A stretch of DNA of 64,000 nt from Sphingomonadaceae bacterium (GTDB lineage Bacteria; Pseudomonadota; Alphaproteobacteria; Sphingomonadales; Sphingomonadaceae), in the NCBI GenBank assembly GCA_025359425.1, contig JANYGC010000114.1, positions 1 to 64,000 of the forward strand, read 5' to 3'. The notes beneath the pieces were generated by a model. The model made no database searches, was not told the DNA's origin, and worked only from the letters and a program-made list of their open reading frames with translations. A program made the translations under genes and the position numbers. Of the stretch, positions 1-64,000 are shown in pieces; position 1 is the stretch's first letter; the number at the start of each line of letters is the position of its first letter.

Positions 1-41
1 GCCCCTTTTTAAACCGGGGAATGGCCCATTTTTATACCGCG
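1..41. repeat. Imperfect tandem repeat resembling a multi-repeat terminus of an IS21-like element (partial at window edge)
   Basis: GCCCCTTTTTAAACCGGG (1-18) and GCCCATTTTTATACCGCG (24-41), about 23-nt period; IS21 assignment is recall-based. Confidence 0.35.
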
Positions 42-117
42 CTTTACACCGGACAGGCGGCTTCCGAGCCTCAGAGCGAATTGCCGGCCCCCAACGTGTC
101 CGAAGGCCGGCAATCGA

Positions 118-750
118 CTAGATGTCGGTCCGCTCTGACAACGTCAGGGCATCGTCAACGTCTACGCCAAGATATCTAACGGTGTTCTCGATGTTGGTGT
201 GGCCGAGCAAGATCTGCACGGCCCGCAGGTTTCCCGTCGCTTTGTAAATGAGTGACGCCTTTGTTCGCCGCATCGAATGCGTGCCATATTCGCGGCTATC
301 GAGACCGATCGTTGCAACCCACTCGTCAACAAGGCGTGCGTATTGCCTCGTGCTGAGGTGGCCCATATAATCGATCCGGCTTGGGAAGACGAAATCGAGG
401 ATTGTGCCGCCACGGCGCTGCAACCAGGTTTCCAGGCTCTTGCGTACCTCCGTCATGATCTCGAATTGAACCGGTCTGCCGGTCTTCTGTTTTACAACCG
501 TCGCGCGGTTGCGAATGTGGCCTCCGCTGGCGACATCACCAATCTTGAGCTTGACGAGATCACAGCCACGCAACTTGCTGTCGATCGCCAGGTCAAACAA
601 CGCTCGATCGCGCATGCGTTTGTGTTCGTCGAGATAGAAACGAATGGCCCAGATGTCGCGCGGTTTGAGTGGGCGTTTGGGGCCTACATTTTGTCCAGCG
701 TTCCAAGGGCGGCGCTCGTGAACAGCGGGGTCTAGGTCTGAATGTCCCAT
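118..750 (-). CDS. Tyrosine-type recombinase/integrase, catalytic-domain-only (~210 aa)
   Basis: R (KLRGCDL), K (VKQKTGRP), HxxR (HSMRR), H (LLGHT), Y (VRYLGV); start MGHSDLDP at 750; the longer ORF to 1338 looks like spurious read-through. Confidence 0.88.
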   Translation of the reverse strand: MGHSDLDPAVHERRPWNAGQNVGPKRPLKPRDIWAIRFYLDEHKRMRDRALFDLAIDSKLRGCDLVKLKIGDVASGGHIRNRATVVKQKTGRPVQFEIMTEVRKSLETWLQRRGGTILDFVFPSRIDYMGHLSTRQYARLVDEWVATIGLDSREYGTHSMRRTKASLIYKATGNLRAVQILLGHTNIENTVRYLGVDVDDALTLSERTDI

Positions 751-1075
751 GGCATTTCTCCGACGGCCGGAATGGCCGAACAGAGATTGCCGCCGCTCAG
801 CTGGCGATGGGCTGCAACGCTGACATAATTGCAACGCCGTCGCTTGTTTGGACCACGATGAATGACGGGCAGCTTTTCGTACACGGCACTTCAAACCCGC
901 CTTTCCGGATCGTCCGCACAAGGCGACATTCCATTGGACTTCGCCTGCAAGGCAAGCATTGGTGATGTCATTGAATCGCGGCGCCAGAGAGGCCGCGCCG
1001 CCCTGACCGATGCGATCGGCAGGGTCTTGGGTGGTGGGATCGGCACAATGCCGCTCCCTCCAAGGAGAACCACCC

Positions 1076-1384
1076 ATGACCGATGTAATCGAAGCGCAAA
1101 CAGCTGCCAGCAAGCCCGCCATCAAGTGGCCTCGCAAGATGGCGCGCGCGCCGGAAGCCGTGCCGCCAGCCCTGACCGAGCCGCGCGTCAACAAATCCGA
1201 CCTCGTCGTAACACTCCTGAAGCGCGATGGCGGCACTACGCTCGACGAGATGGTCGCGGCCACCGGTTGGCTACCGCACACCACCCGGGCTGCTCTGACC
1301 GGCCTCAAGAAGAAGGGACACCAAGTGGTGAGCGACAAGGCTGATGGCGTGCGCCGTTACCGGATCGAGAGCAGCAACGCCTGA
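1076..1384 (+). CDS. DUF3489 domain-containing protein (winged-helix-like)
   Basis: MTDVIEAQ...NKSDLVVTLLKRDGGTTLDEMVAATGWLPHTTRAALTGLKKKGHQVVSDKADGVRRYRI; AAGGAGA ribosome-binding site upstream. Confidence 0.82.
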   Translation: MTDVIEAQTAASKPAIKWPRKMARAPEAVPPALTEPRVNKSDLVVTLLKRDGGTTLDEMVAATGWLPHTTRAALTGLKKKGHQVVSDKADGVRRYRIESSNA

Positions 1385-1809
1385 TGGGCTGGCTCGCAAA
1401 CGATCTCGACTCGATTGCTGCTCTCGACGGCGCGGCGCTGGCATCGGCGTGGGCGGAAATATTCGCCGCGCCGATGCCGGACATCGCTCCTTCGCTGCTG
1501 CGCCGCGCACTCGCCTATGAGCGGCAGGAACGAAAGTTCGGCGGACTCCCGGTCGTGCTTCGCAAGCAACTGGAGGCAGCTGCAGCCGGAAAGACTTCAG
1601 CGATGCCCGAGCCGCCACTTAAGCTCAAACCCGGCACCCGACTGATGCGCGAGTGGAACGGCACAAGGTACTCAGTGCTGGTGACAGCCGATGGCTTCGA
1701 CTTTGCTGGGCGAACCTGGAGTTCGCTGACAATGATCGCGCGGCAGATCACTGGCTCGCATCAATCGGGTCCGCGCTTCTTCGGCCTCAAGCGGCCCAAA
1801 CGGCCATGA
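1384..1809 (+). CDS. DUF2924 domain-containing protein
   Basis: RALAYERQERKFGGLP...LKPGTRLMREWNGTRYSVLVTADGFDFAGRTWSSLTMIARQITGSHQSGPRFFGL; TGATG overlap with upstream gene. Confidence 0.85.
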   Translation: MGWLANDLDSIAALDGAALASAWAEIFAAPMPDIAPSLLRRALAYERQERKFGGLPVVLRKQLEAAAAGKTSAMPEPPLKLKPGTRLMREWNGTRYSVLVTADGFDFAGRTWSSLTMIARQITGSHQSGPRFFGLKRPKRP

Positions 1810-3437
1810 CCGGTCCTAGCGCCCGGCCCATCCGCTGCGCGGTCTACACCCGGAAGTCGACCGAAGATGGACTGTCGCAAGAGTTCAATAGCCTCGATGC
1901 GCAGTACGAAGCCTGTTCAGCCTATGCGCTGAGCCAGCGTCACGAAGGCTGGACGATGGTGTCCGAACGCTACGATGACGGTGGGTTCTCGGGCGGCAAT
2001 CTGGAGCGGCCAGCACTCAAGCGGTTGCTCGCCGACGTCGCCGCGGGCAAGGTCGACATTATCCTGCTCTACAAGATCGACCGACTGACCCGCAGTCTCG
2101 CCGACTTCGCCAAGATCGTCGAGGTGCTCGACAAGGCCGGGGCGAGTTTTGTCTCCATCACCCAGTCGTTCAACACCACAACCAGTATGGGCAGGCTTAC
2201 CCTCAACATGCTGCTCTCGTTCGCCCAGTTCGAGCGCGAAGTCACTGGCGAGCGGATCCGCGACAAGGTTGCCGCATCGAAGCGCAAGGGCATGTGGATG
2301 GGAGGGCCGATCCCGTTCGGCTACGATGTCGCCAACCGCAAGCTGGCGATCAACGAAATCGAAGCCAAGCAGTTGCGGCACATCTTCGATCGTTACCTTA
2401 CCGCAAATTCGATTGAGCAGATGCTGCCCGAACTCGCCGCAAGCGGGGTTCGCTCGAAGCCGCGCACAACGCGCGATGGTCGCCCATTCGGCGGGACCCC
2501 GTTCCGTCACGGTGGCATTCGCCACATCCTCGGTAACCGCATCTATCTCGGGGTGGTCAGTCACAAGGGCCAGGTTCACCCGGGTGAGCACGAGGCGATC
2601 ATCGATGAAGAACTCTGGGATCAAGTGCAACGGCGCATCTCTGGTTCCGCGAAGCGCCCGCGAACTGGTCTGATCAACGTCTTGTCCGGTCGCATCTTCG
2701 ATACTCAGGGAAAGCGGCTGATCGGATCCTATGGCAACAAAGGCGGACGCAAGTACCGCTATTACGTCAACAGCACCCGCGACAACCGGAACGGATGGCG
2801 CCTGCCAGCAGGCGACATCGAGCAACTGGTGCAAAATGCGCTGGCCCGGTTCCTCGCCGACGCGGCCCGGCTGGACAGCGAACTGGGCTCGACCGGCTTG
2901 ACCGAGACCGCAACCAACAGAGCCGCGCAACTTGCGCCCGCAGTAGGTGACGGAGCCGCACTCAGCACAACGCTCGAACTGCTCGACGTCAAGGTGACGA
3001 TCGAGCAGCACAACCTCCGCCTCGAACTCGATCGCAGCCGCCTTGCCGAAGTACTGCGCATCGGTGGCCTGGACAGCCTTCTCGAAGAACCGATCGCTAT
3101 CGACAATCCGGTCGCACTGAAGCGCCGCGGCATCGAACTCCGGCTGGTCTACACCGCTCCCGACGCGCAGCCCGCCAGCAAGGATCAGAACTTGATCGAT
3201 CTCGTCCGCCGCGGCTGGGCTGCCTGGCATCAGCTTGCCAACGACGAGCGCCCGGCCAATCCGGTCGAGCGCAGCCATCTTGTGCGCCTCGCAAGGCTGA
3301 GATTCCTTGCGCCCGATGTTACTGCGGCGATCCTTGAAGGTCGCCAGCCAGTTGAACTCACTGCTCGCTCGCTGCTGCGTTGTTCCGAACTTCCCATGGA
3401 CTGGGATGATCAGCGGCACACGCTCGGCTTTCGCTGA
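1806..3437 (+). CDS. Large serine recombinase (resolvase + recombinase domains)
   Basis: CAVYTRKSTEDGL N-terminus, YDDGGFSGGNLERPAL, YKIDRLTRS, FAQFEREVTGERIRDK; ATGA overlap with DUF2924 gene. Confidence 0.93.
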   Translation: MTGPSARPIRCAVYTRKSTEDGLSQEFNSLDAQYEACSAYALSQRHEGWTMVSERYDDGGFSGGNLERPALKRLLADVAAGKVDIILLYKIDRLTRSLADFAKIVEVLDKAGASFVSITQSFNTTTSMGRLTLNMLLSFAQFEREVTGERIRDKVAASKRKGMWMGGPIPFGYDVANRKLAINEIEAKQLRHIFDRYLTANSIEQMLPELAASGVRSKPRTTRDGRPFGGTPFRHGGIRHILGNRIYLGVVSHKGQVHPGEHEAIIDEELWDQVQRRISGSAKRPRTGLINVLSGRIFDTQGKRLIGSYGNKGGRKYRYYVNSTRDNRNGWRLPAGDIEQLVQNALARFLADAARLDSELGSTGLTETATNRAAQLAPAVGDGAALSTTLELLDVKVTIEQHNLRLELDRSRLAEVLRIGGLDSLLEEPIAIDNPVALKRRGIELRLVYTAPDAQPASKDQNLIDLVRRGWAAWHQLANDERPANPVERSHLVRLARLRFLAPDVTAAILEGRQPVELTARSLLRCSELPMDWDDQRHTLGFR

Positions 3438-3457
3438 GCCATTAGCCCTAAACCAAC

Positions 3458-3486
3458 CACAGGACAGGAAAATGGCCACTTGAGAT
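3458..3486 (+). repeat. Imperfect 29-nt direct repeat, copy A
   Basis: CACAGGACAGGAAAATGGCCACTTGAGAT; 24/29 identical to copy B at 3682. Confidence 0.6.
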
Positions 3487-3681
3487 CAGTGGCGATATTG
3501 GTCGTCGCTTCGGACTCTTGCGAGGCGCCTCTGTCCTCAACTCCTAGAGCCAGTGCGCGAAACCGCGCAGAACTGCGGGGTTTCTGTGAATCCGCAGTCG
3601 ACGCCTCGGATTTCGGGTCTCGTGGTTTGCGGAATGGTGCTCCGCAACATCGATTAAAATCGCGACCTCAACTTTTTGCCC

Positions 3682-3710
3682 CACAGGACACGAAAATCGC
3701 CTTCTGAGAT
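3682..3710 (+). repeat. Imperfect 29-nt direct repeat, copy B
   Basis: CACAGGACACGAAAATCGCCTTCTGAGAT. Confidence 0.6.
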
Positions 3711-3792
3711 TCCGGACGCGAGATACGCTCCAAATCCCGGCAAAATCCGGATCTCTGTCCTGTCCCGGAAAAGCCAAGCCGCAAAGCGCGCG

Positions 3793-3814
3793 GTTTCCCG
3801 CCCGTTTCCCGCCC
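3793..3814 (+). repeat. Perfect 11-nt tandem repeat GTTTCCCGCCC x2
   Basis: GTTTCCCGCCCGTTTCCCGCCC followed by GATTGGGAAA (TTTCCC/GGGAAA dyad). Confidence 0.65.
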
Positions 3815-3856
3815 GATTGGGAAAATACGCAACAAAAACAGATACTTAGCACGGAA

Positions 3857-3931
<75 letters not shown>

Positions 3932-4044
3932 ACACCATTCCGCTCGCAGCCCGGGCGCAAATGGCGCGGCGGGCAGGGGCGCGCTATTGGCCGTGGCCCC
4001 TTGCTTTGTCAAGCGACTGGCTCGATAGCATCGAGAGATTGCCA

Positions 4045-4182
4045 ATGCCTGAAAAGCCCACCCTCTCGCCGCGTGATCAGCGTCTGGCCGCCGCGCTGCG
4101 CGAGAACCTGAAGCGCCGCAAGGACCAGGCCCGCGCGGCCGACGCGGTTGAGGTGCTTCCCAAGGGCGAACAGACCAGTTAG
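4045..4182 (+). CDS. Small conserved hypothetical protein (45 aa)
   Basis: MPEKPTLSPRDQRLAAALRENLKRRKDQARAADAVEVLPKGEQTS; just upstream of gpm. Confidence 0.6.
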   Translation: MPEKPTLSPRDQRLAAALRENLKRRKDQARAADAVEVLPKGEQTS

Positions 4183-4221
4183 GGCGCAGCTTGTTTGCGG
4201 CCCACCACGGAGCACATCCTT

Positions 4222-4908
4222 TTGCCTCGTCTCATTCTCGTCCGCCACGGCCAGAGCCAGTGGAACCTGGAAAACCGTTTCACCGGGTGGTGGGATGTCG
4301 ACCTGACGGCGCAGGGCGAGGCCGAAGCGCGCGCCGCCGGAACGTTGCTGGCGGCCAAGCATATGCTGCCCGACGTGGCCTTCACCAGCCTGCAGACCCG
4401 CGCGATCCGCACGTTGCATCTGGCGCTCGAAGCCGCCGGGCGGGTGTGGATTCCCGAGACCAAGGATTGGCGGCTCAATGAGCGTCACTATGGCGGACTG
4501 ACCGGGCTCGACAAGGCCGAGACTGCGGCGAGGTACGGCGCGGACCAGGTCAAAGTGTGGCGGCGCAGCTTCGATATTCCGCCGCCGGTGCTCGAGGACG
4601 GCAGCACGTTCGATCTGAAGGCCGACCCGCGCTATGCCGGGATCGCGATCCCCTCGACCGAGAGCCTCAAGGACACGATCGCGCGGGTGCTGCCCTATTA
4701 CGAGGACGCGATCGTGCCGGTGCTGCGCTCGGGCCGATGCGTGCTGATTTCCGCGCACGGCAATTCGCTGCGCGCGCTGGTCAAGCACCTGTCGGGAATT
4801 TCGGACGACGAGATTACCGGGCTGGAAATCCCGACCGGGCAGCCGATTGTCTATGAGCTCGACAGCGATCTGAACGCTGCCGAGCGTTATTACCTGGCGG
4901 AGCGGTAA
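4222..4908 (+). CDS. gpmA: 2,3-bisphosphoglycerate-dependent phosphoglycerate mutase
   Basis: [23 protein letters not shown]; probable TTG start at 4222 ([10 protein letters not shown]); alternative TTG at 4195. Confidence 0.93.
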
Positions 4909-4909
4909 G

Positions 4910-5389
4910 ATGAACCCACCCGTCGCAATCGTTATGGGCAGCCAGTCGGACTGGGCGACGATGCAATGCGCCGCGCAGGCGCTCGACGCGCTGGGCGTGA
5001 CTTACGATGCGCGGATCGTTTCGGCGCACCGGACCCCGCAGCGGCTGGTCGAGTTCGCGCAGGGTGCGGCGGACCAAGGTTTCAAGGTGATTATCGCCGG
5101 AGCGGGCGGCGCTGCGCATCTGCCCGGGATGGTGGCGAGCATGACGCACCTGCCGGTGCTCGGCGTGCCGGTGCAATCGAAGGCGCTGTCAGGGCAGGAC
5201 AGCCTGCTCTCGATCGTCCAGATGCCCGCCGGCGTGCCGGTCGGAACCTTGGCGATTGGCGAGGCCGGAGCGACCAATGCGGGACTGCTCGCCGCCTCGA
5301 TCCTGGCGCTCGGCGATCCTGCGCTGAGCGAACGGGTCAAAGCCTACCGCGCCGCGCAAAGCGCCGGTGTGGCCGAGCGGCCCGCCTGA
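4910..5389 (+). CDS. purE: 5-(carboxyamino)imidazole ribonucleotide mutase
   Basis: [36 protein letters not shown]. Confidence 0.96.
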
Positions 5390-5394
5390 GCCGC

Positions 5395-6450
5395 ATGATT
5401 CCGCCCGGCTCGACCATCGGCATCCTGGGCGGCGGACAGCTCGGGCGAATGCTGGCCACTGCGGCGGCGCAGCTGGGTTATCGCTGCCATGTCTATACGC
5501 CCGAGCCCGGCAGCGTCGCGGGTGCGGTCTGCGCGGACCAGACCACCGCCGCGTGGGATGACAGTGCGGCAATGGCCGAGTTCGCAGCGGACTGCGCAGT
5601 GATCACCTATGAGTTCGAGAATGTCCCGGTGACCCCGCTCGCGGCGCTTGGCGCGGCGGCGCTGTTCCCGCCCTTGCGCGCGCTCGAAGTCGCGCAGGAT
5701 CGGCTGACCGAGAAGCAGTTTGTCGCCGAACTGGGCGGGCGGACCGCGCCGTTCATGGCGGTCGATACGGCCGAGGATTTACAACAGGCTCTGGTCCGGA
5801 TCGGCTCGCCCGGGATCCTCAAGACCCGGCGCGAGGGGTATGACGGCAAAGGCCAGTTTCGCATTAGCAACGATCACGAGGCCGAGGGCATCCCGCTCGG
5901 CCAGCAACCGATGCTTTACGAGGGGCTGGTCGCGTTCGAGCACGAGTTCAGCGTGATCCTGTGCCGCGGGCAGGACGGCCAGATGCTGTTCTGGGACAGC
6001 GCCGAGAACGTCCACCAGCACGGCGTGCTCGACGTGTCGCGGGTCCCGGCCCCCGCGGAAGTGCAAGCGCAAGTCGCGGAGGCACGCGCGCTCGCCGCAA
6101 AGGTCGCGGCTGCGCTGGGCTACGTCGGGGTGGCGGCGTTCGAATTCTTCGCGACCGAGGCCGGCCCGGTGTTCAACGAAATGGCCCCGCGGGTCCACAA
6201 TTCGGGGCACTGGACGATCGAAGGCGCGCTGACCAGCCAGTTCGAGAACCACATTCGCGCGGTCTGCGGCCTGCCGCTCGGCGATACGCGACTGGCGGCG
6301 CGCGGGGTGGTGATGCACAACCTGATCGGCGACGACGCGCAGGACTGGTCGGGCTTGCTCGCCGATCCCGCCAACCACGTCCACCTCTACGGCAAGGGCG
6401 AAGCCCGGCCGGGGCGCAAGATGGGTCACGTCACCCGGCTCACGCTGTGA
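5395..6450 (+). CDS. purK: 5-(carboxyamino)imidazole ribonucleotide synthase
   Basis: STIGILGGGQLGRMLA; ATP-grasp motifs; follows purE. Confidence 0.96.
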   Translation: MIPPGSTIGILGGGQLGRMLATAAAQLGYRCHVYTPEPGSVAGAVCADQTTAAWDDSAAMAEFAADCAVITYEFENVPVTPLAALGAAALFPPLRALEVAQDRLTEKQFVAELGGRTAPFMAVDTAEDLQQALVRIGSPGILKTRREGYDGKGQFRISNDHEAEGIPLGQQPMLYEGLVAFEHEFSVILCRGQDGQMLFWDSAENVHQHGVLDVSRVPAPAEVQAQVAEARALAAKVAAALGYVGVAAFEFFATEAGPVFNEMAPRVHNSGHWTIEGALTSQFENHIRAVCGLPLGDTRLAARGVVMHNLIGDDAQDWSGLLADPANHVHLYGKGEARPGRKMGHVTRLTL

Positions 6451-6944
6451 ACCGCGGCGAAGTGTTCATCGTTGCAGCGGTGGCCGACAACCGGGTGATC
6501 GGTGCCGATGGCGCGATCCCGTGGCACATTTCGGAGGACTTTCGCCGGCTCAAGGCGCTGACCATGGGCAAGCCCTTGGTGATGGGCCGCAAGACCTTTG
6601 AATCGCTCCCCGGCCCGCTCCCCGGGCGCCGGCACATCGTGGTCACCCGCAATTTGAATTGGAGCGCCGAGGGGGCCGAGCCCGCAGTGTCGCTCGCCGC
6701 CGCACTCAAGCTCGCCAACGCGCCGCATATCGTTATTTTTGGCGGCACCGCGCTCTTTGCCGAGGCCTTGCCGCTGACCGACCGGATCGAGCTGACCGAA
6801 GTTCACCTCAGCCCGCCGGGCGATGCGCTGTTCCCCGAGTTCGACCGCGGCGACTGGTCCGAAGCCTTCCGCGAGCACCACCCGGCACAAGGCCGTAGCC
6901 CGGGGTTTGATTTCGTCACATTGCTGCGTAAACCCGGCACCTGA
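6447..6944 (+). CDS. folA: Dihydrofolate reductase
   Basis: VADNRVIGADGAIPWHISEDFRRLK, MGRKTFESLP; GTG start overlapping purK stop. Confidence 0.94.
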   Translation: MNRGEVFIVAAVADNRVIGADGAIPWHISEDFRRLKALTMGKPLVMGRKTFESLPGPLPGRRHIVVTRNLNWSAEGAEPAVSLAAALKLANAPHIVIFGGTALFAEALPLTDRIELTEVHLSPPGDALFPEFDRGDWSEAFREHHPAQGRSPGFDFVTLLRKPGT

Positions 6945-6959
6945 GGGGGAACGCGGGGC

Positions 6960-8174
6960 ATGCGCAAACGATACTGGATACCGCTGGCGATAATTGCGGT
7001 CGCGCTGATCGGCTTTTTCGGCGTGCTCCCCGGCTATCTCGAAGCCAGCATGAACAAGATCGATGGCAAGCCGCTGATCGCGGTCTCGCCTGAGGCAGCG
7101 GCGCTGCACCGCAGCCTGCACATCGTCGACCTCCATTCCGACACTTTGATGTGGGCGCGCGAGCTGACTGAAGCTGGCGGACGCGGGCATGAGGATCTGC
7201 CCCGGCTCACTGCGGGCAACGTGACGCTGCAGGTCTTCGCCTCGACCACCAAGAGCCCCCGAGGGCTCAATTACGACAGCAATCCCTCGGATTCGGACGT
7301 ACTGCCAGCCTTGCTGATCGCGCAGCGCCAGCCTGCGGCGACCTGGACCTCGCTGCTCGCCCGGTCGCTATTCCATGCCGCCAAGCTCGACCGCTCGGTG
7401 GCGCTGGCGCAGGGCCGGCTGGTCAAGGTGACCGATCCGTTCAGCCTCGACCGGCTGCTCGGCAAGCATGCTTCGGCAGGCGGTCCGGTCGGCGCGATGC
7501 TGTCGATCGAGGGGCTGCATGACCTTGAAGGCAAGCCCGAAAATCTCGCCAAGCTTTACGCTGCCGGCTTCCGCATGGCGGGCCTCACGCACTTCTTCGA
7601 CAACGAGCTCGCCGGATCGATGCACGGCGAGAGGAAGGGCGGATTGACTCCGTTTGGGCGGCAAATTGTCGGCCTGATGGAAGATCGCGGCATGATCGTC
7701 GACATTGCCCATTGCAGCCACCAGTGCCTCGCCGAGGTACTCGCCATGGCGCGCCGCCCGGTGGTCTCGAGCCACGGCGGGGTGCAGGCGACTTGCCAGG
7801 TCAACCGCAACCTGACCGACGACGAGATCAAGGGCGTGGCGCGCACCGGCGGGGTGGTCGGGATCGGTTACTGGGATGCGGCGGCGTGCGACACCTCCCC
7901 GCGCGCGGTCGCCAAGGCGATCAAATATGTCCGCGATCTGGTCGGGATCGACTACGTCGGTTTGGGCAGCGATTACGACGGGGCCACGACCGTCCGGTTC
8001 GATACCTCGCAGCTGGTCCAGGTAACCCAGGCCCTGCTGGACGAGGGCTTCTCCCCGCAGCAGATCCGCGCCGTGATGGGCGGCAATGCGCTGCGGGTGA
8101 TCCGTGCGGGGTTGCTGCCGCTGCCGCAACTTCGCTCCTCCCCCTCTGGGGGAGGTGGCAGCGCGAAGCGCTGA
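6960..8174 (+). CDS. Membrane dipeptidase (peptidase M19 / renal dipeptidase family)
   Basis: IVDLHSDTLMWARE, DIAHCSHQ, GIDYVGLGSDYDG; N-terminal TM; C-terminal tail encoded by a repeat element. Confidence 0.93.
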   Translation: MRKRYWIPLAIIAVALIGFFGVLPGYLEASMNKIDGKPLIAVSPEAAALHRSLHIVDLHSDTLMWARELTEAGGRGHEDLPRLTAGNVTLQVFASTTKSPRGLNYDSNPSDSDVLPALLIAQRQPAATWTSLLARSLFHAAKLDRSVALAQGRLVKVTDPFSLDRLLGKHASAGGPVGAMLSIEGLHDLEGKPENLAKLYAAGFRMAGLTHFFDNELAGSMHGERKGGLTPFGRQIVGLMEDRGMIVDIAHCSHQCLAEVLAMARRPVVSSHGGVQATCQVNRNLTDDEIKGVARTGGVVGIGYWDAAACDTSPRAVAKAIKYVRDLVGIDYVGLGSDYDGATTVRFDTSQLVQVTQALLDEGFSPQQIRAVMGGNALRVIRAGLLPLPQLRSSPSGGGGSAKR

Positions 8175-8251
8175 CGGTGGGGGCATGCTAGACCGAACTC
8201 AAACCCCCTCCGACCCGCTTTTGGCGGGCCACCTCCCCCAAAAGGGGAGGA
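8136..8251. repeat. MITE-like palindromic repeat element with 23-nt terminal inverted repeats
   Basis: TCCTCCCCCTCTGGGGGAGGTGG (8136-8158) and reverse complement TCCTCCCCTTTTGGGGGAGGTGG (8229-8251), 21/23 identity; internal CAGCGCgaaGCGCTG hairpin. Confidence 0.85.
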
Positions 8252-8258
8252 TTTCCGG

Positions 8259-9191
8259 ATGACCATTCCCCGCCTCGACGCCAGCCAACCGCTGCCGCCT
8301 GAATTTCGCGGCGCGGTGATCGCGCTGGGCAATTTCGACGGGTTCCATGCGGGCCACCAGGCGGTCGCCAAGGCCGCGCTCGATTGGGCCAAGGGCCAGG
8401 GCCGCCCCGGGATCATCGCGACTTTCGATCCGCATCCGGTGCGCTACTTCGCGCCCTCTGCGCCGCCGTTCCGGCTGACCACGCTAGGTCAGCGGCAGGA
8501 CCTGTTCGCGGCGGCCGGGGCCGACGCGATGCTGGTGTTCCAGTTCGGCAAGGCGCTCGCGGAAACCACCGCCGAACAGTTCGTTGCCGACCTGCTAGCG
8601 GCGCGGCTGGGTGCCTTCGCGGTGGTGACCGGCGAGGACTTCACCTTCGGCAAAGGCCGCACCGGCAATGTCGCGGTGCTGGCCGATCTGGCCGCGCAAA
8701 ATGGCATGGCGGCGCGCGCCATCGGCCCGGTGGCCGAACACGGCGAGGTGGTCTCGTCGAGCCGGATCCGCGATGCGCTCAAGGCCGGGGACTGCGCGGG
8801 CGCGGCGGAATTGCTGACCCGCCCATTTGCGATTCGCGGGACCGTCCAGCACGGGGCCAAGCTCGGGCGCAGCATCGGCTATCCGACCGCCAACCTCGAA
8901 TTGGGCAGCTATCTGCGCCCGCGCTACGGCATCTACGCCGTCACCGCGCGGTTGCCCGACGGGACCGTGGTGCCCGGGGCCGCCAACCTTGGCATCAGGC
9001 CGAGCTTCGATCCGCCGATCGAACTGCTCGAGACCTTCCTGTTCGATTGGTCAGGCGATCTTTACGGGGCCGAAATCGAAGTCGCGCTGCACCAGCACTT
9101 GCGCGACGAGGCGAAATTCGATTCACTCGAAGAACTGACCGCGCAGATGGCGCGCGATTGCGATCAGGCGCGGGGAATATTGCAGGCATGA
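8259..9191 (+). CDS. ribF: Bifunctional riboflavin kinase/FAD synthetase
   Basis: IALGNFDGFHAGHQAV, FDPHPVRYFAP, TGEDFTFGKGRTGN, kinase domain GTVQHGAKLGRSIGYPTANLE. Confidence 0.95.
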   Translation: MTIPRLDASQPLPPEFRGAVIALGNFDGFHAGHQAVAKAALDWAKGQGRPGIIATFDPHPVRYFAPSAPPFRLTTLGQRQDLFAAAGADAMLVFQFGKALAETTAEQFVADLLAARLGAFAVVTGEDFTFGKGRTGNVAVLADLAAQNGMAARAIGPVAEHGEVVSSSRIRDALKAGDCAGAAELLTRPFAIRGTVQHGAKLGRSIGYPTANLELGSYLRPRYGIYAVTARLPDGTVVPGAANLGIRPSFDPPIELLETFLFDWSGDLYGAEIEVALHQHLRDEAKFDSLEELTAQMARDCDQARGILQA

Positions 9192-10237
9192 AATGGATCA
9201 AGCGCGGGGCGCTGGTGCTGGCAATTTCATTCCTCGCCATGACGTTCGTCAACGCCAGCTGGCTGGCGCAACCGCCCAGAGGCTATGTCCACCTGCTCGC
9301 GCACCGCGGCACGGCGCAGCAGTTCAGCCACCAGAGCCTCGGCAACGAAGGCTGCACCGCGAGCCGGATCGAGCTGCCGGTGCACGATTACCTCGAGAAT
9401 ACCCTGCCCGGCCTGCAAATGGCCGACAGCCTTGGCGCGGCGATGATCGAGGTCGACATTGCCCCCACCGCCGACGGCAAGCTTGCGCTGTTTCACGACC
9501 ATGCGCTGGATTGCCGGACCGATGGCACGGGCGAGGTCAAGGACATGACCCTCGCGCAATTGAAAGCGCTCGACGCGGGCTATGGTTACACGGCGGACGG
9601 CGGCAAGAGCTTCCCGTTCCGCGGCAAGGCGCTGGGCTATATCCCCAGCATCGAACAAGCGCTCGTCGCAATGCCCGACGGACCGCTGCTCTATAACCTC
9701 AAGGGCAAGACCCCCGACGAAGCGCAGCGCCTGGTCGCCGCGCTCAAGGCAGCCGGGCGCGACGTGGTCAAGATCGGCGATGCGTTCTCCGCGCCCGAGG
9801 CCGAACTGGCGGCGATCCGGGCCGCTTTCCCCGGGGTCTGGGCCTACAGCGCCGAAGGGATCAAGGCCTGCACCAAGGCCTATCTGCTCCAGGGTTGGTT
9901 CGCCATGACGCCAGAGGCCTGCCGCAATGGCACCATCGCGGTGCCGCTCAACTTCCAGTGGGCTTTCGCCGGCTGGCCCAACAAAGTCCAGGCGCGAATG
10001 GCGGCGGTTGGCGGGCACGTGATCCTGATGGGCCCCTATTCATCGGGCCAGGCACCGCTGGGCCTCGACCTGCCCGAACAGCTCGGCCAGGTGCCCTCGA
10101 CCTTCACCGGCACGGTCTGGGTCGACGATATCTGGACCATCGGCCCCGCGCTCCACCCCGCCGCCAACCACCGCAATGCGCGGCAGGAAGCGGAGACGGC
10201 GGCCGGGCTCGAGGCGCGGCGCAAAGCGCGGGACTAA
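9188..10237 (+). CDS. Glycerophosphodiester phosphodiesterase family protein
   Basis: LLAHRGTAQQ, ENTLPGLQMADSLGAAMIEVDIAPTADGKLALFHDH; ATGA overlap with ribF. Confidence 0.88.
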   Translation: MKWIKRGALVLAISFLAMTFVNASWLAQPPRGYVHLLAHRGTAQQFSHQSLGNEGCTASRIELPVHDYLENTLPGLQMADSLGAAMIEVDIAPTADGKLALFHDHALDCRTDGTGEVKDMTLAQLKALDAGYGYTADGGKSFPFRGKALGYIPSIEQALVAMPDGPLLYNLKGKTPDEAQRLVAALKAAGRDVVKIGDAFSAPEAELAAIRAAFPGVWAYSAEGIKACTKAYLLQGWFAMTPEACRNGTIAVPLNFQWAFAGWPNKVQARMAAVGGHVILMGPYSSGQAPLGLDLPEQLGQVPSTFTGTVWVDDIWTIGPALHPAANHRNARQEAETAAGLEARRKARD

Positions 10238-10392
10238 TCCTCCTCCTCGGGGGGAGGGGGACCATGCTCTTGCATGGTGGAGGGGCACGCGCGGTGATCG
10301 CAACATCGCGAGGGCAGGACCACTGGCCTGTACCCCTCCACCAGCTGCGCTGGTTCCCCTCCCCTCCTGAGCCTGTCGAAGGGCGGGGAGGA
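10237..10392. repeat. Palindromic intergenic repeat element (second MITE/REP-like copy class)
   Basis: GGGGAGGGGGACCATGCTCTTGCATGGTGGAGGGGCAC mirrored by reverse complement of GTACCCCTCCACCAGCTGCGCTGGTTCCCCTCCCC; contains CCTGAGCCTGTCGAAGG. Confidence 0.75.
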
Positions 10393-10431
10393 TTTGCGAA
10401 ACCGAGCCGCGCTCGCTAAGGCCCGCCGGTC

Positions 10432-13383
10432 ATGACCGAACCGCGCGATTACCGAGACACCGTCTTCCTGCCGAAGACCGACTTCCCGATGAAGGCCGGG
10501 CTCCCCGCCAAAGAGCCGCATATTCTAGCGCGCTGGCTGGACGGGGATCTGTACCGGCAATTGCGCGATGCCCGCGCGGGCGCTCCGAAGTTCATCCTCC
10601 ACGATGGCCCGCCTTACGCCAATGGCGATATGCACATCGGCCACGCGCTCAACCATATCCTGAAAGACATGGTCTGCCGCACGCAGAACCTGCTGGGCAA
10701 GGACGCGCCGTATGTGCCGGGGTGGGACTGCCACGGGCTGCCGATCGAGTGGAAGGTCGAGGAGCTTTACCGCAAGAAGAAGCTCGACAAGGACCAGGTC
10801 GATCCGATCGAGTTCCGCGCCGAATGCCGCGCCTATGCGCAAGGCTGGGTCGATGTGCAGCGCGAGCAATTGAAGCGACTGGGCATCAACGCCGACTGGG
10901 ATCATCCCTACCTGACGATGGATGCGCAGGCCGAAGGCACGATCGTCGCCGAGCTGATGAAGTTCGCGGAATCGGGCCAGCTTTATCGCGGAGCCAAGCC
11001 GGTGATGTGGTCGCCGGTTGAAAAGACGGCGCTGGCCGAGGCCGAGATCGAATACGAGGATGTGGTCTCGACCCAGATCGATGTGGCGTTCGAGATTGTT
11101 GAGTCGCCGATTGCGGAACTGGTCGGTGCCTATGCGGTGATCTGGACGACGACACCGTGGACGATCCCGGTGAACCAGGCTTTGGCTTATGGGCCTGAGG
11201 TTGATTACTCGCTCTTTGAAATCAAGACCGGCGAGATTGACGACAATCCGCAACTTGAGGCTTGGCGAGGCAAGCTACTGCTGGTTGCGACGGCACTGGT
11301 GCCGACCTTCCTCAAGCGCGTCGGCTGCGAATTCGATAACAGCGATTACGTCCACACATACTACAAGGGCGGCTGGGCGCTTGAAGGCGCAATCGCCCGC
11401 CACCCGATGCACCACCTCGGCGGGTTCTTCGCCAAGCCCCGTCCATTCCTGCCCGGCGACTTCGTTACCACCGACACCGGCACCGGCCTCGTCCACATGG
11501 CGCCCGATCACGGCGAGGACGATTTCGCGCTGTGCAAGTCGGCCGGAATCGAGCCGGTGTTCGCGGTGGAAGCCGACGGCAAGTACCGCGACGACTGGGG
11601 CTGGCTGGGCGGGCAGGGCTCGGTCATCAACGCCAAGTTCAACGCGCCCGACGGGCCGATTTGCGAGGCCTTGCGTGAGGCCGGCGGGCTGCTTGCTGCC
11701 AGTGCCGATTACAAACATTCGTACCCGCATTCGTGGCGCTCCAAGGCCAAGGTGATCTATCGCTGCACCCCGCAGTGGTTCGTGCCGATGGATCGCCCGG
11801 TCGATCTGCCGCACGCCAAAACCCTCGCTGAAAAGGGCTGGGAGAACGAAGGCGGGGCGGTGCTGCACGACACTGCCACGTTGCGCCAGATCGCCATGCA
11901 GGCCATCGCCGATACGCGGTTCGTGCCCGAAAAAGGCCGCAACCGGCTCGGCTCGATGGTCGAAGGGCGGCCCGACTGGGTGCTCAGCCGCCAGCGCGCG
12001 TGGGGCGTGCCGATCACGCTGTTCGTCAAGCTGGGCACGAACCAGTACCTTGACGATCCCGCCGTCAACGCGCGCATTGTCGCGGCAGTGAAAGCGGACG
12101 GCGTCGATGCCTGGAGCGACGAGCGCGCGCAGGAATACCTCGGCAGCGACTACCGCGCCGACGATTACGAGCGGGTCACCGACATTCTCGACGTGTGGTT
12201 CGATTCGGGCAGCACCCACGCCTTCGTGCTCGCAAGCGGGCGCTGGCCTGACTTGACCCGGCCCGAGGGTTACTGCGGCCCCCTCGCCGACATCTACCTC
12301 GAAGGCAGCGACCAGCATCGCGGCTGGTTCCAGTCCAGCCTGCTCGAAAGCTGCGCCACGCGCGGCCATGCGCCGTACAAGGCGGTGCTGACGCACGGCT
12401 TCACGATGGATGCCAAGGGCATGAAAATGTCCAAGTCGCTCGGCAACACCACCGATCCGCTCAAGGTGATGGAGGTTTATGGCGCCGACATCGTCCGGTT
12501 GTGGGCGCTGACGGTCGATTTTACCGAAGACCACCGGATCGGCGACGAAATCCTCAAGGGCGTGTCCGACCAGTATCGCAAACTGCGCAACACCTTCCGC
12601 TATCTGCTGGGCGCGCTGGAGGGGTTCAGCGAGGCGGAACGGGTCGAGGCCTCGGCGATGCCCGAGCTGGAACGCTACATGCTTCACAATCTGGCGGAAA
12701 TTGACACGAAGCTCCGAGACGCTGTCGATTCCTTCGATTTCAACACTTACGTCCGTGCGTTGACCGATTTCTGCAACGAAGACCTCAGCGCCTACTTTTT
12801 CGATATCCGCAAGGATTCGCTCTATTGCGACGTCGGACCAATGCTGCCGGAAGGCACGGCGAAGCGCCAAGCCTACCGCACTGTGCTCGACACACTGTTC
12901 CACGCGCTGGTGCGCTATGCGGCACCGGTGCTGGTGTTTACCGCCGAGGAAGTTTGGGCGACGCGGTTTCCTGATGAAGACAGCGTGCATTTGCTGGAGT
13001 GGCCGGAAGTTGATTCCGCGTGGAGAGACTTTGACATCGAGGCCAAATGGGATCGCCTAAGCTATTTCCGCCGCGCTGTGACAACTGGAATTGAACCATT
13101 TCGGCGAAGCAAGGAAATTGGATCAAGCCTAGAAGGCGACATAACCCTGACGGTGCTCGATGAAGACGACAAAGCTCTCTTGCAAAGCATCGACTTTGCT
13201 GAGCTCGCAATCGTCTCCAGCTGCACCATTGTCGTTGATGCTTCGAAGGAAGAAATCCTTCTCGCCAAAACCACCAACCACAAATGCGACCGCTGCTGGC
13301 GGCACCTGCCCGAGGTCACCGAGGACGGTGCGCTTTGTTCACGTTGCGATCAGGTGGTGAGCGGCATGGACGCGCACGCATGA
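10432..13383 (+). CDS. ileS: Isoleucyl-tRNA synthetase
   Basis: HIGH (MHIGHALNH), KMSKS (GMKMSKSLGNT), C-terminal CDRCWRHLP...CSRC zinc motif. Confidence 0.98.
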   Translation: MTEPRDYRDTVFLPKTDFPMKAGLPAKEPHILARWLDGDLYRQLRDARAGAPKFILHDGPPYANGDMHIGHALNHILKDMVCRTQNLLGKDAPYVPGWDCHGLPIEWKVEELYRKKKLDKDQVDPIEFRAECRAYAQGWVDVQREQLKRLGINADWDHPYLTMDAQAEGTIVAELMKFAESGQLYRGAKPVMWSPVEKTALAEAEIEYEDVVSTQIDVAFEIVESPIAELVGAYAVIWTTTPWTIPVNQALAYGPEVDYSLFEIKTGEIDDNPQLEAWRGKLLLVATALVPTFLKRVGCEFDNSDYVHTYYKGGWALEGAIARHPMHHLGGFFAKPRPFLPGDFVTTDTGTGLVHMAPDHGEDDFALCKSAGIEPVFAVEADGKYRDDWGWLGGQGSVINAKFNAPDGPICEALREAGGLLAASADYKHSYPHSWRSKAKVIYRCTPQWFVPMDRPVDLPHAKTLAEKGWENEGGAVLHDTATLRQIAMQAIADTRFVPEKGRNRLGSMVEGRPDWVLSRQRAWGVPITLFVKLGTNQYLDDPAVNARIVAAVKADGVDAWSDERAQEYLGSDYRADDYERVTDILDVWFDSGSTHAFVLASGRWPDLTRPEGYCGPLADIYLEGSDQHRGWFQSSLLESCATRGHAPYKAVLTHGFTMDAKGMKMSKSLGNTTDPLKVMEVYGADIVRLWALTVDFTEDHRIGDEILKGVSDQYRKLRNTFRYLLGALEGFSEAERVEASAMPELERYMLHNLAEIDTKLRDAVDSFDFNTYVRALTDFCNEDLSAYFFDIRKDSLYCDVGPMLPEGTAKRQAYRTVLDTLFHALVRYAAPVLVFTAEEVWATRFPDEDSVHLLEWPEVDSAWRDFDIEAKWDRLSYFRRAVTTGIEPFRRSKEIGSSLEGDITLTVLDEDDKALLQSIDFAELAIVSSCTIVVDASKEEILLAKTTNHKCDRCWRHLPEVTEDGALCSRCDQVVSGMDAHA

Positions 13384-13895
13384 CCCGCAACCGCACCTTC
13401 GGCCTCATCCTGGCCGCGCTGATCTTTATCGCCGACCAGGCGGTCAAGTGGTGGGTGACCGGGCCGCTCGGGCTGGTCCAGGAACGCGATCAGCTCTTCG
13501 TGAACCCGATCTTCAATTTCACCCGCACCCACAATTACGGCGTCTCGCTCGGCATCTTCACCGCGCAGTCCGAAGCCATGCGCTGGGCGCTCGTCGCCAT
13601 GACCGCTGCCATCGCGCTGGTCGTGCTGGTCTGGCTGCTGCGCGAACGCAAGCTGGGCGAGATTATCCCGCTCGGCATGGTGCTCGGCGGCGCGCTCGGC
13701 AATATCCGCGACCGGGTGAGCTTTGGCTACGTGGTCGACTATGCCGACCTCCACTTCGGCACATTCCAGCCGTTCCTGGTGTTCAACCTGGCCGATGCGG
13801 CGATCACGATCGGGGTGGTTATTATCCTTGCCCGCAGCTTCCTAATCCGCGAAAAGCGACCACAAGAAGCGGGCGCTCCCGCTACGGAGACTTAA
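13380..13895 (+). CDS. lspA: Lipoprotein signal peptidase
   Basis: ADQAVKWW, NFTRTHNYGVSLGIF, GGALGNIRDR, FNLADAAITIG; ATGA overlap with ileS. Confidence 0.95.
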   Translation: MTRNRTFGLILAALIFIADQAVKWWVTGPLGLVQERDQLFVNPIFNFTRTHNYGVSLGIFTAQSEAMRWALVAMTAAIALVVLVWLLRERKLGEIIPLGMVLGGALGNIRDRVSFGYVVDYADLHFGTFQPFLVFNLADAAITIGVVIILARSFLIREKRPQEAGAPATET

Positions 13896-13896
13896 A

Positions 13897-14307
13897 ATGC
13901 GTAAGACCACTGGTGTGATCCTCGTTTCGGCTTCGGCGCTGCTGCTGGCAAGCTGCGGCGGCGGCGGGCTGTTCAACCGCTCGCGCCCCGATGAATTCGC
14001 CGTGCAGCGCCAGGCGCCGCTGGTGGTGCCGCCCGATTTCGCGCTGACCCCGCCGACCCCGGGCGCGCCGCGCCCGACCGACGCGAGCACTGCGCAGCAG
14101 ACCTCGACCGTGCTGTTTGGCAGCCCGCAGCCGCGCTCGGGCGTGGAGACTTCGGTGGGCAACAAGGCCGGGCAGGCCGCGCCGTCGATCCGCTCGACCG
14201 TGGGCGATCCCGCGACCCAGACGGTCGATGAAGGTTCGGTCGTGCGCGACATCGTCGGCGCGCCCGAAGGCGACGGCCGCGAGGCGACCACCACCATCGG
14301 CGGCTGA
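13897..14307 (+). CDS. DUF3035 domain-containing lipoprotein
   Basis: Lipobox LLLASCGGGG; RPDEFAVQRQAPLVVPPDFALTPPTPGAPRP. Confidence 0.85.
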   Translation: MRKTTGVILVSASALLLASCGGGGLFNRSRPDEFAVQRQAPLVVPPDFALTPPTPGAPRPTDASTAQQTSTVLFGSPQPRSGVETSVGNKAGQAAPSIRSTVGDPATQTVDEGSVVRDIVGAPEGDGREATTTIGG

Positions 14308-14330
14308 TTTTCCAGTCCTGTAGATTCAGA

Positions 14331-14357
14331 AGGGCTCGCCGCAAGGCGGGCCCTTTT
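14331..14357 (+). terminator. Rho-independent terminator
   Basis: GGGCTCGCC-gcaa-GGCGGGCCC-TTTT. Confidence 0.85.
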
Positions 14358-14365
14358 CGATTGGA

Positions 14366-14590
14366 TACGCGCGGAGGTGCGGAGCAGCGGAGAGAGGAAG
14401 GATTTGGCTCTCGCAAAGGCGCAAAGAAGTCTCGCTTTGGGCGAAGCTCCGTAAAGCCTCAGATACTCAGCAAGCGAATGCCGTGGATTAGATCAAGCGC
14501 CTGCGGCGCAGAATTAAATCTTCGCGCCTTTGCGCCTTTGCGAGAGCAGTCTCTTGCTTCCCTTCTCCGCTCCTCCCCGCCTCCGCGTGA
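14366..14590. repeat. Long imperfect palindrome (~225 bp), MITE/IMU-like
   Basis: Left arm CGCGGAGGTGCGGAGCAGCGGAGAG...CTCTCGCAAAGGCGCAAAG mirrored by CGCCTTTGCGCCTTTGCGAGAGC...CTCCGCTCCTCCCCGCCTCCGCG. Confidence 0.82.
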
Positions 14591-14593
14591 ACC

Positions 14594-15913
14594 CTATTCC
14601 GGCACAACCGCTCTCTTCACCGGCACCTTGCTGACCAGCAGCTTGTCGATCTTGCGCCCGTCCATGTCGACCACTTCGAAGCGCCAATCCTGCTCGGTGA
14701 AATGCTCGCCCTCGTGCGGCAGCCGCTTGAGCACCGACAGGACGTAGCCCGCCGCGGTGGCATAGTCGCGGTCGTCGGGCAGTTCGAGGCCGAGTCGGTC
14801 GATCAGGGCGTCGACCGGCAAGGCTCCCGCCATCAGCAGTGAGCCATCTTCGCGCAAGACCAGCAGCGGTTCATCGCCTTCGTCCTGGTGGCTGGCGAAA
14901 TTGCCGACAATCGCCGAGAGCAGATCGGCCGGAGTGACCACGCCTTCGAGATGCCCGTATTCGTCGTGGACCAGCGCCATCGCTACGCCGGATTGCTGGA
15001 GCAGCCGCAGCGCGTCCATCGCATCGAGCTGGTCGGGGACGATCTCGGCCTTGCGCATCAGTTTGGGCAGGTTGACCTTGCGCCCGGCCAGCAGCACCGC
15101 GAGCACGTCCTTGACCTTGACCACGCCGACGATGTTGTCGGGGCTGCCGTCGGCCACCGGCAGCAGCGAATGGGGACTGCCCTTGATCGCGGCGCGCAGT
15201 TCCTCTTCGCTCGCCTTGCGGTCGATCGTGTCGAGCTCGATTCTGGGCGTCATCACTTCGCGCACCGGACGGTCGGCGAGCCGCATGATCCCGGTCATGA
15301 TCTGGCGTTCGTCTTCCTCGATCGCACCCGACCGCGTCGCTTCGGCGAAGATCATCTGCAGTTCCTCGGCGCTCAAGACATGCTCGCCCTTGTGGCTGAC
15401 CCCGAACAGCCGCAGCAGCACCGCCGACGAGCGATCGAGCAACCAGACCAGCGGCGCGGTGATTCGGCTGAGCAGTTTCATTGCCGGCGCGGCGATCATG
15501 GCGAGCGGCTCAGCCGCGCGCAGGGCGATCTGCTTGGGCACCAGTTCACCCACCACGAGGCTGAAATAGGTGGTCGCCGCAATGGCAATGATGAAGCCCG
15601 ATTGCGGGGCCCAATCGGCCGGCACGCCCAGTACCGCCAGCCGCTCGCCGATCGGCCCGCCCAGGCTTGCCCCGGAATAGGCACCCGCGATGATCCCGAT
15701 CAGGGTAATCCCGATTTGCGCGGTCGAGAGCAGCTTGCCCGGATCGGCGGCGAGCGCGAGCGCGACTTTGGCCCCGCCGCTGCCGCGCTCGGCCGCCATC
15801 CGCAGCCGCGCCGGGCGCGCCGAGACGATCGCCAGCTCGGACATGGCGAAGATGCCATTGAGCAGGATCAGGCCGGCAATCACCAGCACGTCGGACCAAG
15901 GAAACGGATTCAC
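14594..15913 (-). CDS. Hemolysin family protein (CNNM/CBS/transporter-associated domain)
   Basis: N-terminal TM DUF21, VREVMTPRIELDTID, CBS domains, MALVHDEYGHLEGVVTPADLL. Confidence 0.93.
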   Translation of the reverse strand: MNPFPWSDVLVIAGLILLNGIFAMSELAIVSARPARLRMAAERGSGGAKVALALAADPGKLLSTAQIGITLIGIIAGAYSGASLGGPIGERLAVLGVPADWAPQSGFIIAIAATTYFSLVVGELVPKQIALRAAEPLAMIAAPAMKLLSRITAPLVWLLDRSSAVLLRLFGVSHKGEHVLSAEELQMIFAEATRSGAIEEDERQIMTGIMRLADRPVREVMTPRIELDTIDRKASEEELRAAIKGSPHSLLPVADGSPDNIVGVVKVKDVLAVLLAGRKVNLPKLMRKAEIVPDQLDAMDALRLLQQSGVAMALVHDEYGHLEGVVTPADLLSAIVGNFASHQDEGDEPLLVLREDGSLLMAGALPVDALIDRLGLELPDDRDYATAAGYVLSVLKRLPHEGEHFTEQDWRFEVVDMDGRKIDKLLVSKVPVKRAVVPE

Positions 15914-16062
15914 GTTTCAACCGTTAGCAGCAATGTAGCCACACGCGAAGTGCGGCTGTGGGTCGTAATCCTGTCTTTGTTTGACGCCCGCCGGTCAACC
16001 TCCCATTCACATCGCGGGCGGTAGCCGAATTTCAAATGATGTATTCGAGAAGGGGAATGAAT

Positions 16063-16755
16063 ATGAAAAAATCTCGCTGGATGACTTCGGCCTTTGTTGC
16101 CGGTACATTGATGGCCACCTCGGCCTGCGTGACCGATCCCAACACGGGTGAAAAGAAGATTTCGCGGACTGCCATCGGCGGTGTCGGCGGTGCAGTGGTC
16201 GGCGGCCTCTTGGGCGGATTGATCGGCGGCAAGACCGGTCGGATCGTCGGCGCGGGCCTTGGCGGCGTGGCCGGCGGCGTGGTCGGCTACAAGATGGACC
16301 AGCAGATCAAGACGCTGCGCGAACAGACCTCCGGCTCGGGCGTCGATGTCAGCGAAACCGATGGCGGCAAGGCGATCCTCGTCAACCTGCCCGACGGCGT
16401 GACCTTCGACGTTGGCAGCGCCACGCTGCGTCCAGCTTTCCGCGCCACGCTCGACAAGGTCGCGCAGAGCCTGATCGACTATCCGCAAAGCCTGATCGAC
16501 GTTTACGGTCACACCGATTCGACCGGGAGCGATGCGTTCAACCAGCGCCTGTCCGAACAGCGCGCCGCGACCGTGATGAACTATCTGATCTCGCGCGGAG
16601 TGCCTGCTTCGCGCTTGCGCAGCCAGGGCTTCGGCGAGACCATGCCGGTCGCCTCGAACGACACCACCGACGGCCGCGCGCGCAATCGCCGCGTGGAAAT
16701 CAAGATCGTCCCGATTAGCCAGGAAGATGCCGCCGCCGCACGCGCCGGTAACTGA
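16063..16755 (+). CDS. OmpA family lipoprotein with glycine-zipper region
   Basis: MKKSRWMTSAFVAGTLMATSAC; GGVGGAVVGGLLGGLIGG; GHTDSTGSDAFNQRLSEQRA OmpA motif. Confidence 0.92.
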   Translation: MKKSRWMTSAFVAGTLMATSACVTDPNTGEKKISRTAIGGVGGAVVGGLLGGLIGGKTGRIVGAGLGGVAGGVVGYKMDQQIKTLREQTSGSGVDVSETDGGKAILVNLPDGVTFDVGSATLRPAFRATLDKVAQSLIDYPQSLIDVYGHTDSTGSDAFNQRLSEQRAATVMNYLISRGVPASRLRSQGFGETMPVASNDTTDGRARNRRVEIKIVPISQEDAAAARAGN

Positions 16756-16779
16756 ACTAGCTTCCAACCAGCCAACGAC

Positions 16780-16808
16780 GGGGGCTCGCCGCACGGCGGG
16801 CCCCTTTT
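16780..16808 (+). terminator. Rho-independent terminator
   Basis: GGGGCTCGCC-gcac-GGCGGGCCCC-TTTT. Confidence 0.85.
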
Positions 16809-16809
16809 G

Positions 16810-17643
16810 TTATGACAGTCCGGACAGCTCGCGCGCCCGGCTCGCCAGCCGCTCAACCGCCGCCGCGTGGATGCCTGGCGAACAGACCAGCACGCCGAAC
16901 GCGCGCGGATCAGCTTTGTTGAAGCTGAGCGCCTGCCCGAAGGCATCGCTCACCGCCGCGCCGGCCTCGCGCGCGATCAAGGTCGCCGCGCCGACATCCC
17001 ATTCGTAGCCCCACCGCACTGTCGCCAGCAGATCGGCCTCATCGGCGGCGACCATTGCGATGCGCAGCGCAATCGAATTGGGCTGCTCGACCGGGGTCAG
17101 GTCAAAGTCGGTCTTGGGCAAGGCCTGCGCGGGGACGCGCGCGCCGGCCAGAACCGTCCGGGTCGAAGCGCTCAGCGGCAGGTTATTGCGCCATGCCCCG
17201 CGCCCCGCCTCGGCCGACCAGAACTCGCCGCGCGCGGGCGCATCAAGGATCCCGAGCAGGGGCCGTCCGGCGCTGACCAAAGCGACCGAGATCGACCAGC
17301 CGGGCCGCCCGCGAATGAAATCCTTGGTCCCGTCGATCGGATCGACCAGCCAGATCAGGTCGGCCCCGAGCCGCTCGGGCGCGTCGATGGTTTCTTCCGA
17401 CAGCCACCCCGCCGATGGCAGCAGCTGGCCCAGCGCGGCCTTGAGGAACCGGTCCACTTCCAGATCGGCGACGCTGACCGGATCGCCGGGCTGCTTGTCC
17501 CAGCTATCGAGCGCGTGACCGTGGCCGGGCCAGCGTGCCAGCGCCAGCTGACCGGCCGCGCGCACGATTGCTTCGAGGCGGGCGCGATCGATCAAGACTG
17601 CGCCGGGCGGCGCATTCGCAGCATTGTTAGGAATCGCTCGCAA
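16810..17643 (-). CDS. cysQ: 3'(2'),5'-bisphosphate nucleotidase (inositol monophosphatase family)
   Basis: GWLSEET, WLVDPIDGTKDFIRG, EWDVGAATLIAREAGA. Confidence 0.88.
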   Translation of the reverse strand: MRAIPNNAANAPPGAVLIDRARLEAIVRAAGQLALARWPGHGHALDSWDKQPGDPVSVADLEVDRFLKAALGQLLPSAGWLSEETIDAPERLGADLIWLVDPIDGTKDFIRGRPGWSISVALVSAGRPLLGILDAPARGEFWSAEAGRGAWRNNLPLSASTRTVLAGARVPAQALPKTDFDLTPVEQPNSIALRIAMVAADEADLLATVRWGYEWDVGAATLIAREAGAAVSDAFGQALSFNKADPRAFGVLVCSPGIHAAAVERLASRARELSGLS

Positions 17644-17763
17644 CTGGCGTTCATAAAACTACCCTAGACGCGCCTGCCGGGGCTTTTCAACCCCGCCGCG
17701 CTGTGCTTAGGCGGCGCGTCACCGGGCCGCGCGGCCCGCCGCACAGCAAAGAGCCAGACCCCC

Positions 17764-18960
17764 ATGAACATCCACGAATACCAGGCCAAGGAACTGCTCG
17801 CCAAATTCGGCATCGGCATCCCCAAGGGCATCGCCGCGATGTCGGTCGCCGAAGCGGTCGAAGCTGCCAAGCAGCTCCCCGGCCCGCTTTACGTGGTCAA
17901 GGCGCAGATTCACGCGGGCGGGCGCGGCAAGGGCAAATTCAAGGAACTGGGCGCCGAAGCTAAGGGCGGGGTAAGGCTGGCAAAGTCGATCGAAGCGGTC
18001 GAGGCGGACGCCAGGGACATGCTCGGCAACACGCTGGTCACGATCCAGACCGGCGATGCGGGCAAGCAGGTCAACCGGCTCTACATCACCGACGGGGTCG
18101 ACATCGGCAGCGAATATTATCTGTCGATGCTGGTCGACCGCTCCACCGGGCGGATCGCGATGATCGCCAGCACCGAAGGCGGGATGAGCATCGAGGATGT
18201 CGCGCACGACACGCCCGAAAAGATCATCACCATCTTGATCGACCCGGCGCAGGGCTTCATGCCGCATTACGGTCGCGCGCTGGCTTTCGGGCTCAAGCTC
18301 AAGGGCGATCTGGCCAAGCAGGCGCAAGTGCTCGGCAAGCAGCTGTACGATGCGTTCATCGAACTCGACTGCGCGATGATCGAGATCAATCCCTTGGCAG
18401 AGTGCGACGGCCAGCTGCTGGTGCTCGACACCAAGATGAGCTTCGATTCGAACGCGCTTTACCGTCACCCCGATATTGTCGCGCTGCGCGACGAGACCGA
18501 GGAAGACCCCGCCGAAATCGAAGCGTCAAAGCACGACCTCGCCTACATCAAGCTGGACGGCAACATCGGTTGCATGGTCAACGGCGCGGGCCTCGCCATG
18601 GCGACGATGGACATCATTAAGCTGAACGGTGAATTCCCCGCCAACTTCCTCGACGTCGGCGGCGGCGCGAGCAAGGAAAAGGTCACCGCGGCGTTCAAGA
18701 TCATCCTCCAGGACCCGGCGGTGAAGGGGATCCTGGTCAACATCTTCGGCGGGATCATGAAGTGCGACATCATCGCCGACGGGATCGTCGCCGCAGCCAA
18801 GGAAGTGAACTTGTCGGTGCCGCTGGTGGTCCGGCTTGAAGGGACCAATGTCGAGCAGGGCAAGGCGATCCTCGAGAATTCCGGCCTGCCGATCGTCTCG
18901 GCCAGCGACCTGGGTGATGCGGCCAAGAAGATCGTCGCCGAAGTTCGCAAGGTTGCTTGA
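17764..18960 (+). CDS. sucC: Succinyl-CoA ligase (ADP-forming) beta subunit
   Basis: [42 protein letters not shown]. Confidence 0.97.
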
Positions 18961-18973
18961 ACTGCTAATCGAA

Positions 18974-18997
18974 TTGACGTTTCCGTAAACGTAAACT
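18974..18997. promoter_or_regulatory. Candidate LiuR/MerR-like operator upstream of etfBA
   Basis: TTGACGTTTCCGTAAACGTAAACT in the sucC-etfB gap; resembles ACGT-containing dyads recalled for branched-chain/fatty acid catabolism regulators. Confidence 0.35.
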
Positions 18998-19037
18998 AAG
19001 CGCTGCGGCGTAATTTATTGGGAAAGGCTGGAATCGC

Positions 19038-19793
19038 ATGAAAGCCCTGGTCTGCGTAAAGCGTGTGATCGATTATAACGTGAAGCCGCGGGTTAAATCC
19101 GACGGCACCGGCGTCGATCTCGCCAATGTCAAAATGAGCATGAACCCGTTCGACGAGATCGCGGTCGAAGAGGCGCTGCGCCTGCGCGAGAAGGGCGTGG
19201 TGACCGAAGTGGTGGTTCTTTCGGTCGGTCCGGCCAAGGCTGCTGAAACGCTGCGCACCGCGCTCGCCATGGGTGCGGACCGCGCCGTGCTGGTCCAGGT
19301 CGATGACGGCACCGAAGTCGAGCCGCTGGCGGTCGCCAAGATCGTCAAGGCAGTGGCCGAGGAAGAGGCCCCTGGCCTCATCATCACCGGCAAGCAGGCG
19401 ATCGACGACGATTCGAACCAGGTCGGCCAGATGGTCGCGGCCTTGATGGGCCGCCCGCAGGGCACCTTCGCCAACGAGATTTCGGTCGAAGGCGATGCGG
19501 TGATCGTGAAGCGCGAAGTCGATGGCGGGCTGGAAACGGTCAAGCTCAGGCTCCCCGCAATTGTCACCACCGATCTGCGCCTCAACGAGCCGCGCTATGC
19601 CTCGCTGCCCAACATCATGAAGGCCAAATCCAAGCCGCTCGCGATCAAGGCTCCGGCCGATTACGGCGTCGACGTGGCGCCACGGCTCAAAACGCTCAAG
19701 GTCAGCGAGCCGCCGGTGCGGCAAGCCGGGATCAAGGTGGCTGACGTGGATGCACTGGTGGCCAAGCTCAAGGAACTGGGAGTCCCCGCATGA
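19038..19793 (+). CDS. etfB: Electron transfer flavoprotein subunit beta
   Basis: [59 protein letters not shown]. Confidence 0.97.
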
Positions 19794-20731
19794 AGACGCT
19801 AGTTTGGGTCGAACACGATAACGCCTCGGTCAAGGACGCCACGCTTGCCGTCGTCACCGCCGCTTCGCAGCTGGGCGAAGTCCACCTGCTGGTCGCCGGA
19901 TCGGGCTGCAAGGGCGTCGCCGATGAAGCCGCCAAGATCGCGGGCGTGGGCAAGGTCCACCTCGCTGACGATGCGGCCTATGCCAATGCGCTGGCTGAAA
20001 ACGTCGCGCCGCTGGTGGCCGAGCTGATGGCCAATACAGACGGTGGCCACGACGCGTTCCTCGCGCCGGCCACCACCACCGGCAAGAACGTCGCCCCGCG
20101 CGTCGCCGCATTGCTCGATGTGATGCAGATTTCGGACATCCTGTCGGTCGAAGGCCCCAAGACCTTCACCCGCCCGATTTACGCCGGCAACGCCATCGCC
20201 ACTGTCGAAAGCAGTGACGCCAAACTGGTCATCACCGTGCGCGGCACCGCCTTCGCCAAAGCCGCCCCCACTGGCGGTTCGGGCACGGTCGAAGCCGTGG
20301 CGAGCACCGGCGACTCTGGCACCAGCACGTTCGTCGGCTCGGAAATCGCCAAAAGCGAACGCCCCGAGCTGACCAGCGCCAAGATCATCGTTTCGGGCGG
20401 CCGCGCACTGAAAGACGCTGACACGTTCAAGAGCCTGATCTTTCCGCTCGCCGACAAGCTCGGCGCGGCGGTCGGCGCGAGCCGCGCGGCGGTCGATGCG
20501 GGCTATGTCCCCAACGATTACCAGGTCGGCCAGACCGGCAAGATCGTCGCTCCGGCGGTGTACATCGCGGTCGGCATCTCGGGCGCGATCCAGCATCTCG
20601 CGGGGATGAAGGACAGCAAGATCATCGTCGCGATCAACAAGGACGAAGACGCCCCGATCTTCCAGGTCGCGGATGTTGGCCTGGTGGCGGATCTGTTCAG
20701 CGCTGTGCCGGAGCTGACTGGCAAGCTTTGA
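19790..20731 (+). CDS. etfA: Electron transfer flavoprotein subunit alpha
   Basis: [75 protein letters not shown]. Confidence 0.97.
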
Positions 20732-20753
20732 ACTGCGCGGATGCGTGACAAGG

Positions 20754-20784
20754 AGGGGCCTCGCTTCGGCGGGGCCTTTTCTTT
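20754..20784 (+). terminator. Rho-independent terminator
   Basis: GGGGCCTCGC-ttcg-GCGGGGCC-TTTTCTTTT. Confidence 0.85.
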
Positions 20785-20831
20785 TGTCCAGCAGCCGTTA
20801 GCTTATGCCTGATACTTGGGAGAGTTCGACC

Positions 20832-21701
20832 ATGCGCCAGTTCGCTACCGCAATTCTTGCCGCGGCGTTGATGCTTACTGCGCCTGCCGCGGCCAAGGAA
20901 AATCCGCCGGTCTCGCTGGCCAAGACGACCAAATGGGAAATGAACTACGACGAGGATTCATGTCATTTGCTCGCCAAATTCGGCGAGGCCGATGACGCCA
21001 TGATTCTTAACGTCACGCGTTTCGAACCGGGAAGTGAATTTGACGTGATGCTCTTCGGGAAGATGTTCGCCTCTGACCGAGCCTGGATTCCAGTCAAAGT
21101 TGGCTTTGGTGATTCCCCGCTTGATCAGCGCGTGGGAGGTGCTGGCTTAAGTGCGGGGAAGCAGCCCTTTGTCCTTTTCATGAACCTGCGACTGGACGGA
21201 AAGGCGGTCGATCAGCATGACCCGCAGATTGCGCCGGTTAACACCTCAGTGGAGGCTCGGACAACATCGGCGACAATCGCTTTGCCCGACAAAGTTTATC
21301 GACTTGAAACCGGCTCGCTCGCTGCACCGCTGGAAGCCATGCGCGCCTGCACTGACTCGCTACTCACATCCTGGGGCTATGACCCCGCCGTACAGGCGGC
21401 CCTGCTCAAGCCGGCCGCGCCTAAAGGCTCACCTGCAAATTGGGTTAGATCGGGCGACTATCCCAAAGAGGCGCTCCGTAAGGAGCAGAGTGGCATTGTC
21501 AAATTTCGGCTTGACCTGGATGAGGCTGGCAAAGTTATCGGCTGCCACATTTTGCGCCGATTCAAGCCCGATCCCTTTTCAGACCTTACATGTCAGTTGT
21601 TAACGCAACGTGCGCGCTTCAAAGCCGCGCTCGATGTTGCTGGAAAGCCAGTTAAATCATTTTATATCAATACTGTGCGGTTCGTCACGCCGGAATATTA
21701 G
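20832..21701 (+). CDS. Secreted TonB C-terminal-domain-like protein without membrane anchor
   Basis: MRQFATAILAAALMLTAPAAA signal peptide; C-term WVRSGDYPKEALRKEQSGIVKFRLDLDEAGKVIGCHILRR... Confidence 0.7.
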   Translation: MRQFATAILAAALMLTAPAAAKENPPVSLAKTTKWEMNYDEDSCHLLAKFGEADDAMILNVTRFEPGSEFDVMLFGKMFASDRAWIPVKVGFGDSPLDQRVGGAGLSAGKQPFVLFMNLRLDGKAVDQHDPQIAPVNTSVEARTTSATIALPDKVYRLETGSLAAPLEAMRACTDSLLTSWGYDPAVQAALLKPAAPKGSPANWVRSGDYPKEALRKEQSGIVKFRLDLDEAGKVIGCHILRRFKPDPFSDLTCQLLTQRARFKAALDVAGKPVKSFYINTVRFVTPEY

Positions 21702-22219
21702 ACCCGCTCGTACAGCACCAGTTCCTTGCCTTCGCCATCCACATGCCGGGCATATTCCGCAAACCCCAGCTGCGCGGCCAGCTTTTGCGAGACTGCGTGC
21801 CCCGCTTCGATCATGCAGGCGACGCGCTGGGGGCCATGAACCTCATCGAACCACGCCAACACCGAGCGCATGGCTTCGCCGGCGTAGCCTTGGCGCCAGT
21901 GATCGGGGTGCACGATCCAGCCCGCCTCGGGCACATCGTCAAGCCCGTGCGCGAAGCCGCGGAACGAGCGGAACACGCCGCAAGTGCCGATGATCTGCGC
22001 CGCCCCGCGCCGCCGGATCAAGAACACCCCGTACCCGTAGAACGACCAGCCTCCGGCGTTGCGCAACAGCCGGGCGAAGCTGTCGGCCCTGCTCGGACCC
22101 CAGCTGCCGAGAAATTCCAAGGTGCGCGGATCGGTGTGGATCGCGTTGAGCCCGTCGAGGTCGCCCACTTGCGGGCGCCACAGCTCGAGCCGCTCGGTGG
22201 TCAGGACAAGCTCGCTCAT
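21698..22219 (-). CDS. GNAT family N-acetyltransferase (RimJ/RimL type)
   Basis: TERLELWRPQVGDLDGLNAIHTDP, GWIVHPDHWRQGYAGEAM. Confidence 0.9.
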   Translation of the reverse strand: MSELVLTTERLELWRPQVGDLDGLNAIHTDPRTLEFLGSWGPSRADSFARLLRNAGGWSFYGYGVFLIRRRGAAQIIGTCGVFRSFRGFAHGLDDVPEAGWIVHPDHWRQGYAGEAMRSVLAWFDEVHGPQRVACMIEAGHAVSQKLAAQLGFAEYARHVDGEGKELVLYERV

Positions 22220-23505
22220 GTCAGCGAGGTTATCACGTGGATGATCACGCCGACCAGCCCGCCCACCAGCGTACCGTTGATGCGGATGAACTGCAGGTCG
22301 CGGCCGACCGCGCCTTCAATCCGCTCGGTCACGGTCTTGGCGTCCCAGCGCTTGACCGTTTCGGAGACCAGCCGGACGATCTGATCGCCATAGCGGGTGG
22401 CGATGCCAACCAGCGTGCGCCGCGCGAAGCGGTTGACCTGGGCTTGCATGCGCGGGTCGTCACGCAGCGTGGCGCCCAGTTCGGCGAGAGCCTCGCCCAA
22501 TTGCCCGCCGATCTGGCCACCAGCTTCAGGCGCGGGCGCGCGCAGGCGCTTCAGGAGGCCGGTGCGGAGCCGCTCCCACACCCCCTGCCACCATTTCGAC
22601 ACCGCCGGGTTGGCGAGCAGCTCGTCCTTCATCCGCTCGACCCTGGCGCGCAGTTCGGGGTCGCTCTTGAGATCGGCGGCGAGCTTGGCCAACCCTTCCT
22701 CGATCTTGGCGCGGAGCGGGTGATCGGGATCGACGATCACTTCGGCGAGCAATTTGTAGAGCCCGTCGAGCACCGAATTGGCCAGCGTCTCGTCAAGGCC
22801 GGTCCAGCGCAGCACCGCATTGGCGCGGCGATGGATCAGGTCGCGGATCAGCGCCTCGTTGTCTTCGAGGGTCAGCCCGGTCCAGCGCACCAGGCTGTCG
22901 ATCACCGGCAGGTGGCGCCGGTCGGCAATCGCGGTTTCGACCAGCCCGCCCAGCAACGGCGCAATTTCGAGCTTGCCCAATTGCCGCACCAGTCCGCCGC
23001 GCACCTGCACGCCCAGCCGGTCGGGATCGAGCGATTCGAGCACTTGCGCGAGCAGTTCGGCCGCGCCGGCGCGGATCCGTCCGCCGCCGCCGCCGCGCGG
23101 ATCGGCCAGCCAGCCGCCCGCGGCTGCGGCGATGTTGGTCGCGTGGAGCCGCCGCGCGACCACCTGAGGCGTGAGGAAGTTTTCCTGCAGGAACGCCGCC
23201 ATCGTATCGGCGATGCGGTCCTTGTTTTCGGGGATGATCGCGGTGTGCGGGATCGGGATGCCGAGCGGGTGGCGGAACAGCGCGGTGACCGCAAACCAAT
23301 CGGCCAGACCGCCGACCATCGCCGCCTCGGTAAAGGCGAGCAGGTAACCCCACGCCGGGTGCGTGCCAGCGAAATGCCGCGTAACGAAAAAGAGCACACC
23401 CATCGCCACCAGCATTCCGGTCGCAAACATCCGCATCCGGCGGGCCCGGTCGGGCGCAGGCGGCGCGGCAAGCACCGATCGCAGCCGGGGGCGCAGCGCC
23501 CTCAC
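22216..23505 (-). CDS. DUF445 domain-containing membrane protein
   Basis: EAAMVGGLADWFAVTALFRHPLGIPIPHTAIIPENKDRIADTMAAFLQENFLTPQVV; C-term GTLVGGLVGVIIHV. Confidence 0.92.
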   Translation of the reverse strand: MRALRPRLRSVLAAPPAPDRARRMRMFATGMLVAMGVLFFVTRHFAGTHPAWGYLLAFTEAAMVGGLADWFAVTALFRHPLGIPIPHTAIIPENKDRIADTMAAFLQENFLTPQVVARRLHATNIAAAAGGWLADPRGGGGGRIRAGAAELLAQVLESLDPDRLGVQVRGGLVRQLGKLEIAPLLGGLVETAIADRRHLPVIDSLVRWTGLTLEDNEALIRDLIHRRANAVLRWTGLDETLANSVLDGLYKLLAEVIVDPDHPLRAKIEEGLAKLAADLKSDPELRARVERMKDELLANPAVSKWWQGVWERLRTGLLKRLRAPAPEAGGQIGGQLGEALAELGATLRDDPRMQAQVNRFARRTLVGIATRYGDQIVRLVSETVKRWDAKTVTERIEGAVGRDLQFIRINGTLVGGLVGVIIHVITSLT

Positions 23506-26500
23506 TCGGCGGGGAAAGCCCCGGGCAGCAAGCCGCGTTCAGGCTGGGCAGCAGTGCCGGTTTCGTCTGCGCCGCTGTTGAGCATCTTGCCGCGCAGCCA
23601 CGGCCCCAGCCGCTTTTCGATCCCGTCCGCAAGGCTGAACCCGGCGGGCACGATCAGCAGCGTCAGCAGGGTCGAAAAGATCAGCCCGCCGATCACCACA
23701 GTCCCCATCGGGGCGCGCCAGGCGCTATCACCGCCGAGCGAAATCGCGGTCGGGATCATCCCCGCAGTCATCGCCACGGTGGTCATCACGATCGGCTGGG
23801 CGCGCTTGTGCCCGGCCTCGATGATCGCGGCGAACTTGTCCGCCCCGTTCGACATTTCTTCGATTGCGAAGTCGATCAGCAGGATCGAGTTCTTGGCGAC
23901 GATCCCGAACAGCATGAGGATGCCGATGAACACCGGCATCGAGATCGGCTGGCCCGCGATGAGCAGCAGGATCAATCCGCCCAGCGGGGCGAGGAACAGC
24001 GAACCCATGTTGACCAGCGGCGAGACAAAGCGGTGATAAAGCAGCACCAGCACCGAGAACACCAGCAGGACCCCAGCGAGCAGCGCCTTGGCAAAATTGG
24101 CCAGCAGTTCGGCGAGAATCTTGTCATTGCCGATCGGCGCGTTGGACACGCCGGTCGGTAAATTTTGCATCAGCGCCAGCTTGTTGATCGCGGTCATGGC
24201 GTTGCCCGAGAGTACGTCCGGAGCCAGATCGGCACCGATGAACACGCGGCGGTTCTGGTTGTAGCGCTGGATGCTGACCGGGCCCGAATCGAACGAAATG
24301 TCGGCCACGGTGGCGAGCGGCACCGAGCCGCCGGTGGTGGTCGGGACTGGCAGGTTCTGGATCGTCGACATCGAACGGCGCGAATCTTCGGACAGACGCA
24401 CACGGATCGGGATCTGACGGTTACTGAGCGAGAACTTGGCGGCGTTCTGATCGATATCGCCGATCGTGGCGATGCGGATCGTCTGGCTCAGCGCCGCAGT
24501 GGTCACCCCCATGCTCGCGGCCAGATCGAGCCGCGGTTTGATCACCACTTCGGGGCGGCGCATGTCGGCGGCGAGGCGCGGCGCGACCAGTTCTTTAAGC
24601 CCGCGCATCTGCTCGACCAGCTGGTTGGCGGTCTGCTCAAGCAGTTCGGAATTGCTGCCTGACAGCATGATCGAGATCGGCCGTCCCGTCCCGCCGCCGC
24701 CGCCCGGTCCGCTCATGTCCTGGAACGAGATTCGTGCATCGGGAACAGTCTGAAGGATCGGCGTAAGTTCGCGCTGCATCTCCTGGCTGCTCTTGTCGCG
24801 CTTGGCTTTCAGCGTCACGAACAGGCGGGCGTTGCCTTCGCGGATCCGTTCGAGCGCGTGATCGACCTCGGGCCGGGCCGACACGATTTCTGCCACCCGG
24901 TCGGCCACCGCCTCGGTCTGCGCCAGTGTGGTTCCCGGAACCATTTCGATGTTCAGCAAGGCAAAGTCGGAATTTGTATCGGGAAACGGCTGCAGCGGAA
25001 TAACCGTAAACAGGAACCCGGTCGCGAGCAGCGAGCCGAGCCCGATCCCGACCATCCATACCCGGTGATCGTGCATCCGGGCCCTATATCGCTGACCCAT
25101 GAAGGCGTACCACTGGCCCAGCCGGCCGCGGCTCAGCCCGATCAGCAGGCCCAGCACCTTGCGCACCAGCCACGACAATCCGGTCGCCGCGATCAGCGCC
25201 AGAATCATCGTGAACAGTTGCAGCGTCTTGGTCCAGCCAAACAGCGTGAACTTGGTCGCCGCGACCAGTTTGAACACCCCGACCAAGCCGGCCATGAAGG
25301 CCCCGATGATCAGCAGCACCGCGACCGTACCAACCAGATAAGTCAGCCCCGATCCGCGCACGCGTTCAATCCCGGCGCGCATTTGCTTGGCCCAGTCAGC
25401 ATCGAGCGACCAGTGCAGCACGCTCAGGTAACGCTCCATCCACTTGCCCGAGGCATGTTCGGCAGTGCCATGGCTCTTGAGGAAATAGGCCGCAAGCATC
25501 GGCGTGATCATCCGTGCAACTGCCAGGCTGACCAGCACCGCAATCACCACGGTCAGTCCGAAATTGCGGAAGAATTGCCCCGAAACTCCGGGCATCACGC
25601 CGACCGGCAGGAACACCGCAACGATCGAGAAGGTGGTTGCGACCACTGCCAGCCCGATTTCGTCGGCGGCGTCGATCGAGGCCTGGTACGCGCTTTTGCC
25701 CATCCGCATATGGCGCACGATGTTCTCAATCTCGACGATGGCATCATCGACCAGCACGCCTGCGACCAGCCCTAGCGCAAGCAATGACAAACTGTTGAGG
25801 GTGAAGCCGAACCAGGCGTCCATCATCCAGAACGTCGGGATCGCCGACAAGGGAATCGCAATCGCCGCGATCACCGTCGCGCGCCAATCGCGCAGGAAGA
25901 AGAACACCACGATGACCGCGAGGATCGCGCCTTCGACCATCGAGGCAATCGAACTTTCGTATTGCTGCTTGGTATAGTCGACCGAGCTGAACAGGCGGGT
26001 GAAGTGGATTCCCGGATGCTCCTTTTTGAGCTGGTCGATCTTGGTAATCGCACCATCGTAAACCGAGACGTCGGACGCACCGCGCGCACGCGACATGGCA
26101 AAAGTCACCACCGGCTTGCCGTTGATCTTGCCCATCGTGGTGACTTCGCCGAACGAGTCGGTGACCGTGGCAAAATCGGTCAGCTTGACCGTGCGGCCAC
26201 CACCCAGCGGCACGTCGGTCTGCGACAGCGCATAGGCATCGGCGGCATTGCCCAGCACGCGCACCGACTGACGTGACCCGGCGATTTCCGCCTTGCCCCC
26301 CGCTGCATTGACATTGAGCTGGCGCAGCGCGCCGTTGACCTGGCTCGCCGAGACGCCGAGCGACTGCATCTTGGCCGGATCGAGCGTAACGCGAATCTCG
26401 CGGTTGACCCCGCCCTGACGGTCAACCGTCGCCATGCCTTCGACAGTGAGCAGTTCCTTGGCGATGGTATCGTCGATGAACCACGACAGCTGTTCGATCG

Positions 26501-26954
26501 TCATGTCATCGGCCGAAACCGCGAAGTAGGCGATCGGGTCGGACGAAGTCTGGACCTTGAATATTTGCGGTTCGAGAATCCCGTCAGGCAATTCGCCGCG
26601 CGCCTGGTCGACCGCATTCTTTACTTCGGATACCGCCTCGTTGATGTCGGTGCCGACCTGAAAGAACACAGCCGTCTGGTTGCCGCCTTCGGACGCGGTC
26701 GAACTGATCGTGTCGACCCCGTTGATCGTGCGGACCGCAGATTCGACCTTCTGGGTGATTTGCGATTCGATTTCCGATGGCGCTGCGCCAGGCTGCGAGA
26801 TCGCGATGATCACTGCCGGGAATTCGATATCGGGGTCGTTCTGGACCTTCATGGTCGAGAAGCTCATGATCCCGGCGATCATCAGGCCGACGAAAATCAC
26901 GATCGGAACCACCGGGTTGCGGATCGACCAGGCGGAGATATTGCGGAAATTCAT
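23502..26954 (-). CDS. RND-family efflux transporter permease (1150 aa)
   Basis: MNFRNISAWSIRNPVVPIVIFVGLMIAGIMSFSTMKVQNDPDIEFP; TM4 LVAGVLVDDAIVEIEN; VAKNSILLIDFAIE. Confidence 0.95.
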   Translation of the reverse strand: MNFRNISAWSIRNPVVPIVIFVGLMIAGIMSFSTMKVQNDPDIEFPAVIIAISQPGAAPSEIESQITQKVESAVRTINGVDTISSTASEGGNQTAVFFQVGTDINEAVSEVKNAVDQARGELPDGILEPQIFKVQTSSDPIAYFAVSADDMTIEQLSWFIDDTIAKELLTVEGMATVDRQGGVNREIRVTLDPAKMQSLGVSASQVNGALRQLNVNAAGGKAEIAGSRQSVRVLGNAADAYALSQTDVPLGGGRTVKLTDFATVTDSFGEVTTMGKINGKPVVTFAMSRARGASDVSVYDGAITKIDQLKKEHPGIHFTRLFSSVDYTKQQYESSIASMVEGAILAVIVVFFFLRDWRATVIAAIAIPLSAIPTFWMMDAWFGFTLNSLSLLALGLVAGVLVDDAIVEIENIVRHMRMGKSAYQASIDAADEIGLAVVATTFSIVAVFLPVGVMPGVSGQFFRNFGLTVVIAVLVSLAVARMITPMLAAYFLKSHGTAEHASGKWMERYLSVLHWSLDADWAKQMRAGIERVRGSGLTYLVGTVAVLLIIGAFMAGLVGVFKLVAATKFTLFGWTKTLQLFTMILALIAATGLSWLVRKVLGLLIGLSRGRLGQWYAFMGQRYRARMHDHRVWMVGIGLGSLLATGFLFTVIPLQPFPDTNSDFALLNIEMVPGTTLAQTEAVADRVAEIVSARPEVDHALERIREGNARLFVTLKAKRDKSSQEMQRELTPILQTVPDARISFQDMSGPGGGGGTGRPISIMLSGSNSELLEQTANQLVEQMRGLKELVAPRLAADMRRPEVVIKPRLDLAASMGVTTAALSQTIRIATIGDIDQNAAKFSLSNRQIPIRVRLSEDSRRSMSTIQNLPVPTTTGGSVPLATVADISFDSGPVSIQRYNQNRRVFIGADLAPDVLSGNAMTAINKLALMQNLPTGVSNAPIGNDKILAELLANFAKALLAGVLLVFSVLVLLYHRFVSPLVNMGSLFLAPLGGLILLLIAGQPISMPVFIGILMLFGIVAKNSILLIDFAIEEMSNGADKFAAIIEAGHKRAQPIVMTTVAMTAGMIPTAISLGGDSAWRAPMGTVVIGGLIFSTLLTLLIVPAGFSLADGIEKRLGPWLRGKMLNSGADETGTAAQPERGLLPGAFPAE

Positions 26955-26978
26955 CGTGCTACCCTTAGCCCGCGCCGG

Positions 26979-28157
26979 TTACTTGGACGCAACGGGTTTG
27001 ATCACTTCACCCGGCGCCAGGAAGCCGCCCGCGCGCAGCACCACCCGCTCATTCCCGCTCAGCCCCGAGACGATCGCAATGCCCTGATTGGTAACCAGGC
27101 CAAGTTTGATATCGCGCCGTTCGACCTTGTTGTCCTTGCCGACAATATAGACATAACTGCCCTTGTTGTCCGACTGGATCGCGCTTTCGGGGAGCATCGG
27201 TGCAACCACCGAGCCCGATTTGATTTCTGCGCTGGCGAAGCCGCCCGGCGGAAGGTCGGGGGCATAGGCCAGCGCGATCCGGGCGAACCCTTGCCGCGAG
27301 GCTGGGTCGACCACTGGCGCCTTCTGCCACACCTGGCCGGTGTAGACGTTGGTGGAACCGACCGGCGTAACCCTGGCCGTAATCCCCGGCGCGATCTGCG
27401 CCAGATCGGACTGGCCAAGTTGCGCCTTCAGTTCCATTTCGCCGCCCTTGGCAAGGCGGAACAGGATTCCCGAACCGGCGCTGACCACCTGGCCCGGTTC
27501 GACCCGGCGTTCAAGCACCAGCCCGGCGGCGGGGGCGACCACGTTGAGCCGGCGGCTTTGTGCCTGAAGCACGCCCAGCTGCGCCCCGGCGACGCGGACC
27601 TGCGCGTAAGCGGAATCGCGGGTCGCGCGCAGCCGGTCGATATCTGCCTTGGACACAAAGCCCTTTTCGACCAGCCGCAATGCACGGTCGAGGTTGGCCT
27701 GCGCCAGATCGGCATTGGCGCGCGCAACCTGAACTTGCGCAGCCTGGCCCGATTGCTGCTGCACCTGCACCGAACGATCAATCACTGCCATAACCTGCCC
27801 GGCGCGGACCCACTGGCCGGGTTCGACCAGCACCGACAGGACCTGCCCGCCTTCACCGGCAATCCCGACCGGCAGTTCACGCCGCGCGGCCAAAGTGCCC
27901 GTCGCTGAAATCGTTCCTTCGATCGTGGCGCGGCCCGGGGTGATCACGGTCACCACCGGAGCCTGTTCTTTCTTGTCACCGTCTTCGGCCGCACCGGCCC
28001 CAGCACGGTGCACCATGAACCAGATCGCCGCCATGACGACGAGCAGCACCAGCCCGGCGATGATCCAGCGGCGCTTGCTGCGCCCCTGACCCATATCGTC
28101 GAGCAGCGGATTGTCGCCCGAGAGCGCGCTTGCATCGATCCTGGATTCGAAATTCAT
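26979..28157 (-). CDS. RND efflux periplasmic adaptor (membrane fusion protein)
   Basis: GTLAARRELPVGIAGEGGQVLSVLVEPGQWVRAGQVMAVID; hairpin and beta-barrel domains. Confidence 0.93.
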   Translation of the reverse strand: MNFESRIDASALSGDNPLLDDMGQGRSKRRWIIAGLVLLVVMAAIWFMVHRAGAGAAEDGDKKEQAPVVTVITPGRATIEGTISATGTLAARRELPVGIAGEGGQVLSVLVEPGQWVRAGQVMAVIDRSVQVQQQSGQAAQVQVARANADLAQANLDRALRLVEKGFVSKADIDRLRATRDSAYAQVRVAGAQLGVLQAQSRRLNVVAPAAGLVLERRVEPGQVVSAGSGILFRLAKGGEMELKAQLGQSDLAQIAPGITARVTPVGSTNVYTGQVWQKAPVVDPASRQGFARIALAYAPDLPPGGFASAEIKSGSVVAPMLPESAIQSDNKGSYVYIVGKDNKVERRDIKLGLVTNQGIAIVSGLSGNERVVLRAGGFLAPGEVIKPVASK

Positions 28158-28487
28158 CGCTGCGACTGCCCTTATGTGTTCCAGTTTCCGGCACAGCCAA
28201 GCAGATGCCCGTCACGCCATCGGGATCGAAGCTGCCCGCCTCGATCCCAGACTGTATTACTATGCTATATCACCCGCCGCAAGCCTAGATGCATTCAGCT
28301 CCAGCGGGGTCAACTGTCCCTCCGCGCAATAGACTTGCGCACCCGGCAGGGCAATGGCGGCCTCGTCAAACGGCACAGGCGGGCCGTCAAACTGCAGCGT
28401 TCGGGCAACCCGCGCAGCCGCGCAGCGGAGCGGCCGGAGCGGACCATCGTCCACCCCGGCCGCTGCCTGTTTCCATTGTATTGCCGA

Positions 28488-28790
28488 TCAGTATTTGAGC
28501 TGGCGCTCGTACAGGTCGCGGTAGTGCTGGATGCGGGTGACGCGCAGGCCTTGCATGCCCGAGCGGTCGACCGCGCGCTGCCAAGAGGCGAACTCTTCAA
28601 GCGTCAGGTTATAGCGCTCGCAGACCTCGTCGATGGTCAACAGCCCGCCGTTAACCGCTGCGACGACCTCGGCCTTGCGCCGCACCACCCAGCGGGTGGT
28701 CGAAGGATCGGGCAGCGAATCCAGCGTCAGCGGCTCGCCGAGCGGGCCGATCACCATGGCAGGACGGATTTTCTGGTTCTCGATCATCAT
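28488..28790 (-). CDS. sciP: DUF1153 protein, SciP-like (CtrA inhibitory protein family)
   Basis: MMIENQKIRPAMVIGPLGEPLTLDSLPDPSTTRWVVRRKAEVVAAVNGGLLTIDEVCERYNLTLEEFASWQRAVDRSGMQGLRVTRIQHYR. Confidence 0.85.
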   Translation of the reverse strand: MMIENQKIRPAMVIGPLGEPLTLDSLPDPSTTRWVVRRKAEVVAAVNGGLLTIDEVCERYNLTLEEFASWQRAVDRSGMQGLRVTRIQHYRDLYERQLKY

Positions 28791-29119
28791 TGTTCCCGGC
28801 CGCCGGCATGAACAAGTCCGGCAGTGCCAGCCTCCATGCACTCGGGCGCTTTGCGATCTGTTGAATCATTGAGGTTAACGGGGGGTGTTTGTTTCGGTCC
28901 GTCGCTTGCCGGGAGCGGCCAGTCGAAAAACGCGCCGCCGAGCGGTGCGCCGCGCGAATCACCCCGCGCCAGTTCGCGCCGCAACGCATGGGCGCAGCTG
29001 AGCCGGGCGTGCAGCCCGGACCAGTCGGGCAAGTGGTCCAAGCCCGCGCCCTGCGCGGTCGCGCCGCCGGTTTCGGTCCGCCCGCGCAGGGCGGTCATGA
29101 GGTCATTGGCAAATTCCAT
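28787..29119 (-). CDS. Uncharacterised ORF translationally coupled to sciP
   Basis: MEFANDLMTALRGRTETGG...LPDWSGLHARLSCAHALRRELARG...GGAFFDWPLPASDGPKQTPPVNLNDSTDRKAPECMEAGTAGLVHAGGREQ; ATGA overlap with sciP start. Confidence 0.65.
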   Translation of the reverse strand: MEFANDLMTALRGRTETGGATAQGAGLDHLPDWSGLHARLSCAHALRRELARGDSRGAPLGGAFFDWPLPASDGPKQTPPVNLNDSTDRKAPECMEAGTAGLVHAGGREQ

Positions 29120-29270
29120 AAGCCGGGTTCTACGCAAACAAGGTCAATAACGGGTAAAGCCCGGATTTACCTCGCGGTCACAATGCTTACCGAATTGCCG
29201 CAGCCCACCCCCGCGTGCTTAACCCGCCGCCTTTGCCTTGACGCGGCAGCGCGTGTATGCGCCGCGGGCC

Positions 29271-30413
29271 ATGGCCAGTGCAGCGCTCTCTCGTCCAGAC
29301 CCGGCGGACTTGTTCCAGCTTGAAGGTCCGTTGCCGCAGCGGCGGATCGTGGTCGCGATGTCGGGCGGGGTCGACAGCTCGGTGGTCGCCGCGCTCGCCG
29401 CGCGCAGCGGCGCGGAAGTCATCGGGGTGACGCTCCAGCTCTACGATTACGGCAGCGCCGCCAAGCGCAAGGGCGCGTGCTGCGCCGGCGACGATATCCG
29501 CGATGCCCGCAGCGTCGCCGACCGGCTCGGCATCGTCCACCATGTAATCGATCACGAAAGCCGGTTTCGCGACGAGGTGGTTGAACGCTTCGCCGACGAT
29601 TACCTCGCCGGGCGCACCCCGATCCCCTGCATCCGCTGCAACATGGGGCCCAAGTTCACCGACCTGCTGGAAATGGCGCGCGAGCTTGGCGCGGATTGTC
29701 TCGCCACCGGGCACTATGTCCAGCGGGTGATCGGCGCTGCCGGGCCCGAGCTGCACCGCGCCAGCGATCCGGCGCGCGACCAGAGTTACTTCCTTTACGG
29801 CACCACCGAAGCCCAACTCGATTTCCTGCGCTTCCCGCTTGGCGCACTGCCCAAGGCCGAAGTCCGCCAGATCGCCGAGGCCGAAGGGCTGCGGGTCGCG
29901 GCCAAGCCCGACAGCCAGGACATCTGTTTCGTCCCCGATGGTGACTATGCCAAGATTGTCCGCAGCGTGCGGCCCGAAGGCGGGCGGCCAGGCGAAATCG
30001 TCCATGCGCAAAGCGGCGCGGTGCTGGGGCAGCATCGCGGGATCATCCACTACACCGTAGGCCAGCGCCGCGGGCTCGAGATCGGCGGGCTGGCCGAGCC
30101 GCTTTATGTCACCGGGATCGATGCAGCCAAGGCGCAGGTCCTGGTTGGACCCCGGCACCTGCTCGCGGTCAGGTCAGCCAGGATCGTCGAGACCAACCGG
30201 ATCGGGCCGCTGCCCGCCGGGCCGCTCACCGCCAAAGTCCGCTCGCTGGCCAAGCAGGTGCCGGTCACGATTGACGGCGGGTTTGGTGAAGGTGCCAGCT
30301 GCACGGTCCGGTTTGCCGGACCAGAGTATGGCGTCGCGCCAGGGCAGGCGGCGGTGATCTATGCCGGAGAGCGGGTGATTGGCGGCGGCTGGATTGACAG
30401 CACCGAGCCCTAG
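29271..30413 (+). CDS. mnmA: tRNA-specific 2-thiouridylase
   Basis: [52 protein letters not shown]. Confidence 0.96.
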
Positions 30414-31201
30414 CAGGACTGCGCGATCAGGCTGCGGCCGGCAAATGCAACCTGATCGAGGCTGGCAGCGAGCGCGCATTGCCCCGGCCCGACGACTTCT
30501 CCCGCAACTTCAAGCGGGGTATCGAGCGGCAGCACCAGCAGCGCACCATGGTACCGCGCCGTGACTTCTGGGCGCGGCGGACCATCGAGCCGGTCGAGCC
30601 GGAAATGCGGTCCCTCGACCAGCGCGACATCGCCGCGCAGCGGGACATGGCGGCGGTCGGCCGGATCGTGCGGAGTGCCTTGCGCCACCGCGATACCCGC
30701 ATCGAGGTGCAGTTCACGCCCGCGCCCGTAATCATAGAGCCGGTAGGTGATGTCCGAATTCTGCTGGACCTCGATCAGCGACAGTCCCGGCCCGATCGCA
30801 TGAACCGTGCCCGCGGGGATATAGAAGAAATCACCCGGCTCGACCGGATACCACGCCAGCAACTGCTCGATGCTGCCATCGAGTGCCGCCGCACGCATCG
30901 CTGCGGGACCGATCGGCACCTTGAAGCCGATCGCGATCGATGCACCCGGCTCGGCACCCAGGATCAACCAGCATTCTTCCTTGCCGCGCGCGCCCTTCGG
31001 CGCCTGCGCATCTGCGGGGTGGACCTGGACCGACAATTTCTCGCTGGTGAAGATGTATTTGACCAGCAACGCGTCCAACGCCGCCGGGGGCGTAAACCAC
31101 ACCTCACCGACGCGTTCGCCCGGCGGGCTGGCGAACGGCGCAGGCAGGCTGTCGACCCCCCATGGCCGCTCGGACAAAGTCGTGGCGAGCAGGGCGCTCA
31201 T
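30410..31201 (-). CDS. manA: Class I mannose-6-phosphate isomerase
   Basis: [52 protein letters not shown]. Confidence 0.92.
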
Positions 31202-32241
31202 TGGTTGACCGCCCCGCCCAGCTTGCCGACCAGCTGCGCCCCGGCGCGGGTGGTGACCAGCACGTCGTCGCCGTCGACCACCACCACCACATTGTCGAGC
31301 CCGATCACCGAGACGCGCGGGCCGTCGCTCTCAACCAGCACATTGCGGCAATCGACCAGCTCGGCATTGCCGATCACGGTGTTGCCATGGTCATCGCCGC
31401 CGCGCGCGGTGTGCAGCGCTTCCCAGTTGCCGATGTCCGACCAGCCCATCTGCGCGCTGACCATCGCCGCGCGTGCGGTGTTTTCCATCACCGCGTAATC
31501 GACCGATTCGCTGGCGATCTGGGCGAATTCGGCCGCGTCGGGGTGGAATTCCGCGCCCTGCTCGCGGCCCTTGGCCACTGCGGCGCGGGCGTGCGCGGCG
31601 ATCTCGGGGCGATGCGCGGCCAGCTCATCGAGGAAAGTCCCCGCGCGAAACGCGAAAATCCCGCCGTTCCAGGCATAACCGCCGCTCGCGAGGAATTGCT
31701 CGGCGCGGGTGCGGTCGGGCTTTTCAACAAACCGCGCGACCTTGAATCCGGTGGCGTCGATGGCTTCGCCCTGCTCGAGATAACCGAACCCCGTTTCGGG
31801 CGCTGTTGCCGCGATCCCGAATGAGACCAGCCAGCCTTGGCGGGCGAGCTCGGCAGCGGCGCGGGCGGCAGCCTGAAACGCCGCGCAATCGGCAATGTGA
31901 TGATCGCTCGGGCAGACCAGCATCACCGCGTCTGCGGGCAGCCGCAGGGCGGCCAGCGCGATTGCCGCGGCAGTATTGCGCGCCGAGGGTTCGACGATCA
32001 CCCGCGCTTCCCGGTCACCCGCCAGCTGCGCCTCGACATGTTCGAGATGCGCCGTCCCGGTCACCACGATCGGCGCAGCGAACCCCGCATCGCGGTCGCA
32101 GCGGGCGACGGTCTGCTCGAACAGGGTCTGCTCGCCAACCAGCGGCAGGAACGGTTTGGGCCTGACAGCGCGGCTGCGCGGCCACAGCCGGGTGCCGCTG
32201 CCGCCGCACAGGATTACCGGGTGAATCTGCTGGTCGGTCAT
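31198..32241 (-). CDS. manC: Mannose-1-phosphate guanylyltransferase
   Basis: HPVILCGGSGTRLWPRSRAVRPKPFLPLVGEQTLFEQT, FVEKPDRTRAEQFL. Confidence 0.95.
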   Translation of the reverse strand: MTDQQIHPVILCGGSGTRLWPRSRAVRPKPFLPLVGEQTLFEQTVARCDRDAGFAAPIVVTGTAHLEHVEAQLAGDREARVIVEPSARNTAAAIALAALRLPADAVMLVCPSDHHIADCAAFQAAARAAAELARQGWLVSFGIAATAPETGFGYLEQGEAIDATGFKVARFVEKPDRTRAEQFLASGGYAWNGGIFAFRAGTFLDELAAHRPEIAAHARAAVAKGREQGAEFHPDAAEFAQIASESVDYAVMENTARAAMVSAQMGWSDIGNWEALHTARGGDDHGNTVIGNAELVDCRNVLVESDGPRVSVIGLDNVVVVVDGDDVLVTTRAGAQLVGKLGGAVNQ

Positions 32242-32279
32242 GCTGTGTAGTTGGCCCTTCTTAGCGGCAATTCAACGCC

Positions 32280-32639
32280 TTATCCGCGCCACGGTTCCAG
32301 CTGGCAGCCAAGCCCTTGGCGATAGGTTGCGGTTTCGCTGGCGATCAGCGGGAAGCGCGCGGTGACGGTCTTGGCGGCCACGTCTTGCGACAGCATCACC
32401 AGTTCCATCCCCGGCTCCAGATCCTTCTTGCAATCGCCCAGTTCGCGCCCCCCGACATAGGCGCACGAACAGGCGACCCGCGCGCCGTAAGCCGCGCTGG
32501 TCCGCCCGTATGCCTGCAGCGGGGCCCAGAACCAGGTCAGCAACAGCGCAATCAGGACCAGACCGAGCCACAGGGTGCGGCACCGCAGTCGCTTGCGCGG
32601 ATCGGGGTTTGCGGCCGGGTTTAGAGTTGCCATTGCCAT
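32280..32639 (-). CDS. Conserved hypothetical membrane-anchored protein with Cys motifs
   Basis: One TM (LWLGLVLIALLLTWFWAPL) then ARVACSCAYVGGRELGDCKKDLEPGMELVMLSQDVAAKTVTARFPLIASETATYRQGLGCQLEPWRG. Confidence 0.75.
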   Translation of the reverse strand: MAMATLNPAANPDPRKRLRCRTLWLGLVLIALLLTWFWAPLQAYGRTSAAYGARVACSCAYVGGRELGDCKKDLEPGMELVMLSQDVAAKTVTARFPLIASETATYRQGLGCQLEPWRG

Positions 32640-32654
32640 GCCTTTGCGCAAGGG

Positions 32655-33800
32655 ATGCGCGCGATGTTCGCGCGCCGCCCGTCCCTTATCCTGCCGCTGC
32701 TTGTGCTGCCAGCCCTGATCGCCTGCTCGGGGCAGAGTGCCGCTCCGCCGCCTCCGCCCCCGCTCAGCGCCGCGGCGATGAAGGCGGTGATCGACAAGCC
32801 CGGGGTGAGCCGCGAAGGACTGGCCCGCGCGATCGATACGCTGTTCAGCCAGGAACCGACTGCTGAAACGCGCGCGGTAATCGTGCTGCACAACGGCCAG
32901 ATCGTGGCCGAGCGGTTTGCTCCCGGCTATCACGAGAACACCCGCTTCGTCAGCTGGTCGATGGCCAAGACAGTGACCGGCGCAATGATCGGGATGCTGG
33001 TCGCTGACGGGCGGCTGCGGCTCGACGAAGGGGTGCCGATCCCGGCGTGGCAACGGAGCGGCGATCCGCGCGGCGAGATTACCCTGCGCGAGCTGTTGCA
33101 GATGCGTTCGGGGCTGCGCCACGCGGAGGAGAGCAGCCCGCCGTACGAGGCCGACACCGTGCGGATGCTGTTCCTCGACGGGCGTGACAACATGGCGGCC
33201 TATGCCGAAGCCCAGCCGCTCGAAGCTGAGCCCGGGTCGAAGTGGGAGTATTCCTCGGCCACGTCGGTGATCCTCGCCGACCTTGCGGCGCGGGCGCTGA
33301 CCACCAGCACCGACCCGGGCGAGCGGGCGCGGGTGGTTGGCGATTATTTGCGCACCCGGCTGTTCGAACCGCTCGGCATGAAAAGCATGGTCCCCGAATT
33401 CGATCTGGCCGGCACGCTGATCGGCGGCAGCCTGATCCACGGCACCGCGCGGGACTGGGCGCGGTTCGGCGAATTCATGCGTCAGCGCGGCGCGGTCAAA
33501 GGCGCGCAGCTGGTCCCGGTGGCGTGGATCGACTTCATGACCACGTCCTCGCCGCCCAATCCAGGCTACGGCGCGCAGACCTGGCTCAACCGCGCGCCGC
33601 CGGGCGAAGCGGCGATGTGGCCGGGGCTGCCCGGCAGCGTCTTTTCTTTGAACGGGCACCTGGGCCAATTCGTCGTGGTGTCGCGCGGCAACGGGGTCAC
33701 CGTGGTCCGGTTGGGCAAGACAAATGAGGGGCAGCACGAACCCGTCCGCCGTGCTATCGCGCGGATAATCCAGCTATTTCCGAAAGAACCAACGCCGTGA
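32655..33800 (+). CDS. Serine hydrolase (beta-lactamase/class C family), lipoprotein-like signal
   Basis: [10 protein letters not shown] lipobox; [18 protein letters not shown] (SxxK); YSSATSVIL. Confidence 0.92.
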
Positions 33801-34858
33801 GCAAGACCGCATTGATCACCGGGGTGACCGGGCAGGACGGCGCTTACCTCGCCCGCCTGCTGCTCGAAAAAGGGTACCGGGTGCATGGCATCAAGCGGCG
33901 CTCGTCGTCGTTCAACACCGGGCGAATCGACGATATCTACGAAGACCCGCACGTTCCCGCGCCGCAGCTGACGCTGCATTACGGCGATCTGACCGATGCC
34001 ACCAACCTGATCCGCATCGTCCAGGAAGTGCAGCCCGACGAGATCTACAACCTCGCCGCGCAGAGCCACGTCGCGGTCAGTTTCGAGACGGCTGAATATA
34101 CCGCCAATTCGGACGGGATCGGCACCTTGCGGTTGCTCGAGGCGATCCGCATCCTCCGGCTCGAGGACAAGTGCCGGTTCTACCAGGCCTCGACCAGCGA
34201 GCTCTACGGGCTGGTCCAGGAAGTGCCGCAGCGCGAAACGACCCCGTTCTATCCGCGCAGTCCCTATGCCGCCGCCAAGCTCTATGCCTACTGGATCACG
34301 GTCAATTACCGCGAGGCTTACGGCATGCACACCTCGAACGGGATCCTGTTCAACCACGAAAGCCCGCTGCGCGGCGAAACCTTCGTGACGCGCAAGATCA
34401 CCCGAGCCGCCGCAGCCATCTCGCTCGGGCGGCAGGACGTGCTCTACCTCGGCAACCTCGATGCCCAGCGCGACTGGGGCCACGCCCGCGAATATGTCGA
34501 GGGGATGTGGCGGATGTTGCAGCAGGATCAGGGCGACGATTACGTGCTCGCCACCGGGGTCACCACCACGGTGCGCCGATTCGTCGAATGGGCTTTTGCC
34601 GATGCCGGGATAGCGCTCGAATGGCGCGGCTGCGGGGTGGAAGAACAAGGCTTCTGCACCACCACCGGCGCACTGCGCGTGGCGATCGACCCACGCTATT
34701 TCCGCCCCACCGAAGTCGAGCTGCTGATCGGCGATCCAGCCAAGGCACGCGAGAAGCTCGGCTGGAGCCCGACCACCACGGTGCGCGAACTGGTCCGCGA
34801 AATGGTCGAGGCCGATCTGCTGACGATGCGCAGCGCATCGATCGGACGCGGCAGCTGA
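33797..34858 (+). CDS. gmd: GDP-mannose 4,6-dehydratase
   Basis: [53 protein letters not shown]. Confidence 0.97.
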
Positions 34859-35811
34859 TGATCGGCGAAGTCCCGTTCGACCTCGCCGGCAAACGGATCT
34901 GGGTCGCCGGGCACCGTGGCATGGTCGGCAGCGCGGTGGTCCGCCGGTTGGCCAGCGAAAAGTGCGACGTCATTACCGCCGGCCGCGACGAGCTCGACTT
35001 GACCGACCAGCGCGCAGTGCTGGGCTGGATGCACAACCAGCGCCCGCAAGTGGTGGTGCTGGCGGCGGCGCGGGTCGGCGGGATCCTCGCCAACGATTCG
35101 ATGCCGGTCGAATTCCTGCGCGACAACCTGCTGATCGAGACCTCGGTGCTAACCGGGGCCGAATCGGTCGGAGTGGAAAAGCTGCTGTTCCTCGGCTCGT
35201 CGTGCATCTACCCCAAGCATGCCGAGCAGCCGATCGTGGAAGAAGCGCTGCTGACCGGGCCGCTCGAGCCGACCAACGAATGGTACGCGCTCGCCAAGAT
35301 CGCCGGGATCAAGCTCGCCCAGGCCTATCGCCGCCAGTATGGTTGCGACTTCATCAGCGCGATGCCGACCAATCTCTACGGGCCGGGCGACAATTTCGAC
35401 CTCAATGCCAGCCACGTCATGCCCGCGCTGATCCGCAAGGTGCACGAGGCCAAGGCGGTAGGGGGTGACGTGGTGGTTTGGGGCAGCGGCACCCCGCGCC
35501 GAGAATTCCTCTACGTCGACGACTGCGCCGATGCCTGTGTGCACCTGCTGCAGAATTATTCGGCTGACGGCCACCTCAACGTCGGTTCGGGCAGCGATGT
35601 CTCGATCATGGAGCTGACCCGGCTGGTGATGGACGTCCTCGGCTATGATGGCCCGGTGGTGACCGACCCGAGCAAGCCCGACGGCACGCCGCGCAAGCTG
35701 ATGGACAGCGCCAAGCTGGCGGCGCTGGGCTGGACCCCCACGACCCAGCTGCATGACGGGATCGCCAAGAGCTACGCGGCGTTTTTGGACGGACAGGGCC
35801 GCGGGCTTTAG
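34858..35811 (+). CDS. fcl: GDP-L-fucose synthase
   Basis: IWVAGHRGMVGSAVVRRL; FLGSSCIYPKHAEQPI; NEWYALAKIAGIKLAQAYRRQYG. Confidence 0.97.
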   Translation: MIGEVPFDLAGKRIWVAGHRGMVGSAVVRRLASEKCDVITAGRDELDLTDQRAVLGWMHNQRPQVVVLAAARVGGILANDSMPVEFLRDNLLIETSVLTGAESVGVEKLLFLGSSCIYPKHAEQPIVEEALLTGPLEPTNEWYALAKIAGIKLAQAYRRQYGCDFISAMPTNLYGPGDNFDLNASHVMPALIRKVHEAKAVGGDVVVWGSGTPRREFLYVDDCADACVHLLQNYSADGHLNVGSGSDVSIMELTRLVMDVLGYDGPVVTDPSKPDGTPRKLMDSAKLAALGWTPTTQLHDGIAKSYAAFLDGQGRGL

Positions 35812-35942
35812 GCCTTCATTTTCCTACATCGCCGCGTGCTGCTATGACCTTGGTCGGCTCTTTGAAGCGCCGTTTGCAGATGACCGGCGATCCACGGCGG
35901 CGCGGTTTGGCGGGATCGTTTTGGTGTGACCTTGGTGTGACT

Positions 35943-36902
35943 TTAGCTGCCACGCAGGTGTGGCGCGTCAAGCTCGGCCAGCAGATCGACTTCGGCTGCG
36001 CTGTCCGATTCGGTGTCGATGTGGCCTTCGGGATCGGGGTGGATCAGCACCTCGATCCCGGGAAATTCGCGCATCAGCCGCGCTTCGATCCCGTCCATCA
36101 CGTCGTGCGCCTGGCGCACCGTCATCTCGGGATCGACCCAGACGTGGAACTGGACGAAATCATGGTGACCCGAACTTCGGGTGCGCAGATCGTGCAGCCC
36201 TTTGAGCTCGGGATGCCGGGCAACCACTTCGAGGAAGCGGGCCTTGCGTTCATCGGGCCATTCGCGGTCCATCAGCTGCTCGACCGCGGCTTGCGAGGCG
36301 CGCCACGCCCCCCAGCCGAGCCACAGCGCGATCGCGAGCCCGAACACCGCGTCAGCGCCTGGCACCCCGGCATACTGGTCGAGCGCCAGCGCCGCGATCA
36401 CCGCGAAGTTGAGCACCAGGTCGGACTTGTAGTGGAGGTGATCGGTGGCAATCGCCAGCGACCCGGTTTTTGCGATCACCCGGCGCTGCCACACCAGCAA
36501 GGCCATGGTCGCGCCGATCGCCACCAGCGAAACGGCGATCCCGTCATCGGCGCTGACCGGCCGCGCCCCGGTGAACCACTGCGCCCCGGCCCGCACGGCC
36601 AGCGTCAGCGCCGAGATGGAGATCAGCACGACCTGGAACATCGCCGCGAGCGCCTCGGCCTTGCCGTGACCGAAGCGGTGCTCGTTGTCGGCCGGCTGCG
36701 CCGCGATCCAGACCCCGAGCAGGGTGGCAAGGCTGGCGACCAGATCGAGCGCGGTATCGGCCAGACTGCCGAGCATCGCGGTTGAACCGGTCTGGATAAC
36801 GGCCCAGATCTTGAGCCCGGCCAGCAGGCTGGCGACCGCGATCGAGGCATAGGCCGCGCTGCGGTTGAGCTTGCCGTGAGCGTGGAGCGAGGCTGCGCTC
36901 AT
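35943..36902 (-). CDS. Cation diffusion facilitator family transporter
   Basis: SLADTALDLVASLATLLGV, HRFGHGKAEALAAMFQ, TDHLHYKSDLVLN. Confidence 0.94.
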   Translation of the reverse strand: MSAASLHAHGKLNRSAAYASIAVASLLAGLKIWAVIQTGSTAMLGSLADTALDLVASLATLLGVWIAAQPADNEHRFGHGKAEALAAMFQVVLISISALTLAVRAGAQWFTGARPVSADDGIAVSLVAIGATMALLVWQRRVIAKTGSLAIATDHLHYKSDLVLNFAVIAALALDQYAGVPGADAVFGLAIALWLGWGAWRASQAAVEQLMDREWPDERKARFLEVVARHPELKGLHDLRTRSSGHHDFVQFHVWVDPEMTVRQAHDVMDGIEARLMREFPGIEVLIHPDPEGHIDTESDSAAEVDLLAELDAPHLRGS

Positions 36903-37519
36903 GGATAGAGCAGGCTGCTGGTCCAGCCGCCGTCAAGGCTGCGAACGAAGCGGCGCCGCTCGTGGAGCCGAAACGGCCGGTCGAGCCAGAACTCGATTGC
37001 AGCCGGAGCAAGCCGGAACCCGGTCCAGTGCGGCGGGCGCGCGACCGGACCTTCGGCAAAGCGCGCCTCGGTCTCGCTCACCCGGGACAGGAACTCATCG
37101 CGCGAGCCGAGCGGGGCGGACTGGTCCGAGGCGATTGCGCCAAGCTGCGAGGAGCGGCTGCGGCTGGCGAAATAGGCGTCGGCCTGTTCCGCGCTGACTT
37201 CACTCACCGCCCCTTCGATGCGGATCTGGCGGCGCAGCGACTTCCAGTGAAACAGCAGCGCGGCGTGGGGATTGGCCCGCAGTTCGCCGCCTTTGCGGCT
37301 GTGCGCGTTGGTGTAGAACACGAAGCCGTCCGCGTTCCAATCCTTGAGCAGGACCATCCGCACCGATGGCAGCCCATCCGCAGCAGCCGTAGCAAGCGCG
37401 ACCGCGTCGGGATCGTTGGGCTCGCTCAGCCGCGCCGCCTCGAACCAATCGCCGAACAGCGTAACGGGCGAGTCGGCGGGAATCGCGTCTTGGCTTTGGG
37501 GGTCCATGGCTTGGCGCAT
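36899..37519 (-). CDS. pdxH: Pyridoxamine 5'-phosphate oxidase
   Basis: SVRMVLLKDWNADGFVFYTNAHSRKGGEL, ALLFHWKSLRRQIRIEG, FRLHERRRF; start 37519 or 37507. Confidence 0.95.
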   Translation of the reverse strand: MRQAMDPQSQDAIPADSPVTLFGDWFEAARLSEPNDPDAVALATAAADGLPSVRMVLLKDWNADGFVFYTNAHSRKGGELRANPHAALLFHWKSLRRQIRIEGAVSEVSAEQADAYFASRSRSSQLGAIASDQSAPLGSRDEFLSRVSETEARFAEGPVARPPHWTGFRLAPAAIEFWLDRPFRLHERRRFVRSLDGGWTSSLLYP

Positions 37520-37610
37520 AGCCGCTGCGCGCAAGCGAAGGAAGCACTGTGGCCATGCGAAATGCAAGCTCCGCCTTGTCCTGCAGCGCTCGCACCCCTA
37601 GCTAACGCAG

Positions 37611-38555
37611 ATGGCTGACCCGTATTCGACCTTGGGCGTGGCGCGCAACGCCACTGAGAAGGACATCAAGTCGGCGTACCGCAAGCTCGCCAAGGAGCTG
37701 CATCCCGACCGCAACAAGGACAATCCCAAGGCGTCCGAGCGCTTTTCGGTGGTGACCAGTGCCTATGATCTGCTGTCCGACAAGGACAAACGCGCCAAGT
37801 TTGATCGCGGCGAAATCGACGGTGACGGCAACCCCAGCATGGGTTTTGGCTATGGCCACACGGCTGGGCCGGGCGGGTTCAACGGCGGCGCGCAGCGGGG
37901 CTTTCGCACCGAGGACTTTGAAGGTTTCGGCGGCGGCGGCGGACCCGAAGGGATCGATATCGGCGACATTTTCGAGGGTTTGTTCGGCGGGCGGAGCGGC
38001 GCAGGAATGGGCGGGGGACGCCAACGCGCCGCTCCCAAGGGTGCCAACGTCCAATACAAGCTCGGCGTTTCGCTGACCGACGCGGCGACCCGCGCGACCC
38101 AGCGGATCACGCTGGCCGATGGCAAGACCATCGACCTGAAGCTTCCCGCCGGGGTCGAAGATGGCACCCAGATGCGGCTCGCCGGCAAGGGCGAAGCAGG
38201 GCCAGGCGGTGCGGGCGATGCGATCGTAAGCATCCATGTTCAGCCGCACCCATGGCTGCGCCGCGACGGTGACAACCTGCGGCTCGACCTGCCGGTCAGT
38301 CTCGACGAAGCGGTGAACGGCACCAAGGTGCGCGTGCCGACTGCCGATGGCGCGGTGATGCTGACGTTGGCCCAGGGAACCAGTTCGGGCAAGACGCTGC
38401 GCCTCGCGGGCAAAGGGATGAGCCGCAAAGACGGCACCCGCGGCGACCAGCTGGTGACGATCGAGCTGCAATTGCCTGCCGGCGACGAGGATCTCGTCAA
38501 GCGCCTCGACGGCTGGCACGATCCGCGCAACCTGCGCGCGAAATTCGGCGTCTGA
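37611..38555 (+). CDS. DnaJ C-terminal domain protein (J-domain co-chaperone, CbpA-like)
   Basis: DPYSTLGVARNATEKDIKSAYRKLAKELHPDRNKD; GF-rich region; C-terminal substrate-binding domains. Confidence 0.94.
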   Translation: MADPYSTLGVARNATEKDIKSAYRKLAKELHPDRNKDNPKASERFSVVTSAYDLLSDKDKRAKFDRGEIDGDGNPSMGFGYGHTAGPGGFNGGAQRGFRTEDFEGFGGGGGPEGIDIGDIFEGLFGGRSGAGMGGGRQRAAPKGANVQYKLGVSLTDAATRATQRITLADGKTIDLKLPAGVEDGTQMRLAGKGEAGPGGAGDAIVSIHVQPHPWLRRDGDNLRLDLPVSLDEAVNGTKVRVPTADGAVMLTLAQGTSSGKTLRLAGKGMSRKDGTRGDQLVTIELQLPAGDEDLVKRLDGWHDPRNLRAKFGV

Positions 38556-38569
38556 GCAGGTCGGCCGCA

Positions 38570-39574
38570 GTGCAGGAACGCGAACTCGACGAAGCGCATC
38601 TGCCGCCGCTGACCGTGCCCGATCTCTCGCCCGAAGCGCGGCGCAAGCGGGCGCATCGCTTGCAGGACGCTTATGACGAACACGTCGGCCCGGAAGGCCG
38701 GTTCTGGCGTTCACGCGTGTTCCGGATCCTCGCGCGGGTTTGGGCCGGGGCCTACAACGATGGCTTCATCCACGCCGGCAACCTCGCCTACATGGCAATC
38801 CTGGCGCTGTTCCCGTTCTTCGTGACGGTCGGCGCAGTGCTCAGCCTGATGGGCGAGCAAGCCCAGCGCGAAGCTTCGGTCCACGCCTTTCTCGCCGCCT
38901 TGCCGGCAGTCGCGGCAAAGGCACTCGAACCGGTGGCGCGCGATGTGATCGTCGCGCGCACCGGCTGGCTGCTGTGGGCCGGCGGAATCGTCGGACTGTG
39001 GACCGTCGGCAGCCTCGTCGAGACGATCCGCGATATCCTGCGCCGGGCCTATGGAACCAAGCCGACCCACGCGTTCTGGCGCTACCGGCTGATTTCCACC
39101 GGGGTGATCGTCGGGGCGGTGATCGCGCTGCTGTTCGCACTGCTCGCGCAGGTGTTCATCGGCACCGCGCAACAGGTGGTCGAAGCGCGCTATCCGTGGC
39201 TGTCGGGGGTGACTAGCCTGCTCAATCTGTCCATGCTGCTCCCGCCGGTGATCATCTATGCCTCGCTGTTCCTGTTGTTTCTGACCCTGACCCCTAGTTC
39301 GTACCGCAAGCGGCGCTATCCGAAGTGGCCGGGGGTGCTGCTGGTAACGGTGTGGTGGGTCGCGGTCAGCTCCGCCTTGCCGAGCGTATTGCACCGGTTT
39401 TTCACCTACGACTTGACCTATGGCAGTCTTGCCGGTGTCATGATCTCACTGTTCTTTTTCTGGCTGGTCGGATTAGGAATGGTGGTCGGGGCGGAATTGA
39501 ACGCAGCCTTGGCCGAAAGTCCGGAAGAACGGCATTTGGTCGGGCAAGCGGATAACCGGACCAAGAGCGCCTGA
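38570..39574 (+). CDS. YihY/BrkB family membrane protein
   Basis: NDGFIHAGNLAYMAILALFPFFVTVGA; YDLTYGSLAGVMISLFFFWLVGLGMVVGAELNAAL. Confidence 0.92.
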   Translation: MQERELDEAHLPPLTVPDLSPEARRKRAHRLQDAYDEHVGPEGRFWRSRVFRILARVWAGAYNDGFIHAGNLAYMAILALFPFFVTVGAVLSLMGEQAQREASVHAFLAALPAVAAKALEPVARDVIVARTGWLLWAGGIVGLWTVGSLVETIRDILRRAYGTKPTHAFWRYRLISTGVIVGAVIALLFALLAQVFIGTAQQVVEARYPWLSGVTSLLNLSMLLPPVIIYASLFLLFLTLTPSSYRKRRYPKWPGVLLVTVWWVAVSSALPSVLHRFFTYDLTYGSLAGVMISLFFFWLVGLGMVVGAELNAALAESPEERHLVGQADNRTKSA

Positions 39575-39607
39575 ACGGCGATACGGAACTAGCATGGCGG
39601 GAATGGC

Positions 39608-40435
39608 ATGACCAAATTGATGCAAGGCAAACGCGGGCTGATTATGGGCCTGGCGAACGACAAGTCACTGGCTTGGGGGATCGCTCAGAGGCTGGCCGAA
39701 CATGGCGCAGAGCTGGCCTTTTCCTATCAGGGTGAGGCGCTCGAGAAGCGCGTCCGCCCGCTCGCCGGCAGCCTTGGCAGCGACTTCCTGATCCCGTGCG
39801 ACGTCTCTGACATGGCCGCACTCGACGCGACCTTCGCGGCACTCAAGGCGCGGTGGGAAAGCATCGATTTTGTGGTTCATGCGATCGGCTATTCGGACAA
39901 AAACGAATTGCGCGGGCACTATGTCGATACCACTCTCGACAACTTCCTGATGACGATGAACATCTCGGCCTATTCGCTGGTCGCGGTGGCGCAGCGCGCC
40001 TCGGCGATGATGCCGGCGTTCGACCCGGAGACCGGAACGGGCGGCGGTTCGATCCTGACGCTGTCTTACTACGGCGCCGAAAAGGTCATTCCGCATTACA
40101 ATGTGATGGGAGTGGCCAAGGCCGCGCTTGAGGCCAGCGTCAAATACCTCGCCAACGATCTCGGCCCGGTCAACATTCGGGTCAACGCGATCTCGGCCGG
40201 GCCGATCAAGACGCTGGCGGCGAGCGGGATCGGCGATTTCCGCTACATCCTCAAGTGGAACGAATTAAACTCGCCGCTGCGCCGCAACGTCACGATCGAT
40301 GATGTCGGCGGGGCCGGATTGTACCTGCTGTCGGACCTCGCGTCGGGGGTGACGGGCGAAATCCACCATGTCGATGGTGGTTACAATGTGATCGGAATGA
40401 AACAGGAAGACGCGCCGGATATTGCGCTGAGCTAA
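39608..40435 (+). CDS. fabI: Enoyl-[acyl-carrier-protein] reductase
   Basis: GKRGLIMGLANDKSLAWGIAQRLAEHGAELAFSYQGEALEKRV; YYGAEKVIPHYNVMGVAKAALEASVKYLA. Confidence 0.97.
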   Translation: MTKLMQGKRGLIMGLANDKSLAWGIAQRLAEHGAELAFSYQGEALEKRVRPLAGSLGSDFLIPCDVSDMAALDATFAALKARWESIDFVVHAIGYSDKNELRGHYVDTTLDNFLMTMNISAYSLVAVAQRASAMMPAFDPETGTGGGSILTLSYYGAEKVIPHYNVMGVAKAALEASVKYLANDLGPVNIRVNAISAGPIKTLAASGIGDFRYILKWNELNSPLRRNVTIDDVGGAGLYLLSDLASGVTGEIHHVDGGYNVIGMKQEDAPDIALS

Positions 40436-40437
40436 GC

Positions 40438-41001
40438 TCAATTCTTCGGTGGGGCTGGGGCCTGGGTATCGTTGGGGTCTTTGTCGGCTTTGTCTTCCTC
40501 CGCCTTGCGGCGCGCTTCCATCTGCGCTTCGACCGCTTCGACCCGGGCTTGCGTTTCCGCAGCATCGGCATCGATCGTGGCGAGCCGCTTGGCGCGTTCA
40601 TCGGCGATCATCTGGCCGAACTTGATGCCCGGATCGATCTTCTTTTCGGCGTAGGCATCGTTGATCAGCTTGCCCGCGCAGCCGGTCCAGCCGCCCGCGC
40701 CAACCGGCGAGCAGCTCATCGTGCCGGTGCGGCTGACCGTTTCGTATGCCCGCACCTTGTTGTTCCACGCCTCGTTCTGCGGGCTGGAGTGTTCGCGCAG
40801 CGGTTCGGGGATGCGGAAACGCTCGCCCTCGTCCTTGCGCGCGCAGACCGTGATGGTGTCGTCGGTCGATTGCGGGCAGGCGTCCTCACCGAACACGATC
40901 AGCTGGTTGACCTTGGGTTCGGGCGCGTCCTGCGCCATGGCCGGAACCGCGACCAGCGCGGACAGCAACATCGGGGCGAGCATGGCAGTGATCGGGCGCA
41001 T
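40438..41001 (-). CDS. Secreted conserved hypothetical protein
   Basis: Signal peptide; NQLIVFGEDACPQSTDDTITVCARKDEGERFRIPEPLRE motif. Confidence 0.75.
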   Translation of the reverse strand: MRPITAMLAPMLLSALVAVPAMAQDAPEPKVNQLIVFGEDACPQSTDDTITVCARKDEGERFRIPEPLREHSSPQNEAWNNKVRAYETVSRTGTMSCSPVGAGGWTGCAGKLINDAYAEKKIDPGIKFGQMIADERAKRLATIDADAAETQARVEAVEAQMEARRKAEEDKADKDPNDTQAPAPPKN

Positions 41002-41078
41002 CGGTCGGACTCCTGAACGGGCAGCCTACATAGGCATGCCCGGCGCTGAATAACAGATGAAGCCCCGCCGGGTTCCGG

Positions 41079-41594
41079 CTAGATCCGCTCGGCCAGCCGG
41101 ATTGCCAAACGGCACCCGAGCCGGATTGCGCCGGACAGCAGCGGATAGCCCGGCGCCTGCTCGGCCCCATTGGCAAAAGCCACATCGCGGTGCGCGCGTT
41201 CGTCTTCGCGGAACTCGGCGATCATCCCGGACAGTTCCGGATCGCTGTCGCCCAGTTCATCAAGCTGCGCGCTGTAATGCCGGTCGATTTCGGTCTCGAC
41301 TGCCGCAGTGCAAGCCATCGCGGCCTTCGGCCCGATCAAGGCGGTCGCCGCACCGAGCGCGAACCCGGCCACGTCCCACAGCGGCTGCAGCGCGGTCGGC
41401 CGCACACCTCGCTTCGCCATCAGCGCATCGAACTGCGCACGGTGCTCGGCTTCCTGCTCCGCCATGTGGCGAACATCGCCGGCCAGCGGGGCGCGGTCAC
41501 CCATAACCGCTAGCTGCCCCGCATAGATCCGGGTCGCCCCGTATTCGCCGGCCTGATCGACCCGCAACATCCGCGCTCTGGCTTGCGCATTCAT
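41079..41594 (-). CDS. coq7: COQ7-type demethoxyubiquinone hydroxylase
   Basis: MLRVDQAGEYGATRIYAGQL, MAEQEAEHRAQFD, EFREDERAHRDVA di-iron motifs. Confidence 0.94.
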   Translation of the reverse strand: MNAQARARMLRVDQAGEYGATRIYAGQLAVMGDRAPLAGDVRHMAEQEAEHRAQFDALMAKRGVRPTALQPLWDVAGFALGAATALIGPKAAMACTAAVETEIDRHYSAQLDELGDSDPELSGMIAEFREDERAHRDVAFANGAEQAPGYPLLSGAIRLGCRLAIRLAERI

Positions 41595-42082
41595 CGCTTC
41601 ACTCCATCTCCGCGCCGCAGCAGCGCGATTATCAGCAACGCGGCTGGCACCGAGATCAGGAAATTGAACCCGGCGAGCGAGATTCCGAAGAGCGACCACT
41701 GCACCTGGTCGCAGCGGATCATCGGTGCGTTCATGATTGCGTCGAGCGGATCGTCGCCCAGTTTGATCTCACTGGTGCAGGCGGTGAAGCCCTCCCACCA
41801 GCCGTATTCGACCCCGGCATGATAAAGCCCGAGCAACCCGCCCACCATTATCGCCAGCGCTGCAAGCCAGATCAGTCCCTTGGCCGAAGGCCGCAGCAAG
41901 CCCAGCACGGCCAGTCCCAGCGCGGCAAAATGCGGGTAACGCTGCCACCAGCACATCTCGCACGGGTACAGGTGGAAGACATATTGCCCGACATACGCCC
42001 CGCCGAGCAGTGCGACAGGCACGGCAAAGGCCAGTGCCCGCCCGGCTCGGTCGGCCGCTGCGCCGCTTGGCAACATGCTCAC
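41591..42082 (-). CDS. dsbB: Disulfide bond formation protein B
   Basis: HLYPCEMCWWQRYPH; periplasmic CTS and RCD cysteines; 4 TM. Confidence 0.92.
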   Translation of the reverse strand: MSMLPSGAAADRAGRALAFAVPVALLGGAYVGQYVFHLYPCEMCWWQRYPHFAALGLAVLGLLRPSAKGLIWLAALAIMVGGLLGLYHAGVEYGWWEGFTACTSEIKLGDDPLDAIMNAPMIRCDQVQWSLFGISLAGFNFLISVPAALLIIALLRRGDGVKR

Positions 42083-43422
42083 TTGCGCTTGGCCGCCAGC
42101 GCGGGGCGCGCCGTGCGATGCAGCGTCTGGATCGCGTAGTAGAGCTGGAAGTCTTTGATCCCCTTGGCCTTCAGCTCATCGGGAGTCATCTTGAAGCGCG
42201 GATCGTCCTGCCGGTCATTCTCGAGCTTCTTGTCGTCCAGGTTAGCCTCATTGACCAGGTGATGGCGCAGATCACTCTCGCGCATCGTCAGTTCGGCGCG
42301 GCGCCGCGCATCGGGATCGGACAATTGCGGCACGCGAATATCTGGTTCGATCCCGCCTTCCTGCACCGAACGGCCCGACGGGGTGTAATACCGCGCGGTG
42401 GTGATCTTGACCGCGCTGGTGCGGCTGCGGTCGAGGAAGAACAGCGACTGCACCGAGCCCTTACCGAAGGTGCGCTCGCCCATGATCAGCGCGCGGTGCT
42501 GGTCCTGCAGCGCGCCGGCGACGATCTCGGAGGCCGAAGCCGAACCCGCATCGACCAGCACGATCAACGCCAGGCCCTTGGCCATGTCGCCGGGGAACAC
42601 GCTCTCGGCCTTGAAGTATTCGTCCTCGGACGAATCGCGGCCGCGCTGCGAGACGATGTCGCCCTTGGTCAGGAACAGGTCGGACAAGCTCACCGCTTCC
42701 TCCAATTCGCCGCCCGGATTCTCGCGCAGGTCGAGCACCAGCCCTTCGAGTTTGCCGCCCGACTTGGCCTTGAGGTCGGTGATCGCCTTGTTCACATCGT
42801 TGCCCACGTCATTGCTGAATTCGTTGACCGTGATGACGCCGATATTGTCCTTGAGCTCCCAGGTCACCGGTTCGAGCTGGATCACCCCTCGGGTGACGGT
42901 CACGTCGAACGGCTGATCGCGCCCGGCGCGGAAGATCGTCAGGCGGATTTTCGATCCGGCCTCGCCGCGCATCTGCGCCACCGCATCGTCGAGATCGCCG
43001 CCGTAAATCAGCTTGCCGTCAAGGTGAGTGATATAGTCCCCAGCCTTGACCCCGGCGGTTTCGGCCGGACTGCCGCGCATCGGCGAGACGACTTTAACCG
43101 CGCCGTCGTCCATCACCACCGACAGCCCCAGCCCGGAGTAATTCCCGTCGATCATGGTGTTGAGCCGCTGCATCGTCGCGCCCGACAGGAACGAGCTGTG
43201 CGGATCGAGGCTGGCGAGCATACCGTCGATCGCGCCTTCCTCGAGCTTGTTGTCGTCGATTTTCTCGACGTAGCGCAGCTTGACCAGCTGGTAGACGGTG
43301 GCGAGCCGCTCGAACTGGGCGGCCGAGCGCGCATCGACCGCGGCGAGGCCGGCGGTGGTCGCAGGGATCAGCGAAACCGCACTGATCAGCAGGGCGGCGC
43401 GAAACAGGGGAACAATCTTCAT
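42079..43422 (-). CDS. ctpA: S41 family carboxy-terminal processing peptidase
   Basis: PDZ YSGLGLSVVMDDGAVKVVSPMRGSPAETAGVKAGD; LVLDLRENPGGELEEAV; DAGSASASEIVAGALQ. Confidence 0.95.
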   Translation of the reverse strand: MKIVPLFRAALLISAVSLIPATTAGLAAVDARSAAQFERLATVYQLVKLRYVEKIDDNKLEEGAIDGMLASLDPHSSFLSGATMQRLNTMIDGNYSGLGLSVVMDDGAVKVVSPMRGSPAETAGVKAGDYITHLDGKLIYGGDLDDAVAQMRGEAGSKIRLTIFRAGRDQPFDVTVTRGVIQLEPVTWELKDNIGVITVNEFSNDVGNDVNKAITDLKAKSGGKLEGLVLDLRENPGGELEEAVSLSDLFLTKGDIVSQRGRDSSEDEYFKAESVFPGDMAKGLALIVLVDAGSASASEIVAGALQDQHRALIMGERTFGKGSVQSLFFLDRSRTSAVKITTARYYTPSGRSVQEGGIEPDIRVPQLSDPDARRRAELTMRESDLRHHLVNEANLDDKKLENDRQDDPRFKMTPDELKAKGIKDFQLYYAIQTLHRTARPALAAKRK

Positions 43423-43449
43423 GGGTCTAGCGCCTCTGGCATTTGTGCG

Positions 43450-43484
43450 TCTTCTATCTTCGATCTTCTATCTTCTATCTTCTA
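43450..43484. repeat. Heptanucleotide tandem repeat TCTTCTA x5 (one variant unit)
   Basis: TCTTCTA TCTTCGA TCTTCTA TCTTCTA TCTTCTA, 28-62 bp upstream of ctpA start (minus strand TAGAAGA units). Confidence 0.92.
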
Positions 43485-43549
43485 TCGCGCACCCATATCG
43501 CGCACTGCGGGTTAACGCCAGATGGCGCGTCGGCGGAGAATTTGGGGGG

Positions 43550-44776
43550 TCACCCCCGGATGAAGTCGAGCGGATTGACCGGCACGCCTTGTCGCCGCAG
43601 TTCCAGTGTGAGCAGCGGGCGGTCGGGCCCGGCGCGGCCGAGCGAACCGCCGGCCACCAGTTGCTCGCCCACCTGGCAATCGAGCTGGCTGAGGCCGGTG
43701 ACCAGCGAGCTCCAGCCGCCGCCGTGCTCGATGATCACGATCAGCCCATAACCACGGTAGGGCCCGGCAAACGCCACCCGCCCGGCGCCGGGAGCAACGA
43801 CTTGCGCACCGCCCATGGATAGAATCGAAATCCCGCGCGATGGCGCCTGACCCGCAACCACGCTGCCAAACCCGGTGACCAGCCGGCCGGCCGCCGGAAG
43901 CATATAGCGCGGCGGGGCATCGCTGGGCGGCGGACTGGGCGCTTGATCGGTCGGAGCGCGCGCAGCCTGGGGCTGCGCGGGGCGCAGAACCGGTCCGGGC
44001 AAGGCCGCGAGCTGATCGCGCACTGCCCCGGCCTTGGCCAGATCGCCGACCAGCGAAATCAAGTCGCGCGCTTGTTCGGCCAGCGCCAAAGCCCGCTCGC
44101 TCTCGCGGTTGGCAGCGCCGCTCGCCTGAACCGAGGCAAGCCGTTGACGCTCTTCGATCACACCGAGTTCGGCGCGGCGTTGCGCAAGTTCGGCCTGGCC
44201 CGCGCGCAAGGCTGCACTGGCCTGCTGCGCCCGCGCCGCGAGGGCCTTGCCGCGTTCGATCGCTTGGCGCAGCCCGGCGGTGCGCCGCGCCACTTCGGGC
44301 AGCAAGGTTTCCAGCACGGCACGCAGATAGACCGCCTCGCGCAGCGACCCCGGGCGCAGCAGCGATAGCAGCGGCGGGCGGCGGGTCAGCCGCTGCAGCG
44401 CGGCGGTCAATTCGATCAGGGGTTGCTGTTTTTGCGCCAGTTCGGCGCGCCACCTGGTTTGGTCCTGCGCAATCAGCCGCAATTGCGCTTCGTTGGCAGC
44501 GATCTGCGCCTCGCTCTCCTGCACGCGGGCGGCGAGCGCAGCGGCTTCCTGCGCGGTCTTGTCGGCGGCGGCGGTCGCGGTGGCGGCTCCGGCTTCGAGC
44601 ACTTCGGCGCGCTTGCGCGCTTCGGCCCCCTGCGTCTGCGCGCGGGTCAGGGCGGCGGCGGCATCTTCCGCCGTATCGATCCCGGCCGGGGTTTGCGCCA
44701 TGCTGCCGCCGAGCAGTGCCAGCGCGGCGAGCGGCGCGAGCAGCAAAGTATGCGGTAGCTTAAGGCGCGGCATCAT
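43550..44776 (-). CDS. Murein hydrolase activator, EnvC-like (coiled coil + M23 domain)
   Basis: Signal peptide, long coiled coil, GRLVTGFGSV...GAGRVAFAGPYRGYGLIVIIEHGGGWSSLVTGLSQ. Confidence 0.88.
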   Translation of the reverse strand: MMPRLKLPHTLLLAPLAALALLGGSMAQTPAGIDTAEDAAAALTRAQTQGAEARKRAEVLEAGAATATAAADKTAQEAAALAARVQESEAQIAANEAQLRLIAQDQTRWRAELAQKQQPLIELTAALQRLTRRPPLLSLLRPGSLREAVYLRAVLETLLPEVARRTAGLRQAIERGKALAARAQQASAALRAGQAELAQRRAELGVIEERQRLASVQASGAANRESERALALAEQARDLISLVGDLAKAGAVRDQLAALPGPVLRPAQPQAARAPTDQAPSPPPSDAPPRYMLPAAGRLVTGFGSVVAGQAPSRGISILSMGGAQVVAPGAGRVAFAGPYRGYGLIVIIEHGGGWSSLVTGLSQLDCQVGEQLVAGGSLGRAGPDRPLLTLELRRQGVPVNPLDFIRG

Positions 44777-44784
44777 GCCCGTTG

Positions 44785-45207
44785 TTATCCCGAACGATGG
44801 TAGGGGTGACCAGCAAGAATGCTGGTCGCGCGCCACAATTGTTCGGCGAGCATCGCGCGGGCCAGCAGATGCGGCCAGGTCATCGCGCCCAACCCGAGCA
44901 GCAAGTCGGCCGAAGCGCGCGCAGCGGCGCCGTGTCCGTCGGCGGCACCGATCAGGAAGCGCGCCTCACGCACCCCTTCATCGCGCCACTTGCCAAGCAG
45001 CGCGGCGAGTTGTTCCGAAGTCAGTTGCTGCCCGTGCTCGTCGAGCAAGACTTCGCGGCTCGGCTTCAAGGGCGCCGGCAGCGTGCCGCCGACATCGGGT
45101 AGCTCGGTGAGCTTGTGCGGCCAGGCGAGGCGCTTGGTGTAACGCTCGTACAGGTCGGCTTCCGGCGAACGACCGATCTTCCCGCGGACGATTACATGCA
45201 GTTGCAT
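44785..45207 (-). CDS. rlmH: 23S rRNA (pseudouridine(1915)-N(3))-methyltransferase
   Basis: YTKRL, FLIGAADGHG, MTWPHLLARAMLAEQLWRATSILAGHPYHR. Confidence 0.95.
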   Translation of the reverse strand: MQLHVIVRGKIGRSPEADLYERYTKRLAWPHKLTELPDVGGTLPAPLKPSREVLLDEHGQQLTSEQLAALLGKWRDEGVREARFLIGAADGHGAAARASADLLLGLGAMTWPHLLARAMLAEQLWRATSILAGHPYHRSG

Positions 45208-45235
45208 GGAGGTATCCAATTGCCTCCCGGAATAA

Positions 45236-45649
45236 TCAGGCCGAACCCGAATCGCCGAACGCCCACATCCGCTCGAGATTGTAGAAGGTGCGCACTTCAG
45301 GGCGGAACAGATGGACGACCACGTCGCCAGCATCGACCAGCACCCAGTCAGCGGCGGGCAGACCTTCGATTCTGACGTGGCCGAAGCCGCCATGCTTGAT
45401 CCGCTCGGCCAGCTTCTGCGCCATCGCCGCAACCTGCCTGGTCGAGCGCCCCGAGGCGATCACCATGTGATCGGCGATCGAACTTTTTCCTTCAAGCGGA
45501 ATCGAGACGAGCTCCTGCGCCTGGTCATCGTCGAGCGAGTGCAGGATCAGCGCATGCAAGGAGCCGGGCTCGGCCTCGGGCAGCGGCAGGCCGTGGTTTG
45601 CAGCAAGGTCGGGACCGGTCGGGGCCATATCGGGTGAATTGGGCGTCAT
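45236..45649 (-). CDS. rsfS: Ribosome silencing factor
   Basis: SIADHMVIASGRSTRQVAAMAQKL, IEGLPAADWVLVDAGDVVVHLFRPEVRTFYNLERMW. Confidence 0.95.
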   Translation of the reverse strand: MTPNSPDMAPTGPDLAANHGLPLPEAEPGSLHALILHSLDDDQAQELVSIPLEGKSSIADHMVIASGRSTRQVAAMAQKLAERIKHGGFGHVRIEGLPAADWVLVDAGDVVVHLFRPEVRTFYNLERMWAFGDSGSA

Positions 45650-45689
45650 TTAAGCGGAAACACTTCCTCTGGGCGGGCTTCGCGGGGAA

Positions 45690-46376
45690 TCATGCGATGT
45701 CGGGATCGACGGGATGGTGCGTCAGGGGATCGCGCCGGGCATGGCCGGCCCAATTGAACTGGGGGCGGCGCGCCCATTCTGGATCGGCGGCGCGCAATGC
45801 GGTGGCCGAGCGCGAATCTGGATCAAAACGCAAATATATCAGCGCGGGTGCGCTCCATCCTGCCCGGGTGTTCAAGCTGGCGGGCGGCCGACGAAATCGA
45901 CCGAGCCAGGCACCCGCGGGGCTCGCCAGTGCAGCGCCCTCATAGCCCGGACGCGCGATAACCGCAATCGGCATGGTACGGGCGATTGCGCGCCAGCGCC
46001 GCCAGCGATGAAACTGCGCCAGATTGTCGCTACCCATCAGCCACACGAACTGCGCCTTCGGGTAACGTCGCCGCAGCGCGCGCAGCGTATCGAGCGTGTA
46101 GCGCGTACCCAGTTCGGCCTCAATCGCGGTGGGCACGATACGGCTGCGCCGCGCCTGATTTCGCGCCGAGGCGAGCCGCGCAGCGAGCGGAGCCATCCCA
46201 GCCTTGGACTTGAGTGGATTGCCCGGCGAGACCAGCCACCACACGGCGTCAAGGTTCAGCGCGCGCATTGCGAACAGGCTGATCGCGCGGTGCCCGCCAT
46301 GCGCCGGGTTGAAACTCCCGCCCAGGAGTCCGATTCGGGTCAGGGCCGGATCTGCCCGGATCCACGCACCAGCCAT
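45690..46376 (-). CDS. nadD: Nicotinate-nucleotide adenylyltransferase
   Basis: IGLLGGSFNPAHGGHRAISLFA; FVWLMGSDNLAQFHRW; start uncertain (overlaps proA). Confidence 0.93.
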   Translation of the reverse strand: MAGAWIRADPALTRIGLLGGSFNPAHGGHRAISLFAMRALNLDAVWWLVSPGNPLKSKAGMAPLAARLASARNQARRSRIVPTAIEAELGTRYTLDTLRALRRRYPKAQFVWLMGSDNLAQFHRWRRWRAIARTMPIAVIARPGYEGAALASPAGAWLGRFRRPPASLNTRAGWSAPALIYLRFDPDSRSATALRAADPEWARRPQFNWAGHARRDPLTHHPVDPDIA

Positions 46377-47614
46377 TTGTAGGTGGTCAGGCCCTCCAGC
46401 GCGACCGGCCCGCGCGCATGGAGTCGCCCGGTGGCAATGCCGATCTCCGCCCCGAGCCCGAATTCGCCGCCATCGGCAAATTGCGAAGAGGCATTGGCCA
46501 TGACGATTGCACTGTCGACCTCGGCCAGAAAGCGTTCGTACGTCGCCGCGTCTTCGCTGACGATCACATCGGTGTGCGCGGAGGAATGGCGCGCAATGTG
46601 CGCCAGCGCGTCGTCGAGCCCATCGACGACCGCAACCGAGAGCACTGCGTCGAGATATTCGGTGTCCCAGTCATTGGCGCTTGCCGGGATGATTCGCGGG
46701 TCGAGCGCGCGCGCGCGCGCATCGCCGCGCAGTTCGCAGCCTGCCTCAAGCAAACCCGCCAAAACAGCGGGCGAGGCGGGAAACTGGGCGTCGAGCAGCA
46801 ATGTCTCCATCGACCCACAGACACCGGTTCGGCGCAACTTGGCGTTGAGCGCAATGGCTGCTGCTTTGGCCGGGTCGGCCGCGGCATGGATGAAAGTGTG
46901 GCAAATCCCGTCGAGGTGCGCGAGCACCGGAACCCGCGCATCGGCCTGGACCCGCGCGACCAGGCTCTTGCCCCCGCGGGGAACAATCAGGTCGATCTGG
47001 CCCGCTGCGGCGAGCATCGCGCCAACAACCGCACGGTCCTGAGTCGGCACCAGCTGGACGACCTCGGCGGGGATGCCCGCCGAGACCAACCCAGCGCTCA
47101 GCGCGGCATGGATCGCCCGGTTCGAATGCACCGCTTCGCTCCCTCCGCGCAGCAGCACTGCGTTACCCGAAGCGAGACACAGCGCGGCCGCATCAGCGGT
47201 GACGTTGGGGCGGCTTTCGTAGACAATCCCGATCACCCCGATCGGCACCCGCACCCGGCTGAGCGCAAGCCCGCTCGGTGCGGTGCTTGAATCGATTATT
47301 TGACCGACCGGATCGGGCAATGCCGCGATCTGGTCGAGCGCCTCGGCGATCGCTTCAACCCGCGGCGGATCAAGCTTCAATCGGTCGAGCATCGCCCCCG
47401 ACAGCCCCGCCGCCGCGCCGGCAGTCATGTCGCGGGCATTGGCGGCCAGAACCGCCGGTTCAGCACCGCGCAAAGCTGCCGCCGCAGCCCGCAAAGCCGC
47501 AGCTTTGCTCGCCGAATCGAGTCCGGCCAGCAATCGCTGCGCGGTGCGGCCCGCTGCGGCCAGCCGGGCGATCAGTTCTGCAGGGGTTTCGGCCGCAGCC
47601 GCAGGCGCTGTCAT
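46340..47614 (-). CDS. proA: Glutamate-5-semialdehyde dehydrogenase
   Basis: VRVPIGVIGIVYESRPNVTADAAALCLASGNAVLLRGGSEA; NASSQFADGGEFGLGAEIGIATGRLHARGPVALEGLTTYKW. Confidence 0.97.
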   Translation of the reverse strand: MTAPAAAAETPAELIARLAAAGRTAQRLLAGLDSASKAAALRAAAAALRGAEPAVLAANARDMTAGAAAGLSGAMLDRLKLDPPRVEAIAEALDQIAALPDPVGQIIDSSTAPSGLALSRVRVPIGVIGIVYESRPNVTADAAALCLASGNAVLLRGGSEAVHSNRAIHAALSAGLVSAGIPAEVVQLVPTQDRAVVGAMLAAAGQIDLIVPRGGKSLVARVQADARVPVLAHLDGICHTFIHAAADPAKAAAIALNAKLRRTGVCGSMETLLLDAQFPASPAVLAGLLEAGCELRGDARARALDPRIIPASANDWDTEYLDAVLSVAVVDGLDDALAHIARHSSAHTDVIVSEDAATYERFLAEVDSAIVMANASSQFADGGEFGLGAEIGIATGRLHARGPVALEGLTTYKWLVRGSGQIRP

Positions 47615-47775
47615 TCCGCGCGCCTATCACTCTGCGGTGCGCTTGTCACCGCCGCCAAACGACTCGTCCCGCGAGTCTTTCGACTCGGCGAGTCCGGGTT
47701 GCAATCGATTCGCTTACCCCGCTGCAAGCTGCTAGCGGCGCGCTTGCAAAGTTCAAACGAGGGACTGGGGTCGTC

Positions 47776-48945
47776 TTGAAAAGCACAGCCGTTGGCAGGG
47801 TTACAACCCGCCTGCGGACATGGTTCCCGGATCGCGAATTCTTCATGCGGTCCCAGGGGCAAGTCCGTTTTATCAAAATCAGTTCGCGCACCCAGCTGCT
47901 TGCTGCCGGTGCCGTCACCGCCTTGCTGCTGGTGTGGATGCTGACCATGGCGGCGATGACGCTGTCGAGTTACATCTCCAACCGCGACCGCAGCTCGCTG
48001 CTGCAACGCGAGGCCAAGGTTGCCACTTCGGAAAGCCGCCTCAATGCCTATGGCAACGACATCGGTAAGGTCGCCGATGATCTGAAGCGCCGGCAGGACT
48101 TCATCGAAAAGACCAGCCAGGCCGTTTTCGGCGACTTGCCCAAGGACGCCAAGGCTGGCGAATCCGTTTCAAACAGCGCGAGCGAAGCCGCGCAGACCGT
48201 GAAGAAGGTCAGCATGGCGATCCCGCAGGCCGCGCAGTTGGCTGAAATCGAGGGACGCCAGCTGTCGCTGATCGAAGGCCTGACCCGGCTCGCCGATCGC
48301 CGTTCGGCCATCGCCGAAGCAAAACTTGCCAGCTTGGGTCTGAACCCGCAGGCGGCGCTGGCCTCGCTTAACGACAAGGCGGCGCAGGGTGGTCCCTTGT
48401 TGACTCTCGCAACCTCAGCCGACGGTTCGATCGATCCGCGCTTCCAGCGCTTCGGGCTGAGCCTGGCGCGGATGGACGTGCTCGAACGCAGCGTGGCACG
48501 GCTGCCGCAAGTGCTGCCCGCCAGCCTTGAATACATTTCATCCGGCTTCGGCTTCCGCGTCGATCCATTTAACGGCGCGGGCGCATTCCATCCGGGGCTC
48601 GATTTCCGCGGACCGATCGGTGCGCCGATCTACGCGGCCGCGCGCGGTACGGTCAGCTTTGTCGGCCAGCGCTCGGGCTATGGCAATTGTGTCGAGATCG
48701 ATCACGGCAACGGCCTGATCACACGCTATGCTCACATGTCTGGCTTCCGCACGACCATTGGCAAGGCGGTCCAGCCGGGCGAAGTCATTGGGCTGATCGG
48801 CTCGACCGGCCGTTCGACCGGACCACACCTGCACTTCGAAGTGCGGATCAACGACCGCCCGGTCAATCCCCGCCCCTTCCTGGAGGCCGTTCCCCATGTT
48901 CTCGAAAAAACCGGGCAGCCCGCTGCCCCGAAATCTGCAAGGTAG
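47776..48945 (+). CDS. M23 family metallopeptidase with N-terminal TM and coiled coil
   Basis: GFGFRVDPFNGAGAFHPGLDFRGPIGAPIYAAARGTVSFVGQRSGYGNCVEIDHGNGLITRYAHMS...GRSTGPHLHFEVR; TTG start 47776 or ATG 47845. Confidence 0.92.
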   Translation: MKSTAVGRVTTRLRTWFPDREFFMRSQGQVRFIKISSRTQLLAAGAVTALLLVWMLTMAAMTLSSYISNRDRSSLLQREAKVATSESRLNAYGNDIGKVADDLKRRQDFIEKTSQAVFGDLPKDAKAGESVSNSASEAAQTVKKVSMAIPQAAQLAEIEGRQLSLIEGLTRLADRRSAIAEAKLASLGLNPQAALASLNDKAAQGGPLLTLATSADGSIDPRFQRFGLSLARMDVLERSVARLPQVLPASLEYISSGFGFRVDPFNGAGAFHPGLDFRGPIGAPIYAAARGTVSFVGQRSGYGNCVEIDHGNGLITRYAHMSGFRTTIGKAVQPGEVIGLIGSTGRSTGPHLHFEVRINDRPVNPRPFLEAVPHVLEKTGQPAAPKSAR

Positions 48946-49306
48946 CTCAATGGCCAATTCGACTTTCTCGGTGTTCGGACCCGATATCCGCATCAAGGGC
49001 AACGTCGCCGCCTCGGCCGACCTGCATATCGACGGACACGTCGAAGGCGATGTCAGCTGCACGTCGCTGGTCCAGGGCGAAAGCGGCGAAATCGTCGGGG
49101 GGGTGACTGCGGAAACCGCGCGCCTGTCGGGCATCGTGCGCGGCACGATCACCGTGCGCGAACTGGTGGTGCTGAAGAGCGCGCGGATCTCCGGCGATGT
49201 CCATTATGACGCGCTGACAATCGAGCAGGGCGCGCAAGTCGACGGACGCTTTGCACCGCGCGCCGTTGCGGAAGAAAGCTCGGTCGTCACTCTCGCTGCG
49301 AGCTAG
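48896..49306 (+). CDS. Bactofilin family cytoskeletal protein
   Basis: STFSVFGPDIRIKGNVAASADLHIDGHVEGDVSCTSLVQGESGEIVGGVTAE; alternative start 48950. Confidence 0.93.
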   Translation: MFSKKPGSPLPRNLQGSSMANSTFSVFGPDIRIKGNVAASADLHIDGHVEGDVSCTSLVQGESGEIVGGVTAETARLSGIVRGTITVRELVVLKSARISGDVHYDALTIEQGAQVDGRFAPRAVAEESSVVTLAAS

Positions 49307-50982
49307 AGTCCCAGTTCATCGCGCAGGGCCTTGCGGTCTAATTTGCCGATCATCGTCTTGGGCAACAGTTCGCGCACAATCACCTGATCGACGCGTTCGT
49401 GCTTGCCGACGCGTGTGTTGAGCCACCCCTTCAATTCCTCGCCGGTCGCCTCATCCAAGAGCGTCACATAAGCGCGCGGGCTTTCGCCGCGGTAGGCATC
49501 GGGCACTCCGATTACCAGCGCCTCCTTGACCGCCGGATGCGCGAGCAAGACCGCCTCGACCTGGCTCGGGAACACCTTGAAGCCGCCCACTGCGATCATG
49601 TCCTTGATCCGGTCGACAATCCGCGCGTAGCCGGCCTTGTCGATGGTCGCGACGTCGCCGGTGCGCAGCCAGCGGCCGTCATTGCGCCCGGCAAAGGCCG
49701 AAGCCGCTGCTTCAGGGCGCTGCCAATACCCTTGCATCACTTGCGGGCCTTGAATGGCGAGTTCACCGGGCTCTCCTGGCGGGGCATCCTTGTCAGGGTC
49801 TTCGCGGTCCAGCAGCATCATCCGGGTGCCCGGAAGCGGCTGGCCGATCGTGCCGACCCGTTCCGCGCCTTCGTAAGGGTTGGTCGAGGTGACCCCCGAA
49901 GTTTCGGTCAGGCCGTAGCCTTCGACCAGCCGCGCTCCGCTTTGCATTTCCCACTTGGTCTTGAGCGGCAAGGGCAGCGGCGCACCGCCCGAGATACAGA
50001 TCCTGAGGCTCGAAAAATCGGTCCGCGCCATTTGGGGATGGTCGAGCATGGCCTGAAACATCGTCGGCACCCCCGGCACCGCAGTCGCCCTGACCCGTTG
50101 CAATGTTTTGAGCGCCTGCTTGGCTTCGAACCGCGGCAGCATGGCGATGCACCCGCCATTGGCGATCGTCCGATTGAGGACGCAGGTGTTGGCGAAGACA
50201 TGGAACAGCGGCAAGACGCCCAGAATCATGTCGCGCTCACCGGCCCGCGGATCGATTGCCACGACCTGCCGGGCATTCGCGGTAAGGTTCTGGTGCGTCA
50301 GCATCGCGCCCTTGGGGGTGCCGGTGGTTCCGCCGGTGTATTGCAGCAGAGCAAGATCGTGAGCGGGATCGATCGCCACTGGCGCCGGATCTTCATCGAA
50401 CAGGCATTGCTGCCACGAAAACACCGCGCGGTGCGCAGGCAGCGGCACAACCGCCTTGCGGCCAAGTACGGCCAGCGCCAGCCGCTTTGACCACGGCAGC
50501 ATCCGGCCCAGATCGCCCACGATCAGCCGTTCGAGCGGTGTGGCGTCGAGCACCTTGAGAGCGGTGGGCACAAGCGCCGCAGAATTAAGCGTGACCAGCA
50601 CCCGCGCGCCCGAATCGAGCACTTGCGCCGCCAGTTCGTCCACGGTGTAGAGCGGACTGAAATTGACCAGGGTCATCCCGGCCATTGCCGCCCCGTAATA
50701 GGCCGATACATAGATCGGCACGTTGGGCAGATAAAGTCCCACCCGGTCGCCCCGCGCTAACCCGGACAATTGCAGATAGGCGGCAAATGCGCACGCTTCG
50801 CGGTGCAATTGTGCATAGCTGAAGCGGCGCCCGAGGAATTCGACCAAGGGGCGACCGGGATGCGCCGCAACCGCATCGGCAAACATTTGCGGCAGGCTGA
50901 GCGGCGGCAGTTCAAGCGCCCAGTCGCAAGGATGCTCGTAGTGTGCGAGCCAAGGTTCTTCAGCGGGTATATTGAATGCCAT
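49303..50982 (-). CDS. Long-chain fatty-acid--CoA ligase (AMP-binding)
   Basis: LLQYTGGTTGTPKGAMLTHQNL; VEGYGLTETSGVTSTNP; LRTGDVATIDKAGYARIVDRIKDMIAVGGFKV. Confidence 0.95.
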   Translation of the reverse strand: MAFNIPAEEPWLAHYEHPCDWALELPPLSLPQMFADAVAAHPGRPLVEFLGRRFSYAQLHREACAFAAYLQLSGLARGDRVGLYLPNVPIYVSAYYGAAMAGMTLVNFSPLYTVDELAAQVLDSGARVLVTLNSAALVPTALKVLDATPLERLIVGDLGRMLPWSKRLALAVLGRKAVVPLPAHRAVFSWQQCLFDEDPAPVAIDPAHDLALLQYTGGTTGTPKGAMLTHQNLTANARQVVAIDPRAGERDMILGVLPLFHVFANTCVLNRTIANGGCIAMLPRFEAKQALKTLQRVRATAVPGVPTMFQAMLDHPQMARTDFSSLRICISGGAPLPLPLKTKWEMQSGARLVEGYGLTETSGVTSTNPYEGAERVGTIGQPLPGTRMMLLDREDPDKDAPPGEPGELAIQGPQVMQGYWQRPEAAASAFAGRNDGRWLRTGDVATIDKAGYARIVDRIKDMIAVGGFKVFPSQVEAVLLAHPAVKEALVIGVPDAYRGESPRAYVTLLDEATGEELKGWLNTRVGKHERVDQVIVRELLPKTMIGKLDRKALRDELGL

Positions 50983-51033
50983 GCGCCCAGCTTAGCCGGT
51001 CAACCGGGCCTGCGTCAGCAAAAATTCGGCTGA

Positions 51034-51765
51034 CTATCCCTGCTCACCCGGTTCGGCTGGTTCGGCAGTCTCGCCCGCCGCTTCGGCGGCGCGTTTGGCA
51101 TCGAGCCAGGCGGCGGCTTCGGCTTCCTGCGCTGCTTCGCCCGCGGCCTTGACCGAGGCGTCGCGTTCGGCGCGCAGCTCTTCGATCAGTGCCACCCGGT
51201 CATCGCCGAGCCGCGCATCGTCGCCGGCCTGATCGATCAACCCGGCCTTCTTGGCGGCCTTGGCAACGATCCCATCAAGTTCACGCTGCGAGCACAGCCC
51301 CAGCGTCACCGGGTCTTTGGGTTGGATGTTGCTGATGTTCCAGTGGCTGCGGTCGCGGATCGCCGAGATCGTGTTGCGGGTCGTACCGATCAGCTTGCCG
51401 ATCTGCGCGTCCGAAATTTCGGGGTGGCTGCGCAGGATCCAGGCGATGCCGTCGGGCTTGTCCTGGCGCTTCGACACCGGGGTGTAACGCGGGCCTTTGG
51501 TCCGGTTGACGGTGACCGGGGCCTTTTGCATCACCAGCGAATAGTTCGGATCGGCCTGACCTTTTTCGATTTCACCCATGGTCAGCTCGCCTGAACGAAC
51601 CGGATCGCGCCCGGTGTACTTCGAGCTCGCCAGATCGTCGGCCATTGCTTGCACTTCGAGGATGTGCAGCCCGCAGAATTCTGCGATTTGTTCGAAGCTC
51701 AAAGCAGTGGTGTCAACCAGCCACGAGGCGGTTGCATGCGGCATGAGCGGGGTCGGCTGGGTCAC
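51034..51765 (-). CDS. trcR: DUF1013 protein, TrcR-type cell-cycle transcriptional regulator
   Basis: GTG start MTQPTPLMPHATASWLVDTTALSFEQIAEFCGLHILEVQAMADD...GIAWILRSHPEISDAQIGKLIGTTRNTISAIRDRSHWN. Confidence 0.87.
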   Translation of the reverse strand: MTQPTPLMPHATASWLVDTTALSFEQIAEFCGLHILEVQAMADDLASSKYTGRDPVRSGELTMGEIEKGQADPNYSLVMQKAPVTVNRTKGPRYTPVSKRQDKPDGIAWILRSHPEISDAQIGKLIGTTRNTISAIRDRSHWNISNIQPKDPVTLGLCSQRELDGIVAKAAKKAGLIDQAGDDARLGDDRVALIEELRAERDASVKAAGEAAQEAEAAAWLDAKRAAEAAGETAEPAEPGEQG

Positions 51766-51890
51766 GCGAATTCTCCGTTTGGATAGCGCCGGAAATAGAT
51801 AGGGCCGCCCCTTGCGGAGCGGCCATGCCGTGGCGCATCTAGGCGTTATGGCGCGGCGGGGCAAGAGCACAAACCCATTCTTAAATTATC

Positions 51891-51909
51891 CTGACTAAGG
51901 CATAGTCAG
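51891..51909. promoter_or_regulatory. Perfect dyad CTGACTA-AGGCA-TAGTCAG upstream of a lipoprotein pair
   Basis: 7-bp perfect inverted repeat, 30 bp before ATG at 51940. Confidence 0.5.
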
Positions 51910-51939
51910 CGTACCGGGATTATCGCTTGGGGGTTTGCA

Positions 51940-52686
51940 ATGCTGCAACGATTGTGGGTGGCGGCGATGGCCGTGCTGCTGCTTGGCGGCTGCGGCCGCG
52001 GCGACGAGGATTTTACCGTGCGGGTGGCGCGCCCGCCCGAGCGGGTGATGCAGGAACTCGGCCACGCTGGCCTCGACGGCGAGGTCAGCGGGCATTTTCC
52101 GGGGCTAAAGGTCGAGCGGAGCGAACCGGCCACGAACGAAGTGCTTTACACCATTCCCGGCGACAGCAATTTTCCAGCAGCGATCCATTTGACATTCGAG
52201 GCGGTGGACGGCGGCAAGGAAACCGTGGTCCACGCTGCGGTCGACGTCCCTGCAGTGAAGGTCTCGCTCAAAGGCCAATCAAAGGTCATCAGCGAATTCA
52301 AGGTCGAGACCGTGCTGCGCCAACTGGTCGAGAAGGTCGGTAAAAGGCTCGAAGAGGGCAGCGATACCGTGGCTGAACGCAAGGAGATGTCGCAGCTCCT
52401 GACCGGGCTGGCAGTGGTAACCAATTCGAAGCAGCTCAGACTCGCACTCGACATGGAAAAAAGCCCCGACTGGTATCAGGGCGGTTTCGGTTCGTGGTAT
52501 GATGGCGACGACCGTGGCTACGGCGCCGGACAAGGCTATGGCAACGCAGCTGTTGGCGAAGACCCGGAGGTCGCCGTGCGCGAACAGGAATACAGGGAAA
52601 AGGAGCGCACCGCCCAGGCTGCAGCGCCGATGAACGATGCCGAGGGCGATGACGCCCGCGGCTCCCGGACCACGTCCCAGGAATAA
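51940..52686 (+). CDS. Uncharacterised predicted lipoprotein (1 of tandem pair)
   Basis: MLQRLWVAAMAVLLLGGCGRGDED lipobox; no recognised domain. Confidence 0.75.
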   Translation: MLQRLWVAAMAVLLLGGCGRGDEDFTVRVARPPERVMQELGHAGLDGEVSGHFPGLKVERSEPATNEVLYTIPGDSNFPAAIHLTFEAVDGGKETVVHAAVDVPAVKVSLKGQSKVISEFKVETVLRQLVEKVGKRLEEGSDTVAERKEMSQLLTGLAVVTNSKQLRLALDMEKSPDWYQGGFGSWYDGDDRGYGAGQGYGNAAVGEDPEVAVREQEYREKERTAQAAAPMNDAEGDDARGSRTTSQE

Positions 52687-52690
52687 GCTG

Positions 52691-53296
52691 GTGCCTCGGG
52701 TCCTGTTCGCATTCTTTGCCGCGTTGGTGCTGGCGGCCTGCGGGCACAGTGAGCCCGAGCCGCTGGCCAACTACCAATTCAACATTCCGGTCACGCAGGT
52801 AGCCGCCAAATTGGTGGAGCTCACCGATGCACATTCCTCGCTGAGCCGGATTGCAATGCGCCGCCCGCCGCTCGATGTCAGGAGTACCCTCAGCAATGGC
52901 ACCGGACTGGTAACGATCGCAGTGCCCGGCGGCGGCGGGAAGCGCGCGGTCACCCTGACCTTCACCCTCACGCCCTATCTGGACGGCAAGTACACCATGG
53001 CCGCGCTGTCGATGGATGCGCCCGATGCCGAGGAAATTGACCTTGGCGCCAATCGTTATGCAGGTGCGAAGAGCCTCGGCAAGGCCTTTGGTGAGGCACT
53101 CGGCACGCTCGCGAACAAGGTCAATGCCCCGTACTACCAGAACGACCCGGCGCGGCGGTTCGGGCGGTTGTTCGACCTTGCAGCGGCGCTCGACGATCCT
53201 GCCCTGCGCGCCCGCGTTATCAGCCGCGGCCAGCAAGCGGGCAGTGTCGACTTCCTGTTCTTTGACCATCCGCCCGAGAGCGAGTTCGACGAGTAG
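52691..53296 (+). CDS. Uncharacterised predicted lipoprotein (2 of tandem pair)
   Basis: Probable GTG start MPRVLFAFFAALVLAACGHSEPEPL lipobox; no recognised domain. Confidence 0.75.
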   Translation: MPRVLFAFFAALVLAACGHSEPEPLANYQFNIPVTQVAAKLVELTDAHSSLSRIAMRRPPLDVRSTLSNGTGLVTIAVPGGGGKRAVTLTFTLTPYLDGKYTMAALSMDAPDAEEIDLGANRYAGAKSLGKAFGEALGTLANKVNAPYYQNDPARRFGRLFDLAAALDDPALRARVISRGQQAGSVDFLFFDHPPESEFDE

Positions 53297-53311
53297 CCCG
53301 GCCGCCTCGCG

Positions 53312-54316
53312 TCAACCCACCGCCAGCACGATCTTGCCGATGTGGCTGCCCGCTTCCATCCGCGCATGCGCGGCGGCGGCCTCGGCCAGCGGGAAAGTCT
53401 GGTCCATCACCGGGCGCAGCACCCCGCCGGTTATCAAAGGCCATGCCAGGGCGCGGATTTCCTGCGCGAGCAAGGCCTTGAACTGGTTCGAGCGCGGACG
53501 CAGCGTCGATCCGGTCAGGGTCAGGCGGCGGCGCATCACCTCGGCCATGTTGATCGTCGCCTGCAAGCCGCCCTGCACCGCGATGGTGACATGGCGGCCA
53601 TCGTCGACAAGGCATTTGAGGTTGCGCATCACATAGTCGCCCGCGACCATGTCGAGCACGATCTGCACCCCCTGCCCGCCGGTAATCCGCGCCACTTCCT
53701 CGACGAAATCGCTCGCCTTGTAGTCGATCGCATGATCCGCACCGATCCGCAGCGCTGCCGCACATTTGTCCGCGCCGCCGCAAGTGACGATCACCGTCAG
53801 CCCGAACGCTTTGCCCAGCATGATCGCCATCGACCCGATCCCGCTGGTGCCGCCGTGGACCAGCAGCGCCTCACCCTCCTTGGCCCAGCCGCGTTCGAAC
53901 ACGTTGTGCCACACGGTGAACAGCGTTTCGGGCAAGGCGGCGGCCGACGCGAGCGGCAGGTCGTCCGGCACAACGAGGCAAAGATCGGCACAGGCGAGGC
54001 AATACTGGGCATATCCACCGCCTGAAACAAGCGCACAGACCTTTTGGCCGAGTAGGGCCGGATCGGCGCCTTCGCCCAACGCAACAACCTCGCCCGCAAT
54101 CTCGAGCCCGGGGATCGGCGAGGCGCCCGGCGGGGGTGGGTAGAATCCCTGTCGCTGGATCACGTCAGGGCGATTGACCCCCGCGAACGCGACCCTGATC
54201 AGCACCTCGCCCGGGCCCGGGCGCGGCACCGGCGCATCGGCCAGTCGCAACACTTCGGGTCCACCGGGCGCGTCGAATCCCGCGACCTTCATAGTTTCGG
54301 CAATAATATCAGCCAT
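53312..54316 (-). CDS. NAD(P)H quinone oxidoreductase (zinc-independent MDR, TP53I3-like)
   Basis: FAGVNRPDVIQRQGFYPPPPGASPIPGLEIAGEV; LLVHGGTSGIGSMAIMLGKAFG. Confidence 0.93.
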   Translation of the reverse strand: MADIIAETMKVAGFDAPGGPEVLRLADAPVPRPGPGEVLIRVAFAGVNRPDVIQRQGFYPPPPGASPIPGLEIAGEVVALGEGADPALLGQKVCALVSGGGYAQYCLACADLCLVVPDDLPLASAAALPETLFTVWHNVFERGWAKEGEALLVHGGTSGIGSMAIMLGKAFGLTVIVTCGGADKCAAALRIGADHAIDYKASDFVEEVARITGGQGVQIVLDMVAGDYVMRNLKCLVDDGRHVTIAVQGGLQATINMAEVMRRRLTLTGSTLRPRSNQFKALLAQEIRALAWPLITGGVLRPVMDQTFPLAEAAAAHARMEAGSHIGKIVLAVG

Positions 54317-54409
54317 TTGCAAACCCCTGTTGCACGCGGGCCACTGTTGCACAGCCCTAGCGTCCAGGCGTGTTGACAGCAAGGCCGTCCGGTCCGATTC
54401 TGACCCGTA

Positions 54410-54610
54410 ATGGATGATGACCTCCCCCGAGCCAAGGTCGACGCCGCCGGCCTGCTTTCCGCGGAAAGCCTCGATCCCTATTCGCTGGGCGAGCTGGGCG
54501 AACGGATCGCTTTGCTCGAAGCCGAAGTGGCCCGGATCAAGGCTCACCGCGACAAGGCCGCAGCGCACCGGGCCGCTGCCGACATGCTGTTCGGGGGCAA
54601 ATCGGCCTGA
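54410..54610 (+). CDS. DUF1192 domain-containing protein
   Basis: SLGELGERIALLEAEVARIKAHRDKAAAHRAAADMLF. Confidence 0.85.
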   Translation: MDDDLPRAKVDAAGLLSAESLDPYSLGELGERIALLEAEVARIKAHRDKAAAHRAAADMLFGGKSA

Positions 54611-54648
54611 TGGAGCGGTCCCGGCCTTTTCGCCGCCACATCGGCTTC

Positions 54649-54676
54649 CCATATAGGTCAGGCCATATAGGTTTGG
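54649..54676 (+). promoter_or_regulatory. 14-nt direct repeat CCATATAGGTCAGG/CCATATAGGTTTGG upstream of clpA
   Basis: Two abutting copies, 12/14 identical, about 80 bp before ATG at 54757. Confidence 0.5.
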
Positions 54677-54756
54677 TTAACCACACCGCTTCATATTCTC
54701 CGGCAGTGCCAAATTCACCAGGCGGAGCGCTTATCCCTCTTTTGAGAGACCACTAG

Positions 54757-57147
54757 ATGCCCAGTTTCGCCCAGAGCCTTGAAAAGACGCTGCACGCCGC
54801 GCTCGCCAATGCGTCCGAGCGCAGTCACGAGTATGCGACGCTGGAGCACCTGCTGCTCGCGCTGATCGACGATCCCGATGCGATGCTGGTGATGGAAGCC
54901 TGCGGAGTTGATCTTGCCGAACTGGGTGAGGTGGTGAAGCAGTATCTCGACCAGGAATACCAGTCACTCAAAACGCAGGAGAAGGGCGATCCTTCGCCCA
55001 CCGCGGGGTTCCAGCGGGTGATCCAGCGCGCCATCCTGCATGTGCAATCGTCGGGCAAGGATACCGTGACCGGCGCCAACGTGCTGGTCGCGCTGTTCTC
55101 CGAGCGTGACAGCTATGCGGTCTATTTCCTCCAGCAGCAGGACATGACCCGGCTCGACGCGGTGAGCTATATCAGCCACGGGATCGGCAAGGGCGGCAAG
55201 CGAATCGAGGATCGCACCCCCAAGGGGATCGAGGCCGAAACCCCGCAGGCCGAGGAAAAGACCGCGAGCAAGGACAGCAAGAAAGATTCCGCGCTCGACC
55301 AGTTCTGCGTCAACCTCAACGAGAAGGCGCTGGCCGGCAAGATCGATCCGCTGATCGGGCGCGGTCCCGAGGTCGATCGCACGATCCAGATCCTGTGCCG
55401 CCGATCGAAGAACAACCCGCTCTATGTCGGCGACCCTGGCGTCGGCAAAACCGCCATCGCCGAGGGCCTCGCGCGCAAGATCATCGAAGGCGATGTCCCC
55501 GAGGTGCTGACGGCTGCGGTGATCTATTCGCTCGACATGGGCGCGCTGCTCGCCGGCACGCGCTATCGCGGCGATTTTGAGGAGCGGCTCAAGCAGGTCG
55601 TCAGCGAGCTTGAGAAGATGCCCGACGCGGTGCTGTTCATCGACGAGATCCACACCGTGATCGGTGCGGGGGCGACCAGCGGCGGGGCGATGGATGCCTC
55701 CAACCTGCTTAAACCTGCGCTGAGCGGCGGGACGATCCGCTGCATCGGCTCGACCACCTACAAGGAATTCCGCAACCACTTCGAAAAGGACCGCGCACTG
55801 CTGCGCCGGTTCCAGAAGATCGACGTCAACGAACCCACGGTCGAAGACACGATCAAGATCCTCAAGGGGCTGCGCAGCGCCTTCGAGGAACACCACAAGG
55901 TCAAGTACACCCCCGAGGCGATCAAGACCGCGGTCGAACTATCGGCGCGCTACATCAACGACCGCAAGTTACCCGACAAGGCGATCGACGTGATCGACGA
56001 GGTCGGCGCCATGCAGATGCTGGTGCCGCCAAGCAAGCGCAAGAAGATCATCACCGCGCGCGAGATCGAGATGGTGATCGCCACGATGGCGCGAATTCCG
56101 CCCAAATCGGTATCGTCGGATGACCGCCAGGCGCTCGAACATCTCAGCCGCGACCTGAAACGGGTCGTGTTCGGACAGGACCAGGCAATCGAAGTCCTGG
56201 CGAGCGCAATGAAGCTCAGCCGGGCCGGGCTGCGCGATCCCGAAAAGCCGATCGGCTCGTTCCTGTTTTCGGGCCCCACTGGTGTCGGCAAGACCGAGGT
56301 CGCCAAACAGCTTGCCAGCATCATGGGGATCCCGATCCAGCGCTTCGATATGTCCGAGTACATGGAACGCCATTCGGTCAGCCGGCTGATCGGCGCGCCT
56401 CCGGGCTATGTCGGCTACGATCAGGGCGGCTTGCTCACCGATGCGATCGATCAGCAGCCGCACTGCGTGCTGCTGCTCGACGAGATCGAGAAGGCCCACC
56501 CCGACCTGTTCAATATCCTGTTGCAGGTGATGGACAACGGGCGGTTGACCGATCACCACGGCAAAACGGTCGATTTCCGCAACGTCGTGCTGATCATGAC
56601 CACCAATGCCGGGGCGAGCGACATGGCGCGAAATGGCATCGGCTTCGGCGACGTATCGAAGGCCGATGCCGGCGACGAGGCGGTCAAGCGCATGTTCAGT
56701 CCCGAATTCCGCAACCGGCTCGATGCGATCGTGCCGTTCGCTTACCTTGGCACCGAGGTGATCGCGCGGGTGGTCGAGAAGTTCGTGCTCCAGCTCGAAC
56801 TGCAGCTGGCCGACCAGAATGTCCACATCCAGTTCGACAGCGATGCCCGCGAATGGCTGGGCGCGCGCGGCTATGACAGGATGTTCGGCGCACGGCCGAT
56901 GGCGCGGCTGATCCAGGACAAGGTCAAGCAACCACTTGCCGAAGAGCTGCTGTTCGGCAAGCTGCGCCACGGCGGCGAGGTGCATGTTTCAGTCAAGGAC
57001 GGCGGGCTGTCGTTCGAGCTGGCCCCGGCCCCGCCGAAACTCGATCGCAAAGCCAAGAAGGCCGTTGCCGATGCGGCGGCGGAAAAGGCCAAACCAAAGC
57101 GCAAGCCCAAAGCTGCGCCCGAGACGAGCGGCGATAGCAGCGAATAA
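54757..57147 (+). CDS. clpA: ATP-dependent Clp protease ATP-binding subunit ClpA
   Basis: [67 protein letters not shown]. Confidence 0.97.
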
Positions 57148-57188
57148 CATTTGGCTCGCGGCCTGAATGCGCGTCTAGGATCCAGGCC

Positions 57189-58424
57189 GTGAAGCCCAAA
57201 CTGCTTACCACCCTTCCTGAGACTACCCCGGCAGTGCTTGGCGCGGACTTGCTTGCCGGGTTGACCGTGGCGATGGTCGCGATCCCGCTGAGCATCGCGA
57301 TTGCGATTGCTTCGGGCGCACCGCCCGCGACCGGGCTGATCACCGCAATCATCGGCGGTTTTCTGATCTCGCTGCTGGGCGGCAGCCGGGTTCAGATCGG
57401 CGGCCCAACCGGGGCCTTCATTGTCGTCGTCTATGGGGTAATTGCTGCCCACGGATACGACGGCCTGGTGCTGGCCACGCTGTTGGCAGGCGCAATCCTG
57501 CTACTGGGCGGCGTGCTGCGCGCGGGCAACCTGATTGCCCATGTCCCAGAGGCAGTGGTCAACGGCTTCACCATCGGCATCGCCTTGATCATAGCCGCCA
57601 GCCAGATCAATGACCTGCTGGGGCTCGGTATGGCAAAAGTCCCTGCCGATTTCATTGAAAAGGTGCCTGCACTGTGGGCCGCCCGCGGAAACGCAAACTG
57701 GTCTGCGCTGGCGCTGGGGCTCGCAACGCTGTTGGGCATTGTCGCGCTGCGGCGGGCATTTCCGCGCTGGCCCGGGTTGATCGCCGCGATGGCTCTGGCC
57801 TCACTGGCGGTGGTGCTGTGGCACTTGCCGGTCGATACGGTCCAGTCGCGCTATGGCGAATTGCCCAGCCATCTGCCGCTTCCCGCGTTGCCCGCAATGT
57901 CCGCCGCGCGGCTGCTGGAACTGCTCCCTTCAGCGCTGACGATCGCCTTCCTCGCCGCAATCGAATCGCTACTTTCGGCGATGGTCGCCGACCGCATGAT
58001 CGAAAGCCGCCACCGCCCCAATGCCGAACTGCTGGCGCAGGGCGCCGCCAATATCGGCTCGGCGCTGTTTGGCGGACTGCCGGCGACCGGCGCCATCGCC
58101 CGGACCGCAACCAATGTGCGCGCCGGCGGCAAGACCCCGCTCGCCGGGATATTCCACGCGCTGATCATCCTGCTGGTGATGCTGCTCGCCGCACCGCTCG
58201 CAGGTTACCTGGCGATGCCCGCACTGGCCGCGCTGCTGCTGGTCACCGCCTGGAACATGAGCGAGCCGGACAAGTGGCGCGGGTACTGGCGGACCCCGGT
58301 TAGCGAGCGGGCTTTGCTGCTGGTCACGTTGCTGCTCACCGTGCTGACCAGCCTCACTATCGCAATCGGCGTGGGTGTCGCGCTGGGGCTGGCCCTGCGC
58401 GGCTGGGAGAGGTGGCAGCGCTAA
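57189..58424 (+). CDS. SulP family inorganic anion transporter lacking a STAS domain
   Basis: ADLLAGLTVAMVAIPLSIAIAIASGAPPATGLITAIIGG; IESLLSAMVADRMIESRHRPNAELLAQGAANIGSALFGGLPATGAIARTATN; ends right after last TM. Confidence 0.92.
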   Translation: MKPKLLTTLPETTPAVLGADLLAGLTVAMVAIPLSIAIAIASGAPPATGLITAIIGGFLISLLGGSRVQIGGPTGAFIVVVYGVIAAHGYDGLVLATLLAGAILLLGGVLRAGNLIAHVPEAVVNGFTIGIALIIAASQINDLLGLGMAKVPADFIEKVPALWAARGNANWSALALGLATLLGIVALRRAFPRWPGLIAAMALASLAVVLWHLPVDTVQSRYGELPSHLPLPALPAMSAARLLELLPSALTIAFLAAIESLLSAMVADRMIESRHRPNAELLAQGAANIGSALFGGLPATGAIARTATNVRAGGKTPLAGIFHALIILLVMLLAAPLAGYLAMPALAALLLVTAWNMSEPDKWRGYWRTPVSERALLLVTLLLTVLTSLTIAIGVGVALGLALRGWERWQR

Positions 58425-58700
58425 TCCAGCTGTACCAGCTTGTCCCGCGCGCTCGCACCGCGCAGGAGGCTAAGCCGCGACGGCGCCGTGCCAAGCGCCT
58501 GCGCCACCAGTTCGAGCACCGCCTTGTTCGCCGCACCTTCGTCCGGCTTGGCGCGCACCCTGACCAGCACCACGCCCTGCCCCCAATTCGATCCCCTCGC
58601 TGTGCGCGCCCGGCGTTACCCGCAGCGCCAACCTCCCGTGCGAATCGGCTAGTGTGCGGATTGCGGCGGCGGGCGGAAATTCAACTTTCGGCCGAGCCAT
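58421..58700 (-). pseudogene. DUF167/YggU-family gene disrupted by +1 frameshift
   Basis: N-part MARPKVEFPPAAAIRTLADSHGRLALRVTPGAHSEGIELG; +1 frame then GQGVVLVRVRAKPDEGAANKAVLELVAQALGTAPSRLSLLRGASARDKLVQLD*; G5 run at 58580-58584; length 280 = 3n+1. Confidence 0.85.
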
Positions 58701-59250
58701 CAAACAGCGCCCGATGATGCCGCCCGTTCTCGACATAATGCGCCGTACCGATCCGCATCCCGACAATCGCCATCTCGTCGAGTTCACGCATGAACCGCGC
58801 TGGCCGGCCGCCCCACAGCTGACGCGGAGGAATAACCTTGCCCTCGGTCAGCATCGCTCCGGCAGCGAGCATCGCATCGCTGCCGATCCGCGCTTTGTTC
58901 ATCACCACCGCGCCGAGTCCGACGAAGGCGCGATCCTCAAGCACGCAGCCATGGACCATTGCCAGGTGGCCGATCAGTACATCCTCTCCGATTAGCAGCG
59001 GTGAGCCGTCAGGATCGCCCGGACGCGGCGGGTCGCAGTGCAACACCGAACCGTCCTGAACATTGCTGCGCGCGCCGATCACGATCCGGGTCACGTCGCC
59101 GCGCAGCACGCAATTGTACCAGATCGACGCATCCGGCCCGATCTCGACATCGCCGATGATCCGGCAGCCCGGCGCGATGAAGGCGCTGTCGTGAATGCGC
59201 GGCGCTTTGCCGTGGATGGCAACGATGGTGGTGTCAGGACGGTGGGTCAT
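58681..59250 (-). CDS. Gamma carbonic anhydrase family / hexapeptide-repeat protein
   Basis: IIGDVEIGPDASIWYNCVLRGDVTRIVIGARSNVQDGSVLHCD; GHLAMVHGCVLEDRAFVGLGAVVMNKARI. Confidence 0.93.
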   Translation of the reverse strand: MTHRPDTTIVAIHGKAPRIHDSAFIAPGCRIIGDVEIGPDASIWYNCVLRGDVTRIVIGARSNVQDGSVLHCDPPRPGDPDGSPLLIGEDVLIGHLAMVHGCVLEDRAFVGLGAVVMNKARIGSDAMLAAGAMLTEGKVIPPRQLWGGRPARFMRELDEMAIVGMRIGTAHYVENGRHHRALFDGSAES

Positions 59251-61469
59251 CAGCGCATTCCCAGAAAGTTGTGCCAGGTTACATAGGGCAAGAACGAGGC
59301 ATAGTCATCGCGCCACACGGCTGGCGCAGGCGGCCCAAGCGCGCGCCACGGCGCATCGGGATCGAGCGCTTTGATCGCCGCGATCTGCGCCGGATCGCGG
59401 CTGACCGCGACCCAGCTGGTCGCCCAGTAGTCGGTATCGCGTTGCGGATTATCGTCGCGCAGCGCAGCCGATAGCCCGCGCGCCTTGAGTTCGCCCGCCA
59501 GTGCAGGCTCAAGGTCGATGAAATTGTTCGAGATGTGGACCATCATCACGCCATGCGGGCTGAGTGCATCGAGATAAACCCCGAACGCCTCGTGGGTGAA
59601 CAGGTGCATCGGCACAGAATCGGACGAGAACGCATCGATTGCGAGCAGGTCGAAACTGCCGCGCGGGGTCTTGGCCAGTTCGAGCCGGGCATCGCCCAGC
59701 GTCACCTTGGCCTGCGGTGCGCACAGCGGGAGGTAGGTAAAGGTGCCGTTGGTCGAGAGCCGCAGCACCGCCGGATCGATTTCGAAAAAGGTCCACGGCT
59801 GGTCGCCTTGCGCAAAGCAGGCGAGCGTGCCGGTGCCGAGCCCGAGCACACCGATGCGGGCATGCGGCCCCAGCAGTTCGCGCGCATTGCCGAACACGAG
59901 TCCCGCCCCCGAGCCCGGTCCGTAATAGGCCAGCGGCGTGCGGCGGCGCATCGGGTCGGTCGATTGCTCGCCGTGCAGCGTGGTGCCGTGCAGCATCGTG
60001 CGCAGCTTGTCCTTGGGATAGGTCCGCACGGTGTAGACCCCGAAATAGCTGCGGGTGCGCAGCCCCGCGCGCGAATCGACCAGCGTATCGTACCCGCCTT
60101 GCGCCAGCATGATTGCAGTCAGGAACGATACCGCCGCCCAGCGCCACGGCACGAAAGCCAGCCCGAGCAGCGCCGCCGCCGCACCAAGCGGCCAGCGCAA
60201 GGGGCGCGAATCGACGTAGAGGTTGGCCTGATGGAGTTGCCAGACAAGCGCCGCGCCGGTGGCCAGCAGCGCGATCAACACGGCGTGGCGCAGTTCCGGT
60301 TCGATCTTTGCGAAGTGCCGCCAATCGGGCAACGCGCCGCGTGGCAAAAGCAGCGCTGCGGCGAGGATCAACAGCGGATATTCCCAAACCCAGTCGAACG
60401 CGAGCGGCGCGACGAGCGCGGTGAACACCCCGCCCAGCGCACCACCGGCCGACATTGCCAGATAAAAAGTGGTCAGTTGCTCAGGCTCGGGGCGCAAATC
60501 GTAAAGCCGGGCGTGGAGCGCGGTGCAGACGAGGAACAGCAGGACCACACTGCACACCAATGGCACCAGACCCATCCAGCCGTATGAGACCATCGCCATC
60601 CCGCCGACCGACAGCATGCCCACCCAAGCAAGCGCCGAAATGATCCGGGCTGGACCCCGCCGGTCGGCAAAGGCAACCGTGAAGCTCAGCAGGTAAACCC
60701 CGAGCGGCATCACCCAGAGCAGCGGCATGGCGAAGATATCGGTGGTGAGGTGGGTGGTAGTGGACAGCATTAGTCCCGAGGGAACCGCCGCGAGCACGAT
60801 CCACATCGCAGTCCGGCGGCGCGGAATTGGCGCAGATTGTTCTGGTGGTATCATGCTACCGGGCACGGATATTCCCCAGCGGGTTCGCGCGCACAGTGCG
60901 ATCAGCACCAAGAGGACCACATAGCCCCCACTCCACAGCCACGCCTGCTGGCGCAGCGCGAGCCATGGCTCGGCGAGCAGCGGATAGGCAATCAGTCCGC
61001 CAAAACTCCCGAGGTTCGACGCCGCATAAAGCGCCCACGGCTGCCCCGCTTGCGGATGCATGGCGTACCAGCGCTGCATCAGCGGGGCTTGAGCCGATAC
61101 CGCGAAAAACACCGGCCCGACGCTCAAGGCGAGCAGCAGCGGGACCCACCACACCTCGTTCCCCGGCGCGGCCGGAGCCAGATTGGCGAGGCTGACCGGC
61201 AGGGTCAGCGCGGCGAGCGCAAACAGCCCGAAATGGATCGCTGCCTGCCGCCGCACGGGCCAGCGCGACAGCCGGTGCGCGTAGTAATAACCGCCGAGCA
61301 GCAGCGCCTGATAGACGACCATCGCGCTGTTCCAGACGTTGGGCGCACCGCCGAGCCGGGGCAGCGCCATCCGCGCAACCATCGGCTGGACCAGAAACAA
61401 CAGGAAGCTGCCGGTCAGGATCGTGACGGCGAACAGCGTGCGCGCCGGGCGGCTGGCAGAAGCGTTCAC
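59250..61469 (-). CDS. Fused MFS-like membrane / spermidine synthase-like protein
   Basis: FLLFLVQPMVARMALPRLGGAPNVWNSAMVVYQALLLGGYYYAH; C-terminal Rossmann IGVLGLGTGTLACFAQGDQPWTFFEIDPAV; GTGA start overlap. Confidence 0.88.
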   Translation of the reverse strand: MNASASRPARTLFAVTILTGSFLLFLVQPMVARMALPRLGGAPNVWNSAMVVYQALLLGGYYYAHRLSRWPVRRQAAIHFGLFALAALTLPVSLANLAPAAPGNEVWWVPLLLALSVGPVFFAVSAQAPLMQRWYAMHPQAGQPWALYAASNLGSFGGLIAYPLLAEPWLALRQQAWLWSGGYVVLLVLIALCARTRWGISVPGSMIPPEQSAPIPRRRTAMWIVLAAVPSGLMLSTTTHLTTDIFAMPLLWVMPLGVYLLSFTVAFADRRGPARIISALAWVGMLSVGGMAMVSYGWMGLVPLVCSVVLLFLVCTALHARLYDLRPEPEQLTTFYLAMSAGGALGGVFTALVAPLAFDWVWEYPLLILAAALLLPRGALPDWRHFAKIEPELRHAVLIALLATGAALVWQLHQANLYVDSRPLRWPLGAAAALLGLAFVPWRWAAVSFLTAIMLAQGGYDTLVDSRAGLRTRSYFGVYTVRTYPKDKLRTMLHGTTLHGEQSTDPMRRRTPLAYYGPGSGAGLVFGNARELLGPHARIGVLGLGTGTLACFAQGDQPWTFFEIDPAVLRLSTNGTFTYLPLCAPQAKVTLGDARLELAKTPRGSFDLLAIDAFSSDSVPMHLFTHEAFGVYLDALSPHGVMMVHISNNFIDLEPALAGELKARGLSAALRDDNPQRDTDYWATSWVAVSRDPAQIAAIKALDPDAPWRALGPPAPAVWRDDYASFLPYVTWHNFLGMR

Positions 61470-62016
61470 CGCGCCGCCCATTCGCTGCGGGAAATGGCGT
61501 AGGTGACATGCGGGCAAAGCGGATCGCCCATTGCAATTCGCGGGTGATCGAAATCGAGTTCGGGCTGGTACTGCATCCCGAGCCGCTCCATCACCGCGCG
61601 GCTGCGGGTGTTGCCCGTGCTGGTGATCGCCCAAGCCGAGTCGTCCGCAAGTTTAGCGAACAGCCAGCCGATACTGGCTCGGGCGGCCTCGCTGGCAAAG
61701 CCGTGGCCCCAGGCATGATGCGCCAGCCGCCAGCCGATTTCGGCCTTGCCCGCAACCGGCCCGGCATCGCCGCGGATAATCCCGCACCACCCGATCAGGG
61801 CAGCATCGCTGCGCCGCTCGAGCGCCCAGAAGGTATGGCCGTGCATTGCTTCGATTGCTTCGACCCGATCGAGCAGGGCGGCGCTCGCCGCGCGGTCCAT
61901 CACCGGGCCGAGCGTCGCCATCACGCGCGGATCGGCGCAGATCACGGCGAAGGGCGCGCGATCCTCGCCCCGCCACGAGCGCAGGACCAGCCGTTCGGTT
62001 TCGACGACCGTATCGT

Positions 62017-62020
<4 letters not shown>
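61466..62020 (-). CDS. GNAT family N-acetyltransferase (RimJ/RimL type)
   Basis: VETERLVLRSWRGEDRAPFAVICADPRVMATLGPV; EIGWRLAHHAWGHGFASEAARA. Confidence 0.92.
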
Positions 62021-63569
<1,549 letters not shown>

Positions 63570-63597
63570 CTAGTGCCCGGCTCACGGCGGCGCAACT

Positions 63598-64000
63598 CTA
63601 CCCGCCGAGCCGGTCGATCTCGCGCCGCGCCGTGGGGCCGATGCTGGCCTGGCGCGGGGCCAGACTGGTCGCGGCAGCGCCCGCCTTGACCGTCTTCAAT
63701 TGTGCCAGCCGCGCCTTGTAAGCGGCGAGCTCTGCTGGATCGACCTGGTTGGTCACGGTGAAACTGACCGACATCGGATTGACCGGCGCGCCGCCTTTGT
63801 AGAGTTCGTAATGGAGGTGCGGTCCGGTCGAAACCCCGGTCGAGCCGACATAGCCGATGACCTGCCCGGCCTGGACATGGCTGCCGGGCGAAACCGCAAT
63901 CCGGCTCATGTGGCCGTAGCCGGTGCCAAACCCGCCGCCGTGCGCGAGCCTGACGTAATTGCCGTGCCCGCCGTGCCACCCGGCAAACGCTACGGTGCCG
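63598..64000 (-). CDS. M23 family metallopeptidase (C-terminal part; truncated by window end)
   Basis: GTVAFAGWHGGHGNYVRLAHGGGFGTGYGHMSRIAVSPGSHVQAGQVIGYVGSTGVSTGPHLHYELYKGGAPVNP. Confidence 0.9.
   Translation of the reverse strand, partial: GTVAFAGWHGGHGNYVRLAHGGGFGTGYGHMSRIAVSPGSHVQAGQVIGYVGSTGVSTGPHLHYELYKGGAPVNPMSVSFTVTNQVDPAELAAYKARLAQLKTVKAGAAATSLAPRQASIGPTARREIDRLGG

Follow-up and report, generated by a model that had tools for sequence, protein, structure and literature searches.

The window, a 64,000-nt stretch of contig JANYGC010000114.1 from a Sphingomonadaceae bacterium, carries the gene for an M19 membrane dipeptidase followed on the same strand by ribF (Table 1), whose product passes the NCBIfam cut-off for NF004160 in a profile match. 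The host genome comprises 2.9 Mb in 136 contigs, and its named relatives include Novosphingobium kunmingense (73% protein identity). Across the junction between the two genes lies a palindromic repeat element of 116 bp, the length given by the sequence-only reading that preceded this analysis; its terminal inverted repeats, put there at 23 nt (21/23 matched), were extended by inverted-repeat detection to 24 nt, with 22/24 positions (92%) complementary and 68 nt between the two arms. The element was also said to encode the last ~13 codons and the stop of the dipeptidase, and it does supply both tail and stop, but the tail has 12 codons: the element starts exactly at codon 393, its 12 codons SSPSGGGGSAKR (8136-8171) run into TGA (8172-8174), and the R codon ahead of them (8133-8135) is flanking DNA. 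The C-terminal end of the dipeptidase ORF reads LRSSPSGGGGSAKR; the conserved M19 domain stops at residue 382 and the element-derived tail occupies residues 393-404. On the other side, the right terminal repeat ends in GGGGAGGA, 7 nt before the ribF ATG, just as had been noticed from the sequence. Both ends of the element (AATCCTCCCC is their sequence) read outwards into GGGGAGGA, a perfect Shine-Dalgarno (SD) at each edge. Rfam gave nothing at or above gathering score across 7900-8500.

Table 1. Features of the dipeptidase-ribF junction (window positions) and in-frame copies of the element inside genes at other loci (positions within the locus, where given).
Feature	Position	Strand	Basis or remark
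M19 membrane dipeptidase gene	6960..8174	+	ORF; Pfam PF01244 at residues 49-382, E 3e-66
Palindromic repeat element, 116 bp	8136..8251	+	Inverted repeat and family copies
Left terminal inverted repeat, itself palindromic: TCCTCCCC NNNN GGGGGAGGTGGC	8136..8159	+	
Element-encoded dipeptidase end, SSPSGGGGSAKR and TGA stop	8136..8174	+	ORF; near-identical tail in G162, G023
Left internal hairpin AGCGCGAAGCGCT	8160..8172	+	Stem varies on both sides in other copies
Right internal hairpin CCCGCTTTTGGCGGG	8214..8228	+	
Right terminal inverted repeat	8228..8251	+	Inverted-repeat detection
Local hairpin CCTCCCC-CAAAA-GGGGAGG, pairing the SD	8232..8250	+	-14.1 kcal/mol (predicted)
GGGGAGGA, SD-like right end of element	8244..8251	+	7 nt before ribF ATG (8259)
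Spacer TTTCCGG (7 nt), element end to ribF start	8252..8258	+	
ribF, bifunctional riboflavin kinase/FAD synthetase	8259..9191	+	ORF; NF004160, E 4.8e-95
truB with in-frame copy	L238:631-1668; L249; L289		
tsaD with in-frame copy	L232:662-1825		
uvrA with in-frame copy	L025:536-3049; L269		
Methylmalonyl-CoA mutase gene with in-frame copy	L177:1373-3058; L266		
cca with in-frame copy	L018:389-1885; L263		
Dihydrolipoamide acyltransferase-like gene with in-frame copy	L262:730-2046		
imuB-like gene with in-frame copy	L288; L281; L272		

The suggestion that the element is a repeat with other copies genome-wide was borne out. In the 2.9-Mb host genome the terminus TCCTCCCCNNNNGGGGGAGGTG has 60 exact matches (35+25, against 0 in the control), and with up to three mismatches it has 68 forward and 68 reverse matches against 0 and 1 for the reversed-pattern control, a count far beyond chance; the element itself is present there in about 40 copies, full and partial. 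Within the genus, 37 of 196 genomes contain the terminus, about 12 of them at 15 to 80 matches each, while the control gave zero; G197, G316 and G034 are among the high-copy genomes. In an order-level sample the terminus is confined to Sphingomonadaceae (14 of 72 genera overall), within which the family is patchy. Among the loci read, which are stretches around copies, 58 distinct full copies of 106-135 bp share a fold of terminal stem, inner stem and inner hairpins. Across these copies the left inner hairpin varies on both sides of its stem (at one pair, for example, 29 are G-C and 28 C-G), and the family is hence a palindrome with a structure of its own, more than just a repeated sequence. 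Host contig C117 (43.5 kb) is unusually rich in copies, with at least five places. Similar-looking termini, TCCTCCCCGNNNCGGGGAGGGG, at window 10238-10259 and at host C1:39008, C8:1595, C9:7113, C87:14387, C94:18785 and C101:9451, suggest a second, related repeat family, into which the window instance fits poorly.

The description of the junction element as a MITE was not sustained. The repeat is like MITEs (Correia, ERIC, RUP) in being short (116 bp), bounded by terminal inverted repeats (24 nt), dispersed, devoid of an encoded transposase and able to alter neighbouring genes, but unlike them it comes without a detected target-site duplication or an identified parent insertion sequence: direct repeats of 2-8 nt were no commoner at the 58 copies than in shuffled flanks, and an insertion-sequence search limited to the Y1 family found no parent transposase. 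An A precedes and a T follows the element ends, so that the palindrome extends into the flanks. Like REP/REPIN sequences, the element consists of two palindromic units in inverted order that fold into one long hairpin; unlike REPIN/RAYT systems, it shows no association with a RAYT/Y1 transposase gene that has copies of it alongside. Y1 genes were rejected as mobiliser on two counts, a different repeat lying beside the host's single Y1 gene and the presence of such genes not tracking copy number (4/10 high-copy versus 4/10 low-copy genomes). The host Y1-type transposase gene is at L031 (~1381-2240), and the short repeat near it is GTGTCCCCGGAATTG, with an inverted pair around GGGGACACAATACTAATTAG. 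A literature search, with subscription papers outside its scope, yielded no earlier account of the sphingomonad repeat or of SDs provided by the ends of repeats.

The dipeptidase-ribF adjacency is kept in most relatives, and those without the element do not encode the same tail and ribosome-binding site: their dipeptidase tails are unrelated to SSPSGGGGSAKR, their ribF leader has no equivalent, and where ribF is adjacent almost all of the junctions overlap, mostly by 4 nt (ATGA/GTGA), or are at most 15 nt apart. The insertion of the host is shared by two close relatives, G162 and G023, with a matching tail and an identical 84-nt gap to the ribF ATG. G163 lacks the element and G183 has an apparent left-half remnant or a separate half-copy; in each of these two, dipeptidase and ribF overlap by 4 nt. 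A copy is therefore found at the junction in three of the five clade species and is absent or fragmentary in the other two, which means that ribF does not need it. Given the clade tree ((G023,G163),(G183,(G000,G162))), rooted with G034, G141 and G121, the simplest history would be a single insertion in the ancestor that two lineages subsequently lost by deletion, separate events being possible. Conservation of the ribF element is 90% and 89% over ~114 nt, compared to four-fold-site identities of 0.66 and 0.58, but other orthologous copies, intragenic ones included, are equally conserved; the figure is thus no special evidence for the ribF copy, and structure or gene conversion, rather than a role at ribF, may lie behind it. 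In L087, from a more distant sphingomonad, a different palindromic repeat follows the dipeptidase at the same junction, leaving a 149-nt gap, so this junction has taken up a repeat on more than one occasion.

The spacing seen at ribF recurs at other genes. Downstream genes were examined for copies from nine genomes, using calls by codon statistics, not curated annotation, and taking the first in-frame ATG/GTG as the predicted start irrespective of any SD. Half of the distinct genes (17/34) begin 3-8 nt past GGGGAGGA (P 2e-4 versus a uniform distribution over 3-23 nt); after correction for gap length the count is 19/35 against 9.0 expected (P 1.6e-4), orthologues being only partly collapsed. 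They include ribF, glyS, ispE, tolR, nuoH, nuoJ, ampD, queE, a cdsA-like gene and others, identified by sequence resemblance with a profile check for some. Where the start is 9-23 nt from the element, the linker of nearly every gene contains an SD-like motif. In the host ddl copy the terminus is changed to GGGGGGGA, 7 nt ahead of the ddl start. Upstream stops show a wider spread of distances than downstream starts, and often lie 8 or 15 nt from the element in very short tandem gaps; elements are generally packed tightly between genes, and part of the start proximity is therefore compactness. Orthologous loci in G163, G121 and G139 have empty sites, which identifies the copies as insertions that displaced native starts. 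At tolR and ampD native SDs persist upstream of the element, and in the cdsA-like gene (L176 versus L325-L327) the old start region is kept, with an early stop after it and an apparent new start past the element. At L009 and L279, a second gene takes its C-terminus and stop from the same element, with the tail SSPAGGGGSAQR or SSPTGGGGSAPR.

The right terminus had been proposed to be a ready-made ribosome-binding site, and its spacing and the recurrence of that spacing agree with this; its accessibility does not, as the SD lies in the predicted local hairpin. In predicted foldings the ribF SD is almost fully paired (probability unpaired ~0 for the G-rich core) in every context tried, removal of the left arm included. 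We nevertheless consider it probable that the inserted repeat, which gives the dipeptidase its new tail, also supplies the SD of ribF, and that its family amounts to a portable, self-folding ribosome-binding site. The element entered a translationally coupled junction, with the dipeptidase stop overlapping the ribF ATG, most simply in an ancestor of the host and its close relatives, and created the new 12-residue tail and stop and an 84-nt structured leader ahead of ribF. With such a leader, simple stop/start overlap is no longer available to ribF, which most likely starts from the terminal GGGGAGGA, provided that ribosomes use this SD. Ribosomes that reach the dipeptidase stop, in the left half of the element, would break the long-range stem and probably still aid ribF; the remaining local hairpin could then be opened by breathing or by trailing or leading ribosomes, leaving the SD to direct ribF initiation. 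Insertions near a start would survive with the terminus at 3-8 nt, or far enough away for the native SD to stay intact, and selection would in this manner have produced the spacing pattern; such survival would make the family behave as a portable ribosome-binding site. Co-option of the junction is well supported. The further claim, that a mobile repeat was domesticated into the expression of an essential gene, fared less well, with a copy in only three of five species and no special conservation, and domestication for expression is best called plausible.

Several of these observations would suit a tolerated passenger, that is, a selfish repeat in a permissive junction, with ribF translated by reinitiation or weak initiation and the SD likeness a by-product of a G-rich terminus. 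The element is not conserved across the clade, the ribF copy is conserved to an extent resembling that of other copies, its SD is sequestered in the predicted hairpin, and copies at SD position showed no weakening of the hairpin (-15.3 versus -16.7 kcal/mol in other copies, P 0.27). A passenger would not account, however, for a clustering of starts at 3-8 nt that exceeds what gaps explain, for SD-like motifs of their own at nearly all the more distant genes, or for the exact 84-nt spacing kept in three species despite a four-fold-site identity of only 0.58-0.66, and we hold this explanation to be possible but unlikely.

The same hairpin raises the question of whether the element is a translational down-regulator, one that hides its own SD, the main effect of the insertion being to uncouple ribF and lower its output, perhaps in the manner of a riboswitch or a temperature-responsive element. 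The stability of the local hairpin (-14.1 kcal/mol), the whole-element fold (z -4.6 by predicted folding) and a CACCUCC beside the SD, which resembles the 3' end of 16S rRNA, are in keeping with it. Strong silencing could, however, hardly be borne by the downstream genes, many of them with essential or central functions (glyS, ispE, ddl, nuoH), and the 58 full copies showed no SD-arm-specific covariation beyond the general palindrome; we find down-regulation rather unlikely. An insertion-site preference, with the family targeting the few bases before start codons and SD spacing set by the insertion machinery and not by selection on expression, could explain the very short tandem gaps and the upstream stops 8 or 15 nt away, but is improbable given that many copies are located past the ends of genes, between convergent genes or within genes, and that the native SDs of tolR and ampD were left upstream of the element and so were not its target.

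If the element does supply ribF with its SD, a mobile repeat can tolerate tight operons by bringing along a ribosome-binding site and an open reading frame, and this would account for the persistence of such repeats at places where an insertion is normally lethal; sister species that differ in having the element at a given gene would then provide natural experiments on lost translational coupling. Copies also occur in frame inside truB, tsaD, uvrA, cca, the methylmalonyl-CoA mutase gene and others (Table 1), adding ~36-45 residues and no stops. Relative to solved structures, TruB has residues 174-209 as an extra segment between 1sgv positions 156 and 162, and residues 314-358 of methylmalonyl-CoA mutase are likewise an insert. 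We tentatively extend the argument, at somewhat less than even confidence, to a mobile 'translation-compatible' family, whose outward SDs would have been adopted repeatedly by essential genes while other copies became in-frame inserts, and which would have been selected to be harmless between as well as inside genes. Rickettsia palindromic elements are palindromic repeats of ~100-150 bp, present in many copies and found in frame in unrelated protein genes (PMC10969869). The Sphingomonadaceae repeat is like them in size, palindromy, copy number and in-frame intragenic copies, a likeness of behaviour; unlike them it is GC-rich, mostly intergenic and provided with an outward SD at both ends, and it is read in several frames, as opposed to one conserved peptide. 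It would thus present a case of palindromic repeats creating protein segments outside Rickettsiales, in free-living Sphingomonadaceae. In uvrA of two genomes, two part-copies lie back to back.
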